In this document: one piece after another, positions 1 to 64,000 of the stretch
Layout: each line of letters begins with the position of its first letter
How positions within the stretch are numbered: position 1 is the first letter of the stretch
From: Burkholderiales bacterium RIFOXYD12_FULL_59_19
GTDB lineage: Bacteria; Pseudomonadota; Gammaproteobacteria; Burkholderiales; Burkholderiaceae_C
Direction of reading: 5' to 3'
Assembly (NCBI GenBank): GCA_001771065.1
Contig: MESQ01000018.1
Span: forward strand, 62,001 to 126,000
DNA length: 64,000 nucleotides
The notes under the pieces: generated by a model
What the model saw: only the letters and a program-made list of their open reading frames with translations
Databases searched by the model: none
What the model was told of the DNA's origin: nothing
Position numbers and translations under genes: made by a program

Positions 1-2
1 AG

Positions 3-3000
3 GGCGTGGACTGGTTCTTAATCTCCCAGCCTTCACCCGACGCAAACACCTTGACGCTGACAGACTTGCGCACGCAAGCCCAGTTGCCTTCTGGTGGTGA
101 ATTTGCTGGCACAGACACGCTCAGCAACATCGAAAACCTGGCGCTTGATGCCAATTACCTGGACGCCCTGGGCGTGACGCAGTGGTACCGGGCCGCCGAT
201 ATTCAGGTCAGCGGCAGTGGTGCCAGCTTGAACCTGAACCTGATGAGCCGCAGCCTGATCGGCACGGTTGATAACGACAACCTGACGGGGACGTTGGGTG
301 ACGACCAGATGACGGCCATGACGGGTCTTGACCGGGTGAATGCCTTGGATGGCAATGACCAGATTGATGTTGCCGACAACCTTGCGGGTGACACCGTGGA
401 CGGTGGCGCTGGCTACGACGTGCTGACCGTGCGTTCGGGTGGCGCAGCCGTCACGCTGGGTGCCAATGTGCAGGGGGTGGAGCAGATCAACATCAACCCC
501 GAAGGATTCATCGGTACACAGTATGTAAGCGTCACGAATGATTCCTTCACGGGTGTTCAAAACGCGTACCTCAACCTCAGTGTTTGGGGCAGTGCACCCA
601 GTGTGATCAACGCCAGTGCGGTGACAGTTGGCAGTCTGAACCTAAGTGGTAGCAGTGGTGATGATTCTTTGACGGCTGGCACAGGCAATGATTACCTGAC
701 CGGTAACGCTGGCAAGGACACCCTTGACGGCGGCGCTGGCAATGACGTGGTGGCGTATAACTTTGGTGGCTTTAACACGCCAGTCAACTTCACGGCCTCT
801 GGTACTGCCACGCAAGCAGACGGTTTGGGTGGCAGCGACACCCTGCTCAACATTGAAGAGCTGCATATTTTTGGCGGCAATGCAGCTGATACCCTGGTGG
901 GCGACGCCCGGCGCAACTGGCTCATGGGCAATGAAGGCAACGACACCCTGACCGGCGGCGAAGGCAATGACATGTTTGCCTTTAATGTCTGGGGGCCCAG
1001 TGGTGTTGACCGGCTGACTGACTTCAGCCTGAATGACAACCTCAATTTTCAGAACTTCACCATCACCGGCCTGACCACTGGCAACGATGCCAGTGCACTG
1101 GGTCAGGGGGCTGTGCTGGTTGGCACGCCAAGCGCTGGCATCACCACCATCTATGTGGGTGCCGACACTGTGGCCGGTGCCGACCTGAGCTTTGAACTGC
1201 AAGGCAGCTACAGCGGCGCTGATTTTTACTTTAACAACAGCGTCTATGGTGCCAACATCACCTACTCGCCGGGCACCACCCTTACCGGCTCCGCAATTGA
1301 TGACTTTCTGAATGGCACGGCGGGCAACGATACCTTGTTGGGTTTGGCTGGCAACGACAACCTCAGAGGCGCACACGGCAATGACCGCCTCGACGGGGGT
1401 GATGGGCTGTCTGACATGGCCAGTTACTACGCCGATGCCAATGACCCGGCTGGCGCGCCGACCCAGGGGGTGGTGGCAAATCTTGCCCTCGGCACGGCAA
1501 GCGACAACTGGGGTGGCACCGACACGCTGATCGCTATTGAAAACCTGTACGGTTCGGCACTGGCCGACACACTCATTGGCAATGCGGGCAATAACTTTTT
1601 GACGGGAGCTGAAGGTAATGACACCCTGACCGGCGGTGCCGGCTCGGACAACTTCATGCTGCGCAACGACCTTGTGGGTAACCACGACAGTTCGGTGGAT
1701 ACCATCACCGATTTCGCCGTGGGCAATGGTGGTGACCAGCTTTCACTCAACACCACGTTTGTCAACTACACCGCTGGCGCCAATCCGTTTGCCACCGGCC
1801 ACGTTCGTTTGGTCCAGTCGGGTGGCGATACCCTGGTTGAATTGGACATGGACGGTGCCGCAGGTCCAGGCACCTTTGAAGCTGCCGGGATTTTGAAAAA
1901 TGTACTGGCTTCCCAGTTGGTCGCTGGCAACTTGAATGGGTTTTCACCCAATGCCATGGGCGGCACAGCCGGGCCCGACACGCTGACAGGCACCGATGCT
2001 GATAACCAGATGTACGGTTACGAGGGCAACGACGTGATTTCTGGCGGCAATGGTGCCGACCAGCTAGACGGTGGCGCAGGGGTAGACACCCTTTATGGTG
2101 AGGCGGGCGACGACACCCTGTTTGGCAGCTCAGACGGTGACTCGTTGGTAGGCGGGGCTGGATTTGACGGTGTCAACTACAGCCAAGCTGCGGCCGGGGT
2201 AGTGGTGAATCTGACCGCTGGAACTGGGCAAATAGGGGGCATGATTACCTTTGACACCCTGGTCGACATCGAAGAGGCAGAAGGCACGGGCTTTGACGAC
2301 CTGTTGACCGGCTCAAGTGCTGACAACTACTTCACCAGCCGGGGCGGCAATGACACCATTGACGGCGGCGCTGGCAGCGACACCATCAACTACGGTGATG
2401 CACCGCAGGGCCTGACCTTAACCTTGACCAATGGGCAAGGCACGGTCAACACCGGCAACGGCACCGACGTGTTCTCCAACATTGAAAACCTGTTTGGCTC
2501 CAACTACAACGACATCATCACCGGCGATGCTGGCAACAACCGGCTGCGCGGACGCAACGGCAACGACACCCTCAACGGCGGCGACGGCGTTGATCAGGCC
2601 GATTACCGCAACGCCAACGGTGCCGTGCAAGCCAGCCTGCTAAGCAACACGGCCACAGGCGCTGCGGGCAACGACGTGTTCACCAGCATTGAGGGCCTGC
2701 GTGGTTCCGAGTTTTTTGGTGACCGGCTCGAAGGCGATGCAGGCAACAACCGCCTTGAAGGCATGGGTGGCAACGACACCCTGCTGGGCGACAGCGGTAG
2801 CGACACCCTGATTGGCGGCGCCGGTGACGATGTACTCAACGGTGGCGCACAAGTCATACGTATTGACACATCGGACTACAGCAGCGGCTACGACCTGGCG
2901 TCCTATGAGGCGGCCACATCGGGCGTGACGGTCTCGTTGGGACGTGATGGCACCGCTGGCAGAGCCACAGGGGGTGGTCAGGGCAGCGACACCCTCATCG

Positions 3001-6000
3001 ACATCGAGTTGATCTTGGGCTCAGCCTTTGACGACGTGATCTCGGGCAGTGACCGCGCGGTCAATGAAATCATGCGCGGCAACGCTGGCAACGACACCCT
3101 GCTGGGTGGCTCTGGCCTGGGCACCGACCTCGGCTTCAACCTGGTCGACTATCGCGCAGCCACAGGCAGCGTCAACGTCAACCTGGCGCTGGGCAACGCC
3201 AGCGGTGCCGATGGCAACGACGTACTGATTGGCTTCCAGGGCGTGCTGGCCAGCCAATACAACGACACCATCAAAGGCAACAGCCAGGACAACTACCTCG
3301 AAGGCGAGCAAGGCAACGACACCCTTGACGGTGGCGCCGGCAGCGACATGGCCAGCTACGCCAACGCCACCGGCGCTGTCACCGTTAACCTGATGACCAA
3401 TACGGCAACAGGCGCAGACGGCAATGACACCCTGATCTCTATCGAACGCCTTCGTGGTTCGGCTTATGCAGACTACTTGCTAGGCAACGACCTGGACAAC
3501 GTTGTGGAAGCGCGTGATGGCAACGACACGGTTGACGGAGCTGGCGGCAACGACACCCTTTATGGTGGTTTGGGCAACGACTTCTTCAGTGGCGCCAGGG
3601 GTGACGATAATTTTATTGGCGGCATGGGCGACGACACCATGGACGGTGGCAGCGGCCAGGACACGGCCCAGTTCAGCGGCTCGCTAGCCGAATACCAAGT
3701 GACCGTCAATACCGTCTTACGACAAGTCACGGTGACCGACCTGGTGGCCAACCGGGATGGCACCGACACCTTGACCAGTGTGGAAAAACTTGCCTTCCTG
3801 AACGAAACGGTGGATGCGCCGGTGCCCAACACGGCGCCCATACTCGCCATTGTCTTGGCAGACCAGTCCTTTGATCGGGGCACCACCTACAGCCTGACGC
3901 TCAACGCGGGCAGCTTTACCGATGCGGATGGCGACCTGCTGATCTGGCGCGCAGCGCTGGCCGATGGCACGGCACTGCCACATGGGCTTCTGTTCAACCC
4001 AGCGACACACACCTTCATGGCAAAAGCCGGAGTTGTCGCAGCGGGTGAATATGACATCCGGGTCAGCGCCAGCGATGGCCTGAGCGTGGTTAGTGACGTG
4101 TTCCACCAATCGGTAGTCGATCTCCTTGTTCCCCAGTCTTCCAGCGGTGTGGTGGCAGACGGTTACGTGGCTGGCGCCAAGCTCTATATTGACCGCAACA
4201 ACGACGGCATTGCTACTGCAGACGAAGATACCGGCCTCACCACCGACAGCCAGGGCAACTTCAGCGGCACGCTGTACGGCACCGGCGCCCTGATTGCGGT
4301 CGGTGGCACCAACGTGGACACCGGCCTGACCAACACCATGGTGCTGCGCGCCCCCGAAGGCGCCACGGTGATCAACCCGATCACCACCCTGGTGTCGGCG
4401 TACATGCAAGACAGTTCGGCCACGGCTGCTGAAGCCCAAACTGCGGTTTCAAGCGCCTTTGGTCTGACAGCCAGCGGCGTGAACTTGTTGACCTTTGATG
4501 CGCTGGCAAGCACTGCAACGCCCGAAGCAGCGGCTACAGCCTTGGCGGTTCAGCAGGTCAATGCGCAATTGGCGGTCACCACCACCGTGTCAGGTACGAC
4601 CACCAGTACGGTGATGTCCAACCTGGTCACCGCCATCGATGCCGCCCCAGCAACGCCCATCAACTTGTCTGATACCACGGTGCTGACCCAAGTCACAGGA
4701 CTGACAGGTACCCAGGCGACAACGCTGAGCACCAACAACAGCAGCATACAGACCAGTACCGACTTGGCTGCTGTCAGCACGACGCAACTGGCCGCAGTGC
4801 AAACCTTTGCCGGTACCACCGACGTGGTGGCACCACAAACGGCCAGCTTTGCGCCAGCCAACCTGGCCACGGGCGTACAGGTCTCGCAAGACCTGACCCT
4901 GGTCTTTAACGAAGACATCATGTTGGGCAATACCAGCATCACGCTCAAAACCAGTACGGGTGCTGTGTTTGCCAGCTACAGCGCTGGCAGCACCGAGCTG
5001 GCCGTCGCGGGCAACACATTGACCATCACCCCGGGCAGTGACCTGGCCTTTGGTACCAGCTATGTGCTCGACATTGCGCCGGGAGCCGTCACCGACCTGG
5101 TCGGCAACGGCTTTATTGGCAGCAGCAACTACCAGTTCAGCACCATCACGAACCAGGCGCCAACGGCCAGCAACACCACCCTGGAGGCCACACAAAACAG
5201 GGCGCTGACCGGGCAACTCCCGACGGCGGTTGACCCAGAAGGGCAGAGCTCGACCTATGCCGCAGTGCAAGGGCCAGTAAACGGTACGGTCACGGTCAAT
5301 GCCGACGGCAGTTTTACCTACAACCCGGGTAACTACAGCGGTACTGACAGCTTCAGCTACCAGGTCACAGACAGCTTGGGTGCCACCAGTAGCGCCTACA
5401 CCGTGGGCCTGAACATCGCGGTCAGTGTGGGTGCAGATATTGATGTGCTGGCTTACAGCTGGAAAGCACACACCCTGCTTGATGGTGTTGCCATCAGCGG
5501 CGGTGCCTATAACGGCGCAACCGATGCCAGCGGGGCACTCAAGCTTGCCGGTGTGACCGAGGCCAGCCTGGCGTTGACGGCCACACGCCCAGTTCCAACC
5601 GCCGAAGTTGCAGCAACCGACAGCGCCGTCAACCTGCAAGACGCCATTGCCATCCTCAAGATGATTGTGGGCCTGGAGGTCAACGGCGCAGGCAAACCGC
5701 TGTCACCCTACCAAAGCCTGGCCGCCGACTTTGACGGCAACGGCTCGGTGGGCCTGACCGACGCCATTGGGGTGCTCAAACATGTGGTGGGCTTGCCAAC
5801 GAGCGACCCGGTGTGGGAATTTGTGAGCGAAACCGAGGCCAGTCCAACGGCGCAGTCGGGCATCAGCGCCGACCTCAGCGGTGCCAGCCCGGTGCATCTG
5901 GGGCTGGTGGCTTATCTGACGGGTGATGTGGATGGCAGCTACGCCGGGGCCAGTGGGGCGATCAATCTTGATACAAGCCAACCGAGTTACTTTGTCGACC

Positions 6001-6053
6001 TGGTGGCCGCTAGCAACAACGCACTGAATCTGACGCAGTTCGGGATTTACTAA
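3..6053 (+). CDS. Giant RTX-type calcium-binding secreted protein, 5' end outside window
   Basis: Reading is open to the window edge, and the first possible start (GTG at 6) lies inside repeat sequence, so the true N-terminus is missing; at least 2015 residues remain. Numbering from that GTG, residues 1-1270 are dense in RTX nonapeptides (GGxGxDxLx type, e.g. GGAGNDVV, GGEGNDMF). They are organised in about nine larger modules of roughly 70-100 residues, each with an 'IExLxGSxxxDxLxG' stretch before the nonapeptides. Then follow a cadherin/Ig-like domain (about 1275-1370), an Ig-like SbsA-type domain (about 1608-1713), a tandem-95/VCBS-like cadherin domain (about 1716-1802) and a dockerin-like pair of calcium loops (about 1869-1935, DFDGNGSVGLTDA). 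There are very few cysteines. The family is exported by type I secretion and used for adhesion or as a surface layer; the exact role is unknown. No secretion genes lie next to it in the window. Confidence 0.85.
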   Translation, partial: GVDWFLISQPSPDANTLTLTDLRTQAQLPSGGEFAGTDTLSNIENLALDANYLDALGVTQWYRAADIQVSGSGASLNLNLMSRSLIGTVDNDNLTGTLGDDQMTAMTGLDRVNALDGNDQIDVADNLAGDTVDGGAGYDVLTVRSGGAAVTLGANVQGVEQININPEGFIGTQYVSVTNDSFTGVQNAYLNLSVWGSAPSVINASAVTVGSLNLSGSSGDDSLTAGTGNDYLTGNAGKDTLDGGAGNDVVAYNFGGFNTPVNFTASGTATQADGLGGSDTLLNIEELHIFGGNAADTLVGDARRNWLMGNEGNDTLTGGEGNDMFAFNVWGPSGVDRLTDFSLNDNLNFQNFTITGLTTGNDASALGQGAVLVGTPSAGITTIYVGADTVAGADLSFELQGSYSGADFYFNNSVYGANITYSPGTTLTGSAIDDFLNGTAGNDTLLGLAGNDNLRGAHGNDRLDGGDGLSDMASYYADANDPAGAPTQGVVANLALGTASDNWGGTDTLIAIENLYGSALADTLIGNAGNNFLTGAEGNDTLTGGAGSDNFMLRNDLVGNHDSSVDTITDFAVGNGGDQLSLNTTFVNYTAGANPFATGHVRLVQSGGDTLVELDMDGAAGPGTFEAAGILKNVLASQLVAGNLNGFSPNAMGGTAGPDTLTGTDADNQMYGYEGNDVISGGNGADQLDGGAGVDTLYGEAGDDTLFGSSDGDSLVGGAGFDGVNYSQAAAGVVVNLTAGTGQIGGMITFDTLVDIEEAEGTGFDDLLTGSSADNYFTSRGGNDTIDGGAGSDTINYGDAPQGLTLTLTNGQGTVNTGNGTDVFSNIENLFGSNYNDIITGDAGNNRLRGRNGNDTLNGGDGVDQADYRNANGAVQASLLSNTATGAAGNDVFTSIEGLRGSEFFGDRLEGDAGNNRLEGMGGNDTLLGDSGSDTLIGGAGDDVLNGGAQVIRIDTSDYSSGYDLASYEAATSGVTVSLGRDGTAGRATGGGQGSDTLIDIELILGSAFDDVISGSDRAVNEIMRGNAGNDTLLGGSGLGTDLGFNLVDYRAATGSVNVNLALGNASGADGNDVLIGFQGVLASQYNDTIKGNSQDNYLEGEQGNDTLDGGAGSDMASYANATGAVTVNLMTNTATGADGNDTLISIERLRGSAYADYLLGNDLDNVVEARDGNDTVDGAGGNDTLYGGLGNDFFSGARGDDNFIGGMGDDTMDGGSGQDTAQFSGSLAEYQVTVNTVLRQVTVTDLVANRDGTDTLTSVEKLAFLNETVDAPVPNTAPILAIVLADQSFDRGTTYSLTLNAGSFTDADGDLLIWRAALADGTALPHGLLFNPATHTFMAKAGVVAAGEYDIRVSASDGLSVVSDVFHQSVVDLLVPQSSSGVVADGYVAGAKLYIDRNNDGIATADEDTGLTTDSQGNFSGTLYGTGALIAVGGTNVDTGLTNTMVLRAPEGATVINPITTLVSAYMQDSSATAAEAQTAVSSAFGLTASGVNLLTFDALASTATPEAAATALAVQQVNAQLAVTTTVSGTTTSTVMSNLVTAIDAAPATPINLSDTTVLTQVTGLTGTQATTLSTNNSSIQTSTDLAAVSTTQLAAVQTFAGTTDVVAPQTASFAPANLATGVQVSQDLTLVFNEDIMLGNTSITLKTSTGAVFASYSAGSTELAVAGNTLTITPGSDLAFGTSYVLDIAPGAVTDLVGNGFIGSSNYQFSTITNQAPTASNTTLEATQNRALTGQLPTAVDPEGQSSTYAAVQGPVNGTVTVNADGSFTYNPGNYSGTDSFSYQVTDSLGATSSAYTVGLNIAVSVGADIDVLAYSWKAHTLLDGVAISGGAYNGATDASGALKLAGVTEASLALTATRPVPTAEVAATDSAVNLQDAIAILKMIVGLEVNGAGKPLSPYQSLAADFDGNGSVGLTDAIGVLKHVVGLPTSDPVWEFVSETEASPTAQSGISADLSGASPVHLGLVAYLTGDVDGSYAGASGAINLDTSQPSYFVDLVAASNNALNLTQFGIY

Positions 6054-6100
6054 AACCAGTCGGTTCACTCTCGCTTTGCTGGCAGCTCAAGCCGCGTAGT

Positions 6101-6125
6101 CCGGATGAAGCGTAGCGTCATCCGG
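6101..6125. repeat. REP-like hairpin, copy 1
   Basis: A perfect 8-bp inverted repeat, CCGGATGA and TCATCCGG, around a 9-base loop lies in the 80-base gap between two convergent genes. The same 25-base unit recurs with three substitutions at 15212-15236 and in decayed form near 42411. It lacks a T-run, so it is more likely an extragenic palindrome than a standard terminator, though it may block read-through from both sides. Confidence 0.7.
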
Positions 6126-6133
6126 GAATGCCA

Positions 6134-7075
6134 CTACGCTGGCACATCCAGCCCACAGTAGTTTTTAAGGGCGTCAATGTGCCTTTGCGCCATCGTTGGC
6201 TGTTGTCGCAGGAAATTGTCGACATCCAGGGCGCTTGGAATGCTCGATTGCGCCCCGCTGGCAGTGCAGGCCAAAGCAGCGGCGGCGCTCGCCGTGCGCA
6301 GGGCATGGGCGAGCGTTTCACCCCGGCCAAGATGTGCCACCAGCGTGCCACAAAAGGTGTCGCCCGCTGCCGTGGTGTCAACGGGTGAGATGTTAAAAGC
6401 GGGCTGCAACACAAAGCCGTCGTGCTGGCGTGCAATGCAGCCGCGCTGGCCCAGGGTGACTACCACCGTGGGCACCGCGATCTGCCGCAGCATGGTCACC
6501 ACCGTTCCGCCTTCTGAAACCAGCGCCCGCAATTCCCCTTCATTCACCACCAGCAGGTCCACCGCCTGTAGCAACTCGGGCGGCAAGGTTTGTGCCGGTG
6601 CGGCATTGAGCACCACCTGCACGCCGCCCGCTTGCGCGCGCCGCGCGTAGGCGGTTACGGTGGTGATGGGTATTTCAAGCTGCATCAGCAGGTGACTGAC
6701 CCCCTGCAGTTCGGGCAGGTGCTGGCTTTGCAGGTGCAGGTTGGCTCCGGGCGCAACCGTGATGGCGTTCTCTGCGTTGTCGGCCACACAGATAAAGGCG
6801 CAACCGGTGGCCTGGTCGGGGCAGCGTACTGTGTGCAGCCGGACCTGGGCGTTTTCCAGTGAAGCGAGCAGGGGCAGGGCGTGGGCATCGTCTCCCAGGG
6901 CCAGCAGCATCGCGGTGGGTGCGCCACCGGCGCGGGCACACGCCACCGCCTGGTTGGCGCCTTTGCCGCCGGGGTAGGTGGTGAAGCTTTGCCCCAGCAC
7001 GGTCTCGCCGGGTGCGGGAATGTGTTGAGCCCGCACCACAAAGTCCAGGTTGGCCGAGCCGGCGACCAGAATCAT
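6134..7075 (-). CDS. rbsK: Ribokinase-like PfkB-family sugar kinase
   Basis: 313 residues, normal for ribokinase. The PfkB first signature (YPGGKGANQAVACARAGG, about residues 34-51) and the second signature with the catalytic Asp (DTTAAGDTFCGTL) are both visible. The second reads DTTAAGD where most ribokinases have DTTGAGD. The family phosphorylates free sugars such as ribose with ATP in the cytoplasm. It is the last gene of the leftward sugar operon, which otherwise encodes a non-phosphorylative pathway. Its true substrate may therefore be a sugar or keto-acid released by the upstream enzymes, not ribose. Family assignment is firm; substrate is inferred. Confidence 0.8.
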   Translation of the reverse strand: MILVAGSANLDFVVRAQHIPAPGETVLGQSFTTYPGGKGANQAVACARAGGAPTAMLLALGDDAHALPLLASLENAQVRLHTVRCPDQATGCAFICVADNAENAITVAPGANLHLQSQHLPELQGVSHLLMQLEIPITTVTAYARRAQAGGVQVVLNAAPAQTLPPELLQAVDLLVVNEGELRALVSEGGTVVTMLRQIAVPTVVVTLGQRGCIARQHDGFVLQPAFNISPVDTTAAGDTFCGTLVAHLGRGETLAHALRTASAAAALACTASGAQSSIPSALDVDNFLRQQPTMAQRHIDALKNYCGLDVPA

Positions 7076-7125
7076 GCGGCGTCCTTTCTGTTGTGCATCA
7101 CATCACCGTGCCAATCTGCAGCGTG

Positions 7126-8298
7126 TCATGCCAGCAGACCACGTTGGGCCAGGTTGCGCATCAAATGGGAGCAGCCAAAGGTCCAGGGGGCACAGGCGTC
7201 GGTGCGTTTCATGCGGTTGACCAGTGCGCCGAGCTGTGGGGCAGAAATGCGCACAATGTCGCCCTCCTTGTGGGTAAAGCCGCCGCCCACGCGGTCGCGG
7301 TCCTTGACCGGGGCAAACAGGGTGCCCAGAAACAGCATGGCGCCATCGGGGTACTGGTGGTGCGGGCCCATCATCTGGTGCACCAGGTCTTGCGGGTCCC
7401 GACTGATCTGGGCCATGGACGAAAACCCTTCCAGCGTGAAACCATCTTCCCCGGTCACCGTGAGTGACAAGGTGGTCTGACGCAAGTCGTCGAGGCTGAA
7501 CGTGGCATCAAACAGCCGCAGGAACGGCCCGATGGCGGCTGACGCGTTGTTGTCTTTCGCCTTGCCCAGCAGCAGGGCCGAGCGGCCCTCGATGTCGCGC
7601 AGGTTGACGTCGTTGCCCAGCGCTGCGCCCACGATTTCTCCCCTGGAGTTGACGGCCAGCACCACTTCGGGCTCGGGGTTGTTCCAGCTGGACGCCGGGT
7701 GCAGGCCCGCATCTGACCCGCTGCCCACGGCAGCCATGGGCGGTGCCTTAGTGAAAATTTCGGCGTCCGGGCCGATGCCCACCTCCAGGTACTGGCTCCA
7801 GACACCCTGGTCGATCAACACCTGCTTCAAGGCCATGGCCTGGGCTGAGCCCGGCTTCAACCGCGACAAATCATCACCCACCAGTGCCGTGATTTCGGTG
7901 CGAATGGCCACGGCCGCTGCCGGGTTGCCACGCGCTTTTTCTTCAATCACGCGCTCCAGCATCGAGATGGCAAAGGTCACGCCCGCTGCCTTGATGGCCT
8001 GCAAATCGATGGGCGCCAGCAGCCAGGGTCGTGCCGGGTCGCGGCTGTCGGGTGGGGTGTTGGCCAGCAATTCGGTGAGGCTGCCGACGCGTTCGCCGCT
8101 GGCCTGTCGCAAGGCAGTCGCCGGGTCAGTCTGTTCACACAGGTCGCGCACGGTCGGGAAACTTGCCGTGATGTCGATCACGTCTTCGCCGCGCAGGGCG
8201 ACCACGGAAGGCCCTGCCAGTTCTGGCCGCCAGATACGGGCGACCAGCGCCCCGGTGGTACCGTCCACGGGCAGGCTGTTGCGGGAGTCAAGTTGCAT
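7126..8298 (-). CDS. Fumarylacetoacetate hydrolase-family enzyme of sugar-acid catabolism
   Basis: 390 residues from the ATG at 8298, which follows an AGAGGA ribosome binding site; an upstream ATG at 8364 would overlap dctM and is not favoured. The C-terminal two thirds has the FAH fold pattern, with PEPEVVLAVNSRGEIVGAALGNDVNLRDIEG carrying the acidic metal ligands (split here as family recognition only). Relatives of this length act on 2-keto-3-deoxy aldonates as dehydratases, or on diketo sugar acids as hydrolases. Placed behind a TRAP transporter and a DHDPS-family lyase, it probably handles an intermediate from L-fuconate or D-arabinonate. Which of the two reactions it performs cannot be read from the sequence. 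Confidence 0.75.
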   Translation of the reverse strand: MQLDSRNSLPVDGTTGALVARIWRPELAGPSVVALRGEDVIDITASFPTVRDLCEQTDPATALRQASGERVGSLTELLANTPPDSRDPARPWLLAPIDLQAIKAAGVTFAISMLERVIEEKARGNPAAAVAIRTEITALVGDDLSRLKPGSAQAMALKQVLIDQGVWSQYLEVGIGPDAEIFTKAPPMAAVGSGSDAGLHPASSWNNPEPEVVLAVNSRGEIVGAALGNDVNLRDIEGRSALLLGKAKDNNASAAIGPFLRLFDATFSLDDLRQTTLSLTVTGEDGFTLEGFSSMAQISRDPQDLVHQMMGPHHQYPDGAMLFLGTLFAPVKDRDRVGGGFTHKEGDIVRISAPQLGALVNRMKRTDACAPWTFGCSHLMRNLAQRGLLA

Positions 8299-8327
8299 TG
8301 GGGTGTCCTCTTGAGGCGGGTAGGTGG

Positions 8328-9623
8328 TCAGTGTGTCACGTAGCCCATGCTTTGCGGCAGCCACAGTACGATTTGCGGGAACACGGTGACGGCTAGCAGA
8401 AAGAGCACCAAGATCACCAGGAAAAGCCAGCCTTCCTTCATCATCTCGCCAATCGGGATGCCGGTTAGCGCTTTGGTGACAAACAGCAGCATGCCAAACG
8501 GTGGCGTGATCAGCCCGATCATCATGTTCAGCACCACCAGTACGCCAAAGTGCACCAGGTCAATGCCGAGCAAGCTGGCCGCAGGCAGCAACATGGGCAC
8601 AAACACCAGCAGCAGCACCGACACGTCCAGAAAACAACCCAGCACCAGAAACAGCAGGTTGACCATCAACAGGAAATTGAGTTGCGAAAAGTGCATGCTG
8701 TCCACCCACAGCGCCATGGCTTGTGGTACGCCCTCGGCCGTGAAGGCGTAGTTGAGCATGAAGGAGCCAGCCAGAATCAGGGTGATGACGGCACTGCCCC
8801 GGGTTGACTCCATCACCACGCCCCAGAAGCTGCGCCAGGTCAGACTGCGGTACACGACCCCCGCCAAAATCAGGGCATGCAGGGCGGCCACCGCTGCCGC
8901 CTCGGTGGGCGTGAAGGCGCCCGAGTAAATGCCGCCCAGCAGCACGATGGGCAAAGACAGCGGTAAGGCGCCGCGAAACAAAATGGCGGGCCAGTCGCGC
9001 AGAGGAATCTTGGCCTCGCGCGGCATGTTGCGTTTGGTGGCGATGACGTGCACCACCACCATCATTAGCACGGCCATCAGCAAGCCCGGCACCAGCCCGC
9101 CCAGAAACAGCGCGCCCACCGAAGCACCTGACACCAGGGCATAGATGATCATCGGGATCGAGGGCGGAATGATCGGGCCGATGGTGGCGCTGGCCACCAC
9201 CACCGCGCCGGCAAAACCGCGCGGGTATTCGGGCTTGTTGAGCATTTGCCGGATCGTGACCAGGCCCGGCCCGGCGGCGTCGGCAATGGCGCTGCCGCTC
9301 ATGCCCGAGAAGACCACGCTGACCATGATGTCGACCTGCGCCAGCCCGCCGCGCATGCGCCCTACCAGGATGCGGCAAAAGTCAAAAATACGTTCGCTCA
9401 CGGTGCCGGCATTCATGATGTTGGCGGCAAACACAAACAGCGGCACGGCCAGCAGCACATAGCTGTTGTACATGCCGTTGCTGACCTGTTCGGCCAGCAG
9501 GCCCAGGTCCTGGCCTTTTACCAGCAGGTAGCCAATGCCCGATGCCAGCATGGAAAAACCGATGGGCATGCGCAGCAGCATGCCGGCGACCAGCACGCCA
9601 ATGAGAACGGAGAGGGCAGTCAT
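8328..9623 (-). CDS. dctM: TRAP transporter large permease, DctM type
   Basis: 431 residues from the ATG at 9623, one base after the dctQ stop, beginning MTALSVLIGVLVAG as family members usually do; an ATG ten codons upstream (9653) is also possible. About a dozen hydrophobic segments are seen, with the conserved loops FSGMSGSAIADAAG and PPSIPMIIY and the end motif TPPFGMLLFV. It is the cation-coupled channel subunit of a tripartite periplasmic importer, working with DctQ and DctP encoded just upstream. The order dctP-dctQ-dctM with tight spacing indicates one transcript. The cargo is probably the sugar or sugar acid degraded by the flanking enzymes. Confidence 0.92.
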   Translation of the reverse strand: MTALSVLIGVLVAGMLLRMPIGFSMLASGIGYLLVKGQDLGLLAEQVSNGMYNSYVLLAVPLFVFAANIMNAGTVSERIFDFCRILVGRMRGGLAQVDIMVSVVFSGMSGSAIADAAGPGLVTIRQMLNKPEYPRGFAGAVVVASATIGPIIPPSIPMIIYALVSGASVGALFLGGLVPGLLMAVLMMVVVHVIATKRNMPREAKIPLRDWPAILFRGALPLSLPIVLLGGIYSGAFTPTEAAAVAALHALILAGVVYRSLTWRSFWGVVMESTRGSAVITLILAGSFMLNYAFTAEGVPQAMALWVDSMHFSQLNFLLMVNLLFLVLGCFLDVSVLLLVFVPMLLPAASLLGIDLVHFGVLVVLNMMIGLITPPFGMLLFVTKALTGIPIGEMMKEGWLFLVILVLFLLAVTVFPQIVLWLPQSMGYVTH

Positions 9624-9624
9624 G

Positions 9625-10104
9625 TCAAAGGTGTAATTCTTGGTCGAGGCCATGGCCTCTGAAGGTCTGCCAGATGGCCCAGGCGCTGCGCACCACCAGA
9701 GCCACCAGGAGCAGGATAAAGGGCAGGTAGACCCACATCAGGGGAATCTCCAGCACCGGTGAGCCCTCGCGGGCCATGAATTTCACATAGTCCCAGTTGG
9801 CCGGCAGGGCCACCAGCGCCAGCCCGCCAATCAGCAGGTTGCCGACAATACGCATGAGCTGGCGCGCACGCCGACCCACGCTGTTCCACAGCAGGTCAAA
9901 CACCACGTGTTCGCGCTCGGGAACCACCACGGCGGCGGCCCACAAAATGACCCAGATGTACAGGATCACCGCCGCTTCATCGGTCCAGGGCAGCGGCTGG
10001 TTGAAGCCAAAACGCGCCGTGATCTGGACGATGAAGACCACAAACAGCGCCAGGAAGAGGCCACCGCCAATGGCATTGGCGGCGTGTTTGAGCCAGCGGA
10101 TCAT
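9625..10104 (-). CDS. dctQ: TRAP transporter small permease, DctQ type
   Basis: 159 residues with four predicted membrane helices (about 13-33, 46-64, 87-105, 126-147) and the family pattern PWTDEAAVILYIWVILWAA followed by EREHVVFDLL. It links the binding protein DctP to the large permease DctM in the inner membrane. It ends one base before dctM and begins 14 bases after dctP, so the three are very likely co-translated. Confidence 0.9.
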   Translation of the reverse strand: MIRWLKHAANAIGGGLFLALFVVFIVQITARFGFNQPLPWTDEAAVILYIWVILWAAAVVVPEREHVVFDLLWNSVGRRARQLMRIVGNLLIGGLALVALPANWDYVKFMAREGSPVLEIPLMWVYLPFILLLVALVVRSAWAIWQTFRGHGLDQELHL

Positions 10105-10118
10105 GGGCTTGTTGGCGC

Positions 10119-11123
10119 TTACTTGGTGGCGTTGATACGCTCAACGATACCCTTGGGCCAGACCTTGGCGTAGTCCGAGTTCTGGTAGGTGGTTTGCACC
10201 GCTTTGCGGAACGCGTCCAGATCGGGCGTGGTGACTTGCAGGCCTTCCTTCTTGAAGAACTCCACCAGTTGTGCTTCTTCCTTGACGCGGTTTTCGTTGT
10301 TGTAGGCGGCTGCGGCTTGCGCGGCTGCCGTGACCTTTTGCTTTTGGGCCGCGTTCAGGGCATTGAAACTCTTGTTGGAGATGGCAATAAAGATGCCGTC
10401 GACCAGATGGCTGGTCAGCACGATCTGCTTGGTGACCTCATAGAACTTGGCGGCGCGTACCGAGGGCAGCGGGTTGTCCTGGCCGTCGATGGTGCCGGTC
10501 TTGAGGCCCAGGTAGACCTCGCCAAAAGCCAGTGGGGTGGCCGTGGCGCCCAGTGCTTCGCCCAGGAACAACCATTCCTTGGAGCCCGGCATACGCAACT
10601 TCACGCCTTTGAGGTCGGCCGGTGTCTTGACGTTTTTGACCTCACGCAGGTTCAACTGGCGGGTGCCCAGGTAGACCGTGGCCAGCGGGGTCACGTCCAT
10701 TTTTTCAGAGACGGTCTTGAACAGCTCGGCGCCGATGGGGCCGTTGAAAATATTCTGCTGTTGCACTGGGTCACGCACCATGTAGCCAGCGGTAAACACC
10801 GAAAACTCGGGCACCAGCTTGGCAATGTCAAAGGCTGAAATGCTCGACAGCTCCAGGTTGCCACGCGCCATGGCCGCGGGTTCCGTGCCTTGTTTGAACA
10901 ACGAGGCGTTGAGGTTGATCTGCACGTCGAATTCACCGGGCGCACTCTTTTCCAGCGCATCCTTGAACACGGTCCACATCTTGGCATGCCAGTCGTCGGG
11001 CACGGCTGGGGTAGAGATGCGCAGCACGGTTTTGGTCTGTGCCAGGCTGGGCAGCGTGACTGCGCTCAGTGCGGCTGCGGCACCCAGCAGGGTGCGGCGG
11101 CTAAAGGTGGATGGGTTGGTCAT
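10119..11123 (-). CDS. dctP: TRAP transporter periplasmic binding protein, DctP type
   Basis: 334 residues. The N-terminus carries a twin-arginine-like signal (SRRTLLGAAAALSAV, cleavage expected near SLAQ-T). The DctP family core follows, including the conserved arginine in GVKLRMPGSKEWLF that binds substrate carboxylates, and LKTGTIDGQDNPLPS. That arginine favours an acidic ligand such as a sugar acid over a neutral sugar, though sugar-binding members exist. The gene is the first transporter gene after the DHDPS-family lyase, 20 bases downstream of it, in the same operon. Confidence 0.9.
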   Translation of the reverse strand: MTNPSTFSRRTLLGAAAALSAVTLPSLAQTKTVLRISTPAVPDDWHAKMWTVFKDALEKSAPGEFDVQINLNASLFKQGTEPAAMARGNLELSSISAFDIAKLVPEFSVFTAGYMVRDPVQQQNIFNGPIGAELFKTVSEKMDVTPLATVYLGTRQLNLREVKNVKTPADLKGVKLRMPGSKEWLFLGEALGATATPLAFGEVYLGLKTGTIDGQDNPLPSVRAAKFYEVTKQIVLTSHLVDGIFIAISNKSFNALNAAQKQKVTAAAQAAAAYNNENRVKEEAQLVEFFKKEGLQVTTPDLDAFRKAVQTTYQNSDYAKVWPKGIVERINATK

Positions 11124-11143
11124 GGTGTGGTCTCCTGTGGTTG

Positions 11144-12058
11144 TTAAATGGTTTCAAGTTGTGCACCAAGGGCGCGGTAGCCTTCGCGCACCGCTTGTGC
11201 CTCGGAAGGATCCAGTGGGCAGAGCGGTGCGCGCATGTTAAGCCACATGGCGTCGCCGGTTTGCTCGGCCAGCATCTGCTTGTAGACACCGACAAAGGGC
11301 ATGTTGGGACGAATGCTCAGCAAGGCGAGCAGGGACAGGATCAACTGGCTGTCCGCGGGGCTCACCATGTGTGGGCTCTTGATCACGCGCGCCATCAGGC
11401 GCGGTGCCACGTTGGCCAGGCCGTTGATTGAGCCTGAGCCACCCGCGCACATCACTTCGGCTACATGTTGTTCGCTGCCGGTCAGGATGGACAGCGACGG
11501 GAATGCCTTGGCCAGTGCCAGTGCGTGCGCCAGACTACCGCCGCTGTCCTTGACGCCCATCACCTGCCCGGGGTGACGGCGCACCAGTTCGGCAATGGCC
11601 TCGTGCGAGAAGCCGAAGGTGCTCATGGCCGGGAAGTGGTACAGCAACAGTTTGAGCTGGTCGTCGCCGATGCCGTGCACCACTTGTGAGACCGATTCAA
11701 TGACACCCGCTTCGCGCGGCTGGTTGAAGTAAAAGGGCGGCATGAACATCTGGCGGTGCACCCCCAGGCGGGCGGCATGGCGGCCCAGTTCAATGGCATC
11801 AATCAAGGCCAGTGCGGTGGTGGTCACCAGGATCTGGTCGGCCTGAATGCCGCTACCGATCATCGATTCCAGCAGGGCTTTGCGCTCGGCCACAGAAAAG
11901 GCCGGGCCTTCACCCGTGGTGCCAAACAGGGTCACGCCGTTGCAACCGGCCGCAAGCATGTGTTTGGCATGGGCCAGGGCGCGCGGGGTGTCGAGCGCAC
12001 CGTTTGGTGCGACTGGCAGTAACAGGGCGGGCCAGAGCCCGTGGATGTCAGGGTTCAC
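11144..12058 (-). CDS. DHDPS/NAL-family aldolase or dehydratase
   Basis: 304 residues from a GTG at 12058 that overlaps the stop of the regulator gene (GTGA) and follows AAGGAA; this start matches the family length better than an ATG 14 codons upstream. The motif FGTTGEGPAFS, the active-site tyrosine in LLLYHFP and the Schiff-base lysine in VMGVKDSGG are all present. The family cleaves or dehydrates 2-keto acids through an enzyme-bound imine. In this locus the likely substrate is 2-keto-3-deoxy-L-fuconate or a 2-keto-3-deoxypentonate, giving pyruvate plus an aldehyde. A role in lysine synthesis is unlikely given the neighbours. Confidence 0.82.
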   Translation of the reverse strand: MNPDIHGLWPALLLPVAPNGALDTPRALAHAKHMLAAGCNGVTLFGTTGEGPAFSVAERKALLESMIGSGIQADQILVTTTALALIDAIELGRHAARLGVHRQMFMPPFYFNQPREAGVIESVSQVVHGIGDDQLKLLLYHFPAMSTFGFSHEAIAELVRRHPGQVMGVKDSGGSLAHALALAKAFPSLSILTGSEQHVAEVMCAGGSGSINGLANVAPRLMARVIKSPHMVSPADSQLILSLLALLSIRPNMPFVGVYKQMLAEQTGDAMWLNMRAPLCPLDPSEAQAVREGYRALGAQLETI

Positions 12059-12843
12059 GTGATGTTCCTTGGGGTTGAGGGGATTAAAGAGGGTTCCCAT
12101 TCGCTGCGCACCTGTTCCAGCGGCGCCGTCATGACGCGGTTGCGGGCGCTGTTGATGTGCTCGTCGAGCAGTTGGGTAGCGTCCAGAGCATCGCGGCGCA
12201 GCAGGGCCGCAATAAAGCGCAGGTGCTCCTGCATGGCCGGGATCAGGCGCGCCGGGGTGATGACACTGTGTTCCAGCTTGATGAGTCGGACCCGCAGGCT
12301 GTTGACACGGTAAATTTCGGACAGGATGTCATTGCCCAGGGCATCTACCAGCCGGTCGTGCAGGCCCCAGTCGACCGCCTGGGCGTCATCGAGCAGGGTG
12401 CGATCGCTGGCCAGCGGTTGATCCAGCGCGCTGGCGCGGCTCAGGATGTCCTGGTGGCTCGCTTCGATGGCTTGTAGTTCGCTGTCGCTGGCGCTGTGCA
12501 CAAAATGCTGCACCGCTTCGCGCTCGATCAGGCTGCGCACCTGAAACGCGTTGCGGATCAGCTTGAGGTCAACGTGTGCAATTTGCAGGCCGCGTTGCGG
12601 CACGGTCTTGATCAGGCCACCGGCTTCCAGCCGCGGGATCATTTCGCGCACCGCTGCCAGCGGCATGTCGAGCAGGGTCATCAGTTCACGCTGCGACACA
12701 AACTGGCCGCTGCGGATCTTGCCACTCAGGATCTGCTGGGTAAAACCCTGGTAGGCGCGCGCCCGCTGGGTGACGCCCTGGGCGTTCTCTGCCAGCGCTG
12801 TTCGCGGCGCCTTGGCACGGGCAGTTTGAACTTTGGCGCTCAT
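12055..12843 (-). CDS. GntR-family transcriptional regulator, FCD subfamily
   Basis: 262 residues. A winged helix (about residues 30-95, with SQRELMTLLDMPLAAVREMIPRLEAGGLI) is followed by an FCD effector domain (about 105-235) containing the metal-ligand pattern D..H...H (DWGLHDRLVDAL, AMQEHLRFIAAL, DEHINSAR). It starts within the fucU stop (ATGA overlap) and ends within the start of the lyase gene. As a member of the operon it probably represses both divergent arms, using a sugar acid as inducer. Two TAAC/GTTA palindromes at 13289-13315 are the best operator candidates. Confidence 0.88.
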   Translation of the reverse strand: MSAKVQTARAKAPRTALAENAQGVTQRARAYQGFTQQILSGKIRSGQFVSQRELMTLLDMPLAAVREMIPRLEAGGLIKTVPQRGLQIAHVDLKLIRNAFQVRSLIEREAVQHFVHSASDSELQAIEASHQDILSRASALDQPLASDRTLLDDAQAVDWGLHDRLVDALGNDILSEIYRVNSLRVRLIKLEHSVITPARLIPAMQEHLRFIAALLRRDALDATQLLDEHINSARNRVMTAPLEQVRSEWEPSLIPSTPRNIT

Positions 12844-13265
12844 GCGGCAATCACGCCTTTTTTGAGCAGAATGTTGCCGTAAGTGCGTAATTCGCCGGTG
12901 GCCACCACGGCAAAGGCTTGCGCTGCACGCTGGTAAAACGCCTGTCGCTCGATGGCTGCAGAGGCTTGGTGCCCCTGCTGTTGCAGCAGTGCGTCAAACT
13001 CGGCCACGGTGGCAGGGCGGGTCTGGCTGTCACCCACGATCTGCATGGTCAGCGCCGGCTGGTCGACAAAACTGTCGAGCGGCAGGACTGACAGCACCGC
13101 CTGAAGCACGGCAGGCGCTGACACGCCGGGCAGGTGAATCAGGCGTTTGCCAAGCGTGGTGGCGGGAAAGTTGGCGTCTGCCAGCACAATTTCATCACCA
13201 TGCCCCATCGAGGCCAAGGCATGGAGCAGGTCGGGCGTGAGCAGGGGGGAAATTCCAATCAGCAT
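12840..13265 (-). CDS. fucU: L-fucose mutarotase, RbsD/FucU family
   Basis: 141 residues, standard for the family. The N-terminus MLIGISPLLTPDLLHALASMGHGDEIVLADANFPA is typical of FucU, with the catalytic histidine in MGHGDE and the C-terminal TGELRTYGNILLKKG. The enzyme interconverts alpha and beta anomers of L-fucose (and some aldopentoses), supplying the anomer used by the dehydrogenase. It is the first gene of the leftward operon, facing the lactonase across a 150-base promoter region, and it strongly supports L-fucose as a substrate of the locus. Confidence 0.88.
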   Translation of the reverse strand: MLIGISPLLTPDLLHALASMGHGDEIVLADANFPATTLGKRLIHLPGVSAPAVLQAVLSVLPLDSFVDQPALTMQIVGDSQTRPATVAEFDALLQQQGHQASAAIERQAFYQRAAQAFAVVATGELRTYGNILLKKGVIAA

Positions 13266-13288
13266 GATGTCAATGGGGCGGTGAATGC

Positions 13289-13299
13289 TTAACTGTTAA
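13289..13299. promoter_or_regulatory. Candidate operator 1 of the sugar locus (TTAACtGTTAA)
   Basis: A perfect inverted repeat of 5 bp around one central base, in the divergent region between fucU and the lactonase. Its core TAAC/GTTA is shared with the second palindrome about 15 bp away. A GntR/FCD regulator is encoded in the same operon, and such proteins bind short AT-rich palindromes; assignment to it is inference. Confidence 0.5.
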
Positions 13300-13303
13300 C
13301 GAG

Positions 13304-13315
13304 CTAACATGTTAG
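13304..13315. promoter_or_regulatory. Candidate operator 2 of the sugar locus (CTAACATGTTAG)
   Basis: A perfect 12-bp palindrome in the same divergent region, with half-sites matching operator 1. Centre-to-centre distance to operator 1 is about 15 bp, so two dimers would sit on different faces of the helix or interact sideways. Confidence 0.55.
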
Positions 13316-13415
13316 TGCGATAAGAGAAATTTTGTTCCTATCGTTTACCCGCATACCCAGTTCGGCTGTGGCCCTGCAACATAGCGAGGTGTTTACCTAG
13401 ACCCGCATCGCCACC

Positions 13416-14288
13416 ATGAAAATCGACACCCACCAGCATTTCTGGCACTTTGAACCGCAGGATTTCCCCTGGATATCCGAAGACATGCCCATCTTGCGTC
13501 GGCATCAAGGCCCGGCCGACAGCCGGCCCGACATGGACCGCTGCGGCGTGCTGGGCGTGATCGCCGTACAGGCCCGGTGCGGCCCCGAAGAAACAGATTT
13601 TTTGCTGAACCTGGCGGCACACCATCCGCATATTCTGGGTGTGGTCGGCTGGACAGATCTGACCAGCACCACGCTGGAGGCGGACCTGGCGCGCTGGCAC
13701 GGTCACGCCAAGCTCAGGGGTTTTCGTCATCTGTTGCAAGACGAGCCGGACCTGGCCGCAGTGATCAACAACCCGGCTTTCAATCAGGGAATCGCCTGCC
13801 TGCAGCGCCGCCAACTAGTGTACGACGTATTGGTTTTTGCGCATCAACTGCCCAGCGTGATCGATTTTTGCGCCCGCCATGACCAGCATGCGCTGGTGCT
13901 GGACCATGTCGGCAAACCCGCAGTCCGGGATTGGCAGCAACATCCGGAGTCAAGGCGCCCATGGACACACCATTTGCAACAACTGGCGCGGCTGCCCCAT
14001 GTCAGCTGCAAACTCTCGGGGCTGGTGACCGAGGCCGACTGGCAACACCAGGACGATCCCGGCGCAGCCGACATCCAGCACATCGAGCAATGTTTTGACG
14101 TGGCCCTGGAAGCCTTCGGGCCCGCTCGCTTGATGTTCGGCTCAGACTGGCCGGTCTGCCAACTGGCTGCCGACTACCAGGGTGTTCATGCCATTGCGCA
14201 ACGCTGGGCCGCATCGCGTCTTGACCACGCGCAGCAGCAGGCGTTCTGGGGCGGCAATGCCGTGCGCATTTACGGTTTGACGATTTGA
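13416..14288 (+). CDS. COG3618 amidohydrolase, probable L-fuconolactonase
   Basis: 290 residues, beginning MKIDTHQHFWHFEPQDFPWI. The metal-binding HQHFW at the first strand, LDHVGKP near residue 165, and FGSDWPVC near residue 245 with the catalytic aspartate are the landmarks of COG3618 lactonases. Members next to fucU and an L-fucose dehydrogenase hydrolyse L-fucono-1,5-lactone (and D-arabinonolactone) to the aldonate. The gene starts the rightward arm and is followed 24 bases later by the dehydrogenase that makes its substrate. The family is firm; the substrate rests on context. Confidence 0.85.
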   Translation: MKIDTHQHFWHFEPQDFPWISEDMPILRRHQGPADSRPDMDRCGVLGVIAVQARCGPEETDFLLNLAAHHPHILGVVGWTDLTSTTLEADLARWHGHAKLRGFRHLLQDEPDLAAVINNPAFNQGIACLQRRQLVYDVLVFAHQLPSVIDFCARHDQHALVLDHVGKPAVRDWQQHPESRRPWTHHLQQLARLPHVSCKLSGLVTEADWQHQDDPGAADIQHIEQCFDVALEAFGPARLMFGSDWPVCQLAADYQGVHAIAQRWAASRLDHAQQQAFWGGNAVRIYGLTI

Positions 14289-15086
<798 letters not shown>

Positions 15087-15211
15087 TTATTAGGACCATT
15101 GGCGACACCGCGTCAAAACCGGCACGGCGACCGGGCCATGTGCGTGCGGTTTTGGGGTGAAAACACGCGCGAAAGACCGAGTACCGTACGCCGTTGTTTC
15201 AATTGGGTAGG

Positions 15212-15236
15212 CCGGATGAAGCGAAGCGCAATCCGG
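15212..15236. repeat. REP-like hairpin, copy 2
   Basis: The unit CCGGAT...ATCCGG is the same 25-base element as at 6101-6125 with three substitutions; the stem here is 6 bp. It again lies in a convergent gap, between the SDR gene and hoxJ. The rest of 15087-15249 holds nothing else I can name. Confidence 0.65.
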
Positions 15237-15249
15237 GATGGTTCAGGCA

Positions 15250-16608
15250 TCACACCAATGAAGCCATGGGCAACACCAGGGTGAACTCGGCACCCCCTTC
15301 AGGCAGGTTGGCGCAGGTCAGATGGCCACCGTGCTGCTGTACCAGGCCGTAGCTGATCGACAGGCCCAGCCCAGTGCCTTTGCCGATGCTTTTGGTGGTA
15401 AAAAACGGGTCAAAAATGCGCGACAAATGCGCCGCTGCGATGCCCGGGCCGTTGTCGGAAAAACGCAGTTGCACTTGCCGGTCCTGTTGCGTCAGGCTGA
15501 TTCGCAGTTGTGGTGCCGCAGCCCCGGCGGACGTGTTGGCGTTGGCCGCGTCTGCGGCGTTCTGGATCAAATTCATCATCACTTGCAACAACTGCCCGGC
15601 ATTGCCGCTGACATGGCAATCCGGTCCGCGCGTCCATTGAATTTCAAAATTCGGCGCCGTGCCTTTTTGCACCCAGTGAATGGCGCGCTCGACTACCGCG
15701 TTGAGCTCAACCGGGGTGATCTTGCCCTGGCTGGCGCTTGAAAAGCGTTTCAGGCCGTCGACAATGTCTGCGGTGCGCTGGGCACCCTCCAGCGTGCCTT
15801 CCATCAGTGACGGCAGGTCGTTGACCAGCGTGTCAATGCGCAATTCCTGGCGCAAGGCCTGTATCGGCGCGGGCAGGTCCAACTGGTGCACAGCCTCCAG
15901 GTAGCGGCCCAGGCGCGTGCCGTAGCGTTGCAGTACGTGCACATTACCCAGCACAAAGCTGATCGGGTTGTTGAGCTCATGCGCCACACCTGCCACCAGG
16001 CGGCCCAGCGAGGCCATTTTTTCGGAGTGCAGCAGCTGTTGCTGCGCCAGTTTCAGCGCGTCATGCGCTTCGCGCAACTGGTGGTAGGCGCGTTTGAGCT
16101 CACCCAGCGGGCGACCTACCAGTACCCTGCCGACCTGGCGTCCGGTGCTGTTGTGGCGTGGTGTGCAGCTCATGTCCACCGGCACTGGCAGGCCCTGGGC
16201 GTCGCGCAAATTGAGCTCGACCACGGCCACTTCATGTGCGGCCGCGTGGTACATGGCCAACTGCCAGCGCTGCACACTTTGCGCGTCGGCCAGTAAATCC
16301 GGCACTGGCGTGCCCAGCAGATCCTGTTCGCTGCGGCCCACCAGTTCGCACAGGGCGGCGTTGGATTCTTCGATCAGGCCATCCTGGTTGCAGGCGATCA
16401 GCACGTCGCTCATGCTCGACAGCAGACTGAAGATGAACTGTTGGGATTGTTCCAGCTGGGCGTTTTTTTCTTCCAGCTCGACCTCGTCGGTGACCAGCTT
16501 CGAGTACACCTCTTCCATCTTGTGGATCACGTCCAGCCAGGTGTCTTCGGTTACGCCTTCGAGGTCTTCGGGCGGCAAGTGCAGGGCGGGTGGCGGGCGC
16601 GGTGGCAT
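15250..16608 (-). CDS. hoxJ: Histidine kinase of the H2-sensing system, HoxJ/HupT
   Basis: 452 residues, soluble (no membrane helix). A PAS domain (about 60-170), a coiled linker, the H-box MASLGRLVAGVAHELNNPISF (phospho-accepting His near 212), N-box LIQNAADAANANT, G1 FSDNGPGIAAAH and G2 GKGTGLGLSIS are all seen. In Ralstonia the homologue complexes with the regulatory hydrogenase HoxBC and phosphorylates HoxA when H2 is absent, switching hydrogenase genes off. The order hoxA-hoxV-hoxB-hoxC-hoxJ and a 12-base gap after hoxC fit that role. Confidence 0.9.
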   Translation of the reverse strand: MPPRPPPALHLPPEDLEGVTEDTWLDVIHKMEEVYSKLVTDEVELEEKNAQLEQSQQFIFSLLSSMSDVLIACNQDGLIEESNAALCELVGRSEQDLLGTPVPDLLADAQSVQRWQLAMYHAAAHEVAVVELNLRDAQGLPVPVDMSCTPRHNSTGRQVGRVLVGRPLGELKRAYHQLREAHDALKLAQQQLLHSEKMASLGRLVAGVAHELNNPISFVLGNVHVLQRYGTRLGRYLEAVHQLDLPAPIQALRQELRIDTLVNDLPSLMEGTLEGAQRTADIVDGLKRFSSASQGKITPVELNAVVERAIHWVQKGTAPNFEIQWTRGPDCHVSGNAGQLLQVMMNLIQNAADAANANTSAGAAAPQLRISLTQQDRQVQLRFSDNGPGIAAAHLSRIFDPFFTTKSIGKGTGLGLSISYGLVQQHGGHLTCANLPEGGAEFTLVLPMASLV

Positions 16609-16620
16609 GGTTTGAGGCGT

Positions 16621-18120
16621 TCAGTGCACGGTGCACACCATGCAGGGGTCGAATGATCGCACAATGTGCTGCACCGCCACGCTGGTGTTGTCGGCGGCGT
16701 CGTCAGCGGCGCGGTCCAGGGGGGCGCCGACCAGGGCGGCCTCCAACGCACCGGGGGTTCCCGCCGCGTCGCGCGGCGAAAAGTTCCAGCTGGTGGGCGC
16801 CACGATCTGGTAGTGGCTGAGACGGCCTTTGTCAATACGCAGCCAGTGGCCCAGCGCACCGCGCGCGGCCTCGGTCAAGCCGATGCCCTGGGCCTGGTCT
16901 GGCAGGGCATGGGCCTCATAAAACGGCGCGTGCGGCTGCATAGCCAGCAGCCATTGCTCCATCAAGGGCACGATGCGCGCGATCTCCAGCAGCCTTGCCA
17001 GCACCCGGGTGCTGACGCAGCCGCCGTGGGCCAGCACTGCGGCGCGGATCAAGGGCTGGCCGTCCACCAACTGGCGTGCAATGGCGCCGGTCTCCAGCAC
17101 CTGGCCGGCCAGACGCGGTGCCTTGTTCCAGCTGTAGGCGCCGGTTTTGTCGGCTTGTGGTAGCGTGCGCCCAAGCATCGGGTGCAGGGCGGAGGCACTG
17201 GCATCTTCGGCGTACCAGGCATGGCGCGGGTCTTCGGTGATGTGCTGGGTATCGAGCGGCCGCACTTGCTGCCTGGCGGCATCCCAGACGCCGTGCGCCA
17301 GCGCATGACCACCGTCAGCCTGGGCATAGGCGCCATAGCTTAGGTAGCGGCCCGGGCCAATACCCAGCCGGGCCAGGCCGGTGTCATCGGCGATGTTCAG
17401 AAACAAGGCCAGATCGCTGCCTGCGGCGCGGCGGCGCCAGCCCTGCAGGGCGGCCAGGCTGTCGAGCGCGGCGACTTCCTCAAGTGGCGTGCCGAACAGG
17501 GTTTGCTCCAGAAAGGCGCGCATCTCGCGCACCCGCGCCAGCAGGCGCACGCGCTCGGCGGCTTCAATGGCACGTGCGCACCCGCCTGGCAGAATGGCCC
17601 CGGTGTGCGGCCATTTGCCGCCCAATGTGCCGATCAGCTCGAACCAGCGCGCCCGTGCGGCCAGCGCCTGGCGGCTGTGTATGCCGCCGCCGGTGGGGCT
17701 GCCTGCCAAGGCCGCAAAGCGCTGCTGCGCCTGCGCCTGCCAGGCGCGCCCGTGGTACGCCTTGCCGGTGAAGTCGGGCATGAAAAACAGATAAAAATGC
17801 GTCAGGTGGTCGGCCAGGTTTTCGCAGGCCAGCATCAGGTTGGTGGCCAGCATGCCGTTGGGCGGCATCACCACGCCACAGGCATTGGCCAGCGCTCGCG
17901 CTGCCGCCACCGACTGCGACACCGTGCAGATGCCGCAAATGCGCGGCACGATGGTGAGTGCGTCCATCGGCTCGCGTCCCACCAGCATCAGCTCGAAGCC
18001 ACGAAACATCGGGGCGTTGACCCGGGCTTGTGTGACCCGGCCATCGGCCACCTCAAGCTGCACCTCAAGGTCCCCCTCGACGCGGTTGAAAGGTCCAAGT
18101 ACCAGGCGGCGGGTCTTCAT
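16621..18120 (-). CDS. hoxC: Regulatory (H2-sensing) [NiFe] hydrogenase large subunit
   Basis: 499 residues. The active-site cysteines are in RICGICT (C62, C65) and DPCMVCTVH (C493, C496). The protein ends exactly at that histidine, so it needs no endopeptidase cleavage, a hallmark of sensor hydrogenases of the HoxC/HupV type. It is cytoplasmic and pairs with HoxB, detecting H2 and passing the signal to HoxJ. Its Fe(CN)2CO centre still depends on the hyp genes upstream. The gene starts immediately after hoxB. Confidence 0.93.
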   Translation of the reverse strand: MKTRRLVLGPFNRVEGDLEVQLEVADGRVTQARVNAPMFRGFELMLVGREPMDALTIVPRICGICTVSQSVAAARALANACGVVMPPNGMLATNLMLACENLADHLTHFYLFFMPDFTGKAYHGRAWQAQAQQRFAALAGSPTGGGIHSRQALAARARWFELIGTLGGKWPHTGAILPGGCARAIEAAERVRLLARVREMRAFLEQTLFGTPLEEVAALDSLAALQGWRRRAAGSDLALFLNIADDTGLARLGIGPGRYLSYGAYAQADGGHALAHGVWDAARQQVRPLDTQHITEDPRHAWYAEDASASALHPMLGRTLPQADKTGAYSWNKAPRLAGQVLETGAIARQLVDGQPLIRAAVLAHGGCVSTRVLARLLEIARIVPLMEQWLLAMQPHAPFYEAHALPDQAQGIGLTEAARGALGHWLRIDKGRLSHYQIVAPTSWNFSPRDAAGTPGALEAALVGAPLDRAADDAADNTSVAVQHIVRSFDPCMVCTVH

Positions 18121-19122
18121 TTAACGCTGCCGCATGTTGCGCGAGGCGGGTGGCAGTACCACATGGTCACTGCGCGAATTGACCTTGACACGTTTGGGCG
18201 TGGCACTTTTGGACAGCGAGGCCAGCGCCACAAACCAGGCTTTGGGCATGTCGGTGGGCAGGCCCACCGGAATGCCCGCCAGTTTGGCTGTGAGGTGAAA
18301 GGCGTGCCCCGGACTCTGAAAACCCGGCGCGGTGCAGTTGATGCAGGCAAAGCCGCCGCGCAGGCAGCTGCCATCGCCGTTCCAGAGCCGGGTGTTGCAG
18401 TCGGCGTGCGCCTGGGTACCCTTGCAGCCCATGTTTTCCATCAGGCAGCCCAGGTCGGTGGGTTGGGCTGCGCTGGCCTTGTACTCGTAATACTCGTTGC
18501 GCGGGCAGCCGTGGTGCACCAGTTGGTCGGCATAAAAGCGCGGCCGCCCCAGCGGGTCAAGGTTGAGCGCGCCAAACTGATCCGCAACCAGCAGCATCAG
18601 TGTGTCGAGGACCCAGCCGGGGTGGGTCGGGCAGCCGGCTATGTTGACCACCGGCATACCGCCCCGGGCGCAAAAGTCACGACCGAGCAGACCGCCGATC
18701 TGCTCGTCCTCAAATTGCAGGCCACAGGCATCGGTGGGGTTGCAACCGCTGGCGCTGATGCCGCCCCAGGCGGCGCAACTGCCCACCGCCAGCACATGCG
18801 TGGCCACCTTTGCTAACTGCTCGATCCAGCGCATCATGGACACATCGGTGCCGGCCAGCAGGTGAAAGCGGCCGCTATGGTAGGGCCCGCGCAGCACGGC
18901 ACCCTCAATACACAGCGCGTCCAGGCGGGTGCGCCCGGACAGGCAGTCTTGCAAAATGCCAAGCAGGTCCTGCTGGTTTTCAAGCGACAGGCTGGGGTGC
19001 CACAGCAGGTGGATGCCGCTGTTTTTGAGCAGCGCCGGGAAATCTGCGGTGTCGGCGCACAGCAGCGACATGCTGCAGCCGCCGCAGCCGCCCGATTGAA
19101 GCCATAACACGTTGAAAGTCAT
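18121..19122 (-). CDS. hoxB: Regulatory (H2-sensing) [NiFe] hydrogenase small subunit
   Basis: 333 residues starting MTFNVLWLQSGGCGGCSMS, with no twin-arginine leader, as expected for the cytoplasmic sensor hydrogenase. Cysteines for three Fe-S clusters are recognisable: CGGCS plus VGSCAAWGG and IAGCPTHPG for the proximal cluster, and later HHGCPRNEYYEY, MGCKG and FACINCTAPGF for the medial and distal clusters. It carries electrons between HoxC and the HoxJ kinase complex. It abuts hoxC with no gap. Confidence 0.92.
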   Translation of the reverse strand: MTFNVLWLQSGGCGGCSMSLLCADTADFPALLKNSGIHLLWHPSLSLENQQDLLGILQDCLSGRTRLDALCIEGAVLRGPYHSGRFHLLAGTDVSMMRWIEQLAKVATHVLAVGSCAAWGGISASGCNPTDACGLQFEDEQIGGLLGRDFCARGGMPVVNIAGCPTHPGWVLDTLMLLVADQFGALNLDPLGRPRFYADQLVHHGCPRNEYYEYKASAAQPTDLGCLMENMGCKGTQAHADCNTRLWNGDGSCLRGGFACINCTAPGFQSPGHAFHLTAKLAGIPVGLPTDMPKAWFVALASLSKSATPKRVKVNSRSDHVVLPPASRNMRQR

Positions 19123-19134
19123 CGCAATTTCCTT

Positions 19135-20323
19135 TCAGGTGGTGACTGTACAGCTGACGCAGGGGTCAAAGGCGGCTGCCAGCATGGCGGCGGGCGCCTG
19201 GTCGTTGCTGGCCAGTGCCGCCACCGCCTGGGCCAATGCGCCTTGCGGGTGAAAGTTCCACTCGGTGGGCGCCAGCACGCGGTAATCAAGCACGCCGTCC
19301 GAAGCGTCCAGTTGCACCCAGTGCAGCAACAGCCCGCGCGCCATTTCACACCAGCCCAGCGCCTGGCCTTGCGCCAGCCACAGGGCACCCGTGGACAGCA
19401 TGCCCCCGGCGCCAGTGGCATCCGGGTCATCCGAAGCGCCCGACGCGACCTGGGCCAGGGCCAGTAATTCCAGCCAGCGCGCGCTCAGGCGCCACCAGGC
19501 ACTGCGCGGCACACCTTGTTGCTGGGGGCTGTGGCGCAGCCGTGTCCAGGGGCCGTTCTCGGCGCATTGCCCGCGCCAGACGGGGTGTTGCACAAAGCCG
19601 CTTTGGTGCACCATGGCCTGCGCCAGTTCGATCAAGCGCTGTTTTTGCTGCATGGGGTCCTGATGCAATACCTGCAGGCCATGGGCCGGAATGTGCAGGC
19701 GACTGGCCAGGGGGTACCAGGCACTTAAAAACCGGGCTGGTGGCAAACGCTCGGCCTGCGCCTGGCACCAGTGGGCAAAGGCTTCTGGCGCCGCACAAGC
19801 TTGCAGCCATTGGCCGATGGACTGGCCCAGAATGCGGTCTTCGAGCCAGGCGCGCAATTGGCCCAATTGATCCAATGCGGCCGATGCATCAGTGGGTGCC
19901 TGCCTGGCGAACAGGGGCAGCGGGCAGCCGCGCAGCCAGTGCAGGTCGGGGCCTGCGACATCCGCTTCAGGCAGGCGTTGTGGCCAGTCGAGCGCCATGC
20001 TGCGCAGGTGGTCGCGCGCGGTTTCCAGCCACAGCGCAAAGGGTGGGCGGGCTGTGTCCCGGGTTTGTCCTTGTGCAGCAGCCAGAGCCAAGGCAGCCGC
20101 CCGCTGATGGGCATGGGCGCACAGGCTGAAGACACTGCCCAGGCGGTGCACCACGTCATCGCCGCGCTGGCCGCGCAGCAACTGCCCGAGCCGGCCATCG
20201 CTGAGCACCGGGCGCTGACCCAGCACGCCGGGCTGGGCGCCGGGACGCAGCGCGTACTCGCCAGCGAACGTGTCCCAGCGGGGCGGGGGGGGTGCTGCAG
20301 TTTCCATGACCGGTGCCGCCGGG

Positions 20324-20340
<17 letters not shown>
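19135..20340 (-). CDS. hoxV: HoxV/HupK-type hydrogenase accessory protein
   Basis: 401 residues. The C-terminus AAFDPCVSCTVTT imitates the second nickel-binding motif of hydrogenase large subunits, and VLAPTEWNFHPQGALAQAV also matches that fold. The first motif (RICGxC) is absent, so it cannot hold a NiFe centre alone. HupK/HoxV proteins are thought to be scaffolds for transferring the Fe(CN)2CO group during assembly. The start could be 20340, overlapping hoxA by 17 bases, or the Met codon at 20307; neither has a strong ribosome binding site. Confidence 0.78.
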
Positions 20341-21774
<1,434 letters not shown>

Positions 21775-21778
<4 letters not shown>

Positions 21779-22305
21779 GCCAGTTTCCAGCCGAGTTCCC
21801 GGTGCCGGGCCAGGTGCCGTGGGGTCCAGGAGGTGAGTGACTTATGCACAAAGTGGTGCCGCGTCACGTGGTAGCTGGGGTCAAACCCGTAGAAGTTGCG
21901 GTGCATGTGGGCGATCTCCTCGTTGCGGTAGGCAGCCAGCTCGGCGTGAAAGGCCGACACATCGCCGGGCAGGCAGGCATCGGTCAGGCCGAGGGCTTGC
22001 GCGCCCTGCGCCGTGAGCGGCTGGCGGTTGTGCATGACGGCCCAGTCCAGCGCCGACGGCCGGCGGTCGCCCACCACGCCGGGGTGGACGATCAGGCACA
22101 CATGGCGTGACCAGACCGACTCGGGAACGGCACGGCGCAGGTAGGGCGCCACGATCAGATCAGGCGCGAACAAGGCTGCGGCCTCTTCGGTCACCGAGTC
22201 GCTGATGTCGAATTCGACCGATACCAGGTGCCCGCGCTGGCGCAGCTCTGCACCCAGGCGCTGGGTCAGGCTGTTGAAGGCGTGGGAGAGCAGCAGGATG
22301 CGCAT
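21775..22305 (-). pseudogene. hoxX: hoxX remnant: internally deleted CO-forming maturation factor
   Basis: 176 codons from the ATG at 22305. Residues 1-92 match the start of HoxX (MRILLLSHAFNSLTQRL ... VHPGVVGDRRPSALDWA), part of its formyl-THF domain. Residue 94 onward jumps to the end of its crotonase-like domain (LTAQGAQALGLTDACLPGD) and then, perhaps after a second gap, to the C-terminal tail (AYRNEEIAHMHRNFYGFD ... HFVHK). Full HoxX is roughly 550-600 residues as I recall, so about two thirds is gone, including most of both catalytic domains, yet the frame is kept. Intact HoxX makes the active-site CO from formyl-THF in air. It may be a decayed gene or a reduced protein with a residual role. 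Confidence 0.8.
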
Positions 22306-22316
22306 GGCGTTGGCTG

Positions 22317-23381
22317 TCAGCAAATGCGTGGAAGTTGCTCGCCGGCCAGCCAATCAACAATACGCCGGCCGCCAAAGGCGGTGGTGAGCTGAACAAAATG
22401 GTGGTCATCGGCCAGCACCCCGCCAATCCGGGCGGCATCCCGGCCCAGCGGGTGCGCGTGCATCACGTCCAGCAACTGCGGTGCATCGGCCGCAGCGCAG
22501 ATCACAATCAGCTTGCCTTCGTTGGCGACATAGAGCGGGTCCAGCCCCAAAAATTCGCAGGCGGCAGCCACCACCGGTTTGATCGGAATGGCTTTCTCAT
22601 GCAGCATCATGCCCACGCCGGATTGCTCGGCGATTTCGTTCAAGGTAGAGGCCAGCCCACCGCGCGTGGGGTCGCGCAGGCAGCGGATGTCGGCGCCAGT
22701 GGCCAGCAGCCTGGCAATCAGGCCATGCAGCGCCGCCGTGTCTGATTCAATGGCTGCCTCGAACGTGAGGTTTTCGCGCTGGCTCATGATCGCCACACCG
22801 TGGTCGCCCATCGTGCCCGACACCAGCACCACATCGTCCGCCCGCGCAAGGGCACCGCCCAAGTCCAGTCCGTCTGGCAACACGCCGACACCGGTGGTGG
22901 TGATGAAAATGCCGTCGCCTTTTCCCCGCTCCACCACCTTGGTGTCGCCGGTGACCACCGGTACACCGGCACTGCTTGCGGCACGCGCCATCGATTCGAC
23001 GATGCGCGTCAGGTCGGCCAGCGCAAAGCCTTCTTCCAGAATAAAGCCTGCGGCCAGGTACAGCGGTGTGGCACCCATCACCGCCACGTCGTTGAGCGTG
23101 CCGTGCACTGATAAGCAGCCGATGTCGCCGCCGGGAAAGAACAGGGGTGAGACCACATGGCAGTCGGTGGACATCACCAGCCGCGCCGGCTGGCCGTTGA
23201 GCACGGGCGCGGGCAGCACGGCGCCGTCATTGCCCTGGCCCAGATAGGTGTTGCCCAGGTGTTTGGCAAACAGCTCGGAAATCAGTTGCACCATGGCCCG
23301 CCCGCCCGAGCCGTGTGTCATGTCGACCCGGCCGTGTTTCAGGTCGAGCGGGCGGATGTAGCCGCGTTTGACTTCACTCAT
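22317..23381 (-). CDS. hypE: Hydrogenase maturation protein HypE
   Basis: 354 residues ending PRIC; the terminal cysteine receives carbamoyl from HypF and is dehydrated to the thiocyanate that becomes the CN ligands. The PurM-like ATP-binding features DMTHGSGGRAM, GQGNDGAVL, STDCHVVSPLFFPGGDIG and CLRDPTRGG are present. It overlaps the end of hypD by four bases (ATGA), and 11 bases separate it from the hoxX remnant. Confidence 0.95.
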   Translation of the reverse strand: MSEVKRGYIRPLDLKHGRVDMTHGSGGRAMVQLISELFAKHLGNTYLGQGNDGAVLPAPVLNGQPARLVMSTDCHVVSPLFFPGGDIGCLSVHGTLNDVAVMGATPLYLAAGFILEEGFALADLTRIVESMARAASSAGVPVVTGDTKVVERGKGDGIFITTTGVGVLPDGLDLGGALARADDVVLVSGTMGDHGVAIMSQRENLTFEAAIESDTAALHGLIARLLATGADIRCLRDPTRGGLASTLNEIAEQSGVGMMLHEKAIPIKPVVAAACEFLGLDPLYVANEGKLIVICAAADAPQLLDVMHAHPLGRDAARIGGVLADDHHFVQLTTAFGGRRIVDWLAGEQLPRIC

Positions 23382-24505
23382 GCCATGTCCTTGTGGCGGC
23401 CGTAACTGTAGTGCGCCGCACAGGCGCCTTCACTGCTGACCATACACGAGCCGACCGGGTTTTCGGGGGTACAAACGGTGCCAAAAATCTTGCAATCTTG
23501 CGGGCGCTTGACGCCGCGCAAAATGGCGCCGCATTCGCAGGCCTTGTTGTCAGGCACCGATGTGTAGTCCATTTTGAAGCGGCGCTAGGCGTCGAAAGCG
23601 CCGTATTTTTCGCGGATTTTCAGGGCCGAATAGGGCACCATGGACAGGCCGCGCCATTCGAATTCATGGCGCAACTCGAACACCTCGGCGACGCGGTCTT
23701 GTGCCTTGCGGTTGCCGTCGCGGCAGACGGCGCGGGCAAATTCGTTCTCGACCTCGGCGCGGCCGTCGTTGACCTGGGCAATGAGCATCAGAATAGCCTG
23801 CATCACGTCGAGTGGCTCAAAGCCGGCAATCACCACCGGCTTGCGGTATTCCTCGGCAAAAAATTCATAGGGCCGACTGCCGATCACGGTGGACACATGC
23901 GCCGGGCCGATGAAGCCATCGATCGGCACCGTGCCCCATTGCCGGACTTCGGGCGACTCCAGAATCTGGGTGATGGCGGCGGGCGTGAGCACGTGGCAGC
24001 ACAGCACGCTGAAGTTGGTCAGCTGCTCCTGTGCGGCTTGCAAAATGGCCAGCGCGGTCGGCGGCGTCGTGGTCTCGAAGCCAATGGCAAAAAACACCAC
24101 CTCGCGCTGCGGGTTATCGCGCGCAATCTGCAGCGCATCGAGCGTGGAATAGACCATGCGGATGTCGCCGCCGCGCGCCTTGGCTTTGAGCAAGGAGAGG
24201 CTGTTGGAGGCGGGCACGCGCAAGGTGTCGCCGTAGCTGCACAAGATCACGTATTGCTGCAGCGCCAGCTTGATCGCCATGTCGATGCGGCCAATCGGCA
24301 ATACACACACCGGGCAGCCGGGGCCGTGCACCAAGCGCACATTGGCGGGCAGCAGGTCGGAGAGGCCGTAGCGTGAAATGGCGTGGGTGTGGCCGCCGCA
24401 AAATTCCATGAAACTGTAGTTGCGCTGGGGCTGCGCCAACCTGGCAATTTTCCCGGCCAGCGTTTGAGCCACCGCGCCGTCGCGAAACTCGTCGATGTAT
24501 TTCAT
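23378..24505 (-). pseudogene. hypD: hypD interrupted by an in-frame TAG codon
   Basis: Codons 1-306 encode the HypD core (FMEFCGGHTHAI, HGPGCPVCVLP, GFETTTP, PAHVSTVIG), ending at a TAG at 23585-23587. The same frame continues RRFKMDYTSVPDNKACECG through to a normal terminus at 23378 overlapping hypE. This tail holds the cysteines that bind the [4Fe-4S] cluster (CECG, DCKIFG, VCTPE, GSCMVSSEGACAAHY). HypD relatives read FDAERRF here, so a single change of GAG to TAG explains it. No frameshift is involved. HypD assembles Fe(CN)2CO with HypC and HypE, so truncation should stop all [NiFe] maturation unless read-through, a suppressor tRNA, restart at the ATG at 23572 or a second hypD exists; a sequencing error is also possible. 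Confidence 0.9.
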
Positions 24506-24744
24506 GGCGCCGTCAGGGCTGACTCAGACATTTCCGAGAACAGCGCCAGCGTGCGCTCGGCCTCTTCGGGGTCAAGCTTGGACAGCGCGTAACCCACATG
24601 CAAAATCACATAGTCGCCCACCTGCACATTGTCGAGCAGCGCCAGCGAGATTTCTTTCTTGACCCCGCCCAGATCCACCATGGCGTGCTCGCCGTCCGGG
24701 CCGCAGCCGACTTCAATCACCTTGACCGGTAGTGCAAGACACAT
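24502..24744 (-). CDS. hypC: Hydrogenase maturation chaperone HypC
   Basis: 80 residues beginning MCLALPVKV; Cys2, exposed after Met removal, carries the Fe(CN)2CO unit with HypD and contacts the large-subunit precursor. The OB-like pattern GGVKKEISLALLDNVQVGDYVILHVGYAL is typical. The stop overlaps the hypD start (ATGA). Its promoter-side neighbour hypF is about 770 bases away because a toxin-antitoxin pair in the other orientation lies between them. Confidence 0.95.
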   Translation of the reverse strand: MCLALPVKVIEVGCGPDGEHAMVDLGGVKKEISLALLDNVQVGDYVILHVGYALSKLDPEEAERTLALFSEMSESALTAP

Positions 24745-24783
24745 CAGTATTCTCCAGGTAATGCTTTGATCCGGCCTCTGAAC

Positions 24784-24811
24784 TTGATAAGTTCATCTTC
24801 CATGATACTAT
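24784..24811 (+). promoter_or_regulatory. Putative sigma-70 promoter of the PIN/RHH pair
   Basis: TTGATA at 24784-24789 and TACTAT at 24806-24811 are 16 bp apart. The expected transcription start falls within a base or two of the toxin ATG at 24818, which has no Shine-Dalgarno sequence, suggesting a leaderless message. Inference from sequence match only. Confidence 0.45.
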
Positions 24812-24817
24812 TTCTGC

Positions 24818-25234
24818 ATGAAAATTGTGATGGATACCGACACGATCGTTGCCGCTTTACGTAGTCCGGCGGGTGCGTCGGCGGAGTTGTTGCGAAGAGC
24901 GCGTCGCCAGGAAATCATCCTGGCTGCCAGTGTGAGTCTGTTCATGGAATATGAAGCGGTTTGCCAACGGCCGGAACATGCCTTGGTTGCTGGACTGGAC
25001 GAGTTGTCGGTGGGCAAATTTCTGGACGGTTTGGCGTGTATCGTCGAGCCGGTTGAAGTGCATTTTTTGTGGCGTCCGCAACTGCGCGATCCTGCCGACG
25101 AACTGGTGCTGGAGGCGGCCGTCAATGCTTCTGCACATGCGTTATTGACTTTCAACATGAAGCATTTTGCCAATGCGGCAGAGCAGTTTAGTTTGCGCGT
25201 GATGCAGCCCGGCCCATTTTTAAGGAGTTTGTGA
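24818..25234 (+). CDS. PIN-domain toxin (COG1569 type)
   Basis: 138 residues with the PIN acidic residues in VMDTDTIVAALRSP, FMEYEAVCQRP and DPADELVLEAAVNA, and the closing LLTFNMKHF. These proteins are Mg-dependent RNases that act as toxins. The downstream ribbon-helix-helix gene overlaps its stop (TGATG). The pair lies antisense inside the hyp operon between hypF and hypC, so transcripts from the hydrogenase promoter would run through it in reverse. The toxin preceding the antitoxin is the less common order for such pairs. Confidence 0.82.
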   Translation: MKIVMDTDTIVAALRSPAGASAELLRRARRQEIILAASVSLFMEYEAVCQRPEHALVAGLDELSVGKFLDGLACIVEPVEVHFLWRPQLRDPADELVLEAAVNASAHALLTFNMKHFANAAEQFSLRVMQPGPFLRSL

Positions 25235-25479
25235 TGAGTCAATTAAGCACCTATCCGTTGCGTTTGCCGCGCTCAATCAGAACCGGCGTGGAGCGCATGA
25301 GCAAGCAAGATGGCATCAGCATCAATCAGTTTGTCAGCATAGCCGTGGCTGAAAAGCTTGCCATGATGCAGGCCCAAGCATTTTTTGCGGAACGCCGCGC
25401 GCGTGCTGATATGAGCGCCTTTGACCAATTGATGCAGCGCAGTGGGGGGGAACCTCCACGCCCAGAGGACGAACCGTAG
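25234..25479 (+). CDS. Ribbon-helix-helix antitoxin
   Basis: 81 residues from the ATG at 25234 behind TAAGGAG; a GTG one codon earlier is less likely. The start STYPLRLPRSIRTGVERMS followed by GISINQFVSIAVAEKLA is a CopG/HicB-like DNA-binding fold. The C-terminal part (about 45-81) is hydrophilic and should be the flexible toxin-binding arm. It overlaps the PIN gene and presumably represses the pair's promoter. Confidence 0.78.
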   Translation: MSQLSTYPLRLPRSIRTGVERMSKQDGISINQFVSIAVAEKLAMMQAQAFFAERRARADMSAFDQLMQRSGGEPPRPEDEP

Positions 25480-25514
25480 CACTTGGTCGTTTGCTGAAAT
25501 CAAGCATGCTGCTT

Positions 25515-27845
25515 TCATAACAAAGCTGAATGTGATGGGTGTGCCAAGCATGCCACCCAGGCCTGCCCGAGCGCGATGCTGGCGTCTCCGGGGGCGGTGC
25601 GTTGCGGCACCAGCACCGTGACGCCATTGTGTTGCAGATTTTGCCGCAGCGGTGCCGTGATTAGCGCGTTGAGAAAGCAACCACCACCCCAGGCCAGAGT
25701 GCGCAAACCGGTGGTTTGGACGGCTTGCATTACCCACTCGGTCAAGGCCGCCACCAGAGTGGCATGGAACACGGCGGCGGCTTGGCTGATGTCAACGGCA
25801 TCAATTAACGAACCCAGCATGGGAAACAGGTCAAGCTGGCCGTCGTCGCTGATGGCATAAGCCCCCGGCATGGGGGTCGGCCAGCCATGGGCTTCGATAT
25901 ACAACGTGGCCGCCTGCTCCAGCAACACGGCGGCCTGGGCCTCGTAGGCCATGGTGTGGCTCAGGCCGAGCAAGCCGGCCGCAGCATCGAACACCCGGCC
26001 CAGGCTCGACGTGCGCGGGCTGTTGAACTGGCGCGTCAGCATGGCGGCCACGGTGCTGGCCGCTGGATCCCGAAATCGTTGTGCAATCTCGGCGTTGCGC
26101 CCGAGTTCATGCAGCACGGCAGCCGCCATGCGCCAGGGTTCGCGCGCGCACCGGTCACCGCCCGGCATGGGCAAATGGCGCAGGTGGCCAAGGCGTTGGC
26201 ATTGCGCACCATCAACCTGCAGCAGTTCGCTGCCCCAGGCCGTGCCATCTGTGCCCAGCCCGACACCATCGAGTGCCAGGCCCAGCAGCGGGCCTTGCCA
26301 GCTGTGTTCGGCACAGACGGCGGCGATGTGGGCATGGTGGTGTTGCACGGCCAGGGTGGGCAGGCCATGGCGCTGCGCGTAGGCCACTGCAGCGCGTGTG
26401 CTGTAGTCGTCGGGGTGCAGGTCGTGCGTCACACGTTGTGGCTTGACATCCAGCAAATCGCATAGCCGTTGCACCGTTTCATCCTGAAAGTGGCAGCTGG
26501 CGGCGTTGTCCAGGCTGCCGATGTGGGGCGACAAAAAGGCGTCATGGCCGCGCGTGACGCAGACCGTGTTTTTCAGGTGGCTGCCAAAAGCCAGCACCGA
26601 CGCTCCGGACTGCGGCAGGCGAATGGCGGCAGGTGCGTAACCGCGGCTGCGGCGGATGAATTGCGCAGCGCCCGCCGTCACCTGGAGCACGCTGTCGTCG
26701 CAACGCGCCACGATGTCGCGGTCATGGTCCAGAAAAGCATCGGCAATGCCTGCCAGCCGGGTATGTGCCTCAGCCGTGTCGCGCACGATGGGCTCACCGC
26801 CCGGGTTGGCGCTGGTCATCACCAGCACCAGGGTTTGTGATTCGCCGAGCCAGGCCGTGCCATCGGGCCGACCAGCGGCTTCATGAAACAATAAAAAATG
26901 GATCGGCGTGGTCGGCAGCATCAGGCCCAGGCGTTGCAGACCGGGGGCGATGCCGGGCAGGGTCGCACCACAGGTGGCATGGGCGCGCAGCAACACGATG
27001 GGGCGCTCGCGGCTTTCCAGCAGGGTGCACTCGGCAGCTGATACCTGCGCATAGGGTGTCACGCTGGTGGCGTTGGCCAGCATCACGGCAAAGGGTTTGG
27101 CCTCGCGGTTCTTGCGCAAGCGCAGCCGCGCGACCACCAACGGGTTGCGCGCGTCGCAGGCCAGGTGGAAACCGCCCAGGCCTTTGATGGCGACGATCTG
27201 GCCGCGTTGCAGCAGCTCCAGGGTGCGCGCGATGGGATCGCCAGCCAAGGACTGGCCCTGTGCATCGGACAAACCTAAACGTGGGCCGCATTGCGGGCAA
27301 CAAGTGGTCTCGGCATGAAAACGCCGGTCGCTCGGCGCGGTGTAGTCAAGGCTGCAGTCCGGGCACAGCGGGAAGACCGCCATGCTGGTTTGCGGCCGGT
27401 CGTAGGGCAGGGCGCGGGTCACGGTGAAACGTGGGCCGCAATGGGTGCAGGTGATGAAGGCGTGACGATAACGTCGGCTTGACGGGTCGAACAGCTCGTG
27501 CAGGCAGGCGGCACAAACCGCCACGTCGGGGCCAATCGCGGTGGCGGCCTGGCCCGACTGGCTGGCAATGATGCTGAACGCAGTGAACGGCTCTGCCGCC
27601 AGGTTCTGCGCCTGCACGTTGTCAACACGTGCCAGCGGTGGCGCGTCAGTGCGCAAGCGTTGCAGCAACTCGGTCAAACGCGGCTGGCTGCCCTGGGCCA
27701 GGATTTCGACACCCTGGGCATCGTTGCGCACCCAGCCGTGCAGGCCGAGTTGCTGTGCCAGGCGCCAGACAAAGGGCCTGAAACCGACCCCTTGCACAAT
27801 GCCTTTGACGCGGATGTGCTGCGAAAGCAAGGCCAATGGCGCCAT
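25515..27845 (-). CDS. hypF: Carbamoyltransferase HypF
   Basis: 776 residues from the ATG at 27845, which overlaps the hypB stop (TGATG); an upstream ATG at 27986 would only add non-family sequence inside hypB. Domains in order: acylphosphatase (RVKGIVQGVGFRPFVW), two zinc fingers (CAACLHELF...CTHC and CPDCSLDY...CPQC), a YrdC-like domain (about 195-380), and a Kae1/TobZ-like carbamoyltransferase with HHHAHIAAVCAEH and WGGGCFLNALIT. It makes carbamoyl-AMP from carbamoyl phosphate and loads it on HypE, giving cyanide ligands. Confidence 0.94.
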   Translation of the reverse strand: MAPLALLSQHIRVKGIVQGVGFRPFVWRLAQQLGLHGWVRNDAQGVEILAQGSQPRLTELLQRLRTDAPPLARVDNVQAQNLAAEPFTAFSIIASQSGQAATAIGPDVAVCAACLHELFDPSSRRYRHAFITCTHCGPRFTVTRALPYDRPQTSMAVFPLCPDCSLDYTAPSDRRFHAETTCCPQCGPRLGLSDAQGQSLAGDPIARTLELLQRGQIVAIKGLGGFHLACDARNPLVVARLRLRKNREAKPFAVMLANATSVTPYAQVSAAECTLLESRERPIVLLRAHATCGATLPGIAPGLQRLGLMLPTTPIHFLLFHEAAGRPDGTAWLGESQTLVLVMTSANPGGEPIVRDTAEAHTRLAGIADAFLDHDRDIVARCDDSVLQVTAGAAQFIRRSRGYAPAAIRLPQSGASVLAFGSHLKNTVCVTRGHDAFLSPHIGSLDNAASCHFQDETVQRLCDLLDVKPQRVTHDLHPDDYSTRAAVAYAQRHGLPTLAVQHHHAHIAAVCAEHSWQGPLLGLALDGVGLGTDGTAWGSELLQVDGAQCQRLGHLRHLPMPGGDRCAREPWRMAAAVLHELGRNAEIAQRFRDPAASTVAAMLTRQFNSPRTSSLGRVFDAAAGLLGLSHTMAYEAQAAVLLEQAATLYIEAHGWPTPMPGAYAISDDGQLDLFPMLGSLIDAVDISQAAAVFHATLVAALTEWVMQAVQTTGLRTLAWGGGCFLNALITAPLRQNLQHNGVTVLVPQRTAPGDASIALGQAWVACLAHPSHSALL

Positions 27846-28822
27846 CAGGCCGGTGCGTTTGGTCTGGTTTGAAGTTGGACTTCGAGTTGCGCCTTGAGTT
27901 GCGCGATTTGGGCCTGCAGACTGGCCACGGTTTGTGCTTTGGCCGCATGGGCCTGGGCCATACCGTCGCGCAGATAGGCCAGCCACTCGCCCATGCCTTC
28001 GCCGCTGGTGGCGCTGAGCTGGATCACCCTGATCTGCGGATTGACCCGGCGCGCATAACCAATGGCGGCGTCCACGTCGTAACTCAGATGCGGCAGCAGG
28101 TCGATCTTGTTGAGCAGCATCAGGCTAGCGGCGCGGAACATGTCGGGGTACTTGATGGGTTTGTCTTCGCCCTCGGTTACCGAAAGGATCACCACCTTGT
28201 GCGCCTCGCCCAGGTCAAAAGCGGCCGGACACACCAGATTGCCTACGTTTTCGATCAGCAGCAGCGCGTCATCCGCCAGCTTGAGTTGGGCCATGGCGTG
28301 GCCCACCATGTGCGCGTCCAGGTGGCAGCCCTTGCCGGTGTTGATCTGGATGGCCTGGGCACCGCTGGCGCGAATGCGGTCGGCGTCCTGGCTGGTTTGT
28401 TGGTCACCCTCGATCACGGCCACTGGCGTGGCACCTAGCAGGGTGATGGTTTTGCACAGTAGCGTGGTCTTGCCCGAGCCCGGGCTGGAGACCAGATTGA
28501 GCGCAAACATGCCACGCTCGGCCAGGGCTTGCCGGTTGCGTGCGGCGTAGGCATTGTTCTTGGCCAGAATGTCCTGCTCGATCTGCACCATGCGGGCGGG
28601 CGGCACGCCGGGTGCATGTGAATGTGCTGGTGCCGGGTCGTGCGTGTGTTCGTGCTCATGCTCATGCTGATGAGCGTGAGCATGCGGTTGGGCCTGTTCG
28701 TGCGCATGGGTGTGTTCATGAACATGGCGGGTGCCATCGGCGTGGACATGCACATGGACATGCGCAGCTGCCTCGCCCTCGATTCTGACTTCACCTTCAC
28801 CACAACCACAGGTCACACACAT
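27845..28822 (-). CDS. hypB: Nickel-insertion GTPase HypB with histidine-rich region
   Basis: 325 residues from the ATG at 28822 ([11 protein letters not shown]), preceded by GAGGAGAA; this gives the conserved N-terminal CxxCGC nickel site. Residues about 20-70 contain over 20 histidines in HxH repeats, suited to nickel storage. The G domain shows [44 protein letters not shown] and LNKIDLLP. The C-terminus (about 285-320) forms a short heptad-like stretch. With HypA it delivers nickel to the large subunit. It is preceded by a nested stem-loop in the hypA-hypB gap. Confidence 0.94.
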
Positions 28823-28849
28823 CCTAGTTCTCCTCATTTAAGTCTGTTA

Positions 28850-28889
28850 GGGACAGCACTTGCACGCTACGCGTGCTGCGGTCTGTCCC
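28850..28889. promoter_or_regulatory. Nested stem-loop between hypA and hypB
   Basis: GGGACAG (28850-28856) pairs with CTGTCCC (28883-28889), and inside it GCACGC (28862-28867) pairs with GCGTGC (28871-28876) around a 3-base loop. No T-run follows on either strand. It sits 9 bases downstream of the hypA stop and 28 bases before the hypB start, so it could tune mRNA stability or relative output of the two genes. Confidence 0.55.
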
Positions 28890-28897
28890 ACAAAGTC

Positions 28898-29239
28898 TCA
28901 TATTACTTCCAACTCCTTGACACGCATTTCGGTACCACCCGTCACTTGCATTTGGTAGCTGCCGCAGCTCGGGCATGCGCCAAAAACCTCGGTCATGGGC
29001 ACGGTTTTGGCGCAGGCCATGCACCAGCCCTGTCCGGGCGTGGCAATGATCTCCAGCCGGGCACCATCGGCCACGCTGCCACGCGTGACGGCATCAAAAC
29101 AAAAGGCCATGGCCTGCGGCTCCACACCCGAGAGCTGACCGATTTCCAGCCAGACGGCGGTAACCTTTTTGAACTGGTCTTTGCGCGCGGCGTCTTCAAC
29201 CAGTTGCAGCACGCCTTCGGCCAGCGACATTTCATGCAT
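28898..29239 (-). CDS. hypA: Nickel metallochaperone HypA
   Basis: 113 residues starting MHEMSLAEGVLQL; the N-terminal Met-His-Glu binds nickel, and the zinc site is formed by WCMACAKTV and GACPSCGSY. It hands nickel to the hydrogenase large subunit together with HypB. It starts 12 bases after the hemerythrin stop. Confidence 0.95.
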   Translation of the reverse strand: MHEMSLAEGVLQLVEDAARKDQFKKVTAVWLEIGQLSGVEPQAMAFCFDAVTRGSVADGARLEIIATPGQGWCMACAKTVPMTEVFGACPSCGSYQMQVTGGTEMRVKELEVI

Positions 29240-29251
29240 GGTGAAGACGCC

Positions 29252-29647
29252 TCAAAGCCCCAGGCGCACATGGTCTGTCAGCCGCTTGTCGCGGGTGGCA
29301 ATATGCTGGCTGATACAGCCCAGCATGTCACGTGCTTGAGCTGCCATCACCGATGGTTGGCCGCTGGCGAGTTGGGCCGCCAGGCTACGCAGCACCTCCA
29401 GCATGTGCATGTGATCGTCTTGGTGGTCCTCGAAATTGTCATAACTTTTCATGCGCATCAGCAGTTCTTCGGACATGAAATGTGCTTCGCTGTAGTCAAT
29501 CAGCTCGCTGAGCAGTTGACTGGTGTTGACCGCATCCGCGCCGGTCTCAAGCGCAACACAGAGTTTCCCCAGCAGCGCAAGCTGCACCTGATGCTCGCGG
29601 TCGGTGTCGTCGTTGGCGGCTTGGTTGAATGTTTTGATGTCAGGCAT
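29252..29647 (-). CDS. Bacteriohemerythrin-type O2-binding protein
   Basis: 131 residues from the ATG at 29647; a longer reading from 29749 adds an unrelated N-terminus. All seven di-iron ligands of hemerythrin are found in order: H19 (DREH), H56 and E60 (EAHFMSEE), H75 and H79 (EDHQDDH), H115 and D120 (QHIATRD). It is a single soluble four-helix domain that binds O2. Lying between the hybE-type chaperone and hypA in a hydrogenase operon, it may buffer or deliver oxygen near an oxygen-sensitive enzyme during maturation; that role is inference. Confidence 0.88.
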   Translation of the reverse strand: MPDIKTFNQAANDDTDREHQVQLALLGKLCVALETGADAVNTSQLLSELIDYSEAHFMSEELLMRMKSYDNFEDHQDDHMHMLEVLRSLAAQLASGQPSVMAAQARDMLGCISQHIATRDKRLTDHVRLGL

Positions 29648-29763
29648 GGGTGGCCTCGTTGAATGGCGTGTAAAACTTAATGCTTGTGTGTTCCGACGTG
29701 TGCTGCGGGTTAAACATAACGGCGTGGGCACATCAGAAGGGTATTTCATGACGAGTCGTAAGT

Positions 29764-30270
29764 TTATGGCTTGCGCAGCGCAAAAAAACCGCGACGCGAC
29801 ATGACCTTGTCCTGCATCGCATTTTTGGCGGCTGGCTCAGTCGTCTTTTCCGATGCGGGCACAGGCTCAGTCAGCAGCCCAATGAGGGCAGCGCGCGCCG
29901 TCTGCACGGCCTCGAACTGGCTGCTGAATTTGTTCATGGGTGAAAACAGCGAGCAGCTCTGGTACTCGCCCAGCTCGTCCTCATGGCCGCTCAAGAACGC
30001 AAAATCACCCGCCGGGAACTTGATGAAGCGGCGTTTGTTCACACCCACCGATACCCAGCCTTGTGTGTTGCCGGGCAGCAGCGTCAGGCTCATGCACCAC
30101 GGCGTGACCACCATGCCGAGCCATTGCCCCTGCCAGCGCTGGAAGTCGATGGCCTCCACCGACAGCACTGGGTTCAGGATCGGCACGCCGGCCATGCTGG
30201 TCTGTTGAATGCGAAAAAAAGCGGCGGCCACCGCTTCTTCGGGGTTGTGTCTGTGCACCCGCAGTGTCAT
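29764..30270 (-). CDS. hybE: HybE/HupJ-type hydrogenase assembly chaperone
   Basis: 168 residues from the ATG at 30270, overlapping the hupF stop (ATGA). The family core is clear: PILNPVLSVEAIDF, GQWLGMVVTPWCMSLTLLPG, FPAGDFAFLSGHEDELGEYQSCSLFSPMNKFSS. In E. coli HybE guards the Tat signal of the small subunit until assembly is complete. The extreme C-terminus MSRRGFFALRKP resembles a twin-arginine motif, although it is at the wrong end for export. It follows hupD-hupF, the maturation genes of the same enzyme. Confidence 0.85.
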   Translation of the reverse strand: MTLRVHRHNPEEAVAAAFFRIQQTSMAGVPILNPVLSVEAIDFQRWQGQWLGMVVTPWCMSLTLLPGNTQGWVSVGVNKRRFIKFPAGDFAFLSGHEDELGEYQSCSLFSPMNKFSSQFEAVQTARAALIGLLTEPVPASEKTTEPAAKNAMQDKVMSRRGFFALRKP

Positions 30271-30533
30271 ACCGGCGTGATTCCGGCTGCGCCCCAAAGG
30301 CGGGCATCGTGGGGCTGCGTCATGAGGTCCTGCATCAGCGCCAGCGCCTCAAGGGCGCGCTCGGGTTCAATGCGCTCAAAGGCAAAACCGCCGGCCTGGA
30401 TCAGCAGGTAGTCGCCCACCTGAACGTCTTCGTCCATCAGCAGCAGGCTGACGCGGCGGGTCTGGCCAAAACATTCGGTCACAGCCATGCCGTCGGCCAC
30501 TTCGAGCACCAGAGAGGGGGCGGCCAGGCACAT
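30267..30533 (-). CDS. hupF: HypC-family chaperone HupF/HoxL
   Basis: 88 residues with the N-terminal MCLAAPSLVLEV and DEDVQVGDYLLIQAGGFAFERI. It is a second HypC paralogue; Cys2 is conserved. Such proteins bind the immature large subunit of the membrane-bound enzyme. It starts 9 bases after hupD, and its position inside the structural operon separates its job from that of HypC encoded downstream. Confidence 0.9.
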   Translation of the reverse strand: MCLAAPSLVLEVADGMAVTECFGQTRRVSLLLMDEDVQVGDYLLIQAGGFAFERIEPERALEALALMQDLMTQPHDARLWGAAGITPV

Positions 30534-30542
30534 GACAGCGCT

Positions 30543-31034
30543 TCAGGCGGCCAGCGCCACCACCGGCACCAGCACATAGCCGCGCGCGCGCAGTTCGGTC
30601 ACGGCCCTGTCCACCAGTTCGGGAATGGTTGCGGCCACGGTGGGTGTCATGTCCAGGCCCAATTCCAGTGAGATGGGCTCCACACCCAGCACCACAATTT
30701 CCTTCGGGATGGCATCGAGCAATTCCAGGCTGGCCAGCACGTCGGGCAGGCCGATCTGGTGTGGCGAGAGTTTGTCGCGGAAAAACACCGGAATCTCAGC
30801 GCCGGCAATTTTCACCAGGGTACCGGGTGCTGCGCCGGTTGTGACGACATCAACCACCAGCAAAAAATCGAGGTTGGATAGGTCTTCGATCATCTCCATG
30901 CCCGAGGTGCCGCCATCGATCACCAGTACGTTGTCGGGTATTTGATAGGCTTGCTCCAGCGCCTCGACGGTGCGTACACCGGCGGCCTCATCGCTCAGGA
31001 TGGTATTGCCAATGCCAAGCACGACAGCGCGCAT
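30543..31034 (-). CDS. hupD: Hydrogenase maturation endopeptidase HupD/HoxM/HybD
   Basis: 163 residues with LGIGNTILSDEAAGVRTVEAL, carrying the nickel-binding Glu16, and an Asp (VVDVV) and His (LSPHQIGLPD) that complete the metal site. It checks nickel insertion and cuts the large-subunit tail. Its substrate is HybC encoded immediately upstream, whose 15-residue C-terminal extension follows the cleavage histidine; HoxC has no such extension. Confidence 0.93.
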   Translation of the reverse strand: MRAVVLGIGNTILSDEAAGVRTVEALEQAYQIPDNVLVIDGGTSGMEMIEDLSNLDFLLVVDVVTTGAAPGTLVKIAGAEIPVFFRDKLSPHQIGLPDVLASLELLDAIPKEIVVLGVEPISLELGLDMTPTVAATIPELVDRAVTELRARGYVLVPVVALAA

Positions 31035-32741
31035 CTAGACCGCCTTGACAGTGTAAGCCGCGCCGCTTTTCGGGTCGGTAAGGTGGATGGCGCAGGCGAT
31101 GCAGGGGTCGAACGAGTGGATGGTACGCAGCACTTCCAGCGGTTTTTCCGGGTCGGCAATCGGGGTGTCCACCAGCGAGGCTTCATAGGGGCCGGGCTCG
31201 TCCTTGTCGTTGCGCGGGCAGGCGTTCCAGGTGGAGGGCACCACACACTGGTAGTTCTTGATCTTGCCGTTGTCGATCACGACCCAGTGCGACAGCGCGC
31301 CGCGCGGCGCTTCATGGAAGCCCACCCCCATGATTTCTTCCTTGGGAAACACGGGTTTGTTGAAAGTGGCCATGTCGCCCTTGCCCATGTTGGTGAGCAA
31401 GGCGGTCCATTGGTCGGTCAGCGTGTCCACATTGACGCAGCAGGTGATGGCCCGCGCGGCGTGGCGGCCAATGGTCGAGTGCATGGCATCCAGGCCGATC
31501 TTGGTTTTGGCCAGCGCAGATGCCGTGTCGAGTGCCGCAGTGGCGTATTGGGTGGTGGCTTCGTGGCCAGCGGCCAGACCATTCAGGACGCGCGCCAGCG
31601 GCCCCACTTGCGCCACCTGACCATAGAAAGTGGGCGACTTGAGCCACGAGTATTTGGCATCGTCCTTGAAGTCGGTGTAGTTGGGTGTGGTCTCACCCTT
31701 GTACGGGTGCAGCGACTGGGCGTCCTGGTAGTTGTACCAGGAGTGTTTGACCGATTCTTCCACGCCCTTTTGCCAGTATTCGTCGTTAAAACTGCTGATG
31801 GGTTGGCGTTTGCTCAGGTCACCGCCGGGGATAAAGCCACCCGGGTAGGCAAACTGCGTGCCTTTGGTGTCGAGTGGAATGTCGGGCACCGACAGGTAGT
31901 TGGTGATGCCTTTGCCAATTTTGGTCCACTCGGGGTAGAAGGCGCCCACCGCAGCCACATCGACCAGGTAGACGTTTTTAACAAAGTCAGCCAGGTCGTC
32001 GATGTATGCCTTGATGGCCATCAGGCGCTCCACCGTGAGTACGGCCTCGGAGTCGGTGGCCAGCGGGTTGGCCACACCACCGACCGCCACGTTCTGGATG
32101 TGCGGGGTCTTGGAGCCCAGGATGGACACAATCTTGTTGGCCTTGCGCTGCACTTCCAGCGCCTGCAGGTAGTGCGACACTGCCAGCAGGTTGACCTCGG
32201 GCGACAGCTTCATGGCCGGGTGGCCCCAGTAGCCGTTGGTAAAGATGCCGAGTTGGCCACCGTTGACAAAATGTTTCAGGCGCTCGTGCACGCGGCGCAT
32301 CTCGTGCTTGCTGTTGAGGTGCCAGCTGGAGAGGCTTTCACCCAGCGCAGCGGTCTTGTCAGGGTCGGCTTTCAGCGCCGAGGTCACGTCGACCCAGTCA
32401 AGTGCCGACAGATGGTAAAAGTGAACGATGGCGTCGTGCACCGCATGGGCGGTGATGATGATGTTGCGGATGTACTGGGCGTTGAGCGGAATTTCCAGCT
32501 TGAGCGCGTTTTCCACCGCACGCACCGAGCAAATGGCGTGCACCGTGGTGCAGACGCCGCAGATGCGTTGTGTGATGGTCCAGGCATCGCGTGGGTCGCG
32601 CCCGAGCAAAATCAGCTCGACCCCGCGCCACATCTGGCCTGACGACCAGGCTTTGTTGACCATGCCGTTGTTGATGTCCACATCAATGCGCAGGTGCCCC
32701 TCAATGCGGGTGATGGGGTCGATGGTGATACGTTGTGCCAT
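31035..32741 (-). CDS. hybC: [NiFe] hydrogenase large subunit, Hyb type
   Basis: 568 residues from the ATG at 32741 behind AGGAGAC. Nickel ligands are in RICGVCT (C61, C64) and DPCIACAIH (C547, C550). A 15-residue tail after H553 awaits cleavage by HupD. Sequence throughout resembles E. coli HybC (e.g. WSSGQMWRGVE, NGYWGHPAMKL, GKTPHIQN-like stretch), placing it with the group 1c enzymes that oxidise H2 and reduce quinone, and can run in reverse. It is exported with the small subunit by the Tat system. It lies between hybB and hupD. Confidence 0.95.
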   Translation of the reverse strand: MAQRITIDPITRIEGHLRIDVDINNGMVNKAWSSGQMWRGVELILLGRDPRDAWTITQRICGVCTTVHAICSVRAVENALKLEIPLNAQYIRNIIITAHAVHDAIVHFYHLSALDWVDVTSALKADPDKTAALGESLSSWHLNSKHEMRRVHERLKHFVNGGQLGIFTNGYWGHPAMKLSPEVNLLAVSHYLQALEVQRKANKIVSILGSKTPHIQNVAVGGVANPLATDSEAVLTVERLMAIKAYIDDLADFVKNVYLVDVAAVGAFYPEWTKIGKGITNYLSVPDIPLDTKGTQFAYPGGFIPGGDLSKRQPISSFNDEYWQKGVEESVKHSWYNYQDAQSLHPYKGETTPNYTDFKDDAKYSWLKSPTFYGQVAQVGPLARVLNGLAAGHEATTQYATAALDTASALAKTKIGLDAMHSTIGRHAARAITCCVNVDTLTDQWTALLTNMGKGDMATFNKPVFPKEEIMGVGFHEAPRGALSHWVVIDNGKIKNYQCVVPSTWNACPRNDKDEPGPYEASLVDTPIADPEKPLEVLRTIHSFDPCIACAIHLTDPKSGAAYTVKAV

Positions 32742-32787
32742 GTAATGTCTCCTGAATAATTCTTGAACCCGCGCTGTCTTGAACTGG

Positions 32788-33954
32788 TTAGCCGACTGCC
32801 CGCGCAGCTTTGCGCGGCAGCACCGGGAAGCGGCGAGTAATGATGATGTAGCCCAGTACTTCAATGGCGAACATGCCCGTGGTGACCATGATCTCGCCCA
32901 ACGAGGGAAAGTAGCTCCAGCCCGTGCCGGTGTGGTGCTCGTAGCCAATCATGAAGCCGTTGAGTCGCAGCAGCACGCCGCCGACCATGATGGCAAGACC
33001 GGCCAAAAACAGCCGCGCCGGATTGCGCCGGGCTTGCGCTGTGCCGATCAGAAAGAAGGGTGCGATAAAGCCGAGGTTTTCCACCCAGAACGACACAGTG
33101 ACCCAGCTTGGCGCGAAAGCCCCCGACCAGGCGCCGCGCACCGTCAGGTCGGCCACCCGCACCACCAGGTAGAGGGCCAGCACGCCCAGCATGATCTTGG
33201 CCAGTGGGTCGAGCAAATGGGTTTCGATTTTGAGGCGGTAAGCGCTTGACGCCACACACGACTCAAACAGCACCACGCCGTAACCGATGACGATGGCGGT
33301 CAGCAGGTAGATGACGGGCTGCAAGGGGGTCTGCCACAAGGGGTTGACCTGGCTGCCCATGACCACCAGCATGGTGCCCAGCGACGACTGGTGCATCATT
33401 GGCAGCAACACGCCCAGGGCAATAAAGAAGAACAGCAATTTGTTGAGTTTTTGGCGCACGTCCTTCATACCCAGCTTTTCCAGGAACACCGGCGAGAACT
33501 CGATCCACATCACCAAGATGTAGGCGGTGACGCACACGGCCACTTCGAACATCACCGAGTTGGGATTGGCATAACCGGGCCAAAAGATGTGCCAGAAGTT
33601 CCACCAGCGCCCCAGATCAACAAAGATGCCGGTACCGGCCAGGGTGTAGCCAAACAGGCTGCCCAGCAATGCCGGGCGCACCAGCGGATGGTACTGGCCC
33701 TTGTTAAAGATGTAGACCAGCAGCGCCACCGAGAAGCCGCCACAAGCCAAAGCCGAGCCGACCATCACGTCGATCACCACCCAGATACCCCAGGAGTAAC
33801 CGTCGTTGACGTTGGTGACGCTGGCCAGGCCAAAGACAAAACGCACCGCCAGGAAGGTGACCATGATGGCAATCAGGACACCGCAGATCAGTGTGGTCGC
33901 ATTGAGCAGATTGCCGCCCAGCGGTGCTGGTGAAGCGTGCGAATGTTGGCTCAT
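32788..33954 (-). CDS. hybB: NrfD-family membrane subunit HybB
   Basis: 388 residues with about ten membrane helices, starting after a short hydrophilic N-terminus. Typical NrfD/HybB stretches are NDGYSWGIWVVIDVMVGSALACGGF, VDLGRWWNFWHIF and PMMHQSSLGTMLVVMG (each shorter than a full helix pair). It has no heme ligands and passes electrons from HybA to the quinone pool. Start overlaps the hybA stop region (ATGA at 33951-33954). Confidence 0.92.
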   Translation of the reverse strand: MSQHSHASPAPLGGNLLNATTLICGVLIAIMVTFLAVRFVFGLASVTNVNDGYSWGIWVVIDVMVGSALACGGFSVALLVYIFNKGQYHPLVRPALLGSLFGYTLAGTGIFVDLGRWWNFWHIFWPGYANPNSVMFEVAVCVTAYILVMWIEFSPVFLEKLGMKDVRQKLNKLLFFFIALGVLLPMMHQSSLGTMLVVMGSQVNPLWQTPLQPVIYLLTAIVIGYGVVLFESCVASSAYRLKIETHLLDPLAKIMLGVLALYLVVRVADLTVRGAWSGAFAPSWVTVSFWVENLGFIAPFFLIGTAQARRNPARLFLAGLAIMVGGVLLRLNGFMIGYEHHTGTGWSYFPSLGEIMVTTGMFAIEVLGYIIITRRFPVLPRKAARAVG

Positions 33955-34946
33955 GATGTGTGCTCCTGGGCATCTTGGGATGGGTCGTCATCCTCTTCTT
34001 TTACATTGCGTTTGGCGATGAAGCTCAAAGCCCCGAGCGCCACCACCGGTAACACGAGACCACCATAGAGCGAGTGCTGGATGGTCTCGGAAGTTGCCGC
34101 CGACGAGTTGGGCGGCAAATCGGGCAGACCCATTTTCTGGAAATTGACGGCCGAAAGCTTCAGCACCTGGGTGCCGCCATATTCGGTCTCACCGTACACG
34201 TGCTGGAGGTAATTGCCCACCGGGGCTTCATAGCTTTGGTCGGGGCCGCCAATCTTGCCGCGTGGGTAGTGGGTGCGGCTACCGGGCTTCAGGGCAATGC
34301 GGCGCTTGGCCTCGGCCAGCAAGTCGGATGTTTTGCCATACAAGGTGGCACCGGTTGGGCACACTTCGGCGCAGGCCGAATAGTGGCCATCTTGGTAGCG
34401 ATGGCGGCACAGCTCACACTTGCCGATTTGTCCGGTAGGTGAGTCGTACTGGTATTTGGGGATGCCGAACGGGCAGGCCACCACGCAGTAGCGGCAGCCC
34501 ACGCAGATGTCGGGGTCGTAGGCCACGATGCCCGTCACCGGGTCTTTGACCATGGCTGACACCGGGCAGGCCGACACGCACGACGGGTCGGCGCAGTGCA
34601 TACACGAGGTCTTCATGAAGGCAAAGCCGTTGTCCTGCGCGTCCTTGGTTTCCATGGTGCCGTTGCGGTACATCTTGATGATGTTGAAGGTGTAGCCCGA
34701 GGTGTCGAGCGGGGTGTCCCACAACTGGTCTTCGGTGGAAAACTCGGCCGGGTTGTTGTTGGCCGCTTTGCAGGCTGCCACGCAGGCCTTGCAACCGATG
34801 CACAGCGTGGAATCGTAGAGCAGGCCCAGGGCCTCGGCCGGGCGGGTGTGGGTGTCGCGGGCGCAGGCTTCGGGCGCCACTGCGGCACCTGCCAACGCAG
34901 CGCCGCTGGCCAGCACCCCCTTGAGAAAGTGGCGACGGGAGTCCAT
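33951..34946 (-). CDS. hybA: Four-cluster ferredoxin subunit HybA
   Basis: 331 residues. A twin-arginine signal (SRRHFLKG, residues 3-10) is followed by four [4Fe-4S] cysteine sets: C49/52/55/59, C115/118/123/127, C148/151/154/158 and C177/180/192/196. A C-terminal hydrophobic segment (about 292-310) anchors the protein. It relays electrons from the HybO/HybC dimer to HybB on the periplasmic face. It follows hybO by 2 bases. Confidence 0.93.
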   Translation of the reverse strand: MDSRRHFLKGVLASGAALAGAAVAPEACARDTHTRPAEALGLLYDSTLCIGCKACVAACKAANNNPAEFSTEDQLWDTPLDTSGYTFNIIKMYRNGTMETKDAQDNGFAFMKTSCMHCADPSCVSACPVSAMVKDPVTGIVAYDPDICVGCRYCVVACPFGIPKYQYDSPTGQIGKCELCRHRYQDGHYSACAEVCPTGATLYGKTSDLLAEAKRRIALKPGSRTHYPRGKIGGPDQSYEAPVGNYLQHVYGETEYGGTQVLKLSAVNFQKMGLPDLPPNSSAATSETIQHSLYGGLVLPVVALGALSFIAKRNVKEEDDDPSQDAQEHTS

Positions 34947-34948
34947 GA

Positions 34949-36130
34949 TCAGGCTCCGGTTTGGTCGACGGCAGCCGGCTTGGCACTGGCTTGGGCGGCT
35001 TCTTCGGCTGCATGCGAGCGACCCAGGTTGCGCGCCAGCATGGCAGCCCCGCCGGCCGCCGCACCCGCCAGCGCAGCCAGGGCGGCGGCGGAGGCAAAGC
35101 TGGCACCCTTGCCGTTTTCTTCAACGATGCGAGGGTATTGTTGTGGCGGATAGATGTTGATGACCTTGGCCAACTGGTGAATCGGTTTGGTAAAACCAAC
35201 CCCTTGCTCGGTGCAACCGATGCAGGGGTGACCGCAACCGACCGGCCAATTGTTTTCGCCGGCATCGCCAAAGCCGATGGTCGAGCAGTTGGCATAGGTC
35301 TCTGGCCCCTTGCAACCCAGCTTGTACAGGCAATAGCCCTGGCGGTGGCCGGCATCGCCAAACTCCATGGCGAAACGACCGGCATCAAAGTGCGCGCGGC
35401 GCTCGCAGTGTTCATGAATCAGGCGCGAATAGGCAAACTTCGGGCGCCCCAGCTTGTCCACCTCAGGTAGCTTGCCAAAGGTCAAAAAGTGCACCACGGT
35501 GGCCAAAAAGTTGTATGGGTTGGGTGGGCAGCCCGGAATGGTCACGACCGGCTTGCCCAGCACGTCGGCCACGCTGGAAGCGCCGGTGGGGTTGCCGCCC
35601 GACGAGGGCATGCCGCCCCAGGACGCACAGGAGCCGATGGCGATCACGGCGGCGGCATCGGCGGCGCACTCCTTGACCAGGTCAATGGCCTTGGTGCCAC
35701 CAATCTTGCAGTAAATGCCGTTGTCCTTGACCGGAATGGCGCCCTCGACCACCAGCACATACTTGCCCTTGTTGGCTTTCATGGCGTCTTTGCGTGCGGC
35801 CTCGGCCTGGTGTCCGGCAGCGGCCATCAAGGTTTCGTGGTAGTCGAGCGAGATCACGTCCAGAATCAGTTTTTCAAGCGTCGGGTGCTCAGCCCGCAAC
35901 AAGGATTCCGAGCAGCCGGTGCACTCCTGAAAGTGCAACCAGATCACCGATGGGCGTTTGGCCGATTCGATGGCTTTGGCCACGGCCGCATCAGCGCCTT
36001 TGGGCAAGCCCATGGTGACGGCCAGGGTGGCACAAAATTGCAGGTAGTCGCGCCGCGACATGCCCAGACGGTTCTCGATGCCTTGCAAGGCATCGCGCCC
36101 AAGCTCAAAAATTTCGCTCATATTGCCCAT
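34949..36130 (-). CDS. hybO: [NiFe] hydrogenase small subunit, Hyb type
   Basis: 393 residues from the ATG at 36130, 7 bases after AGGAGAC; a longer reading from 36172 would begin at the transcription start. The Tat motif SRRDYLQF is at residues 25-32. The proximal cluster begins ECTGCSE (C70, C73), not the CTCC of oxygen-tolerant enzymes, so the supernumerary cysteine is missing. Later clusters use HEHCERR, LGCKG, NWPVGCGHPCIGCTE. The C-terminal hydrophobic helix (about 345-366) anchors the complex. It is the first gene of the operon, behind a sigma-54 promoter. Confidence 0.94.
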   Translation of the reverse strand: MGNMSEIFELGRDALQGIENRLGMSRRDYLQFCATLAVTMGLPKGADAAVAKAIESAKRPSVIWLHFQECTGCSESLLRAEHPTLEKLILDVISLDYHETLMAAAGHQAEAARKDAMKANKGKYVLVVEGAIPVKDNGIYCKIGGTKAIDLVKECAADAAAVIAIGSCASWGGMPSSGGNPTGASSVADVLGKPVVTIPGCPPNPYNFLATVVHFLTFGKLPEVDKLGRPKFAYSRLIHEHCERRAHFDAGRFAMEFGDAGHRQGYCLYKLGCKGPETYANCSTIGFGDAGENNWPVGCGHPCIGCTEQGVGFTKPIHQLAKVINIYPPQQYPRIVEENGKGASFASAAALAALAGAAAGGAAMLARNLGRSHAAEEAAQASAKPAAVDQTGA

Positions 36131-36181
36131 GTTGTCTCCTCGTATAGTCGGGTGACGCATCGACCCGATCAATCCAGGAAT

Positions 36182-36197
36182 CGCAATTTGCGGGCCA
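36182..36197 (-). promoter_or_regulatory. Sigma-54 promoter of the hydrogenase operon
   Basis: On the minus strand the sequence TGGCCCG-CAAA-TTGCG fits the -24/-12 consensus (TGGCACG-N4-TTGCW) with the exact GG-N10-GC spacing. Transcription should start near 36171, about 40 bases before the hybO ATG. HoxA encoded in the same cluster is a sigma-54 activator, which makes the assignment strong. Confidence 0.8.
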
Positions 36198-36270
36198 ATC
36201 TAAAAAAGCATGGTTTGACCTGAAATCTAAGGGTTAACCCGGATTTTTTGATTCATGTCAAGCCCTGAGG

Positions 36271-36299
36271 TGGTTAGTAAATAGTCGGTCAACTAACCA
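36271..36299. promoter_or_regulatory. Palindrome TGGTTAGT-N13-ACTAACCA: HoxA enhancer or NikR operator
   Basis: Two perfect 8-base arms separated by 13 bases. Its centre lies about 114 bp upstream of the predicted hybO start, the usual place for an NtrC-type enhancer, and 37-65 bases before the nikR start. The span of 29 bp is also like that of NikR operators. The sequence cannot tell these apart. Confidence 0.6.
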
Positions 36300-36335
36300 G
36301 CGACCACTTCATTTTTTTGATACATGGAGAGCAGT

Positions 36336-36836
36336 ATGGAACGCATTACCATTTCCATTGACACCGCGCTGGCGCTGGAATTCGACCGCCTGATTGCCGA
36401 GCGCGGCTACAAGAATCGCTCGGAGGCGGTGCGTGACCTGGTGCGTTCGCATTTGGAGGCCGCGCGCATGGCACAGAGCCCGGCCGGGCATTGTGTGGCC
36501 AACCTGTCGTATGTGTATAACCACCACGAGCGCGACCTGGCCGAGCGCCTGACCGCCTTGCAGCATGACCAGCACGACCTGACGGTGGCCACTCTGCACG
36601 CCCATCTGGATCACGACAATTGCCTGGAGAGTGTGATTTTGCGCGGCGCCACATCAGCCGTGCGCGCTTTTTCTGATGCCATGATGGCCGAGCGCGGCGT
36701 ACGCCACGGTCTGCTCAATGTGGTGGCGGTGGAGCTCGATGGCGCACACACACATGCGCATGAACACCTGCATCCGCACCCGCATGCGGCCGATGAGTCG
36801 CCACACAGCCACGTTCACTTGAAACCAAAAACCTGA
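36336..36836 (+). CDS. nikR: Nickel-responsive regulator NikR
   Basis: 166 residues from the ATG at 36336 after GGAGA. The ribbon-helix-helix is at residues 1-45 (MERITISIDT). The ACT-like domain holds the square-planar nickel ligands H77, H88, H90 and C96. The C-terminal 30 residues form a histidine-rich tail (HTHAHEHLHPHPHA) not found in the E. coli protein. It represses nickel uptake when nickel is plentiful. It faces away from the hydrogenase operon and converges on the nikO end, which lies 2 bases beyond its stop. Confidence 0.93.
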   Translation: MERITISIDTALALEFDRLIAERGYKNRSEAVRDLVRSHLEAARMAQSPAGHCVANLSYVYNHHERDLAERLTALQHDQHDLTVATLHAHLDHDNCLESVILRGATSAVRAFSDAMMAERGVRHGLLNVVAVELDGAHTHAHEHLHPHPHAADESPHSHVHLKPKT

Positions 36837-36837
36837 T

Positions 36838-37578
36838 TCAGGAGTGGCGCTGCAGGCTCAGCGGCAACTCAAGATGGCAGCGCGCCAGCAGGCCGGCGTC
36901 GGCAAAGATGGCTGCCGGAGTGCCATCGGCCTCGATGACGCCTTCGCGCATCACCAGTACGCGTGTACACACGTCTTGCACCAGGTCCAGGTCATGGCTG
37001 GCAATGAGTTGGGTGTGCGCAAAGCTGGCCAGCAAGGTGATCAAGCGGCGCCGCGCTGCCGGGTCGAGGCCGGCACTGGGCTCGTCTTGCACCAGCACGG
37101 TGGGCGCCATTGCCAGCACCCCGGCCATGGCGACCATGCGTTTTTCGCCGCCCGAGAGCCGGTAGGGCGCCCGGCTAGCCAGGTGGCTGGCGCCCACCGT
37201 GGCCAGCGCCTGTGCCACCCTGGCCTGTACTTCGCACGCGGGCAGGCCCATGTTCAAGGGTCCGAACGCCACGTCCTCCTGCACCGTGGGCATGAATAAC
37301 TGGTCGTCGGGGTCCTGAAACACCAGGCCGACCTGGCGCCGCACCGCCATCAGATTCGCGGCAGTAACCGGCAGCCCAGTAACCCGGACCACACCCGAGG
37401 CAGGACGGAGCACGCCGTTCAGATGCAGCAACAAGGTCGATTTGCCGGCACCGTTGCTGCCGATCAGGCCCACGGTTTCGCCGGGTTGAATGACAAAACT
37501 CACACCGCGCAGGGCCATTTGCCCATCCGGGTAGGCGTAGTGCAAGGCTTGCACTTCCAGCGCGAGGTGCTGACTCAT
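36838..37578 (-). CDS. nikO: Nickel ECF transporter ATPase NikO/CbiO
   Basis: 246 residues with Walker A IGSNGAGKST, Q-loop FQDPDDQLF, signature LSGGEKR, Walker B VLVQDEPSAGLDP and switch His in ASHDLDLV. FQDPDDQLF is characteristic of CbiO/NikO/EcfA. It powers the transporter with NikQ and NikM; the start overlaps nikQ (ATGA). Nickel over cobalt is inferred from nikR and the hydrogenase genes beside it. Confidence 0.9.
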   Translation of the reverse strand: MSQHLALEVQALHYAYPDGQMALRGVSFVIQPGETVGLIGSNGAGKSTLLLHLNGVLRPASGVVRVTGLPVTAANLMAVRRQVGLVFQDPDDQLFMPTVQEDVAFGPLNMGLPACEVQARVAQALATVGASHLASRAPYRLSGGEKRMVAMAGVLAMAPTVLVQDEPSAGLDPAARRRLITLLASFAHTQLIASHDLDLVQDVCTRVLVMREGVIEADGTPAAIFADAGLLARCHLELPLSLQRHS

Positions 37579-38384
37579 CGTGCTACCGCAAGCACAAGTG
37601 CGCCCAACAGATGCGCCAGATCAAGCTGGCGTGCGAGCACAAACCCCAGCATGCAGGCACTCAGAAACAGGGTATCGCGGTGCTGCCAATGGCCAGTTGC
37701 AGAGCGATGCAGGCCGCCGTCAAAGCCGCGCGACAGCATGGCCTGGTGGACACGCTGGGCACGCTGCAGGGCGCGCAAAAGCAAGTGGCCCAGCAAAGGG
37801 CCATAGATCGCCAGCCGCATTGGCCGGCCGTTGGCGCGTAATTCGCGCGCCAGGCTCATGCGCGCGGTCTCACCCGCCAGCACCAGGGCGTAGCGATGCA
37901 GCAGCAGCAACTGGGTGGTGAACAGCTGTGGCAGCCCCAAACGGGACAAGCCCGAGCAGATCGGGTGAAAGCCGGTGCTGGCAAGCAGAATCAGCCCGGC
38001 TGAAACGGTCAAGGCAAAGCGTATCAGGATGGAGACAAACGACAGGAAGCCGCTTGATACCGGAACACCGGCCATGGTCAAAACAGTTTGCTGATCCAGC
38101 AGGGGATTGAACATACCCAGCATCACGGCAAAGGGTGAAGCCAGCAACACACTGCGCCCAATCATGCGCCACGGGACATTGCCCAGCGCCGCCAGCACTA
38201 CCGGGAACGCCGCCAGTGGCAACAGCGCTGCCACGCTGGTGCGGTGAAAAGACACGACCGTGAAGATAAAGCCCAGGGTGGCCAAAATCTTGGCGCGGGG
38301 GTCGAGGGCAGACAGCGCCGAGGGCTCAGTTGCCAGTCTCTCCAGCGACTCGAAGTCACGCAGCGCGGTGTTGATCGGGCTCAC
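37575..38384 (-). CDS. nikQ: Nickel ECF transporter transmembrane protein NikQ/CbiQ
   Basis: 269 residues with five or six hydrophobic segments, an N-terminal SALDPRAKILATLGFIFTVVS (family hallmark) and the C-terminal coupling motifs RMSLARELRANGRP and RAQRVHQAMLSRGF. It joins the ATPase to the substrate-capture subunit. It overlaps both neighbours by four bases. Confidence 0.9.
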   Translation of the reverse strand: MSPINTALRDFESLERLATEPSALSALDPRAKILATLGFIFTVVSFHRTSVAALLPLAAFPVVLAALGNVPWRMIGRSVLLASPFAVMLGMFNPLLDQQTVLTMAGVPVSSGFLSFVSILIRFALTVSAGLILLASTGFHPICSGLSRLGLPQLFTTQLLLLHRYALVLAGETARMSLARELRANGRPMRLAIYGPLLGHLLLRALQRAQRVHQAMLSRGFDGGLHRSATGHWQHRDTLFLSACMLGFVLARQLDLAHLLGALVLAVAR

Positions 38385-39313
38385 TGGAGCGGGCTTTTGC
38401 GGCGTCTGAGCCAGTAGCCCACGACCAGCACCAGGGCCAGCGTCACGGTGCCGCCGACAACACCTGCCAGCGACGCGTCAGCGTCGACTGCGGGCCAGGC
38501 TGGCGCCTCGGCCACTGCTGCTGCGACATCTGTGGTATGGACGATTGACCATTCCAGACCGTCCGGCTTGCTGGAAGCAAACCAAGACAAGACCCCCGCC
38601 ATCAGCATGGCCAGGCCGCCCACGCCGAGAACGAACGGCGAGGACGCGGAGGGTGCTGCGCTTGCGTTGGCAGCCAGCAGGTCAGGGCGCGCCTGCCGGA
38701 CAAACACGATGAGTGCGGCGGTGGCCAAACCTTCGCCGATGCCGATGGCCAGATGGATCGGTTGCATCAGCCACATAAAAGTGCCCACAGGCAGGCTGCT
38801 GATGCCAGACCAATAGGTTTGCATGACGACCCCCAAAGCGCCCAACTGCAAACCGATCACGCTGGTGAGCATCGCAACCCAGCCGATGCGTCGTTTTGAG
38901 GGCAGGGTGCCTGCACCCCGCATCAAGGGCCGGTAGATCAGGGGGTAAACGACCAAACAGCTCATCAGGCCCATGTTGAACAGGTTGGCCCCCAGGGCCA
39001 GCAAGCCGCCATCGGCAAAAAACAGGGCTTGTACCGTCAGCACCGAAGCGATCACCAGGAACGCCGCCTGGGGGCCGAGCAGGATCGACAACAACAACCC
39101 GCCACCCAGGTGTCCGCTCGAACCCGTGCCCGGGATGGTGACATTGATCATCTGCGCTGCAAAGACAAAGGCGCCGAGCACGCCCATCAGCGGCACCAGG
39201 TCGTCACGGTCACTGGTTTTGAGTGTGTGTGCGCACCTTGCCAAGACAGTGCCAGAAGCGAGCCAAAACGTCGCGCCAACGGCGGGTGAGAGCAGTGCAT
39301 CGGCCATGTGCAT
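38381..39313 (-). CDS. nikM: Nickel ECF substrate-capture subunit, NikM fused to NikN
   Basis: 310 residues. It starts MHMADALLSP, where the N-terminal Met-His and a later His form the nickel site of CbiM/NikM. About seven helices follow to residue 225. The C-terminal part (about 227-310) contains two helices around a periplasmic loop beginning SSKPDGLEWS, matching NikN. So NikM and NikN are one protein here. It is first in the nikMQO operon behind a putative sigma-70 promoter. Confidence 0.88.
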   Translation of the reverse strand: MHMADALLSPAVGATFWLASGTVLARCAHTLKTSDRDDLVPLMGVLGAFVFAAQMINVTIPGTGSSGHLGGGLLLSILLGPQAAFLVIASVLTVQALFFADGGLLALGANLFNMGLMSCLVVYPLIYRPLMRGAGTLPSKRRIGWVAMLTSVIGLQLGALGVVMQTYWSGISSLPVGTFMWLMQPIHLAIGIGEGLATAALIVFVRQARPDLLAANASAAPSASSPFVLGVGGLAMLMAGVLSWFASSKPDGLEWSIVHTTDVAAAVAEAPAWPAVDADASLAGVVGGTVTLALVLVVGYWLRRRKSPLQ

Positions 39314-39366
39314 GAGGACACCTCGCTTGGGAAGGGCTTGGGGTTAATTGTGTGAAGATTTTTTTT

Positions 39367-39396
39367 ATTGTATGACTTGTGGGAAATCGAAGGCAA
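39367..39396 (-). promoter_or_regulatory. Putative sigma-70 promoter of nikMQO
   Basis: On the minus strand TTGCCT (39391-39396) and TACAAT (39367-39372) are 18 bp apart, 54 bases before nikM. No clear NikR palindrome overlaps it, though a TCATAC half-site-like hexamer is nearby (39369-39374). Confidence 0.45.
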
Positions 39397-39421
39397 GCAA
39401 TTTGACCAACCGAAGCGGTTC

Positions 39422-39949
39422 TCAGGCGTTGGTGCCGAGTATCAAGCGGCTTTCTGACGCAAAGTGGTACGCTGGAATGACCAGGTTGGCCGGTGCCGGA
39501 CCCGCTTTGAAAACGCGTCCGGCCAGGTCGTAGTGCGAGGCATGGCAGGGGCAGGTGAAGCCCGCGGTGCTGCGCAACTGGGGTGTGCAGCCAAGGTGTG
39601 TGCACAAGCCCACGGCGACAAAAATGTCCGGTTTGAGGGAGCGGTGCCGGTTGCGACAGGTTTGCGGCTGTACCGAGTGTTGTGAGTTGGCATCGGTCAG
39701 CAGTGCTTCGTGATCGGCCAGCGCAGCGAGTTCGGTCGGCGAGCGGCGCAGCACCCAGACTGGCTTGTCCTGCCAGTTCAGGGTCCGCAGTTTCCCAGAC
39801 GGCAGGTCTTGCAGATCAACCACCAAGGGCGAACCCTGCGGGGCATTATCGGCGTGCTTTGTCTGCCACCAGTAGGCCAACCCGGCCACAGTGGCGCCAG
39901 AGCCGACCCCCAGCAACAGACCCCGACGATTGACGCGAAGGGGTATCAC
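39422..39949 (-). CDS. Lone Rieske [2Fe-2S] protein, PetA-like
   Basis: 175 residues. A twin-arginine-like start (NRRGLLLG) and one hydrophobic helix (about 10-27) precede a Rieske domain with both cluster motifs, CTHLGC and CPCHASHYD, including the disulfide cysteines. LAGRVFKAGPAPANLVIPAYHF matches the bc1 Rieske subunit. It is shorter than usual PetA, with a reduced loop between the motifs. No cytochrome b or c1 gene is near: it follows rpoD by 15 bases and precedes nikM on the same strand. It may be an alternative bc1 Rieske or serve another periplasmic electron route. Confidence 0.82.
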   Translation of the reverse strand: MIPLRVNRRGLLLGVGSGATVAGLAYWWQTKHADNAPQGSPLVVDLQDLPSGKLRTLNWQDKPVWVLRRSPTELAALADHEALLTDANSQHSVQPQTCRNRHRSLKPDIFVAVGLCTHLGCTPQLRSTAGFTCPCHASHYDLAGRVFKAGPAPANLVIPAYHFASESRLILGTNA

Positions 39950-39964
39950 GTCGCCCTCTGGCGC

Positions 39965-42277
<2,313 letters not shown>

Positions 42278-42410
42278 GATGACACCTCAAAAACAGTAAG
42301 ATCAGTATCGCCTAGCGCTTTGGCAGCCAGCGTTGGGCAGGACGAGGAATGAACCAGGTCAGACAAGGTGTGTGGGCGAACATTTGGTGTGCAGTCCTTG
42401 CGGTAGGTTG

Positions 42411-42440
42411 GCCGGATGAAAAGTAGGTCATCAATTGGCC
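42411..42440. repeat. REP-like hairpin, decayed copy 3
   Basis: The start GCCGGATGAA and a TCATC...GGCC half resemble the elements at 6101 and 15212, but only a broken stem (GATGA/TCATC, GCC/GGC) remains. It lies in the rpoD leader. Other parts of 42278-42522 hold the rpoD promoter and nothing else I recognise. Confidence 0.4.
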
Positions 42441-42483
42441 GGGCCCGGAGGTGCTGCTGTCGCGCTTGTCGGAAAAACGTTGG

Positions 42484-42511
42484 ATTATACCTTTTGCCAT
42501 CAACCTGACAG
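42484..42511 (-). promoter_or_regulatory. Putative rpoD promoter
   Basis: On the minus strand CTGTCA (42506-42511), 16 bp, then a perfect TATAAT (42484-42489). It implies an untranslated leader of about 200 bases before the rpoD ATG. Confidence 0.6.
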
Positions 42512-42522
42512 CCGTTACGGAT

Positions 42523-44382
42523 TTAAATGGCAGACTCCAGCAGCAGGCGGCGTGTCTGCAACTCGCGGTAACGCTGCAAGGCGCCGGGGTCCACTTTGGC
42601 GGCTTCAATCGCCAATGTTTCTTCGATTTTGAGTTGTTCAATCAGCATGCGGTTGATCAAATGGCGCAGCTCCTTGAGCTCTTCAGCCGCGTCGCTGTCT
42701 GCGCCAAGCTCGTAACCGGCCATGAGTTTCATGGCAAAGGCCTCACTTTCATGGCCTTGCAGCCCTTCACGCAAGGCAACCCACGGCATGTGGCCGTGTT
42801 CATGGAGCTGGCTCTCCAGCCAGGCAAACAGCGGGCCGTGGGGTGCCGACAAGCCGCACAGCAGGGCATGGTCCTCGGCCGACAGCGACTCCAGCGCGGC
42901 CATGTTGTCCAGCAAAATCCGCGCCGCATGGTCGGCCCGGCTGGCGGGTAGTCGGCTGCCACCGAGCCGCTCGGGCGCAGATTTCTTGTAAGTTTTGGCG
43001 CTGTAATTTTTGTAGTCCGGGCGAGGCGCACCGTCCTTGGCATATCCACCGGCGTGCTCGCGTTTGGGCTTGGCGTGGTCAGGGTGCCAGATGTCGGTGA
43101 GCTCGCGCGGGCTGAGCTGCACCAGATCGGCAATTTCTGCCAGCAGTTGTTGTTTGAGGGCACCCGCAGGCAGGAGTTCCCACAGCGGCTTGGCATTGCT
43201 GGCCAGATGGGCGCGGCCCTCGGCGCTGTGCAGGTCGCAGCCGTCGCGCGCGGCATCGATCAAAAAACGGCTCAGGGGCACTGCCTCACTGACATAGCGG
43301 GCAAAGGCCTCCTTGCCGTGTTCACGGATAAAGCTGTCGGGGTCGTGTTCGGGTGGCAAAAACAAAAACTTGACCGAGCGCACGTCGGTGGCCAGCGGCA
43401 GCGCGGCGTCAAGCGCCTTGCGCGCCGCGCGCCGGCCCGCGCTGTCGCCGTCAAAGCTGAACACCACCGCATCGGTAAAGCGAAACAGCTTGTGCACATG
43501 CTCGGGCGTGCAGGCGGTGCCCAGCGTGGCCACCGCGTTGGGAAAGCCCAGTTGCGCCAGTGCCACCACGTCCATGTAGCCTTCGGTCACCAGCGCGTAA
43601 CCGTGCTCACGCAAGGCGTTGCGCGCCTCGAACAGGCCGTAGAGTTCACGCCCCTTGCTGAACACCGGTGTTTCGGGCGAATTGAGGTACTTGGGCTTGT
43701 CATCGCCCAGCACACGACCGCCGAAACCGATGTACTCGCCCTTGATGTTGCGGATCGGGAACATGACCCGGTCACGAAAACGGTCGTAGCGCTTGGCCTC
43801 CTGGCCTTCCTCTTCGCTCAGAATGACCAGGCCGCTTTCCACCAGCAGCGGGTCGTCGTAAGCGGGGAATACGCTGGCCAGGCTGCGCCAGCCTTCGGGC
43901 GCGTAACCAAGGCCAAACTGCTTGGCAATTTGCCCGGAAAGTCCCCGGCCCTTGAAATAAGCCACCGCGCGCTCGGACGCCTTGAGCTGCTTTTGATAAG
44001 CCTGGCAGGCCTTTTCCAGCACCTCGTTGAGCGTGTTTTGTTTTTGCCGTTGCTCGGCCGCACGGGCCCGGTCCTGCGGACTCGCGTCGTCTTCGGGCAC
44101 CTTCATGCCAAATTGCTGGGCCAGGTCCTGTACCGCCTCGACAAAGCTCATGCCCGCGTGTTCCATCAAAAAACCGATGGCGTTACCGGTTTTGCCGCAG
44201 CCAAAGCAGTGGTAGAACTGCTTGGTCGGGCTGACTGAAAAAGAGGGCGACTTTTCGTTGTGAAACGGGCACAGGCCCATGAAGTTGGCGCCGCCCTTTT
44301 TAAGGGGCACATAACGCCCCACGATTTCCACCACGTCGGCGCGGGCGATGAGTTCCTGAACAAAGGTCTGGGGGATGGACAT
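42523..44382 (-). CDS. dnaG: DNA primase DnaG
   Basis: 619 residues: CHC2 zinc finger (CPFHNEKSPSF...FHCFGCGKTG-like, here YHCFGCGKTGNAI, about 39-65), catalytic core with Toprim acidic residues (VTEGYMDVVALAQLG, FSFDGDSAGRRAARKAL), and a C-terminal DnaB-binding helical domain (about 480-619). It makes RNA primers at the fork. Genes run dnaG-rpoD; rpsU, often first in this operon, is not upstream here, where an SDR gene lies instead. Confidence 0.96.
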   Translation of the reverse strand: MSIPQTFVQELIARADVVEIVGRYVPLKKGGANFMGLCPFHNEKSPSFSVSPTKQFYHCFGCGKTGNAIGFLMEHAGMSFVEAVQDLAQQFGMKVPEDDASPQDRARAAEQRQKQNTLNEVLEKACQAYQKQLKASERAVAYFKGRGLSGQIAKQFGLGYAPEGWRSLASVFPAYDDPLLVESGLVILSEEEGQEAKRYDRFRDRVMFPIRNIKGEYIGFGGRVLGDDKPKYLNSPETPVFSKGRELYGLFEARNALREHGYALVTEGYMDVVALAQLGFPNAVATLGTACTPEHVHKLFRFTDAVVFSFDGDSAGRRAARKALDAALPLATDVRSVKFLFLPPEHDPDSFIREHGKEAFARYVSEAVPLSRFLIDAARDGCDLHSAEGRAHLASNAKPLWELLPAGALKQQLLAEIADLVQLSPRELTDIWHPDHAKPKREHAGGYAKDGAPRPDYKNYSAKTYKKSAPERLGGSRLPASRADHAARILLDNMAALESLSAEDHALLCGLSAPHGPLFAWLESQLHEHGHMPWVALREGLQGHESEAFAMKLMAGYELGADSDAAEELKELRHLINRMLIEQLKIEETLAIEAAKVDPGALQRYRELQTRRLLLESAI

Positions 44383-44433
44383 GGCTGGATTGTAGGAACC
44401 CGCATGCCTGACCTGTCGCGGTCGGGTGATGGG

Positions 44434-45192
44434 TTAGCGCGGTGCCAGGCGAATCGCGCCGTCGAGCCGGATCACCTCGCCATTGAGCATGTCGTTCTCA
44501 AAAATATGCACTGCCAGTTTGGCGTAGTCCTGTGGTGTGCCCAGGCGTGACGGAAACGGCACGTTGGCCGCCAGCGCGTCCTGCACCTCCTGTGGAAAAC
44601 TGAACAGCATGGGTGTGCCAAAAATGCCGGGCGCAATGGTCATGTTGCGAATGCCATTGCGCGCCAGATCGCGGGCAATGGGCAGCGTCATGCCGACAAT
44701 GCCGCCCTTGGAGGCGCTGTAGGCGGCTTGGCCAATCTGGCCGTCAAAAGCCGCCACTGAGGCGGTGGAGATCAGCACACCGCGCTCGCCGGTGGATTCG
44801 GGCGCATTTTTGCTCATGGCATCGGCGCACAGGCGGATCATGTTGAAACTGCCGATCAGGTTGACGCTGATGCATTTACTGAACAGGGCCAGGGCGTGTG
44901 GGCCGGTCTTGCCAACGGTTTTCTCAGCCGGTGCAATGCCCGCGCAGTTCACCAGTCCCACCAATTTGCCCAGGCCGGTGGCGCAGGCCACCACGGCTTG
45001 TCCATCAGATTCACTGCTGACATCACATTTGACAAACGCGCCGCCAATCTCCTTGGCCACGGCTTCCCCTTTGTCGGCTTGCATGTCGGCAATCACCACC
45101 GTGCCGCCCTTGCTGGCGAGCATGCGGGCCGTGCCTTCGCCCAAGCCCGAGGCGCCACCGGTGACAACGAATACTTTGCCTGCAATTTCCAT
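44434..45192 (-). CDS. 3-hydroxyacyl-CoA dehydrogenase-like SDR (type II/HSD10-like)
   Basis: 252 residues from the ATG at 45192 behind GGAGAA. Motifs: VTGGASGLG (about 9-17), NCAGIAP, catalytic S...Y...K in [23 protein letters not shown], and the closing [17 protein letters not shown]. The [20 protein letters not shown] segment marks the HSD10-type that oxidise 3-hydroxyacyl-CoA or 2-methyl-3-hydroxybutyryl-CoA in fatty acid and isoleucine breakdown. A palindrome just upstream may be its operator. It stands alone between dnaG and the tRNA-Val gene. Confidence 0.85.
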
Positions 45193-45211
45193 GAGGTTCT
45201 CCAAAAAATGG

Positions 45212-45233
45212 TTGACGTGAACGTAAACGTCAA
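45212..45233. promoter_or_regulatory. Operator-like palindrome TTGACGT-N8-ACGTCAA
   Basis: Two perfect 7-base arms 20 bases upstream of the SDR start, with an ACGT also in the middle. It resembles, from memory, the ACGT-rich sites of LiuR-type regulators of branched-chain acyl-CoA degradation, which suits the product. No regulator gene is adjacent. Confidence 0.5.
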
Positions 45234-45326
45234 TTATGGCGCAAGCAACCGGTGTGAATTTTCGGCTCCGGGCCTCCGGAACGGCGCAATATTGCGGCTA
45301 TACTCTCGTTCTCTTTTGAGACCCTT

Positions 45327-45403
45327 AGGCGCGTAGCTCAGCTGGTTAGAGCACCACCTTGACATGGTGGGGGTCGTTGGTTCGAGTCCAATCGCGCCTA
45401 CCA
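45327..45403 (+). tRNA. tRNA-Val (anticodon GAC)
   Basis: 77 bases with encoded CCA. The acceptor AGGCGCG pairs with CGCGCCT; D-arm AGCTCAGCTGGTTAGAGC; anticodon stem CCACC/GGTGG with loop TTGACAT (GAC at 45361-45363); T-arm with TTCGAGTC. A TATACT box lies 23 bases upstream. Confidence 0.97.
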
Positions 45404-45420
45404 AATTTGGTAGAAAAATC

Positions 45421-45453
45421 AAGCACTTAACGGCAACGTCAAGTGCTTTTTTT
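45421..45453 (+). terminator. Rho-independent terminator after tRNA-Val
   Basis: AAGCACTT (45421-45428) pairs with AAGTGCTT (45441-45448), followed by a run of T to 45453. Confidence 0.8.
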
Positions 45454-45479
45454 GTGGGCGTTTGCGTCCTGAGAAATTG

Positions 45480-46199
45480 TTACCCAAGGGCATCGCTACG
45501 CCGGGCTATCTCGGTGGTACTGGCTTCGCCCAGCATGGTGAAAATCAGCTCCAGATCGGTCATGTGGTCGCGCAGGTTGTTGCCGGTCTTCACCACATCC
45601 AAGCCCTTGAGCTGGCTGTGCTCGGTGGGCGTCACGCCAAAGGTGGCGCGGGCGATGTCAGCGGTCAATATCGAATACTCTTTTCCCTCGGCCACGCCAC
45701 GCGCTTTCCACTCGTCGGTCAGTTCCCCGCGCATAGAGATGGAGCGCAGCCGCTTTTCGATCCATGCCCGCGGATAGCCCTTGGCCTGGTACAGCTCGCG
45801 GGCGCGGGCGCTGGCCAGTTCAGGGTTTTCAATTTCCTTCACCCACTCGTAGCTCACCTGCGCCAGCCAGCGCTTGAACGGTTCGGCCTTGGGCGAAGGG
45901 ATGGACTGGATGATGCGAAACAAGCCTTCGGTGTTGGCGCAATCGGTCTCATGCTGCTTACCGTCTGGGGCCAGCAGTTTCAACCCGTGACAAAACGTCA
46001 CGGGTTGACCGCCCTCGGCATTGAGCCGTTGTTTGAGCTTGCGCCAGTAGGCACCGGCATCCGGGCTCGCGGTCAGGATGGCGCAAACATCCACCACTGA
46101 AAACCACCATTCCTCGTTGTGCCAGACACGCCGAATGCTTGATTCTTGAAAAACGGCGATGTGGTTGACTGGTTCGGTGGTTTTTGCTCTTTTGACCAT
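45480..46199 (-). CDS. BRO-family N-terminal domain protein (phage antirepressor-like)
   Basis: 239 residues. The Bro-N pattern is at about 15-120: IAVFQESSIRRVWHNEEWWFSVVDVCAILT followed by YWRKLKQRLNAEG and GLFRIIQSIPSPKAEPFKRWLAQV. The rest (120-239) is a helical region with KGYPRAWIEKRLRSI and LTADIARATFGVTPTEHSQLKGL. Such proteins occur in phages and as stand-alone chromosomal genes, role often unknown. It lies 76 bases past tRNA-Val with no other phage gene, so it is probably an accessory gene acquired at the tRNA. Confidence 0.78.
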   Translation of the reverse strand: MVKRAKTTEPVNHIAVFQESSIRRVWHNEEWWFSVVDVCAILTASPDAGAYWRKLKQRLNAEGGQPVTFCHGLKLLAPDGKQHETDCANTEGLFRIIQSIPSPKAEPFKRWLAQVSYEWVKEIENPELASARARELYQAKGYPRAWIEKRLRSISMRGELTDEWKARGVAEGKEYSILTADIARATFGVTPTEHSQLKGLDVVKTGNNLRDHMTDLELIFTMLGEASTTEIARRSDALG

Positions 46200-46354
46200 T
46201 TTGTTTCCCCTTTTGGACTTTATTGGCTAATAATCAACAGCGCAGGCAAGCGCAAGATTTGTAGAGGCCAGTGGCAACATTGGTAGCCCGAATGGGTGGG
46301 ACACTCGAACTTGGGGCCTGTATTTTTTTGCCCGTTTGATTGCCAAAATCTGCA

Positions 46355-46702
46355 TCACTTCGGCGGTGAAAAGCTCACCATGTGCGCCATGCCCTCAGTC
46401 AACGCCTCCAGGCTGCCCGGCCAAAACTTCAAACCGTAGCCCTGCTCACCCGTTTTAGGGTGGCGGTAAATCGTAGGCCGCAGCATCCTGAAATAGCGGT
46501 CTTCCACTTCACTGTATTGCGTCAAGTTCACCGCAAAAAACAGGCTTGACGCGACCGCATCGACCATTTGTAGCCCCGCCAACTGATCGTGGTTAACGGC
46601 GCGCAGCTTATCCAACAATGCAGTTGCACTGGTGCGCAGATCGCCAGTGGCCAATGCCTGCAATGCGGTTTGCAGTTCACCGCAAAGGGGTTTGCTGCTC
46701 AT
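46355..46702 (-). CDS. Protein of unknown function
   Basis: 115 residues, start ATG at 46702. No motif is recognised. It is soluble and mixed helical, with a basic-aromatic segment RYFRMLRPTIYRHPKTGEQGYGLKFWPGS near residues 69-97. It follows vapC by 21 bases on the same strand and may be in that transcript. The 155 bases between it and the BRO gene hold nothing I can name. Confidence 0.5.
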   Translation of the reverse strand: MSSKPLCGELQTALQALATGDLRTSATALLDKLRAVNHDQLAGLQMVDAVASSLFFAVNLTQYSEVEDRYFRMLRPTIYRHPKTGEQGYGLKFWPGSLEALTEGMAHMVSFSPPK

Positions 46703-46723
46703 GTGTTCGGGACGTTGTCATCT

Positions 46724-47131
46724 TCAAACCATCCAGTCTTCAAGTTTCAGGTGCGGCACGTTTTCAAAATGGCGGGTGTTGTGGGTGACCAGAATTAGTT
46801 TTTCGGCCAAGGCGTGGGCGGCAATTTGGGTGTCCATTTCGCCGATGGGTTTGCCCTGTCGCCTGAAACTGTCTTTCAGCGCGCCGTAGTGGTCAGCGGT
46901 TTTGGCATCCCAGTCAAGGCTTGGCAAGCGCAAAAAGAAGCCGTCAATGACACTGCGTCGGCGGTCTTCAGGTGTCATGCCCGCTTGGCCGTAGCGCAAT
47001 TCGGCGCGTGTGATGACTGAGATGGCTACGCTGTGGCGCTTGAGCGCATCACTGAGTTTGGTCTCCAGTGCCGGCGAAGAACGGCGAATGTAGTAACTGA
47101 CGATATTGGTGTCTAGCAAGTAGCGCATCAC
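46724..47131 (-). CDS. vapC: VapC-type PIN-domain toxin
   Basis: 135 residues. PIN features: YLLDTNIVSYYIR (first Asp), ISVITRAELRYGQ (Glu), IGEMDTQIAAHALAEKLILVTHNTRHFENVPHLKLEDW (Asp and closing strand; read in pieces). VapC toxins are RNases that cut initiator tRNA or rRNA. It starts inside the vapB stop (ATGA overlap), the standard VapBC arrangement. Either of the first two ATG codons could be used. Confidence 0.92.
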   Translation of the reverse strand: MMRYLLDTNIVSYYIRRSSPALETKLSDALKRHSVAISVITRAELRYGQAGMTPEDRRRSVIDGFFLRLPSLDWDAKTADHYGALKDSFRRQGKPIGEMDTQIAAHALAEKLILVTHNTRHFENVPHLKLEDWMV

Positions 47132-47385
47132 TCGACCCAGTCCTCAAATGGGCTGGGTCGCACCGCCGTATCACGCGGCAACAAAAACTCATCCGAAGGT
47201 GGCAGGGCCTGAAGCTCTGCCAAAAATGACTGAAGGTCGTCTTTAGTGGGTTTTGGCAGGATCGTCATACCACCAGCGTTACCGGTTTTGCTGATCCAGA
47301 CTTCTGGCACATCCACACGGAACGCCTTGGGCAGACGAATCGCTTGGCTGTTGCCAGTGGTAAATACTTTGGCGGTGGCGATCAT
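47128..47385 (-). CDS. vapB: VapB-type AbrB-fold antitoxin
   Basis: 85 residues; the N-terminal swapped-hairpin AbrB/MazE fold appears in AKVFTTGNSQAIRLPKAFRV and EVWISKTG. The C-terminal part is acidic and extended (SDEFLLPRDTAVRPSPFEDWVE), as in toxin-neutralising tails. It follows AAGGAGACAC and a strong palindrome at 47402-47429. Confidence 0.92.
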   Translation of the reverse strand: MIATAKVFTTGNSQAIRLPKAFRVDVPEVWISKTGNAGGMTILPKPTKDDLQSFLAELQALPPSDEFLLPRDTAVRPSPFEDWVE

Positions 47386-47401
47386 GGTGTGTCTCCTTAA
47401 A

Positions 47402-47429
47402 AAGTAGATATGAAAACGTATCTACTTTA
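47402..47429. promoter_or_regulatory. VapBC operator palindrome
   Basis: Perfect 10-base arms AAAGTAGATA and TATCTACTTT separated by 8 bases, 17 bases upstream of vapB and directly before its ribosome binding site. Its position fits autorepression by the VapBC complex. Confidence 0.75.
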
Positions 47430-47544
47430 TCACCAACCAGGTGATCAGGTCAAAATCGGCATTGCCCTTCACTGCCTTGCTTGCATTCATGAGTTTGCCA
47501 AAAGTATCTTTATTGGGAAATGCTCTGATACGGCTTGAGGCAAG

Positions 47545-47578
47545 AAAAAACCCGCTGTCCTAAGGGAATCAACGGGTT
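47545..47578 (-). terminator. Rho-independent terminator after tRNA-Gly
   Basis: On the minus strand AACCCG and CGGGTT form a stem (47573-47578 with 47549-47554) followed by a run of T down to 47545. It ends transcripts from tRNA-Gly before the vapBC genes. Confidence 0.7.
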
Positions 47579-47612
47579 ATGGAGCGTCTTGAGGTGGTCT
47601 GATATGACCATT

Positions 47613-47686
47613 TGGAGCGGGTGAAGGGAATCGAACCCTCGTATGAAGCTTGGGAAGCTGCCGTTCTACCATTGAACTACACCCGC
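47613..47686 (-). tRNA. tRNA-Gly (anticodon CCC)
   Basis: 74 bases with encoded CCA. Acceptor GCGGGTG/CACCCGC, D-arm GTTCAATGGTAGAAC, anticodon loop TTCCCAA, T-loop TTCGATT. The anticodon stem reads GCAGC/GCTTC, leaving a C28-U42 mismatch where a C-G pair would be expected. A TACACT box on the minus strand lies about 30 bases upstream. Confidence 0.95.
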
Positions 47687-47749
47687 GTATGACCTGGAAG
47701 GTCTCCAAGAGGCGCTAGTGTACATGCTCGCGACCGCCCCGCGGTGGGA

Positions 47750-47764
47750 GCGGCGCCTCGCCGC
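47750..47764. terminator. GC-rich hairpin downstream of gabD
   Basis: GCGGCG-cct-CGCCGC, a perfect 6-bp stem with a 3-base loop, 10 bases past the gabD stop. No T-run, so a terminator role is only possible. Confidence 0.4.
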
Positions 47765-47774
47765 GATGGACCCG

Positions 47775-49244
47775 TTATTTCAGAATGTCACCCAGGCACA
47801 GGTACTTGATTTCCACGTAGTCATCAATGCCGTGGTGCGAACCTTCGCGGCCCAGACCGGATTGCTTGACGCCGCCAAACGGCACATGCTCGGTGGCCAG
47901 AATGCCCACGTTGATGCCGACCATGCCGTATTCCAGCGCTTCGCTGACACGGAAGATGCGGCCCACGTCGCGGCTGTAAAAATAGCTTGCCAGGCCGAAT
48001 TCGGTGTTGTTGGCGGCATCCACGGCTTCCTGCTCGGTCTGGAACTTGAAGATGGGGGCAAAGGGACCAAAGGTTTCTTCTTTGGCGCACAACATATCGG
48101 CCGTGGCGTCAGCCACCACAGTTGGCTCGAAGAACTGGCCCGGCAGGCGGTTGCCACCCACCAGCAAGCGGGCACCCTTGGCCACGGCATCCTGCACATG
48201 GCGTTCCACTTTTTCCAGCGCGGCTTCTTCAATCAGCGGGCCCTGGTTGACGCCTTCCTCAAAGCCATTACCGACCTTGGCGGTTTTGACCTTGGCGGCA
48301 AACTTGGTGACGAATTCGTCATACACGCCCGCCTGGACGTACAAGCGGTTCGAGCAGACGCAGGTTTGACCCGCGTTGCGGTATTTGCTGGCAAAAGCGC
48401 CTTCGACCGCGCTGTCGATGTCGGCATCGTCAAACACGATGAAAGGTGCGTTGCCGCCGAGCTCCAGCGAGAGTTTCTTGACGGTGGGGGCACTTTGCGC
48501 CATCAGGATGCGGCCCACTTCGGTGGAGCCGGTAAAGCTGATGTGGCGCACCACGTCGCTCGCGCACAGCACCTTGCCCACGGCAATCGAGTTGTCGGCG
48601 TCGGCGGTGATCATGTTGAGCACGCCAGCCGGAATGCCCGCGCGAATGGCCAGCTCGGCTGCGGCCAGGGCGGTCAGGGGGGTCAGTTCCGCCGGTTTGA
48701 TGATCACGGTGCAGCCAGCTGCCAGCGCGGGTGCAACCTTGCGGGTGATCATGGCAATGGGAAAGTTCCAGGGTGTGATGGCGGCGCAAACGCCAATGGG
48801 CTGGCGCAACACCATCAGGCGGCGGTTGTTGTCAAACTGGGGCAGGGTTTCGCCGTTGATGCGTTTGGCTTCTTCGGCAAACCACTCGACAAAGCTGGCG
48901 CCGTAGGCCACTTCGCCTTTGGCCTCGGGCAGCGGCTTGCCCTGCTCGGCCGTCATGATGCGGCCCAAATCCTCCTGATTCGCCATCAGCAGGTCATACC
49001 ATTTGCGCAAAATGATGCTGCGCTCTTTGGCGGTCTTGCTGCGCCAGGCCGGCCAGGCGGCGTTGGCCGCGGTGATGGCGGCTTGCGCCTCCGCCGGGCC
49101 CAGGTTGGCCACGTCGGCCAGATGGGCACCGGTGGCTGGGTCGGTCACGGCAAAGCGGCTGGTGCCTGCCACCCATTGGCCGTTGATGAGGGCATTGGTC
49201 TTGAGCAGGGTGGGGTCTTTGAGCAGGGAAAGGGGAGTGGTCAT
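47775..49244 (-). CDS. gabD: Succinate-semialdehyde dehydrogenase GabD
   Basis: 489 residues from the ATG at 49244; an earlier ATG at 49313 lies inside the ureohydrolase. ALDH features: TPWNFPIAMITRKVAPALAAG, SFTGSTEVGR, catalytic Glu in LELGGNAPFIVF and catalytic Cys in NAGQTCVCSNR. The second Cys two residues on is typical of GabD. It oxidises succinate semialdehyde to succinate with NAD(P)+. It is the last gene of the gabT-transporter-ureohydrolase operon, completing GABA use. Confidence 0.92.
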   Translation of the reverse strand: MTTPLSLLKDPTLLKTNALINGQWVAGTSRFAVTDPATGAHLADVANLGPAEAQAAITAANAAWPAWRSKTAKERSIILRKWYDLLMANQEDLGRIMTAEQGKPLPEAKGEVAYGASFVEWFAEEAKRINGETLPQFDNNRRLMVLRQPIGVCAAITPWNFPIAMITRKVAPALAAGCTVIIKPAELTPLTALAAAELAIRAGIPAGVLNMITADADNSIAVGKVLCASDVVRHISFTGSTEVGRILMAQSAPTVKKLSLELGGNAPFIVFDDADIDSAVEGAFASKYRNAGQTCVCSNRLYVQAGVYDEFVTKFAAKVKTAKVGNGFEEGVNQGPLIEEAALEKVERHVQDAVAKGARLLVGGNRLPGQFFEPTVVADATADMLCAKEETFGPFAPIFKFQTEQEAVDAANNTEFGLASYFYSRDVGRIFRVSEALEYGMVGINVGILATEHVPFGGVKQSGLGREGSHHGIDDYVEIKYLCLGDILK

Positions 49245-49282
49245 GGTGCTTGTTTCAAAAGATGGGGTGTAACTGTCGAATA

Positions 49283-50230
49283 TTAACGTCTGGTGACGCC
49301 GGGCAGGACGCACAGCATCTCGTACAGCAAATTTGCCCCCAGCAGGGCAGTATTGCCGGAGGTGTCGTAGGCTGGCGAGACTTCCACCAGGTCGCCACCG
49401 ACCAAATTGAGCCCGTGGCAGCCGCGAATGATTTCCAGTGCCTGCGGCACGCTCAGGCCGCCGATCTCGGGTGTGCCGGTACCGCCCGCGTAGGCGGGGT
49501 CAATGCCGTCGATGTCAAAACTCAGGTAACAAGGTGTGTTGCCAATGTGGGCCCGGATTTTGGCCATCAGGGGCGCGAGCGACTGGTACCAGACTTCATG
49601 GGCGGGCACCAGGGTAAAACCTTGCTGGCGTGGCCAGTCGAAGTCGTCAGACGCGTAGCCGCTGCCGCGCAGGCCAATCTGAAAAACCTTGTGACAGTCG
49701 AGCAGGTCTTCTTCCACAGCCCGGCGAAACGGCGTGCCGTGCGCAATGCGTTCGCCAAACATGTCGGCATTCACATCGGCGTGTGCATCCACGTGCACCA
49801 ACGCCACCGGGCCGTGTTTGGTGGCCATGGCGCGAAGAATGGGCAGGGCAATGGTGTGGTCGCCGCCCAACGTCAGGGGAATGCAATTGGCAGCCAGCAC
49901 GGGTTCATAAAACGCCGTGATGATGGCCAGCGACTTTTCCAGGGAATAGGTGTTGATGGGCACATCGCCCAGATCGGCGACTTGCAGGGTGTCGAACGGG
50001 GCGGCACTGGTGGCCATGTTGTAGGGCCGGATCAGGCTTGACTCGGCACGAATCTGGCGCGGCCCAAAGCGCGCGCCAGGCCGGTGGCTGGTGCCAATGT
50101 CCAGCGGAATACCAATGAAGGCGGCATTCAGGCCAACTGGTGCGCTGGCCACCGGCAGGCGCATCATGCTGGCAATACCGCCAAAACGGGGCATGGCGTT
50201 GCCTGACAAGGGTTGGTTTTTCGTCGTCAT
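49283..50230 (-). CDS. Ureohydrolase, probable 4-guanidinobutyrase
   Basis: 315 residues from the ATG at 50230, 2 bases after the permease stop. The di-manganese signatures LGGDHTIALP, HVDAHADVNAD and SFDIDGIDPAYAGGTGTPE are complete. The family includes agmatinase, guanidinobutyrase and guanidinopropionase. Because gabT and gabD flank it and no putrescine-oxidising genes are present, 4-guanidinobutyrate (to GABA and urea) is the best-fitting substrate; agmatine is the alternative. Confidence 0.85.
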   Translation of the reverse strand: MTTKNQPLSGNAMPRFGGIASMMRLPVASAPVGLNAAFIGIPLDIGTSHRPGARFGPRQIRAESSLIRPYNMATSAAPFDTLQVADLGDVPINTYSLEKSLAIITAFYEPVLAANCIPLTLGGDHTIALPILRAMATKHGPVALVHVDAHADVNADMFGERIAHGTPFRRAVEEDLLDCHKVFQIGLRGSGYASDDFDWPRQQGFTLVPAHEVWYQSLAPLMAKIRAHIGNTPCYLSFDIDGIDPAYAGGTGTPEIGGLSVPQALEIIRGCHGLNLVGGDLVEVSPAYDTSGNTALLGANLLYEMLCVLPGVTRR

Positions 50231-50232
50231 GT

Positions 50233-51057
50233 TCAACGCCGTCTGCCGCGTAGCCATTCCAGCGCCAGCATCAGCGTGGTGGTAAAGATGATCAGCAGGG
50301 TGGCCACGGCGGCAATGGTTGGGTTGATGTTTTCGCGGATGCCGGTGAACATTTGGCGCGGCAGGGTCACCTGGTCTGGACCCGCAATGAACAGGGTCAC
50401 CACCACTTCGTCAAATGAGGTAGCAAAGGCAAACAGCGCGCCCGAGATGACGCCCGGCGCAATGATCGGCAAAGTGACGCGGAAAAACGTGGTGAGGTGG
50501 CCGGCACCCAGGCTCAAGCTGGCGCGGATCAAATTTTCATTAAAACTTTGCAGCGTGGCCAGCACGGTGGTCAGCACAAAGGGTGCACCCAAGGCCGCGT
50601 GCACCAAAATCAGACCCAAGTAGGTGTCGTTGAGGCCAATTTTTGCGAAGAACAAATAGGTGCTCACCGCCACCACCACAATTGGCACCACCATGGGTGC
50701 GATCAGCAGGCTCATCAACAAGCCTTTGCCCCAAAAGTTGATGCGTGCCAGACCGACTGCGGCCATGGTGCCCAGAATGGTGGCCAGGATGGTGGCCAAA
50801 GGTGCCACGATGAAACTGTTGCGTGTGGCGCGCCCCCATTCGGCAGACGAAAACAGGTTGTCGTACCACTGCAGCGACCAGCCTGGCATGGGGTAAGCCA
50901 AGAAGGAGCTGGCAGAAAACGACAGCGGCATGATGGCCAGAATCGGCAGCAGTAAAAACAGCAGCACCAGCACGCCGACACCGCGCAGTAAATACCAGCC
51001 GATCTTGTCGGGTAGGGTGGCGTAGGCTGGGAACATGGGACGGGCAGGAAGTGACAT
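50233..51057 (-). CDS. Polyamine-type ABC transporter permease, PotC-like
   Basis: 274 residues with six membrane helices and the EAA-loop ASLSLGAGHLTTFFRVTLPIIAPGVISG (coupling region near residues 185-212). It pairs with the PotB-like permease encoded 5 bases upstream. It belongs to the importer for opine, polyamine or guanidino compounds and probably brings in the substrate of the ureohydrolase. Confidence 0.9.
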   Translation of the reverse strand: MSLPARPMFPAYATLPDKIGWYLLRGVGVLVLLFLLLPILAIMPLSFSASSFLAYPMPGWSLQWYDNLFSSAEWGRATRNSFIVAPLATILATILGTMAAVGLARINFWGKGLLMSLLIAPMVVPIVVVAVSTYLFFAKIGLNDTYLGLILVHAALGAPFVLTTVLATLQSFNENLIRASLSLGAGHLTTFFRVTLPIIAPGVISGALFAFATSFDEVVVTLFIAGPDQVTLPRQMFTGIRENINPTIAAVATLLIIFTTTLMLALEWLRGRRR

Positions 51058-51062
51058 GTGGT

Positions 51063-52310
51063 TTATCCCAAGCTGAGTTCAGACTTCACCACACGGCGGT
51101 ACACCGCATACAGTACCAGTGTGGCAGACAACAGCACGGCACCTAGCGCACATGCCATGCCCCAGTTCACGGTGACATTGGTGTACTGGGCAATGTAGTA
51201 GCTCAGCATCTGGTCATCGGCCCCGCCCAGCAGGGCCGGAGTCACGTAATAACCAATGCTCAGGATGAACACCAGCAGGCCGCCGGCACCCATGCCAGGA
51301 AAGGTTTGCGGCATGTAGACCCGGAAAAACGCCGCCAGAGGTGAGCTGCCAAGCGACACGGCAGCCCGCAAATAGGTGGGGGGTACAGATTTCATCACAC
51401 TGTACAGCGGCAAGATCATGAACGGCAGCAGGATGTGCACCATGGCAATGATGACCCCGACCCGGTTAAACAGCAACGGTAGCGGCTCGTTGATCAGGCC
51501 CAGGTCCAGGAAAAATCGGTTGATCAGGCCATTGGTCTGTAACAGCACAATCCAGGCCGCAGAACGAACCAGCACCGAGGTCCAAAACGGTACCAGCACC
51601 AAAATCATCAAAATATTCGCCTGGCGCGGCGTCAGGGTCGACAGCCAATAGGCCAGCGGGTAACCCAGCAGCAGGCAGAAGACAGTTACCACGGCGCTGA
51701 CACTGAAGGTGCGCATCAATATTTTGAAAAAGGCCGCTGATTCTGGATCAACATTGACAATCTCGCCTTGAATGTCGCGTTTCAGGTCCACCGAGGCCAG
51801 CAGATAGTCGGGTGTCCAGCGCGAGCCATTTTTTGCGATGGCGCGCCAGTAGCCCAACTCACCCCAACGGGGGTCCAGTTCCAGCATGTGGGCCTTGACT
51901 TGCACGGGAGTCAAACCCGCCTCGAACGGCAGGGCGCGGAAAGTCCCCATGACCAGTGAACGGGCGCCGCTGATTTCGCTGTTCAGGCGGCGTGCCAGTC
52001 CACCTGCATCGGACTGCTCGGCAATGTTGGCGAAGTCTGTTGCCAGTGCCGCGTAGGCCTCATCTGGCGGGTTGGTGGTGCGGTCCCACTTGTCTAGCAC
52101 CTTCACCGTGTTTGCGAGTGTGCTGGCGACCTCAGGATTTTCGATCGCGCGCATCAGCAGCGCGCCGATCGGCACAATAAAGGTGGCCAGCAGAAAAATC
52201 AGCAGCGGCAGGGTCAGGGAGATGGCAAAGGCCTTTTTGCGACGCTGCGAGTGCCGCAGCTGTGCCGCCAAGTTGCCAGGAATCGTGGTCGTAGCGACAG
52301 TCATTGCCAT
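51063..52310 (-). CDS. Polyamine-type ABC transporter permease, PotB-like, with large periplasmic insert
   Basis: 415 residues. The first helix (about 29-53) is followed by an insert of about 140 residues (55-195) before the permease core. The EAA loop AAVSLGSSPLAAFFRVYMPQTFPGM is near residue 320. Ordinary PotB proteins are about 280-300 residues, so the insert is the unusual part; it should face the periplasm. Start may be the first or third codon (MAM). Confidence 0.88.
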   Translation of the reverse strand: MAMTVATTTIPGNLAAQLRHSQRRKKAFAISLTLPLLIFLLATFIVPIGALLMRAIENPEVASTLANTVKVLDKWDRTTNPPDEAYAALATDFANIAEQSDAGGLARRLNSEISGARSLVMGTFRALPFEAGLTPVQVKAHMLELDPRWGELGYWRAIAKNGSRWTPDYLLASVDLKRDIQGEIVNVDPESAAFFKILMRTFSVSAVVTVFCLLLGYPLAYWLSTLTPRQANILMILVLVPFWTSVLVRSAAWIVLLQTNGLINRFFLDLGLINEPLPLLFNRVGVIIAMVHILLPFMILPLYSVMKSVPPTYLRAAVSLGSSPLAAFFRVYMPQTFPGMGAGGLLVFILSIGYYVTPALLGGADDQMLSYYIAQYTNVTVNWGMACALGAVLLSATLVLYAVYRRVVKSELSLG

Positions 52311-52325
52311 CTCTCCTGTGTCAAC

Positions 52326-53357
52326 TTACTGCGCGGCCCAGGCGGTGAATCGCTTCTCCAGCGCCTCACCCTGGTCAGCCCAGAAGCTCACGTTGAACTG
52401 CAGTGCGGTTTTGGCGTTGGCAGGTGCCGTGGGCAGGCCGCCCAGCACTTTGGCATCCAGCTTGGCGAGCGCCTTGGTGTTGGTCGGGCCGTAGGCAATG
52501 TTTTTGGCGTACTCGGCCTGGGCGTTTGCACTGCTGGCCAGGGCGATGAACTTCAGGGCGGCTTCCTTGTTGGGTGTGCCTTTTGGCATGACCCAGTAGT
52601 CCAGGTCATAAATGCCACCGGTCCAGGTGATCTTGAGGTTTTTGCCTTCGCGCTGGGCAGCGTCAATGCGGCCGTTGTAGGCGGTGGTCATGACCACGTC
52701 ACCGGCCACCAGGAACTGGGGCGGCTGCGCACCGGCTTCCCACCATTGGATGTTGGCCTTGAGTTCGCTCAGTTTCTTGAACGCGCGGTCAGCACCGTCT
52801 TTGGTTTTCAGCACCTTGTACACATCGGCGACTCGCACGCCGTCAGCCATCAGGGCAAATTCGACGTTGTAACGGGCACCCTTGCGCATGGCACGTTTGC
52901 CGGGGAATTTTTTCACGTCCCAGAAATCTGCCCAGGTGGTCGGCGCAGTTTTGAGTTTGTCGCCGTCATAGGCCATCACGGTGGACCAGACGAAGGTGCC
53001 AATACCGCACTCGTGAATGGCGGCAGGGGTGAAGTCAGCCTTGTTGCCGATCTTGCTGTAGTCGAGCTTCTCGAATAGGCCTTCGTCACAGCCCCGCGCC
53101 ACGTCGGGGGATTCAACCTCCACCACGTCCCAGGTCACTTTCTTGGTTTCGACCATGGCCTTGATCTTGGCTTGTTCGCCGTTGTATTCCACGCTGACGA
53201 TCTTGTTGCCAGAGGCTTTTTCATAGGGGCCAACGTAGGCGATTTTTTGGGCGTTACCGTTGGCACCACCGAAGTTGACCACGGTCAATTGGGTCTCGGC
53301 TTGAGCAGAAAGGGTAAACAGTGCGGCGCAGGCCGCCACCAGGGGGGTGAGTTTCAT
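52326..53357 (-). CDS. Periplasmic binding protein of a polyamine-type ABC transporter
   Basis: 343 residues with a Sec signal (MKLTPLVAACAALFTLSAQA, cleavage after ALSAQA-E). The PotD-like body has VVNFGGANGNAQK, WDVVEVESPDVARGCDEGLFEKLD, TWADFWDVKKFPGKRAM and YDLDYWVMPKGTPNKEAA. It captures the substrate for the PotBC-like permeases. The ligand is inferred from the operon to be 4-guanidinobutyrate, GABA or a related amine. Confidence 0.9.
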   Translation of the reverse strand: MKLTPLVAACAALFTLSAQAETQLTVVNFGGANGNAQKIAYVGPYEKASGNKIVSVEYNGEQAKIKAMVETKKVTWDVVEVESPDVARGCDEGLFEKLDYSKIGNKADFTPAAIHECGIGTFVWSTVMAYDGDKLKTAPTTWADFWDVKKFPGKRAMRKGARYNVEFALMADGVRVADVYKVLKTKDGADRAFKKLSELKANIQWWEAGAQPPQFLVAGDVVMTTAYNGRIDAAQREGKNLKITWTGGIYDLDYWVMPKGTPNKEAALKFIALASSANAQAEYAKNIAYGPTNTKALAKLDAKVLGGLPTAPANAKTALQFNVSFWADQGEALEKRFTAWAAQ

Positions 53358-53408
53358 TGAAGGTCTCCTTCTTGGGGGTAAAAAACAGGACTAAAAAATG
53401 CAAACGTG

Positions 53409-54503
53409 TCAGGCATAGACACGCAAATGCTCGGGGGGCAGGACCAGCCAGACGGTGTCACCGGCCTGCGGGATGTTGGGGCTGGACAATGCAATCTTGA
53501 CCGTGGTTGGTACCTGCTTGTCGACTGCGCAGCGCACGCGCAAGTGGTCACCAAAGTAAATCAGGTCGTTGACATTTGCGCGCAGGCTGTTCGGTGGCGC
53601 GGGTTCACTGCCCGGACTAATGTGTGCACGCTCCGGGCGGATGCAGGCCTGCACCGGGCAATTCAGCGGTGCACCGTTGATGTCCTGCGCCTGCAGCTCT
53701 GTGCCACAGGGCAGGCGCACCTTGCAGCTGCCACCTGCACCACGCTCGGTGACCGTGATCTGTGCGTCCAGCACGGTGTTGTCACCGACAAAACTGGCCA
53801 CAAACCGGTTCACTGGCGACTCATACAGCGTGGTGACGGTGTCGATCTGCTGGATCAGGCCGTCGTTGAACACCGCCACCCGGTCCGACATGGTCAGCGC
53901 TTCTGACTGGTCGTGCGTGACGTAGACAAAGGTCAGTCCGAGCTTGCGGTGCAGCTCTTTGAGTTCAAGTTGCATGTGCTCGCGCAGTTGTTTGTCCAAG
54001 GCGCCCAGAGGTTCATCCATGAGCACCAGCTGCGGGTCAAACACCAGGGCACGCGCCAGCGCAATGCGCTGCTGCTGGCCGCCCGAGAGCTGACCCGGAT
54101 AACGCGCCCCCATGGCACCCATCTGCACCATGTCCAACGCCTGCCTGACCTTGAGCTCGCGCTCGGATTTGCCCATCTTGCGCACCGTCAGCGGGTAGGC
54201 CACGTTGTCGGCAATCGTCATGTGCGGAAACAGCGCGTAGTTTTGAAACACCATGCCAAAGTTGCGTTTGTGCGGTGGCGTTTTGGTGATGGGTTTGCCC
54301 TTGAGAAAAATCTCACCGGCGGTTGGTGATTCAAAGCCGGCAAGCATCATCAGTGTGGTGGTCTTGCCCGAACCCGAAGGCCCCAGCAGCGACAGGAACT
54401 CACCACTTTGAATCTCAAGGTTCAGGTCGCGCACCACCAGGGTGCTGCCATCGTAGGTTTTTTGAACACTTGCAAACTTGACGAGGGTGTCATTGGTGGA
54501 CAT
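53409..54503 (-). CDS. Polyamine-type ABC transporter ATPase, PotA-like
   Basis: 364 residues: Walker A LGPSGSGKTTTL, signature YPGQLSGGQQQRIALARAL, Walker B LVLMDEPLGALD, switch His in VTHDQSEALTM, and a C-terminal TOBE domain (about 285-362). It drives the PotB/PotC-like permeases encoded downstream. Between gabT and the binding protein gene in one operon. Confidence 0.92.
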   Translation of the reverse strand: MSTNDTLVKFASVQKTYDGSTLVVRDLNLEIQSGEFLSLLGPSGSGKTTTLMMLAGFESPTAGEIFLKGKPITKTPPHKRNFGMVFQNYALFPHMTIADNVAYPLTVRKMGKSERELKVRQALDMVQMGAMGARYPGQLSGGQQQRIALARALVFDPQLVLMDEPLGALDKQLREHMQLELKELHRKLGLTFVYVTHDQSEALTMSDRVAVFNDGLIQQIDTVTTLYESPVNRFVASFVGDNTVLDAQITVTERGAGGSCKVRLPCGTELQAQDINGAPLNCPVQACIRPERAHISPGSEPAPPNSLRANVNDLIYFGDHLRVRCAVDKQVPTTVKIALSSPNIPQAGDTVWLVLPPEHLRVYA

Positions 54504-54583
54504 AGGTTGCAGCAGCCTTTATTGCGTCGATCTGGCGTTAAAAAATCAAGCGAGTATTTGTACGCCGCAAAGAGCGTGCCAGA

Positions 54584-55876
54584 TCATTGCACCGCGGCCA
54601 GGCAGGCATCAATGATGGCCAGGCCTTCGTCCACGATGGCGTCGCTGGCAGTCAAGGGCACCAGAATGCGCACCACGTTGCCATAGGTGCCGCAGGTTAA
54701 GAGGATCAAGCCGCGTTGGGTGGCCTCCGACGCCAGCGCCTTGGCCATCTCGGCATTGGGCTGGTGCGGGTCGCCGTTCTTGCACAGCTCGATCGCCACC
54801 ATGGCACCCAGGCCGCGCACGTCAGCCACGCACTTGTATTTGCCAGCCATGGTCTTGAGGCTGTTCATCATGTGGGCGCCAAGCTGGCGGCTGCGCTCCA
54901 GCAGGTTTCCCTTTTCAAACACGTCCAGCACTGCCAGCGCCGCTGCGCAGGCAATCGGGCTGCCGGCATAGGTGCCGCCCAGGCCGCCAGCGGCAGGCGC
55001 ATCCATCACTTCTGCGCGGCCCACGACGCCGGAGATTGGATAACCACCCGCCATGGATTTGGCCATGGTGATCATGTCCGGGGCGACACCGCTTTGCTCC
55101 ATGGCAAACCAGGTGCCGGTGCGGCCCGCGCCGGTTTGAATCTCGTCCGCGATCATCAGGATGCCGTGCTGGTCGCACAGGGCGCGCAGGCGCTGCAAAA
55201 ACTCTGTGGGGGCCACATTGAAGCCGCCTTCGCCCTGCACCGGTTCCACAATGATGGCGGCTACGCGGCTGGCTTCGACGTCGTTCTTGAAAATGCTCTC
55301 GATCGATGCAATGGAGTCGTCGACGCTTACGCCATGCGCAGCGTTGGGGAACTGGGCGTGGAAAATCTCGCCCGGAAACGGGCCAAAACCGGTTTTGTAG
55401 GGCGCCACTTTTCCGGTCAGGCCGAGGGTGAGCAGTGTCCGGCCATGGTAGCCACTGGTGAAGGCAATGACGGCGCTTCGTTTGGTGTAAGAGCGGGCGA
55501 TCTTGATGGCGTTTTCCACGGCTTCGGCGCCAGTGGTCAAGAACATGGTCTTCTTGGCAAAGTTGCCTGGCGCCAGGGCATTGATGCGCTCGGCAAGTTC
55601 CACATAGGGCTCGTAGGCCAGCACCTGGAAGCAGGTGTGGGTGTAGAGGTCGATCTGGTCCTTGACTGCTTGCATGATCTCGGGGTGGCAGTGACCCGTG
55701 TTGAGCACGGCAATACCACCGGCAAAGTCAATGTAGCGCTTGCCTTCGACATCCCACACTTCGGCATTGACACCACGTGCAATAAACACTTCATGGCTCT
55801 GGCCGACACCGCGCGGAATGGCAGCGCGGCGACGGTCCATCAGGGCTGCATTGGTTTTTTGGGTTTGGGTAAGCAT
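54584..55876 (-). CDS. gabT: 4-aminobutyrate aminotransferase GabT
   Basis: 430 residues from the ATG at 55876 behind AGGAG. Class III aminotransferase motifs: FAGGIAVLNTGHCHPEI, TTGAEAVENAIKIARSYT, ADEIQTGAGRTGTWFAMEQSGV (in pieces) and the PLP lysine in ITMAKSMAGGYPISGV. It transfers the amino group of GABA to 2-oxoglutarate, giving succinate semialdehyde for GabD. First gene of the leftward operon, opposite the MocR-type regulator. Confidence 0.93.
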   Translation of the reverse strand: MLTQTQKTNAALMDRRRAAIPRGVGQSHEVFIARGVNAEVWDVEGKRYIDFAGGIAVLNTGHCHPEIMQAVKDQIDLYTHTCFQVLAYEPYVELAERINALAPGNFAKKTMFLTTGAEAVENAIKIARSYTKRSAVIAFTSGYHGRTLLTLGLTGKVAPYKTGFGPFPGEIFHAQFPNAAHGVSVDDSIASIESIFKNDVEASRVAAIIVEPVQGEGGFNVAPTEFLQRLRALCDQHGILMIADEIQTGAGRTGTWFAMEQSGVAPDMITMAKSMAGGYPISGVVGRAEVMDAPAAGGLGGTYAGSPIACAAALAVLDVFEKGNLLERSRQLGAHMMNSLKTMAGKYKCVADVRGLGAMVAIELCKNGDPHQPNAEMAKALASEATQRGLILLTCGTYGNVVRILVPLTASDAIVDEGLAIIDACLAAVQ

Positions 55877-55949
55877 AGGGCTCCTAAGCAGTGGGCTGGC
55901 GTTGATAAAGTTGGGCAACTGTAGTTGCGATGCCCTTGTTTAACCATAT

Positions 55950-55979
55950 ACAGTTAGGTCTTTTTTGAGAATGTACTGT
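55950..55979. promoter_or_regulatory. Candidate control region between gabT and the MocR gene
   Basis: ACAGT (55950-55954) and ACTGT (55975-55979) form a short inverted repeat in the 144-base divergent region, and ATACATATA-like repeats lie nearby. Weak evidence; MocR regulators commonly bind between divergent genes. Confidence 0.3.
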
Positions 55980-56020
55980 GTAGCCCCTGCTGCCAATACA
56001 TATAAACCCTAACCCGACCC

Positions 56021-57415
56021 ATGTTCACGCTCAATCCGCAAAGTTCGACGCCCCTGGTGCTGCAAATCGTCGCAGGCTTTCGCACCGCCATTGATGACGG
56101 TGAACTGCGCTCAGGCTCCAAGGCGCCGTCGATACGCCAGTTTGCGCATGCCCATAACGTCAGCGTGTTCACCGTGGTCGATGCTTACGACCGGCTGGTG
56201 GCCCAGGGCTATTTCGCGTCGCGTCCGCACTCGGGATTTTTTGTCAAACAGCGGCCAAGCTCGGTGGCAGAGTTGCCAGGACACGGGCCCAATTTCAGTT
56301 TTGATTCGATGTGGTACCTGCGGCGTATTTTTGAGAACCGGGCGCTGCGCATGAAACCCGGTTGCGGCTGGCTGCCTGGCGACTGGCTGTTTCAGGACGG
56401 CGTGCGGCGCGGGCTTCGCAGCCTGGCTGCCGACGATGTGGATGTGGGGGGCTATGGTGAACCCAAAGGCTACCCGCCGCTGCGCAAGCTGGTGCGTGAC
56501 CTGTTGGCCGAGCAGGAAATTTCTGTCACCTCTGAGCAAGTGCTCCTGACCCAGGGTTCAAGTCAGGCCATGGACCTGGTGGCGCGCCGCCTGGTGCGAC
56601 CTGGGGACGCGGTGCTGGTGGATGATCCGGGTTATCCCAACTTGTTGTTTTCATTGCGGTTTCTGGGTGCTCGCCTGATCGGGGTGCCGCGCATCCCTTC
56701 GGGTTACGACCTGGTCGCACTGGAGCGCCTGGTGATCGAAGAACAGCCCAAGGTGTTTTTTACCCAGCCAAGACTGCAGAGTCCGACCGGTTCGATTGCC
56801 CAGTTGGCGCATCTGCACCGGGTGATGCAACTGGCCGACAAGCATGATTTTCTGGTGGTCGAAAACGACATTTATGCCGACCTGGATCCTGAGCCACGGC
56901 CTTCCCTGGCCAGTCTGGACCAGTTGAACCGGGTGATTTACATCAGCAGCTTTTCCAAGACCATTTCGCCCAACATCCGGGTCGGTTACCTGGCAGCTAA
57001 CCCGGACCTGCTGGAAGACCTGGCGCAGCTCAAAATGATCTCCGGATTAACATCTTCGGAGTTCAGCGAACGCCTGGCGCATGGCGCCTTGACCGACGGG
57101 CGTTGCCGCAAACACGTCAAGGGCCTGCGTGAACGCCTGGCCAAAGCGCATGTCGACGCCGCCTCACGCCTGCTTGACGTGGGTTTTGAGATTTTCTGTG
57201 AGCCCAAGGCTGGCATCTTTCTGTGGGCACGCCATCCGGCTGTGGCTGATTCGGCTGAACTGGCTTACAAGGCGGCCGAGCAAGATATTCTGCTTGGCCC
57301 CGGGCACCTGTTCAGCCCCGATCTGCAGACCAGTCCATGGCTGCGTTTCAACGTGATCTTTTGCGACGAGCCCGCCTTGTTTGCATTTTTGCAGGCGCAG
57401 TGCCAAGCCCCCTGA
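56021..57415 (+). CDS. MocR/GabR-type regulator (GntR helix-turn-helix plus aminotransferase fold)
   Basis: 464 residues. The N-terminal winged helix (about 10-78: APSIRQFAHAHNVSVFTVVDAYDRL) is joined by a linker to a fold-type I aminotransferase domain (about 105-460) with VDDPGYPNLLFSLRFLG and the PLP lysine in ISSFSKTISPNIRVGY. In GabR, PLP plus GABA switches the protein to an activator. The position opposite gabT indicates control of the guanidinobutyrate/GABA operon. Confidence 0.92.
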   Translation: MFTLNPQSSTPLVLQIVAGFRTAIDDGELRSGSKAPSIRQFAHAHNVSVFTVVDAYDRLVAQGYFASRPHSGFFVKQRPSSVAELPGHGPNFSFDSMWYLRRIFENRALRMKPGCGWLPGDWLFQDGVRRGLRSLAADDVDVGGYGEPKGYPPLRKLVRDLLAEQEISVTSEQVLLTQGSSQAMDLVARRLVRPGDAVLVDDPGYPNLLFSLRFLGARLIGVPRIPSGYDLVALERLVIEEQPKVFFTQPRLQSPTGSIAQLAHLHRVMQLADKHDFLVVENDIYADLDPEPRPSLASLDQLNRVIYISSFSKTISPNIRVGYLAANPDLLEDLAQLKMISGLTSSEFSERLAHGALTDGRCRKHVKGLRERLAKAHVDAASRLLDVGFEIFCEPKAGIFLWARHPAVADSAELAYKAAEQDILLGPGHLFSPDLQTSPWLRFNVIFCDEPALFAFLQAQCQAP

Positions 57416-57459
57416 TCACTTAAAATCGTCGGTTTTGACACACCAAGTCGCTTACCCCC

Positions 57460-60090
57460 ATGAATTCAACCGCTGTTCCGGTCACTGTCGCCGACATTCG
57501 CAAGACCTTTCTCGACTTCTTTGCTTCCAAAGGCCATACCGTGGTGGCTAGCAGTCCATTGGTGCCGGGCAACGACCCCACGCTGATGTTCACCAACTCC
57601 GGCATGGTGCAGTTCAAGGACGTGTTTTTGGGGGCCGACAAACGCAGTTACGTGCGTGCTGCCTCGGTCCAGTCCTGCCTGCGTGCCGGTGGCAAACACA
57701 ACGACCTGGAAAACGTGGGCTACACCGCACGCCATCACACCTTTTTCGAGATGCTGGGCAACTGGAGTTTTGGCGACTATTTCAAGCGTGAGTCGCTCAA
57801 GTGGGCCTGGGAGCTGCTGACCGTGGTTTACAAGCTGCCCGCAGACCGCCTGCTGGCCACCGTCTACGAAGAAGACGATGAGGCTTATGACATCTGGACC
57901 CAGGAGATTGGCCTGCCGCCCGAGCGTGTGATCCGCATCGGCGACAACAAGGGCGGGCGCTACAAGTCCGACAATTTCTGGATGATGGCCGACACCGGCC
58001 CCTGCGGTCCCTGCTCGGAGATTTTTTACGACCACGGCGACCACATTCCTGGCGGCCCGCCGGGCAGCCCGGACGAAGATGGCGACCGTTTCATCGAGAT
58101 CTGGAACAACGTGTTCATGCAGTTCAACATGACCGAAGACGGTTCGGTTACGCCGCTGCCCGCGCCCTGCGTCGACACCGGCATGGGCCTGGAACGCCTG
58201 GCCGCCATCCTGCAGCATGTGCACAGCAACTACGAAATCGACCTGTTCGATGCCCTGATCAAGGCCGCCGCCCGTGAAACCCGTTGTACCGATCTGGGTA
58301 ACAACTCGCTCAAGGTGATTGCCGACCACATCCGTGCCACCGCCTTCCTGGTGAGTGACGGCGTGCTGCCCGGCAACGAAGGCCGTGGTTATGTGCAGCG
58401 GCGCATCATCCGCCGCGCCATTCGCCATGGTTACAAGCTGGGCCAGAAAACCCCGTTTTTCCACAAGCTGGTGCCTGACCTGGTGGCCGTCATGGGTGCT
58501 GCCTACCCCAGCCTGTCGGCCCAGGCGGACCGCATCATGGACGTGCTGCGCGTGGAGGAAGAGCGCTTTTACGAGACCCTGGAAGTGGGCATGCAGATCC
58601 TGGACGAAGCCTTGACGGGCGGCGTCAAGGTCTTGCCCGGTGAGGTGGCTTTCAAGCTGCACGACACCTTTGGTTTCCCGCTGGACCTGTCGGCCGACGT
58701 CTGCCGCGAGCGCGGCTTGACGGTGGATGAGGCAGGTTTTAAGGCGGCCATGGAAAAGCAAAAGGCCCAGGGCCGCGCAGCCGGCAAGTTCAAGATGGAC
58801 AAGGCGCTGGACTACAGCGGGGCGGGTAATACATTTGTTGGCTACGAGCAGTTGACTGCTGCCACTGAGGTTGTCGCCATGTATGTGGATGGCACCAGCG
58901 CCACCGAGATCAAGGCGGGTCAGAACGGCGTGCTCGTGCTGGCCACGACGCCCTTTTATGGCGAAAGCGGCGGCCAGGTGGGGGATGCCGGCGCCATTTT
59001 TTGCGACCATGCGTTGTTTGAGGTGCAGGACACGCAAAAGGTCAAGGCTGATGTGTTTGGCCACCACGGTGCGCTCAAGACTGGCACGCTCAAGCTGGGC
59101 GACACGGTCACGGCCCATGTCAATACCTCACTGCGCTTGGCCACCCAGCGCAACCATTCGGTCACCCACCTGATGCACAAGGCCCTGCGCGAGGTGCTGG
59201 GTGGCCATGTGCAGCAAAAGGGCAGTTTGGTGACGCCTGAGCGCACGCGCTTTGACTTTGCCCACAATGCCCCGGTCACCGACGCTGAAATCCGCGAGAT
59301 CGAAGCCCGCGTGAATGCCGAGATTCTCACCAACGCGGCCACCCAGGCACAGGTGATGGACATCGAATCGGCACAAAAAACCGGCGCCATGATGCTGTTT
59401 GGCGAAAAATACGGCGAATCAGTACGTGTGCTCGACATTGGCAGCAGCCGCGAACTGTGCGGCGGCACCCATGTGCAGCGCACCGGTGACATCGGCTTGT
59501 TCAAGGTGGTGGCAGAGGGCGGTGTCGCCTCGGGCATTCGCCGCATCGAGGCGGTCACGGGTGCAAACGCATTGGCCTATTTGCAGCAGCTTGAAGACTC
59601 GGTCGGCCAGGCCGCCAGCGCCCTCAAGGCCCCGGTGGCCGAGGTTAATGAGCGTATTGTGGCGGTGCTGGAACACGTCAAAACGCTTGACAAGGAATTG
59701 GCCGCGCTCAAGGGTAAGCTGGCCAGCGCCCAGGGCGACGAGCTGCTCAGCCAGGCGCAGGACATCAGGGGCGTCAAGCTGCTGGTGGCCCGACTCGACG
59801 GTGCTGATGTCAAAACCCTGCGCGACACCATGGACAAGCTCAAGGATAAGCTCAAAACTGCGGTCATTGTGCTCGGCGTGGTCGACGGCGCCAAGGTGCA
59901 GATCGCCGTGGGCGTGACCCCTGACACCACGGCCAGGGTCAAGGCTGGCGAGCTGGTCAACTTTATTGCAAGCCAGGTGGGCGGCAAGGGCGGTGGCAAA
60001 CCCGACATGGCCATGGCCGGCGGCACCGAACCCGCCATGCTGGCAGCGGCCTTGGCCAGCGTGCAAGGCTGGGTCGAACCCAAGCTTTGA
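57460..60090 (+). CDS. alaS: Alanyl-tRNA synthetase AlaS
   Basis: 876 residues: class II catalytic domain ([54 protein letters not shown] in pieces), tRNA-recognition region, editing domain with zinc site HSVTHLMH and CGGTHV, and the C-terminal oligomerisation domain. Charges tRNA-Ala and removes mischarged Ser/Gly. A TAAAAT box at 57421-57426 may be its -10. Confidence 0.97.
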
Positions 60091-60154
60091 AATCGTTACG
60101 CACCATGTGCCTTGAGCACGCTCTCTTTTTACTTTCCAACTGAAACAACATCCC

Positions 60155-60928
60155 ATGAGTGCTTTTTTGAATGAAACCGTTTTAAGCGTTCACCACTGGA
60201 CCGACCGGCTGTTCAGCTTTACCACCACGCGCGACGAGACGCTGCGTTTTTCCAACGGCCACTTCACCATGATTGGCCTGCGCGTAGACGGCAAGCCCTT
60301 GCTGCGCGCGTACAGCATCGTCAGCGCCAACTACGAGGACCACCTGGAGTTTTTGAGCATCAAGGTGCAAGACGGCCCGCTGACCTCGCGGCTGCAGCAC
60401 ATCAAGGTGGGCGACAAGATTGTGGTCGGCAAAAAACCCACCGGCACGCTGCTGATTGACTACCTGTTGCCCGGCAAAAACCTGTACCTGTTTGGCACCG
60501 GCACCGGTCTGGCCCCGTTTTTGAGCATCGTGCGGGACCCTGAAACCTACGAAAAATTTGAGAAAGTCATCTTGGTGCACGGCGTACGGGAGGTGGCCGA
60601 GCTGGCTTATCACGACTACCTCACGCTGGAGCTGCCTGACCATGAGTTTTTGGGCGACATGGTGAGCGCGCAGATGCTGTATTACCCCACCGTCACGCGC
60701 GAACCCTACAAAAACCAGGGCCGCATCACTGACCTGATCGATTCGGGCAAGTTACAAGCCGACCTGGGCCTGCCCAAATTTGACCCGGCCACCGACCGCG
60801 CCATGCTGTGCGGCAGCCCGGCCTTGCTCAAAGACCTGAAGCATATTCTGGAGAAGCGTGGCTTCCTGGAGGGCAACACCACCAAGCAGGGTGACTTTGT
60901 GGTCGAGCGCGCTTTTGTGGAGCAGTAA
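60155..60928 (+). CDS. fpr: Ferredoxin/flavodoxin-NADP+ reductase Fpr
   Basis: 257 residues with FAD-binding RAYSIVSANYEDHLEF and NADP motifs GTGTGLAPFLSIVRDP and MLCGSPALLKD, ending VVERAFVEQ as in bacterial class A enzymes. It moves electrons between NADPH and ferredoxin or flavodoxin. It is followed 2 bases later by the PfkB kinase. Confidence 0.94.
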   Translation: MSAFLNETVLSVHHWTDRLFSFTTTRDETLRFSNGHFTMIGLRVDGKPLLRAYSIVSANYEDHLEFLSIKVQDGPLTSRLQHIKVGDKIVVGKKPTGTLLIDYLLPGKNLYLFGTGTGLAPFLSIVRDPETYEKFEKVILVHGVREVAELAYHDYLTLELPDHEFLGDMVSAQMLYYPTVTREPYKNQGRITDLIDSGKLQADLGLPKFDPATDRAMLCGSPALLKDLKHILEKRGFLEGNTTKQGDFVVERAFVEQ

Positions 60929-60930
60929 GC

Positions 60931-61938
60931 ATGACCTACCACCTTTACGCCATTGGTAATGCCCTGGTTGACACCGAATACGAAGTCTCTGATGCCCAAT
61001 TGCAGGCGGCCGGCGTTGAAAAACGCCACATGACGCTGATTGACGGCCCGCGTCGCGCCGAACTCATCAACCATGTGCACAGCGTCAAGTCGCACCGCAC
61101 CGGTGGCGGCTCGGCCGGCAACACCGTGGTGGCGCTGGCCCAACTGGGTGGACGCGCGTTTTACTCGTGCCGGGTGGCCGACGACGAATTGGGCGACTTT
61201 TACACCAAAGACCTGCTCGCCAATGGTGTCGCCACCAACCTCACACACACCAAAGCGCCCGCAGGCCAAACCGGTAGCTGTATGGTGATGGTCACGCCCG
61301 ATGCCGAGCGCAGCATGAGCACGTTTTTGGGGGCCACGGCTGACATTGACGAGGCTGCACTGCACCCGCACGACATCGTCAAGTCACGCGTGTATTACAT
61401 GGAAGGCTACCTGGCCGCCTCACCTACCGGCCTGGCCGCTGCCATCAAGGGGCGCGCCATTGCGGCACAGGCGGGGGTCAAATTGGCCACCACGTTAAGC
61501 GATATGAGCATGATCAATTTCTGTCGTCCTGGCCTGGACGCCATGGTCGGCACCGACCTCGACTTTTTGTTCTGTAACGAAGAAGAAGCCCAGGTGTGGT
61601 GCGGTACCACAGATGTGGCGCAGATGTGTCAGCAGCTCGGGCAACAGGCAAAAACCGTGTGTCTGACGCGCAGCGCCAAGGGCTGCCTGGTGATCGAAGC
61701 CGGCCAGGTGACCGATGTACCCGCTGCGCAGGTCAAGGCCATCGACACCAACGGGGCAGGTGACATGTTTGCCGGGGCATTTTTGTACGCGGTGACGCAC
61801 GGCCACAGCCATGCGCAGGCCGCCTGGCTGGCCAATCAGTGCGCTGGCCGCGTGGTCGCCCAATACGGCAACCGCCTCAGCCATGAGACGATGGGCAGCC
61901 TGAAAGCCGACTTCACCCAATACATTGCCATAAGTTAA
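60931..61938 (+). CDS. PfkB-family kinase, adenosine kinase-like
   Basis: 335 residues. PfkB signatures: GGGSAGNTVVALAQLGG (about 56-72) and the catalytic AIDTNGAGDMFAGAF (about 270-284). The N-terminus YAIGNALVDTEYEVSD is as in bacterial adenosine/inosine kinase-like proteins. The likely reaction is phosphorylation of a nucleoside or sugar by ATP. Tight spacing with fpr suggests a joint transcript. Confidence 0.85.
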   Translation: MTYHLYAIGNALVDTEYEVSDAQLQAAGVEKRHMTLIDGPRRAELINHVHSVKSHRTGGGSAGNTVVALAQLGGRAFYSCRVADDELGDFYTKDLLANGVATNLTHTKAPAGQTGSCMVMVTPDAERSMSTFLGATADIDEAALHPHDIVKSRVYYMEGYLAASPTGLAAAIKGRAIAAQAGVKLATTLSDMSMINFCRPGLDAMVGTDLDFLFCNEEEAQVWCGTTDVAQMCQQLGQQAKTVCLTRSAKGCLVIEAGQVTDVPAAQVKAIDTNGAGDMFAGAFLYAVTHGHSHAQAAWLANQCAGRVVAQYGNRLSHETMGSLKADFTQYIAIS

Positions 61939-62102
61939 AGCGTGATCGAGTCGCGAGAAGTCATGAAAAAGAATCGGCAAACTTATCAGATTAGGCCTGA
62001 TTTGTAGGGTTTTCATTCATGGTCTGTTCAGTTTCAAACGTTAAACTTATGCTCATGCAGACTAGGCTGCAGATATTTTTTAACTTCAAAGGAAATTTAG
62101 CA

Positions 62103-62408
62103 ATGACAACACGTCGCGTATTCATGATGCAGTCGGTTCTGGGTGCCAGCGCTTTGGCTTCTGGTGTGGCAATGGCATCACCCCCCAAGGTGGCTGAGAC
62201 CGATGCCAATGCCAAGGGCTTGGGCTACGTAGTTGACACTGCCAAAGCTAATGCCAAGAAATACCCCAAGCATGCGGCAACGCAAAGTTGTGCCAACTGT
62301 GCTTTGTATCAAGGCAAGGCCGGGGAAGAGTCGGGTGGTTGCCCGCTGTTTGCCGGCAAAGAAGTGTCCGCCAAGGGCTGGTGCAGCGCCTACGCCAAGA
62401 AGGCCTAA
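62103..62408 (+). CDS. High-potential iron-sulfur protein (HiPIP)
   Basis: 101 residues from the ATG at 62103 after AAAGGAAA. Twin-arginine signal TTRRVFMMQSVLGASALASG with cleavage near AMA-S. The four cluster cysteines follow in the HiPIP spacing: CANC, GGCPLF and GWCSAY. It is a small soluble periplasmic electron carrier, commonly linking bc1 to an oxidase or reaction centre. It has its own terminator. Confidence 0.95.
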   Translation: MTTRRVFMMQSVLGASALASGVAMASPPKVAETDANAKGLGYVVDTAKANAKKYPKHAATQSCANCALYQGKAGEESGGCPLFAGKEVSAKGWCSAYAKKA

Positions 62409-62414
62409 GCGCCA

Positions 62415-62468
62415 AACTGGACTCGTCCAGTTCACCCAAAACCCACCCATGCGGTGGGTTTTGTTTTT
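62415..62468 (+). terminator. Terminator after the HiPIP gene, preceded by a second palindrome
   Basis: A perfect 10-bp stem AAAACCCACC/GGTGGGTTTT (62438-62462) with loop CATGC is followed by GTTTTT. Just before it AACTGGAC-tc-GTCCAGTT (62415-62432) is a further 8-bp hairpin. Confidence 0.85.
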
Positions 62469-62513
62469 GGGCCTGGGCAGCCAAGGCAATGCTAAATTTC
62501 GGATAATCCAGGC

Positions 62514-63236
62514 ATGAACCCAACTATCAATGCTGATCCGGCCGAGCTGGCCAAATTCTCTGACCTGGCCCACCGCTGGTGGGATGCCGAGGGCGAGTTT
62601 CGCCCATTGCACCAGATCAACCCCCTGCGCCTGGGCTGGATCAAAGAATTTTGCGACTTGCAAGGCAAGGCCGTGCTTGACGTCGGCTGTGGCGGCGGCA
62701 TTCTGGCCGACTCTTTGGCACGCTCTGGCGCCCACGCCACCGGCATTGATTTGTCGACCAAGGTGTTGCGCATTGCCCAGTTGCACGCCATGGACGCAGA
62801 AACCAAAAACGTGCATTACCGCGAGATCAGTGCCGAGGCCATGGCCGCCGAGCAGCCCGCCGGTTTTGATGTGGTGACCTGCATGGAAATGCTCGAACAC
62901 GTGCCCAACCCGGCGTCTGTGGTGCAGGCCTGCGCCACCCTGGTCAAGCCGGGTGGCTGGGTGTTTTTTTCCACGCTCAATCGCAACCCCATGTCCTTTT
63001 TGCAGGCGATTGTGGGGGCTGAATATGTGCTCAACATGCTGCCACGCGGCACCCACGAATTTGCCAAGTTCATTCGCCCCAGCGAATTGGCGAGCTTTTG
63101 CCGCCGCGCCGACCTGAATGTCATGCAGACACGGGGTTTGTCGTTTAACCCACTGACCCAGCGCTACTGGCTCAACAGCAACACCAGCGTCAATTACCTG
63201 CTGGCCACCCAAAAACCGGCGAGTTTGCCCGCGTGA
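62514..63236 (+). CDS. ubiG: Ubiquinone biosynthesis O-methyltransferase UbiG
   Basis: 240 residues. NPTINADPAELAKFSDLAHRWWD is the UbiG N-terminus; SAM motif LDVGCGGGILADSLA, then FDVVTCMEMLEHVPNP and FFSTLNRNPMSF. It carries out both O-methylations in ubiquinone synthesis. The stop overlaps the gph start (GTGA). Confidence 0.95.
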   Translation: MNPTINADPAELAKFSDLAHRWWDAEGEFRPLHQINPLRLGWIKEFCDLQGKAVLDVGCGGGILADSLARSGAHATGIDLSTKVLRIAQLHAMDAETKNVHYREISAEAMAAEQPAGFDVVTCMEMLEHVPNPASVVQACATLVKPGGWVFFSTLNRNPMSFLQAIVGAEYVLNMLPRGTHEFAKFIRPSELASFCRRADLNVMQTRGLSFNPLTQRYWLNSNTSVNYLLATQKPASLPA

Positions 63237-63925
63237 CGCCCCAGGGTGCCCGCTTTTCCCAGGTGCAAGCGGTGCTGTTTGACCTGGACGGTACGCTGAT
63301 CGACAGCGCTCCCGATCTGGCCGCTGCCGCCGACGCCATGCGCTTGGCGCGTGGCCTGCCATCGCTGCCACTGGCGCAGTACCGGCCCATGGCGGGGGCC
63401 GGTGCCCGTGGCCTGCTGGGTGTGGCGTTTGGCATGACCCCCGAGCACGCTGATTACGACACCCTGCGCGAAGAGTTTTTTTGTATTTATGAGCGCAGCC
63501 TGACCCAACGCACCCAGATCTTCGACGGTGTGCCCGAGTTGCTGGCGCGCTTTGCCAGCCAAGGTGTGAAATGGGGCGTGGTGACCAACAAGTCGGAGCG
63601 CTTCACCCTGCCACTGACCGGCTCGATGGCCTTGTTTGACACGGCGGGCGCCATTGTCAGTGGTGACACCACGCCTTTTGCCAAGCCGCACCCGGCGCCT
63701 TTACTTGAAGCCGCCCGCCGCATGGGTGTGGATGCCAGCCGCTGCGTTTATGTGGGCGACGACGAACGCGACATCGTGGCCGGTCTGGCGGCAGGCATGG
63801 CTACCGTGGCGGTGACCTATGGCTACCTTGGGGCGCAGGCAGACACCAGCCGGTGGGGCGCAAATGCCACAATTAATTGTGTGAATGAACTGCTGCCGCT
63901 CTTGCAATTTTCCAGCGTGGCCTAA
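63233..63925 (+). CDS. gph: Phosphoglycolate phosphatase Gph (HAD family)
   Basis: 230 residues from a GTG at 63233 overlapping the ubiG stop. HAD motifs: FDLDGTLIDSAPDL (nucleophile), VVTNKS, and KPHPAPLL...VGDDERDIVAGLAAGM. It removes phosphate from 2-phosphoglycolate. The ubiG-gph pair is common in this class of bacteria. Confidence 0.94.
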   Translation: MTPQGARFSQVQAVLFDLDGTLIDSAPDLAAAADAMRLARGLPSLPLAQYRPMAGAGARGLLGVAFGMTPEHADYDTLREEFFCIYERSLTQRTQIFDGVPELLARFASQGVKWGVVTNKSERFTLPLTGSMALFDTAGAIVSGDTTPFAKPHPAPLLEAARRMGVDASRCVYVGDDERDIVAGLAAGMATVAVTYGYLGAQADTSRWGANATINCVNELLPLLQFSSVA

Positions 63926-63928
63926 AAT
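63902..63928 (+). promoter_or_regulatory. Putative ssrA promoter within the end of gph
   Basis: TTGCAA (63902-63907) and TAAAAT (63923-63928), 15 bp apart, end 10 bases before the tmRNA 5' end; the -10 overlaps the gph stop codon. Confidence 0.5.
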
Positions 63929-63938
63929 ACGAGGCTTA

Positions 63939-64000
63939 GGGGCTGCACTGGTTTCGACGTGGATTCGGACGCGCGGCAGGGCATGTCGAGCTGAATGGGC
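63939..64000 (+). ncRNA. ssrA: tmRNA, 5' part only (window ends inside it)
   Basis: The sequence begins GGGGCTGCACTGGTTTCGACG, the conserved tmRNA 5' end that forms the tRNA-like acceptor with the missing 3' end. The tag-coding region lies beyond the window. Confidence 0.93.

Follow-up and report, generated by a model that had tools for sequence, protein, structure and literature searches.

How an otherwise intact hydrogenase operon can contain a dead essential maturase is the question raised by hypD1, the hypD gene of a hyb/hyp/hox operon in Burkholderiales bacterium RIFOXYD12_FULL_59_19 (genome G000), whose reading frame is interrupted by an in-frame TAG. The genome is a draft of 4.05 Mb in 97 contigs, 95.5% complete and with N-filled gaps, and the window, that is, the whole stretch of 64,000 nucleotides analysed, is G000:C18:62001-126000. 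In our view, the stop is most likely the sign that a redundant gene was lost recently; an inactive hydrogen metabolism and a novel mode of decoding are both less likely readings.

The interrupted hypD1 gene and its product

The features of the operon that bear on this question are as follows (positions are those of the window).

24505-23378, minus strand: hypD1, whole reading frame, by translation
23585..24505, minus strand: hypD1 core, an open reading frame (ORF) of 306 aa that is closed by the in-frame TAG and retains C36, C64 and C67
23585..23587, minus strand: the in-frame TAG, HypD codon 307, with Glu encoded there in 142 of the 143 aligned rows
23378..23584, minus strand: hypD1 tail, 68 codons plus TGA, with the four [4Fe-4S] ligand cysteines and an in-frame ATG at 23572
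22317..23381, minus strand: hypE (TIGR02124), intact, its start overlapping the end of hypD and preceded by an AAGGA-like site
24502..24744, minus strand: hypC (TIGR00074)
25515..27986, minus strand: hypF (TIGR00143), full length
21775..22305, minus strand: hoxX remnant of 176 codons with two in-frame deletions, by comparison with relative G750
24818..25234, plus strand: PIN-domain toxin-like gene (PF13470, TIGR00305) between hypC and hypF, on the opposite strand to them
25231..25479, plus strand: ORF of 82 aa paired with the PIN gene, a presumed antitoxin with no family match

Translation of 24505-23378 gives HypD in one frame on both sides of the TAG and ends in a TGA that overlaps the hypE start, the AAGGA-like site of hypE being located within the hypD tail. 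The gene matches the HypD fold and family: the PF01924 profile spans the stop unbroken (515.4 bits), and the core by itself scores 405.6 bits over positions 2-288 of the 351 in the HypD profile. The tail is 94-97% identical to those of G021, G728, G735, G739, G750 and G752 and 90-93% identical to those of G726, G727 and L071, which rules out a chance resemblance to HypD. In a hypD alignment of 144 sequences, of which 143 rows were aligned over the tail (the fragment L032 was dropped by a length filter) and which represent 122 distinct proteins, many loci being the same gene fetched twice, codon 307 is GAG in 100 rows, GAA in 42 and TAG only in hypD1; a stop common to a clade is thereby ruled out. 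A preliminary description of this DNA had proposed a single HypD frame across the TAG, Glu at this position in relatives, an in-frame restart ATG at 23572 and loss of the cluster cysteines with the tail, all of which are borne out by the translation, the profile match and the alignment.

The accessible text of PMC9900092 gives the [4Fe-4S] ligands as C323, C336, C343 and C360 in Escherichia coli HypD and as C323, C338, C345 and C362 in the T. kodakarensis protein. With HypD1 numbered by sequence alignment to the solved T. kodakarensis HypD, the equivalents are residues 323, 338, 345 and 362, which are Cys in 122, 122, 122 and 121 of the 122 distinct rows, respectively, and every one of which lies beyond the TAG; the translated product therefore has none of the four ligand cysteines of a functional HypD. 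C36, C64 and C67 (E. coli C41, C69 and C72), the cysteines associated with the Fe(CN)2CO and thiol-disulfide function, are present (122 of 122 rows). According to the parts of these reports available, replacing C323 or C360 eliminated hydrogenase activity and reduced the amount of HypD (PMC9900092), and all four cluster ligands are described as essential (PMC12134894). The stop thus removes essential residues, as in a redundant pseudogene, and because the ligands lie behind it and published ligand exchanges abolish activity, the 306-residue HypD1 should not work.

A second hypD in the same genome and the lesions around the first

The earlier expectation that neither the Hyb enzyme nor the HoxBC sensor would function is not supported, since a search of the genome for a second hypD found an intact one. 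HypD2 (G000:C42:22317-21178, minus strand, 379 aa) is 72% identical to HypD1, keeps all cysteines and lies between HypE and HypC, so that the intact paralogue expected beside a redundant pseudogene is present. The remainder of the C42 locus encodes HoxJ, HoxC, HoxB, HoxA, an intact HoxX of 599 aa, a short HypF of 380 aa (presumably resembling Cupriavidus HypF1), HypB, HypA and a HupK-like protein. Contig C69, on which the RF1 gene prfA is also found, has towards its end genes for both hydrogenase subunits (small and large), a cytochrome b and a maturation protease, and breaks off in the opening codons of a HypC-like gene. When C42 is read from its opposite end, it starts within a HypC-family gene (PF01455 positions 16-64), after which come genes of the HyaE and HupH families. 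Because this HypC-family gene runs over the C69/C42 break, C42 belongs to G000 and is not a contaminating contig, and we take C69/C42 to be one complete Cupriavidus-like membrane-bound-hydrogenase locus of the same organism, split by a contig break. The composition of C42 agrees with that of G000 (GC 0.61, tetranucleotide r 0.98), although this is no proof, as congeners are equal in this respect (G756 0.983, G021 0.981). HypD2 as a fresh duplicate of HypD1 is ruled out by a quick HypD tree (SH-aLRT only), in which the two fall into separate clades that each include other genus members.

Two further observations concern the rest of this genome. An HI1420-type addiction-module antidote gene lies behind the C42-locus hypF (L033, G000:C42:25506-26149), and after it the 3' end of hypF occurs a second time; it looks as though the module displaced the original hypF tail and brought one of its own. 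More hydrogenase large-subunit-like genes are found beyond those of the window and C42 (G000:C22:26919-28151 and G000:C69:117484-119136), and several enzymes would therefore depend on HypD.

Both locus types also occur in the congener G738. On its contig C64, window-type hypA, hypB, hypF and hypC are followed by a frame-broken, cut-off hypD of ~80 codons (L245, about 11933-12180), behind which no hypE was found in the 19 kb fetched; on C99, the C42-type locus has intact hypD, hypE, hoxX, hoxA, hoxB and hoxC, and a hoxJ cut by the end of the fetched stretch. Both genomes seen with both locus types, G000 and G738, have lost the window-type hypD, and it may be that this locus loses hypD where the two types meet and that the loci become mutually dependent. 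Two hypD copies each, none broken, are present in the congeners G023 and G756, in pairings that differ from the window's in the tree, and G401, of the same order, has two full copies with no stop in either. Apparent C-terminal damage in one G023 copy is instead an N run in the assembly.

Within the window operon, hoxX is damaged as well, as the preliminary description had noted. Compared with G750 it lacks 1065 bp and 99 bp, both multiples of three, with the frame into hoxA kept, and the G750 ends of the two lost pieces share 5 and 6 bases. The first deletion removes NPHY...GSE and, judged by spacing, would include the Tyr and Glu for which a catalytic role in HypX has been proposed (PMC6802093, accessible text). 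Among relatives, G739, G750, G021 and G728 have a full-length HoxX, and that of G752 is truncated by a contig end; downstream of hypE no hoxX turned up in 8.1 kb of G735, 7.7 kb of G727 or 6.7 kb of L071, so the gene is dispensable to this operon. Selection still constrains the remnant (dN 0.056, dS 0.33); the corresponding values for these stretches in G750 compared with G739 are 0.047 and 0.38. When the window-gene proteins were compared with their kin for further stops, 42 rows were flagged; judged by position, with an ORF-by-ORF check of 39.3-41.2 kb, these look like hypD, overruns of a gene start or end (hypE, hoxJ) and apparently spurious reverse-frame or overlapping ORFs.

A PIN toxin-antitoxin-like pair is also found at the same hypF/hypC junction in G739 (L208 10425-10900), where the PIN match is shortened. 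The pair is absent from G752, G021, G728 and L071 and from G735 and G750, the nearest hypD-tree relatives of G000 and G739, respectively; the proposal that the insertion predates the hypD stop, on the ground that G739 shares it, was dropped, as the tree pairs G000 with G735 and G739 with G750. In other relatives, insertions of 3.3 kb (G021:C65:20163-23441) and 1.1 kb (L070:6276-7394) separate hypD from hypE, with ORFs that we take to be DUF262- and DUF1016-like, and insertions seem to recur at hyp gene junctions.

Compared with seven relatives, HypD1 has five unique sense residues, none of them in the tail, and the relatives have 4, 6, 7, 7, 8, 11 and 23; by this count HypD1 is not fast-evolving. 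The tail has no unique change at 159 nonsynonymous sites, for which a simple Poisson estimate places the loss at less than about 0.02 changes per site, around a tenth of the branch since G735 (dS 0.36). Relaxed selection, which a redundant pseudogene would show after its loss, is not seen, the tail being without decay; this would fit a very recent loss and, equally, an error.

Error, read-through or a split protein

How rare such stops are bears directly on the possibility of an error. In overlapping samples of the genus, order and family searched for stops, hypD was found in 60 of 89, 127 of 399 and 64 of 299 genomes, respectively, and an internal stop in G000 only, apart from a TGA that, in the family sample, lies in a frame-broken G229 fragment; the frame-broken remnant of G738 escaped this counter. 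Plasmid records gave 15 matches at 60-80% identity, and among the literature matches listed on hypD and hydrogenase maturation no in-frame stop codon is mentioned. Against uniqueness stands L098 (6294-7412) of the draft genome G771, with a separate isolated TAG at codon 163 of hypD, the rest of that operon being readable; one hypD was found in that fragmented draft, and no tRNA with a CTA anticodon was found by ARAGORN at 29 of its 30 tRNA loci (the remaining place is covered by the neighbouring locus).

The main rival to redundant loss, named from the outset as a sequencing error, is that the TAG is not fixed, being either a base-calling or consensus error or the allele of a minority strain in the draft, so that hypD1 would be an ordinary intact gene. 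The fragmentation of the draft, with its N-filled gaps, the perfectly conserved tail and the isolated TAG in another draft all favour it, whereas isolated hypD stops remain rare (2 of 143 aligned rows) in a set that includes many drafts, and the structural lesion of hoxX in the same operon, the spare in the genome and the parallel loss in G738 point the other way. We consider this reading unlikely, and the TAG is probably present in the organism and not in the assembly alone.

If the TAG is real, a full-length HypD1 could be made by amber read-through or suppression, in keeping with the in-frame conservation of the tail; the draft has no Asp, Glu or Ala(GGC) tRNA, and a changed tRNA-Glu is conceivable. 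However, the RF1 gene is present, a CTA anticodon, the mark of the suppressor that had been suggested as a thing to look for, is found in none of the 41 tRNA matches of the draft, all of which were read, hybC of the window operon itself ends in TAG (one of 16 whole genes listed) and none of the relatives examined has the TAG. Programmed read-through, one of the readings initially put forward, thus gains no positive support and is very improbable.

Much the same low standing is given to a two-part HypD, made of the 306-residue core and a 64-residue cluster-bearing peptide. The ATG at 23572 lies in frame five codons past the stop, its ORF has all four ligand cysteines, and a restart there would keep ribosomes moving towards hypE. 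The same Met is nevertheless found in relatives that lack the stop (FKMDY in G021, G739 and L012), and because it is inherited the ATG did not arise as a start; there is no clear ribosome-binding site before it, and the genus, order and family searches gave no readable core-plus-tail pair on one contig, the hypD fragments there being at contig ends or frame-broken. A working split HypD, also among the initial suggestions, is thus unsupported, and that a real TAG leaves HypD1 working by either route, as read-through or as a naturally split Fe(CN)2CO scaffold, is altogether highly unlikely.

The probable loss of a spare gene and its known counterparts

The reading that we judge probable, and which the preliminary description had listed as very recent inactivation, is that hypD1 has undergone a recent nonsense loss as a redundant gene, tolerated because a second intact hypD (and hoxX) is present in the genome. 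In the proposed model, a recent nonsense change cuts hypD1 of the window operon at codon 307, and any HypD1 product, lacking the [4Fe-4S] cluster, would be non-functional and probably unstable. HypD2 and HoxX2 would be supplied in trans from the C69/C42 locus, with HypD2 probably serving the HypC-type chaperones of both loci, so that the window Hyb enzyme and HoxBC sensor would still be matured. The gutted window hoxX would be a second loss of the same kind, and both its in-frame deletions and the ATG close behind the hypD stop would leave the downstream genes unaffected. Precedents for such sharing come from the accessible portions of two reports: in E. coli a single HypD cooperates with HypC as well as HybG (PMC9002611), and the second Cupriavidus hyp set matured the soluble hydrogenase in E. 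coli to 0.15 compared with 1.95 U/mg, the former still exceeding the HypC1D1 and HypE1F2 deletions (PMC3702609), so that cross-use of hyp sets is real though it can be weak. Counting against redundant loss, HypD1 and HypD2 differ by 28%, the isolated TAG of G771 occurs where only one hypD was found, and the pairs of G023 and G756 are unbroken.

Loss of a spare would remove the apparent paradox, and the TAG, correctly seen, would be mostly ordinary. It also carries the warning that a single broken hyp gene is no ground for calling an organism hydrogenase-negative, and with two congeners in which the window-type hypD is lost, HypD exchange among several HypC-type chaperones would become testable.

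Set beside known systems, hypD1 resembles HypD (PF01924, TIGR00075), the scaffold of [NiFe]-hydrogenase maturation, in sequence, gene order and the overlaps with hypC and hypE, and has all conserved cysteines when read across the stop; it differs in being broken at codon 307, the core alone having no cluster ligand. Its single in-frame stop, intact paralogue, degraded neighbouring gene and the parallel loss in G738 are those of a nonsense pseudogene of a redundant paralogue, although, in contrast to a typical one, it has no further decay yet and is either very young or not fixed. Like Cupriavidus necator with pHG1 (hypC1D1E1 and hypC2D2E2; accessible text of PMC3702609), G000 has two hypD genes in two largely parallel maturation sets, in its case with one hypD and one hoxX broken.
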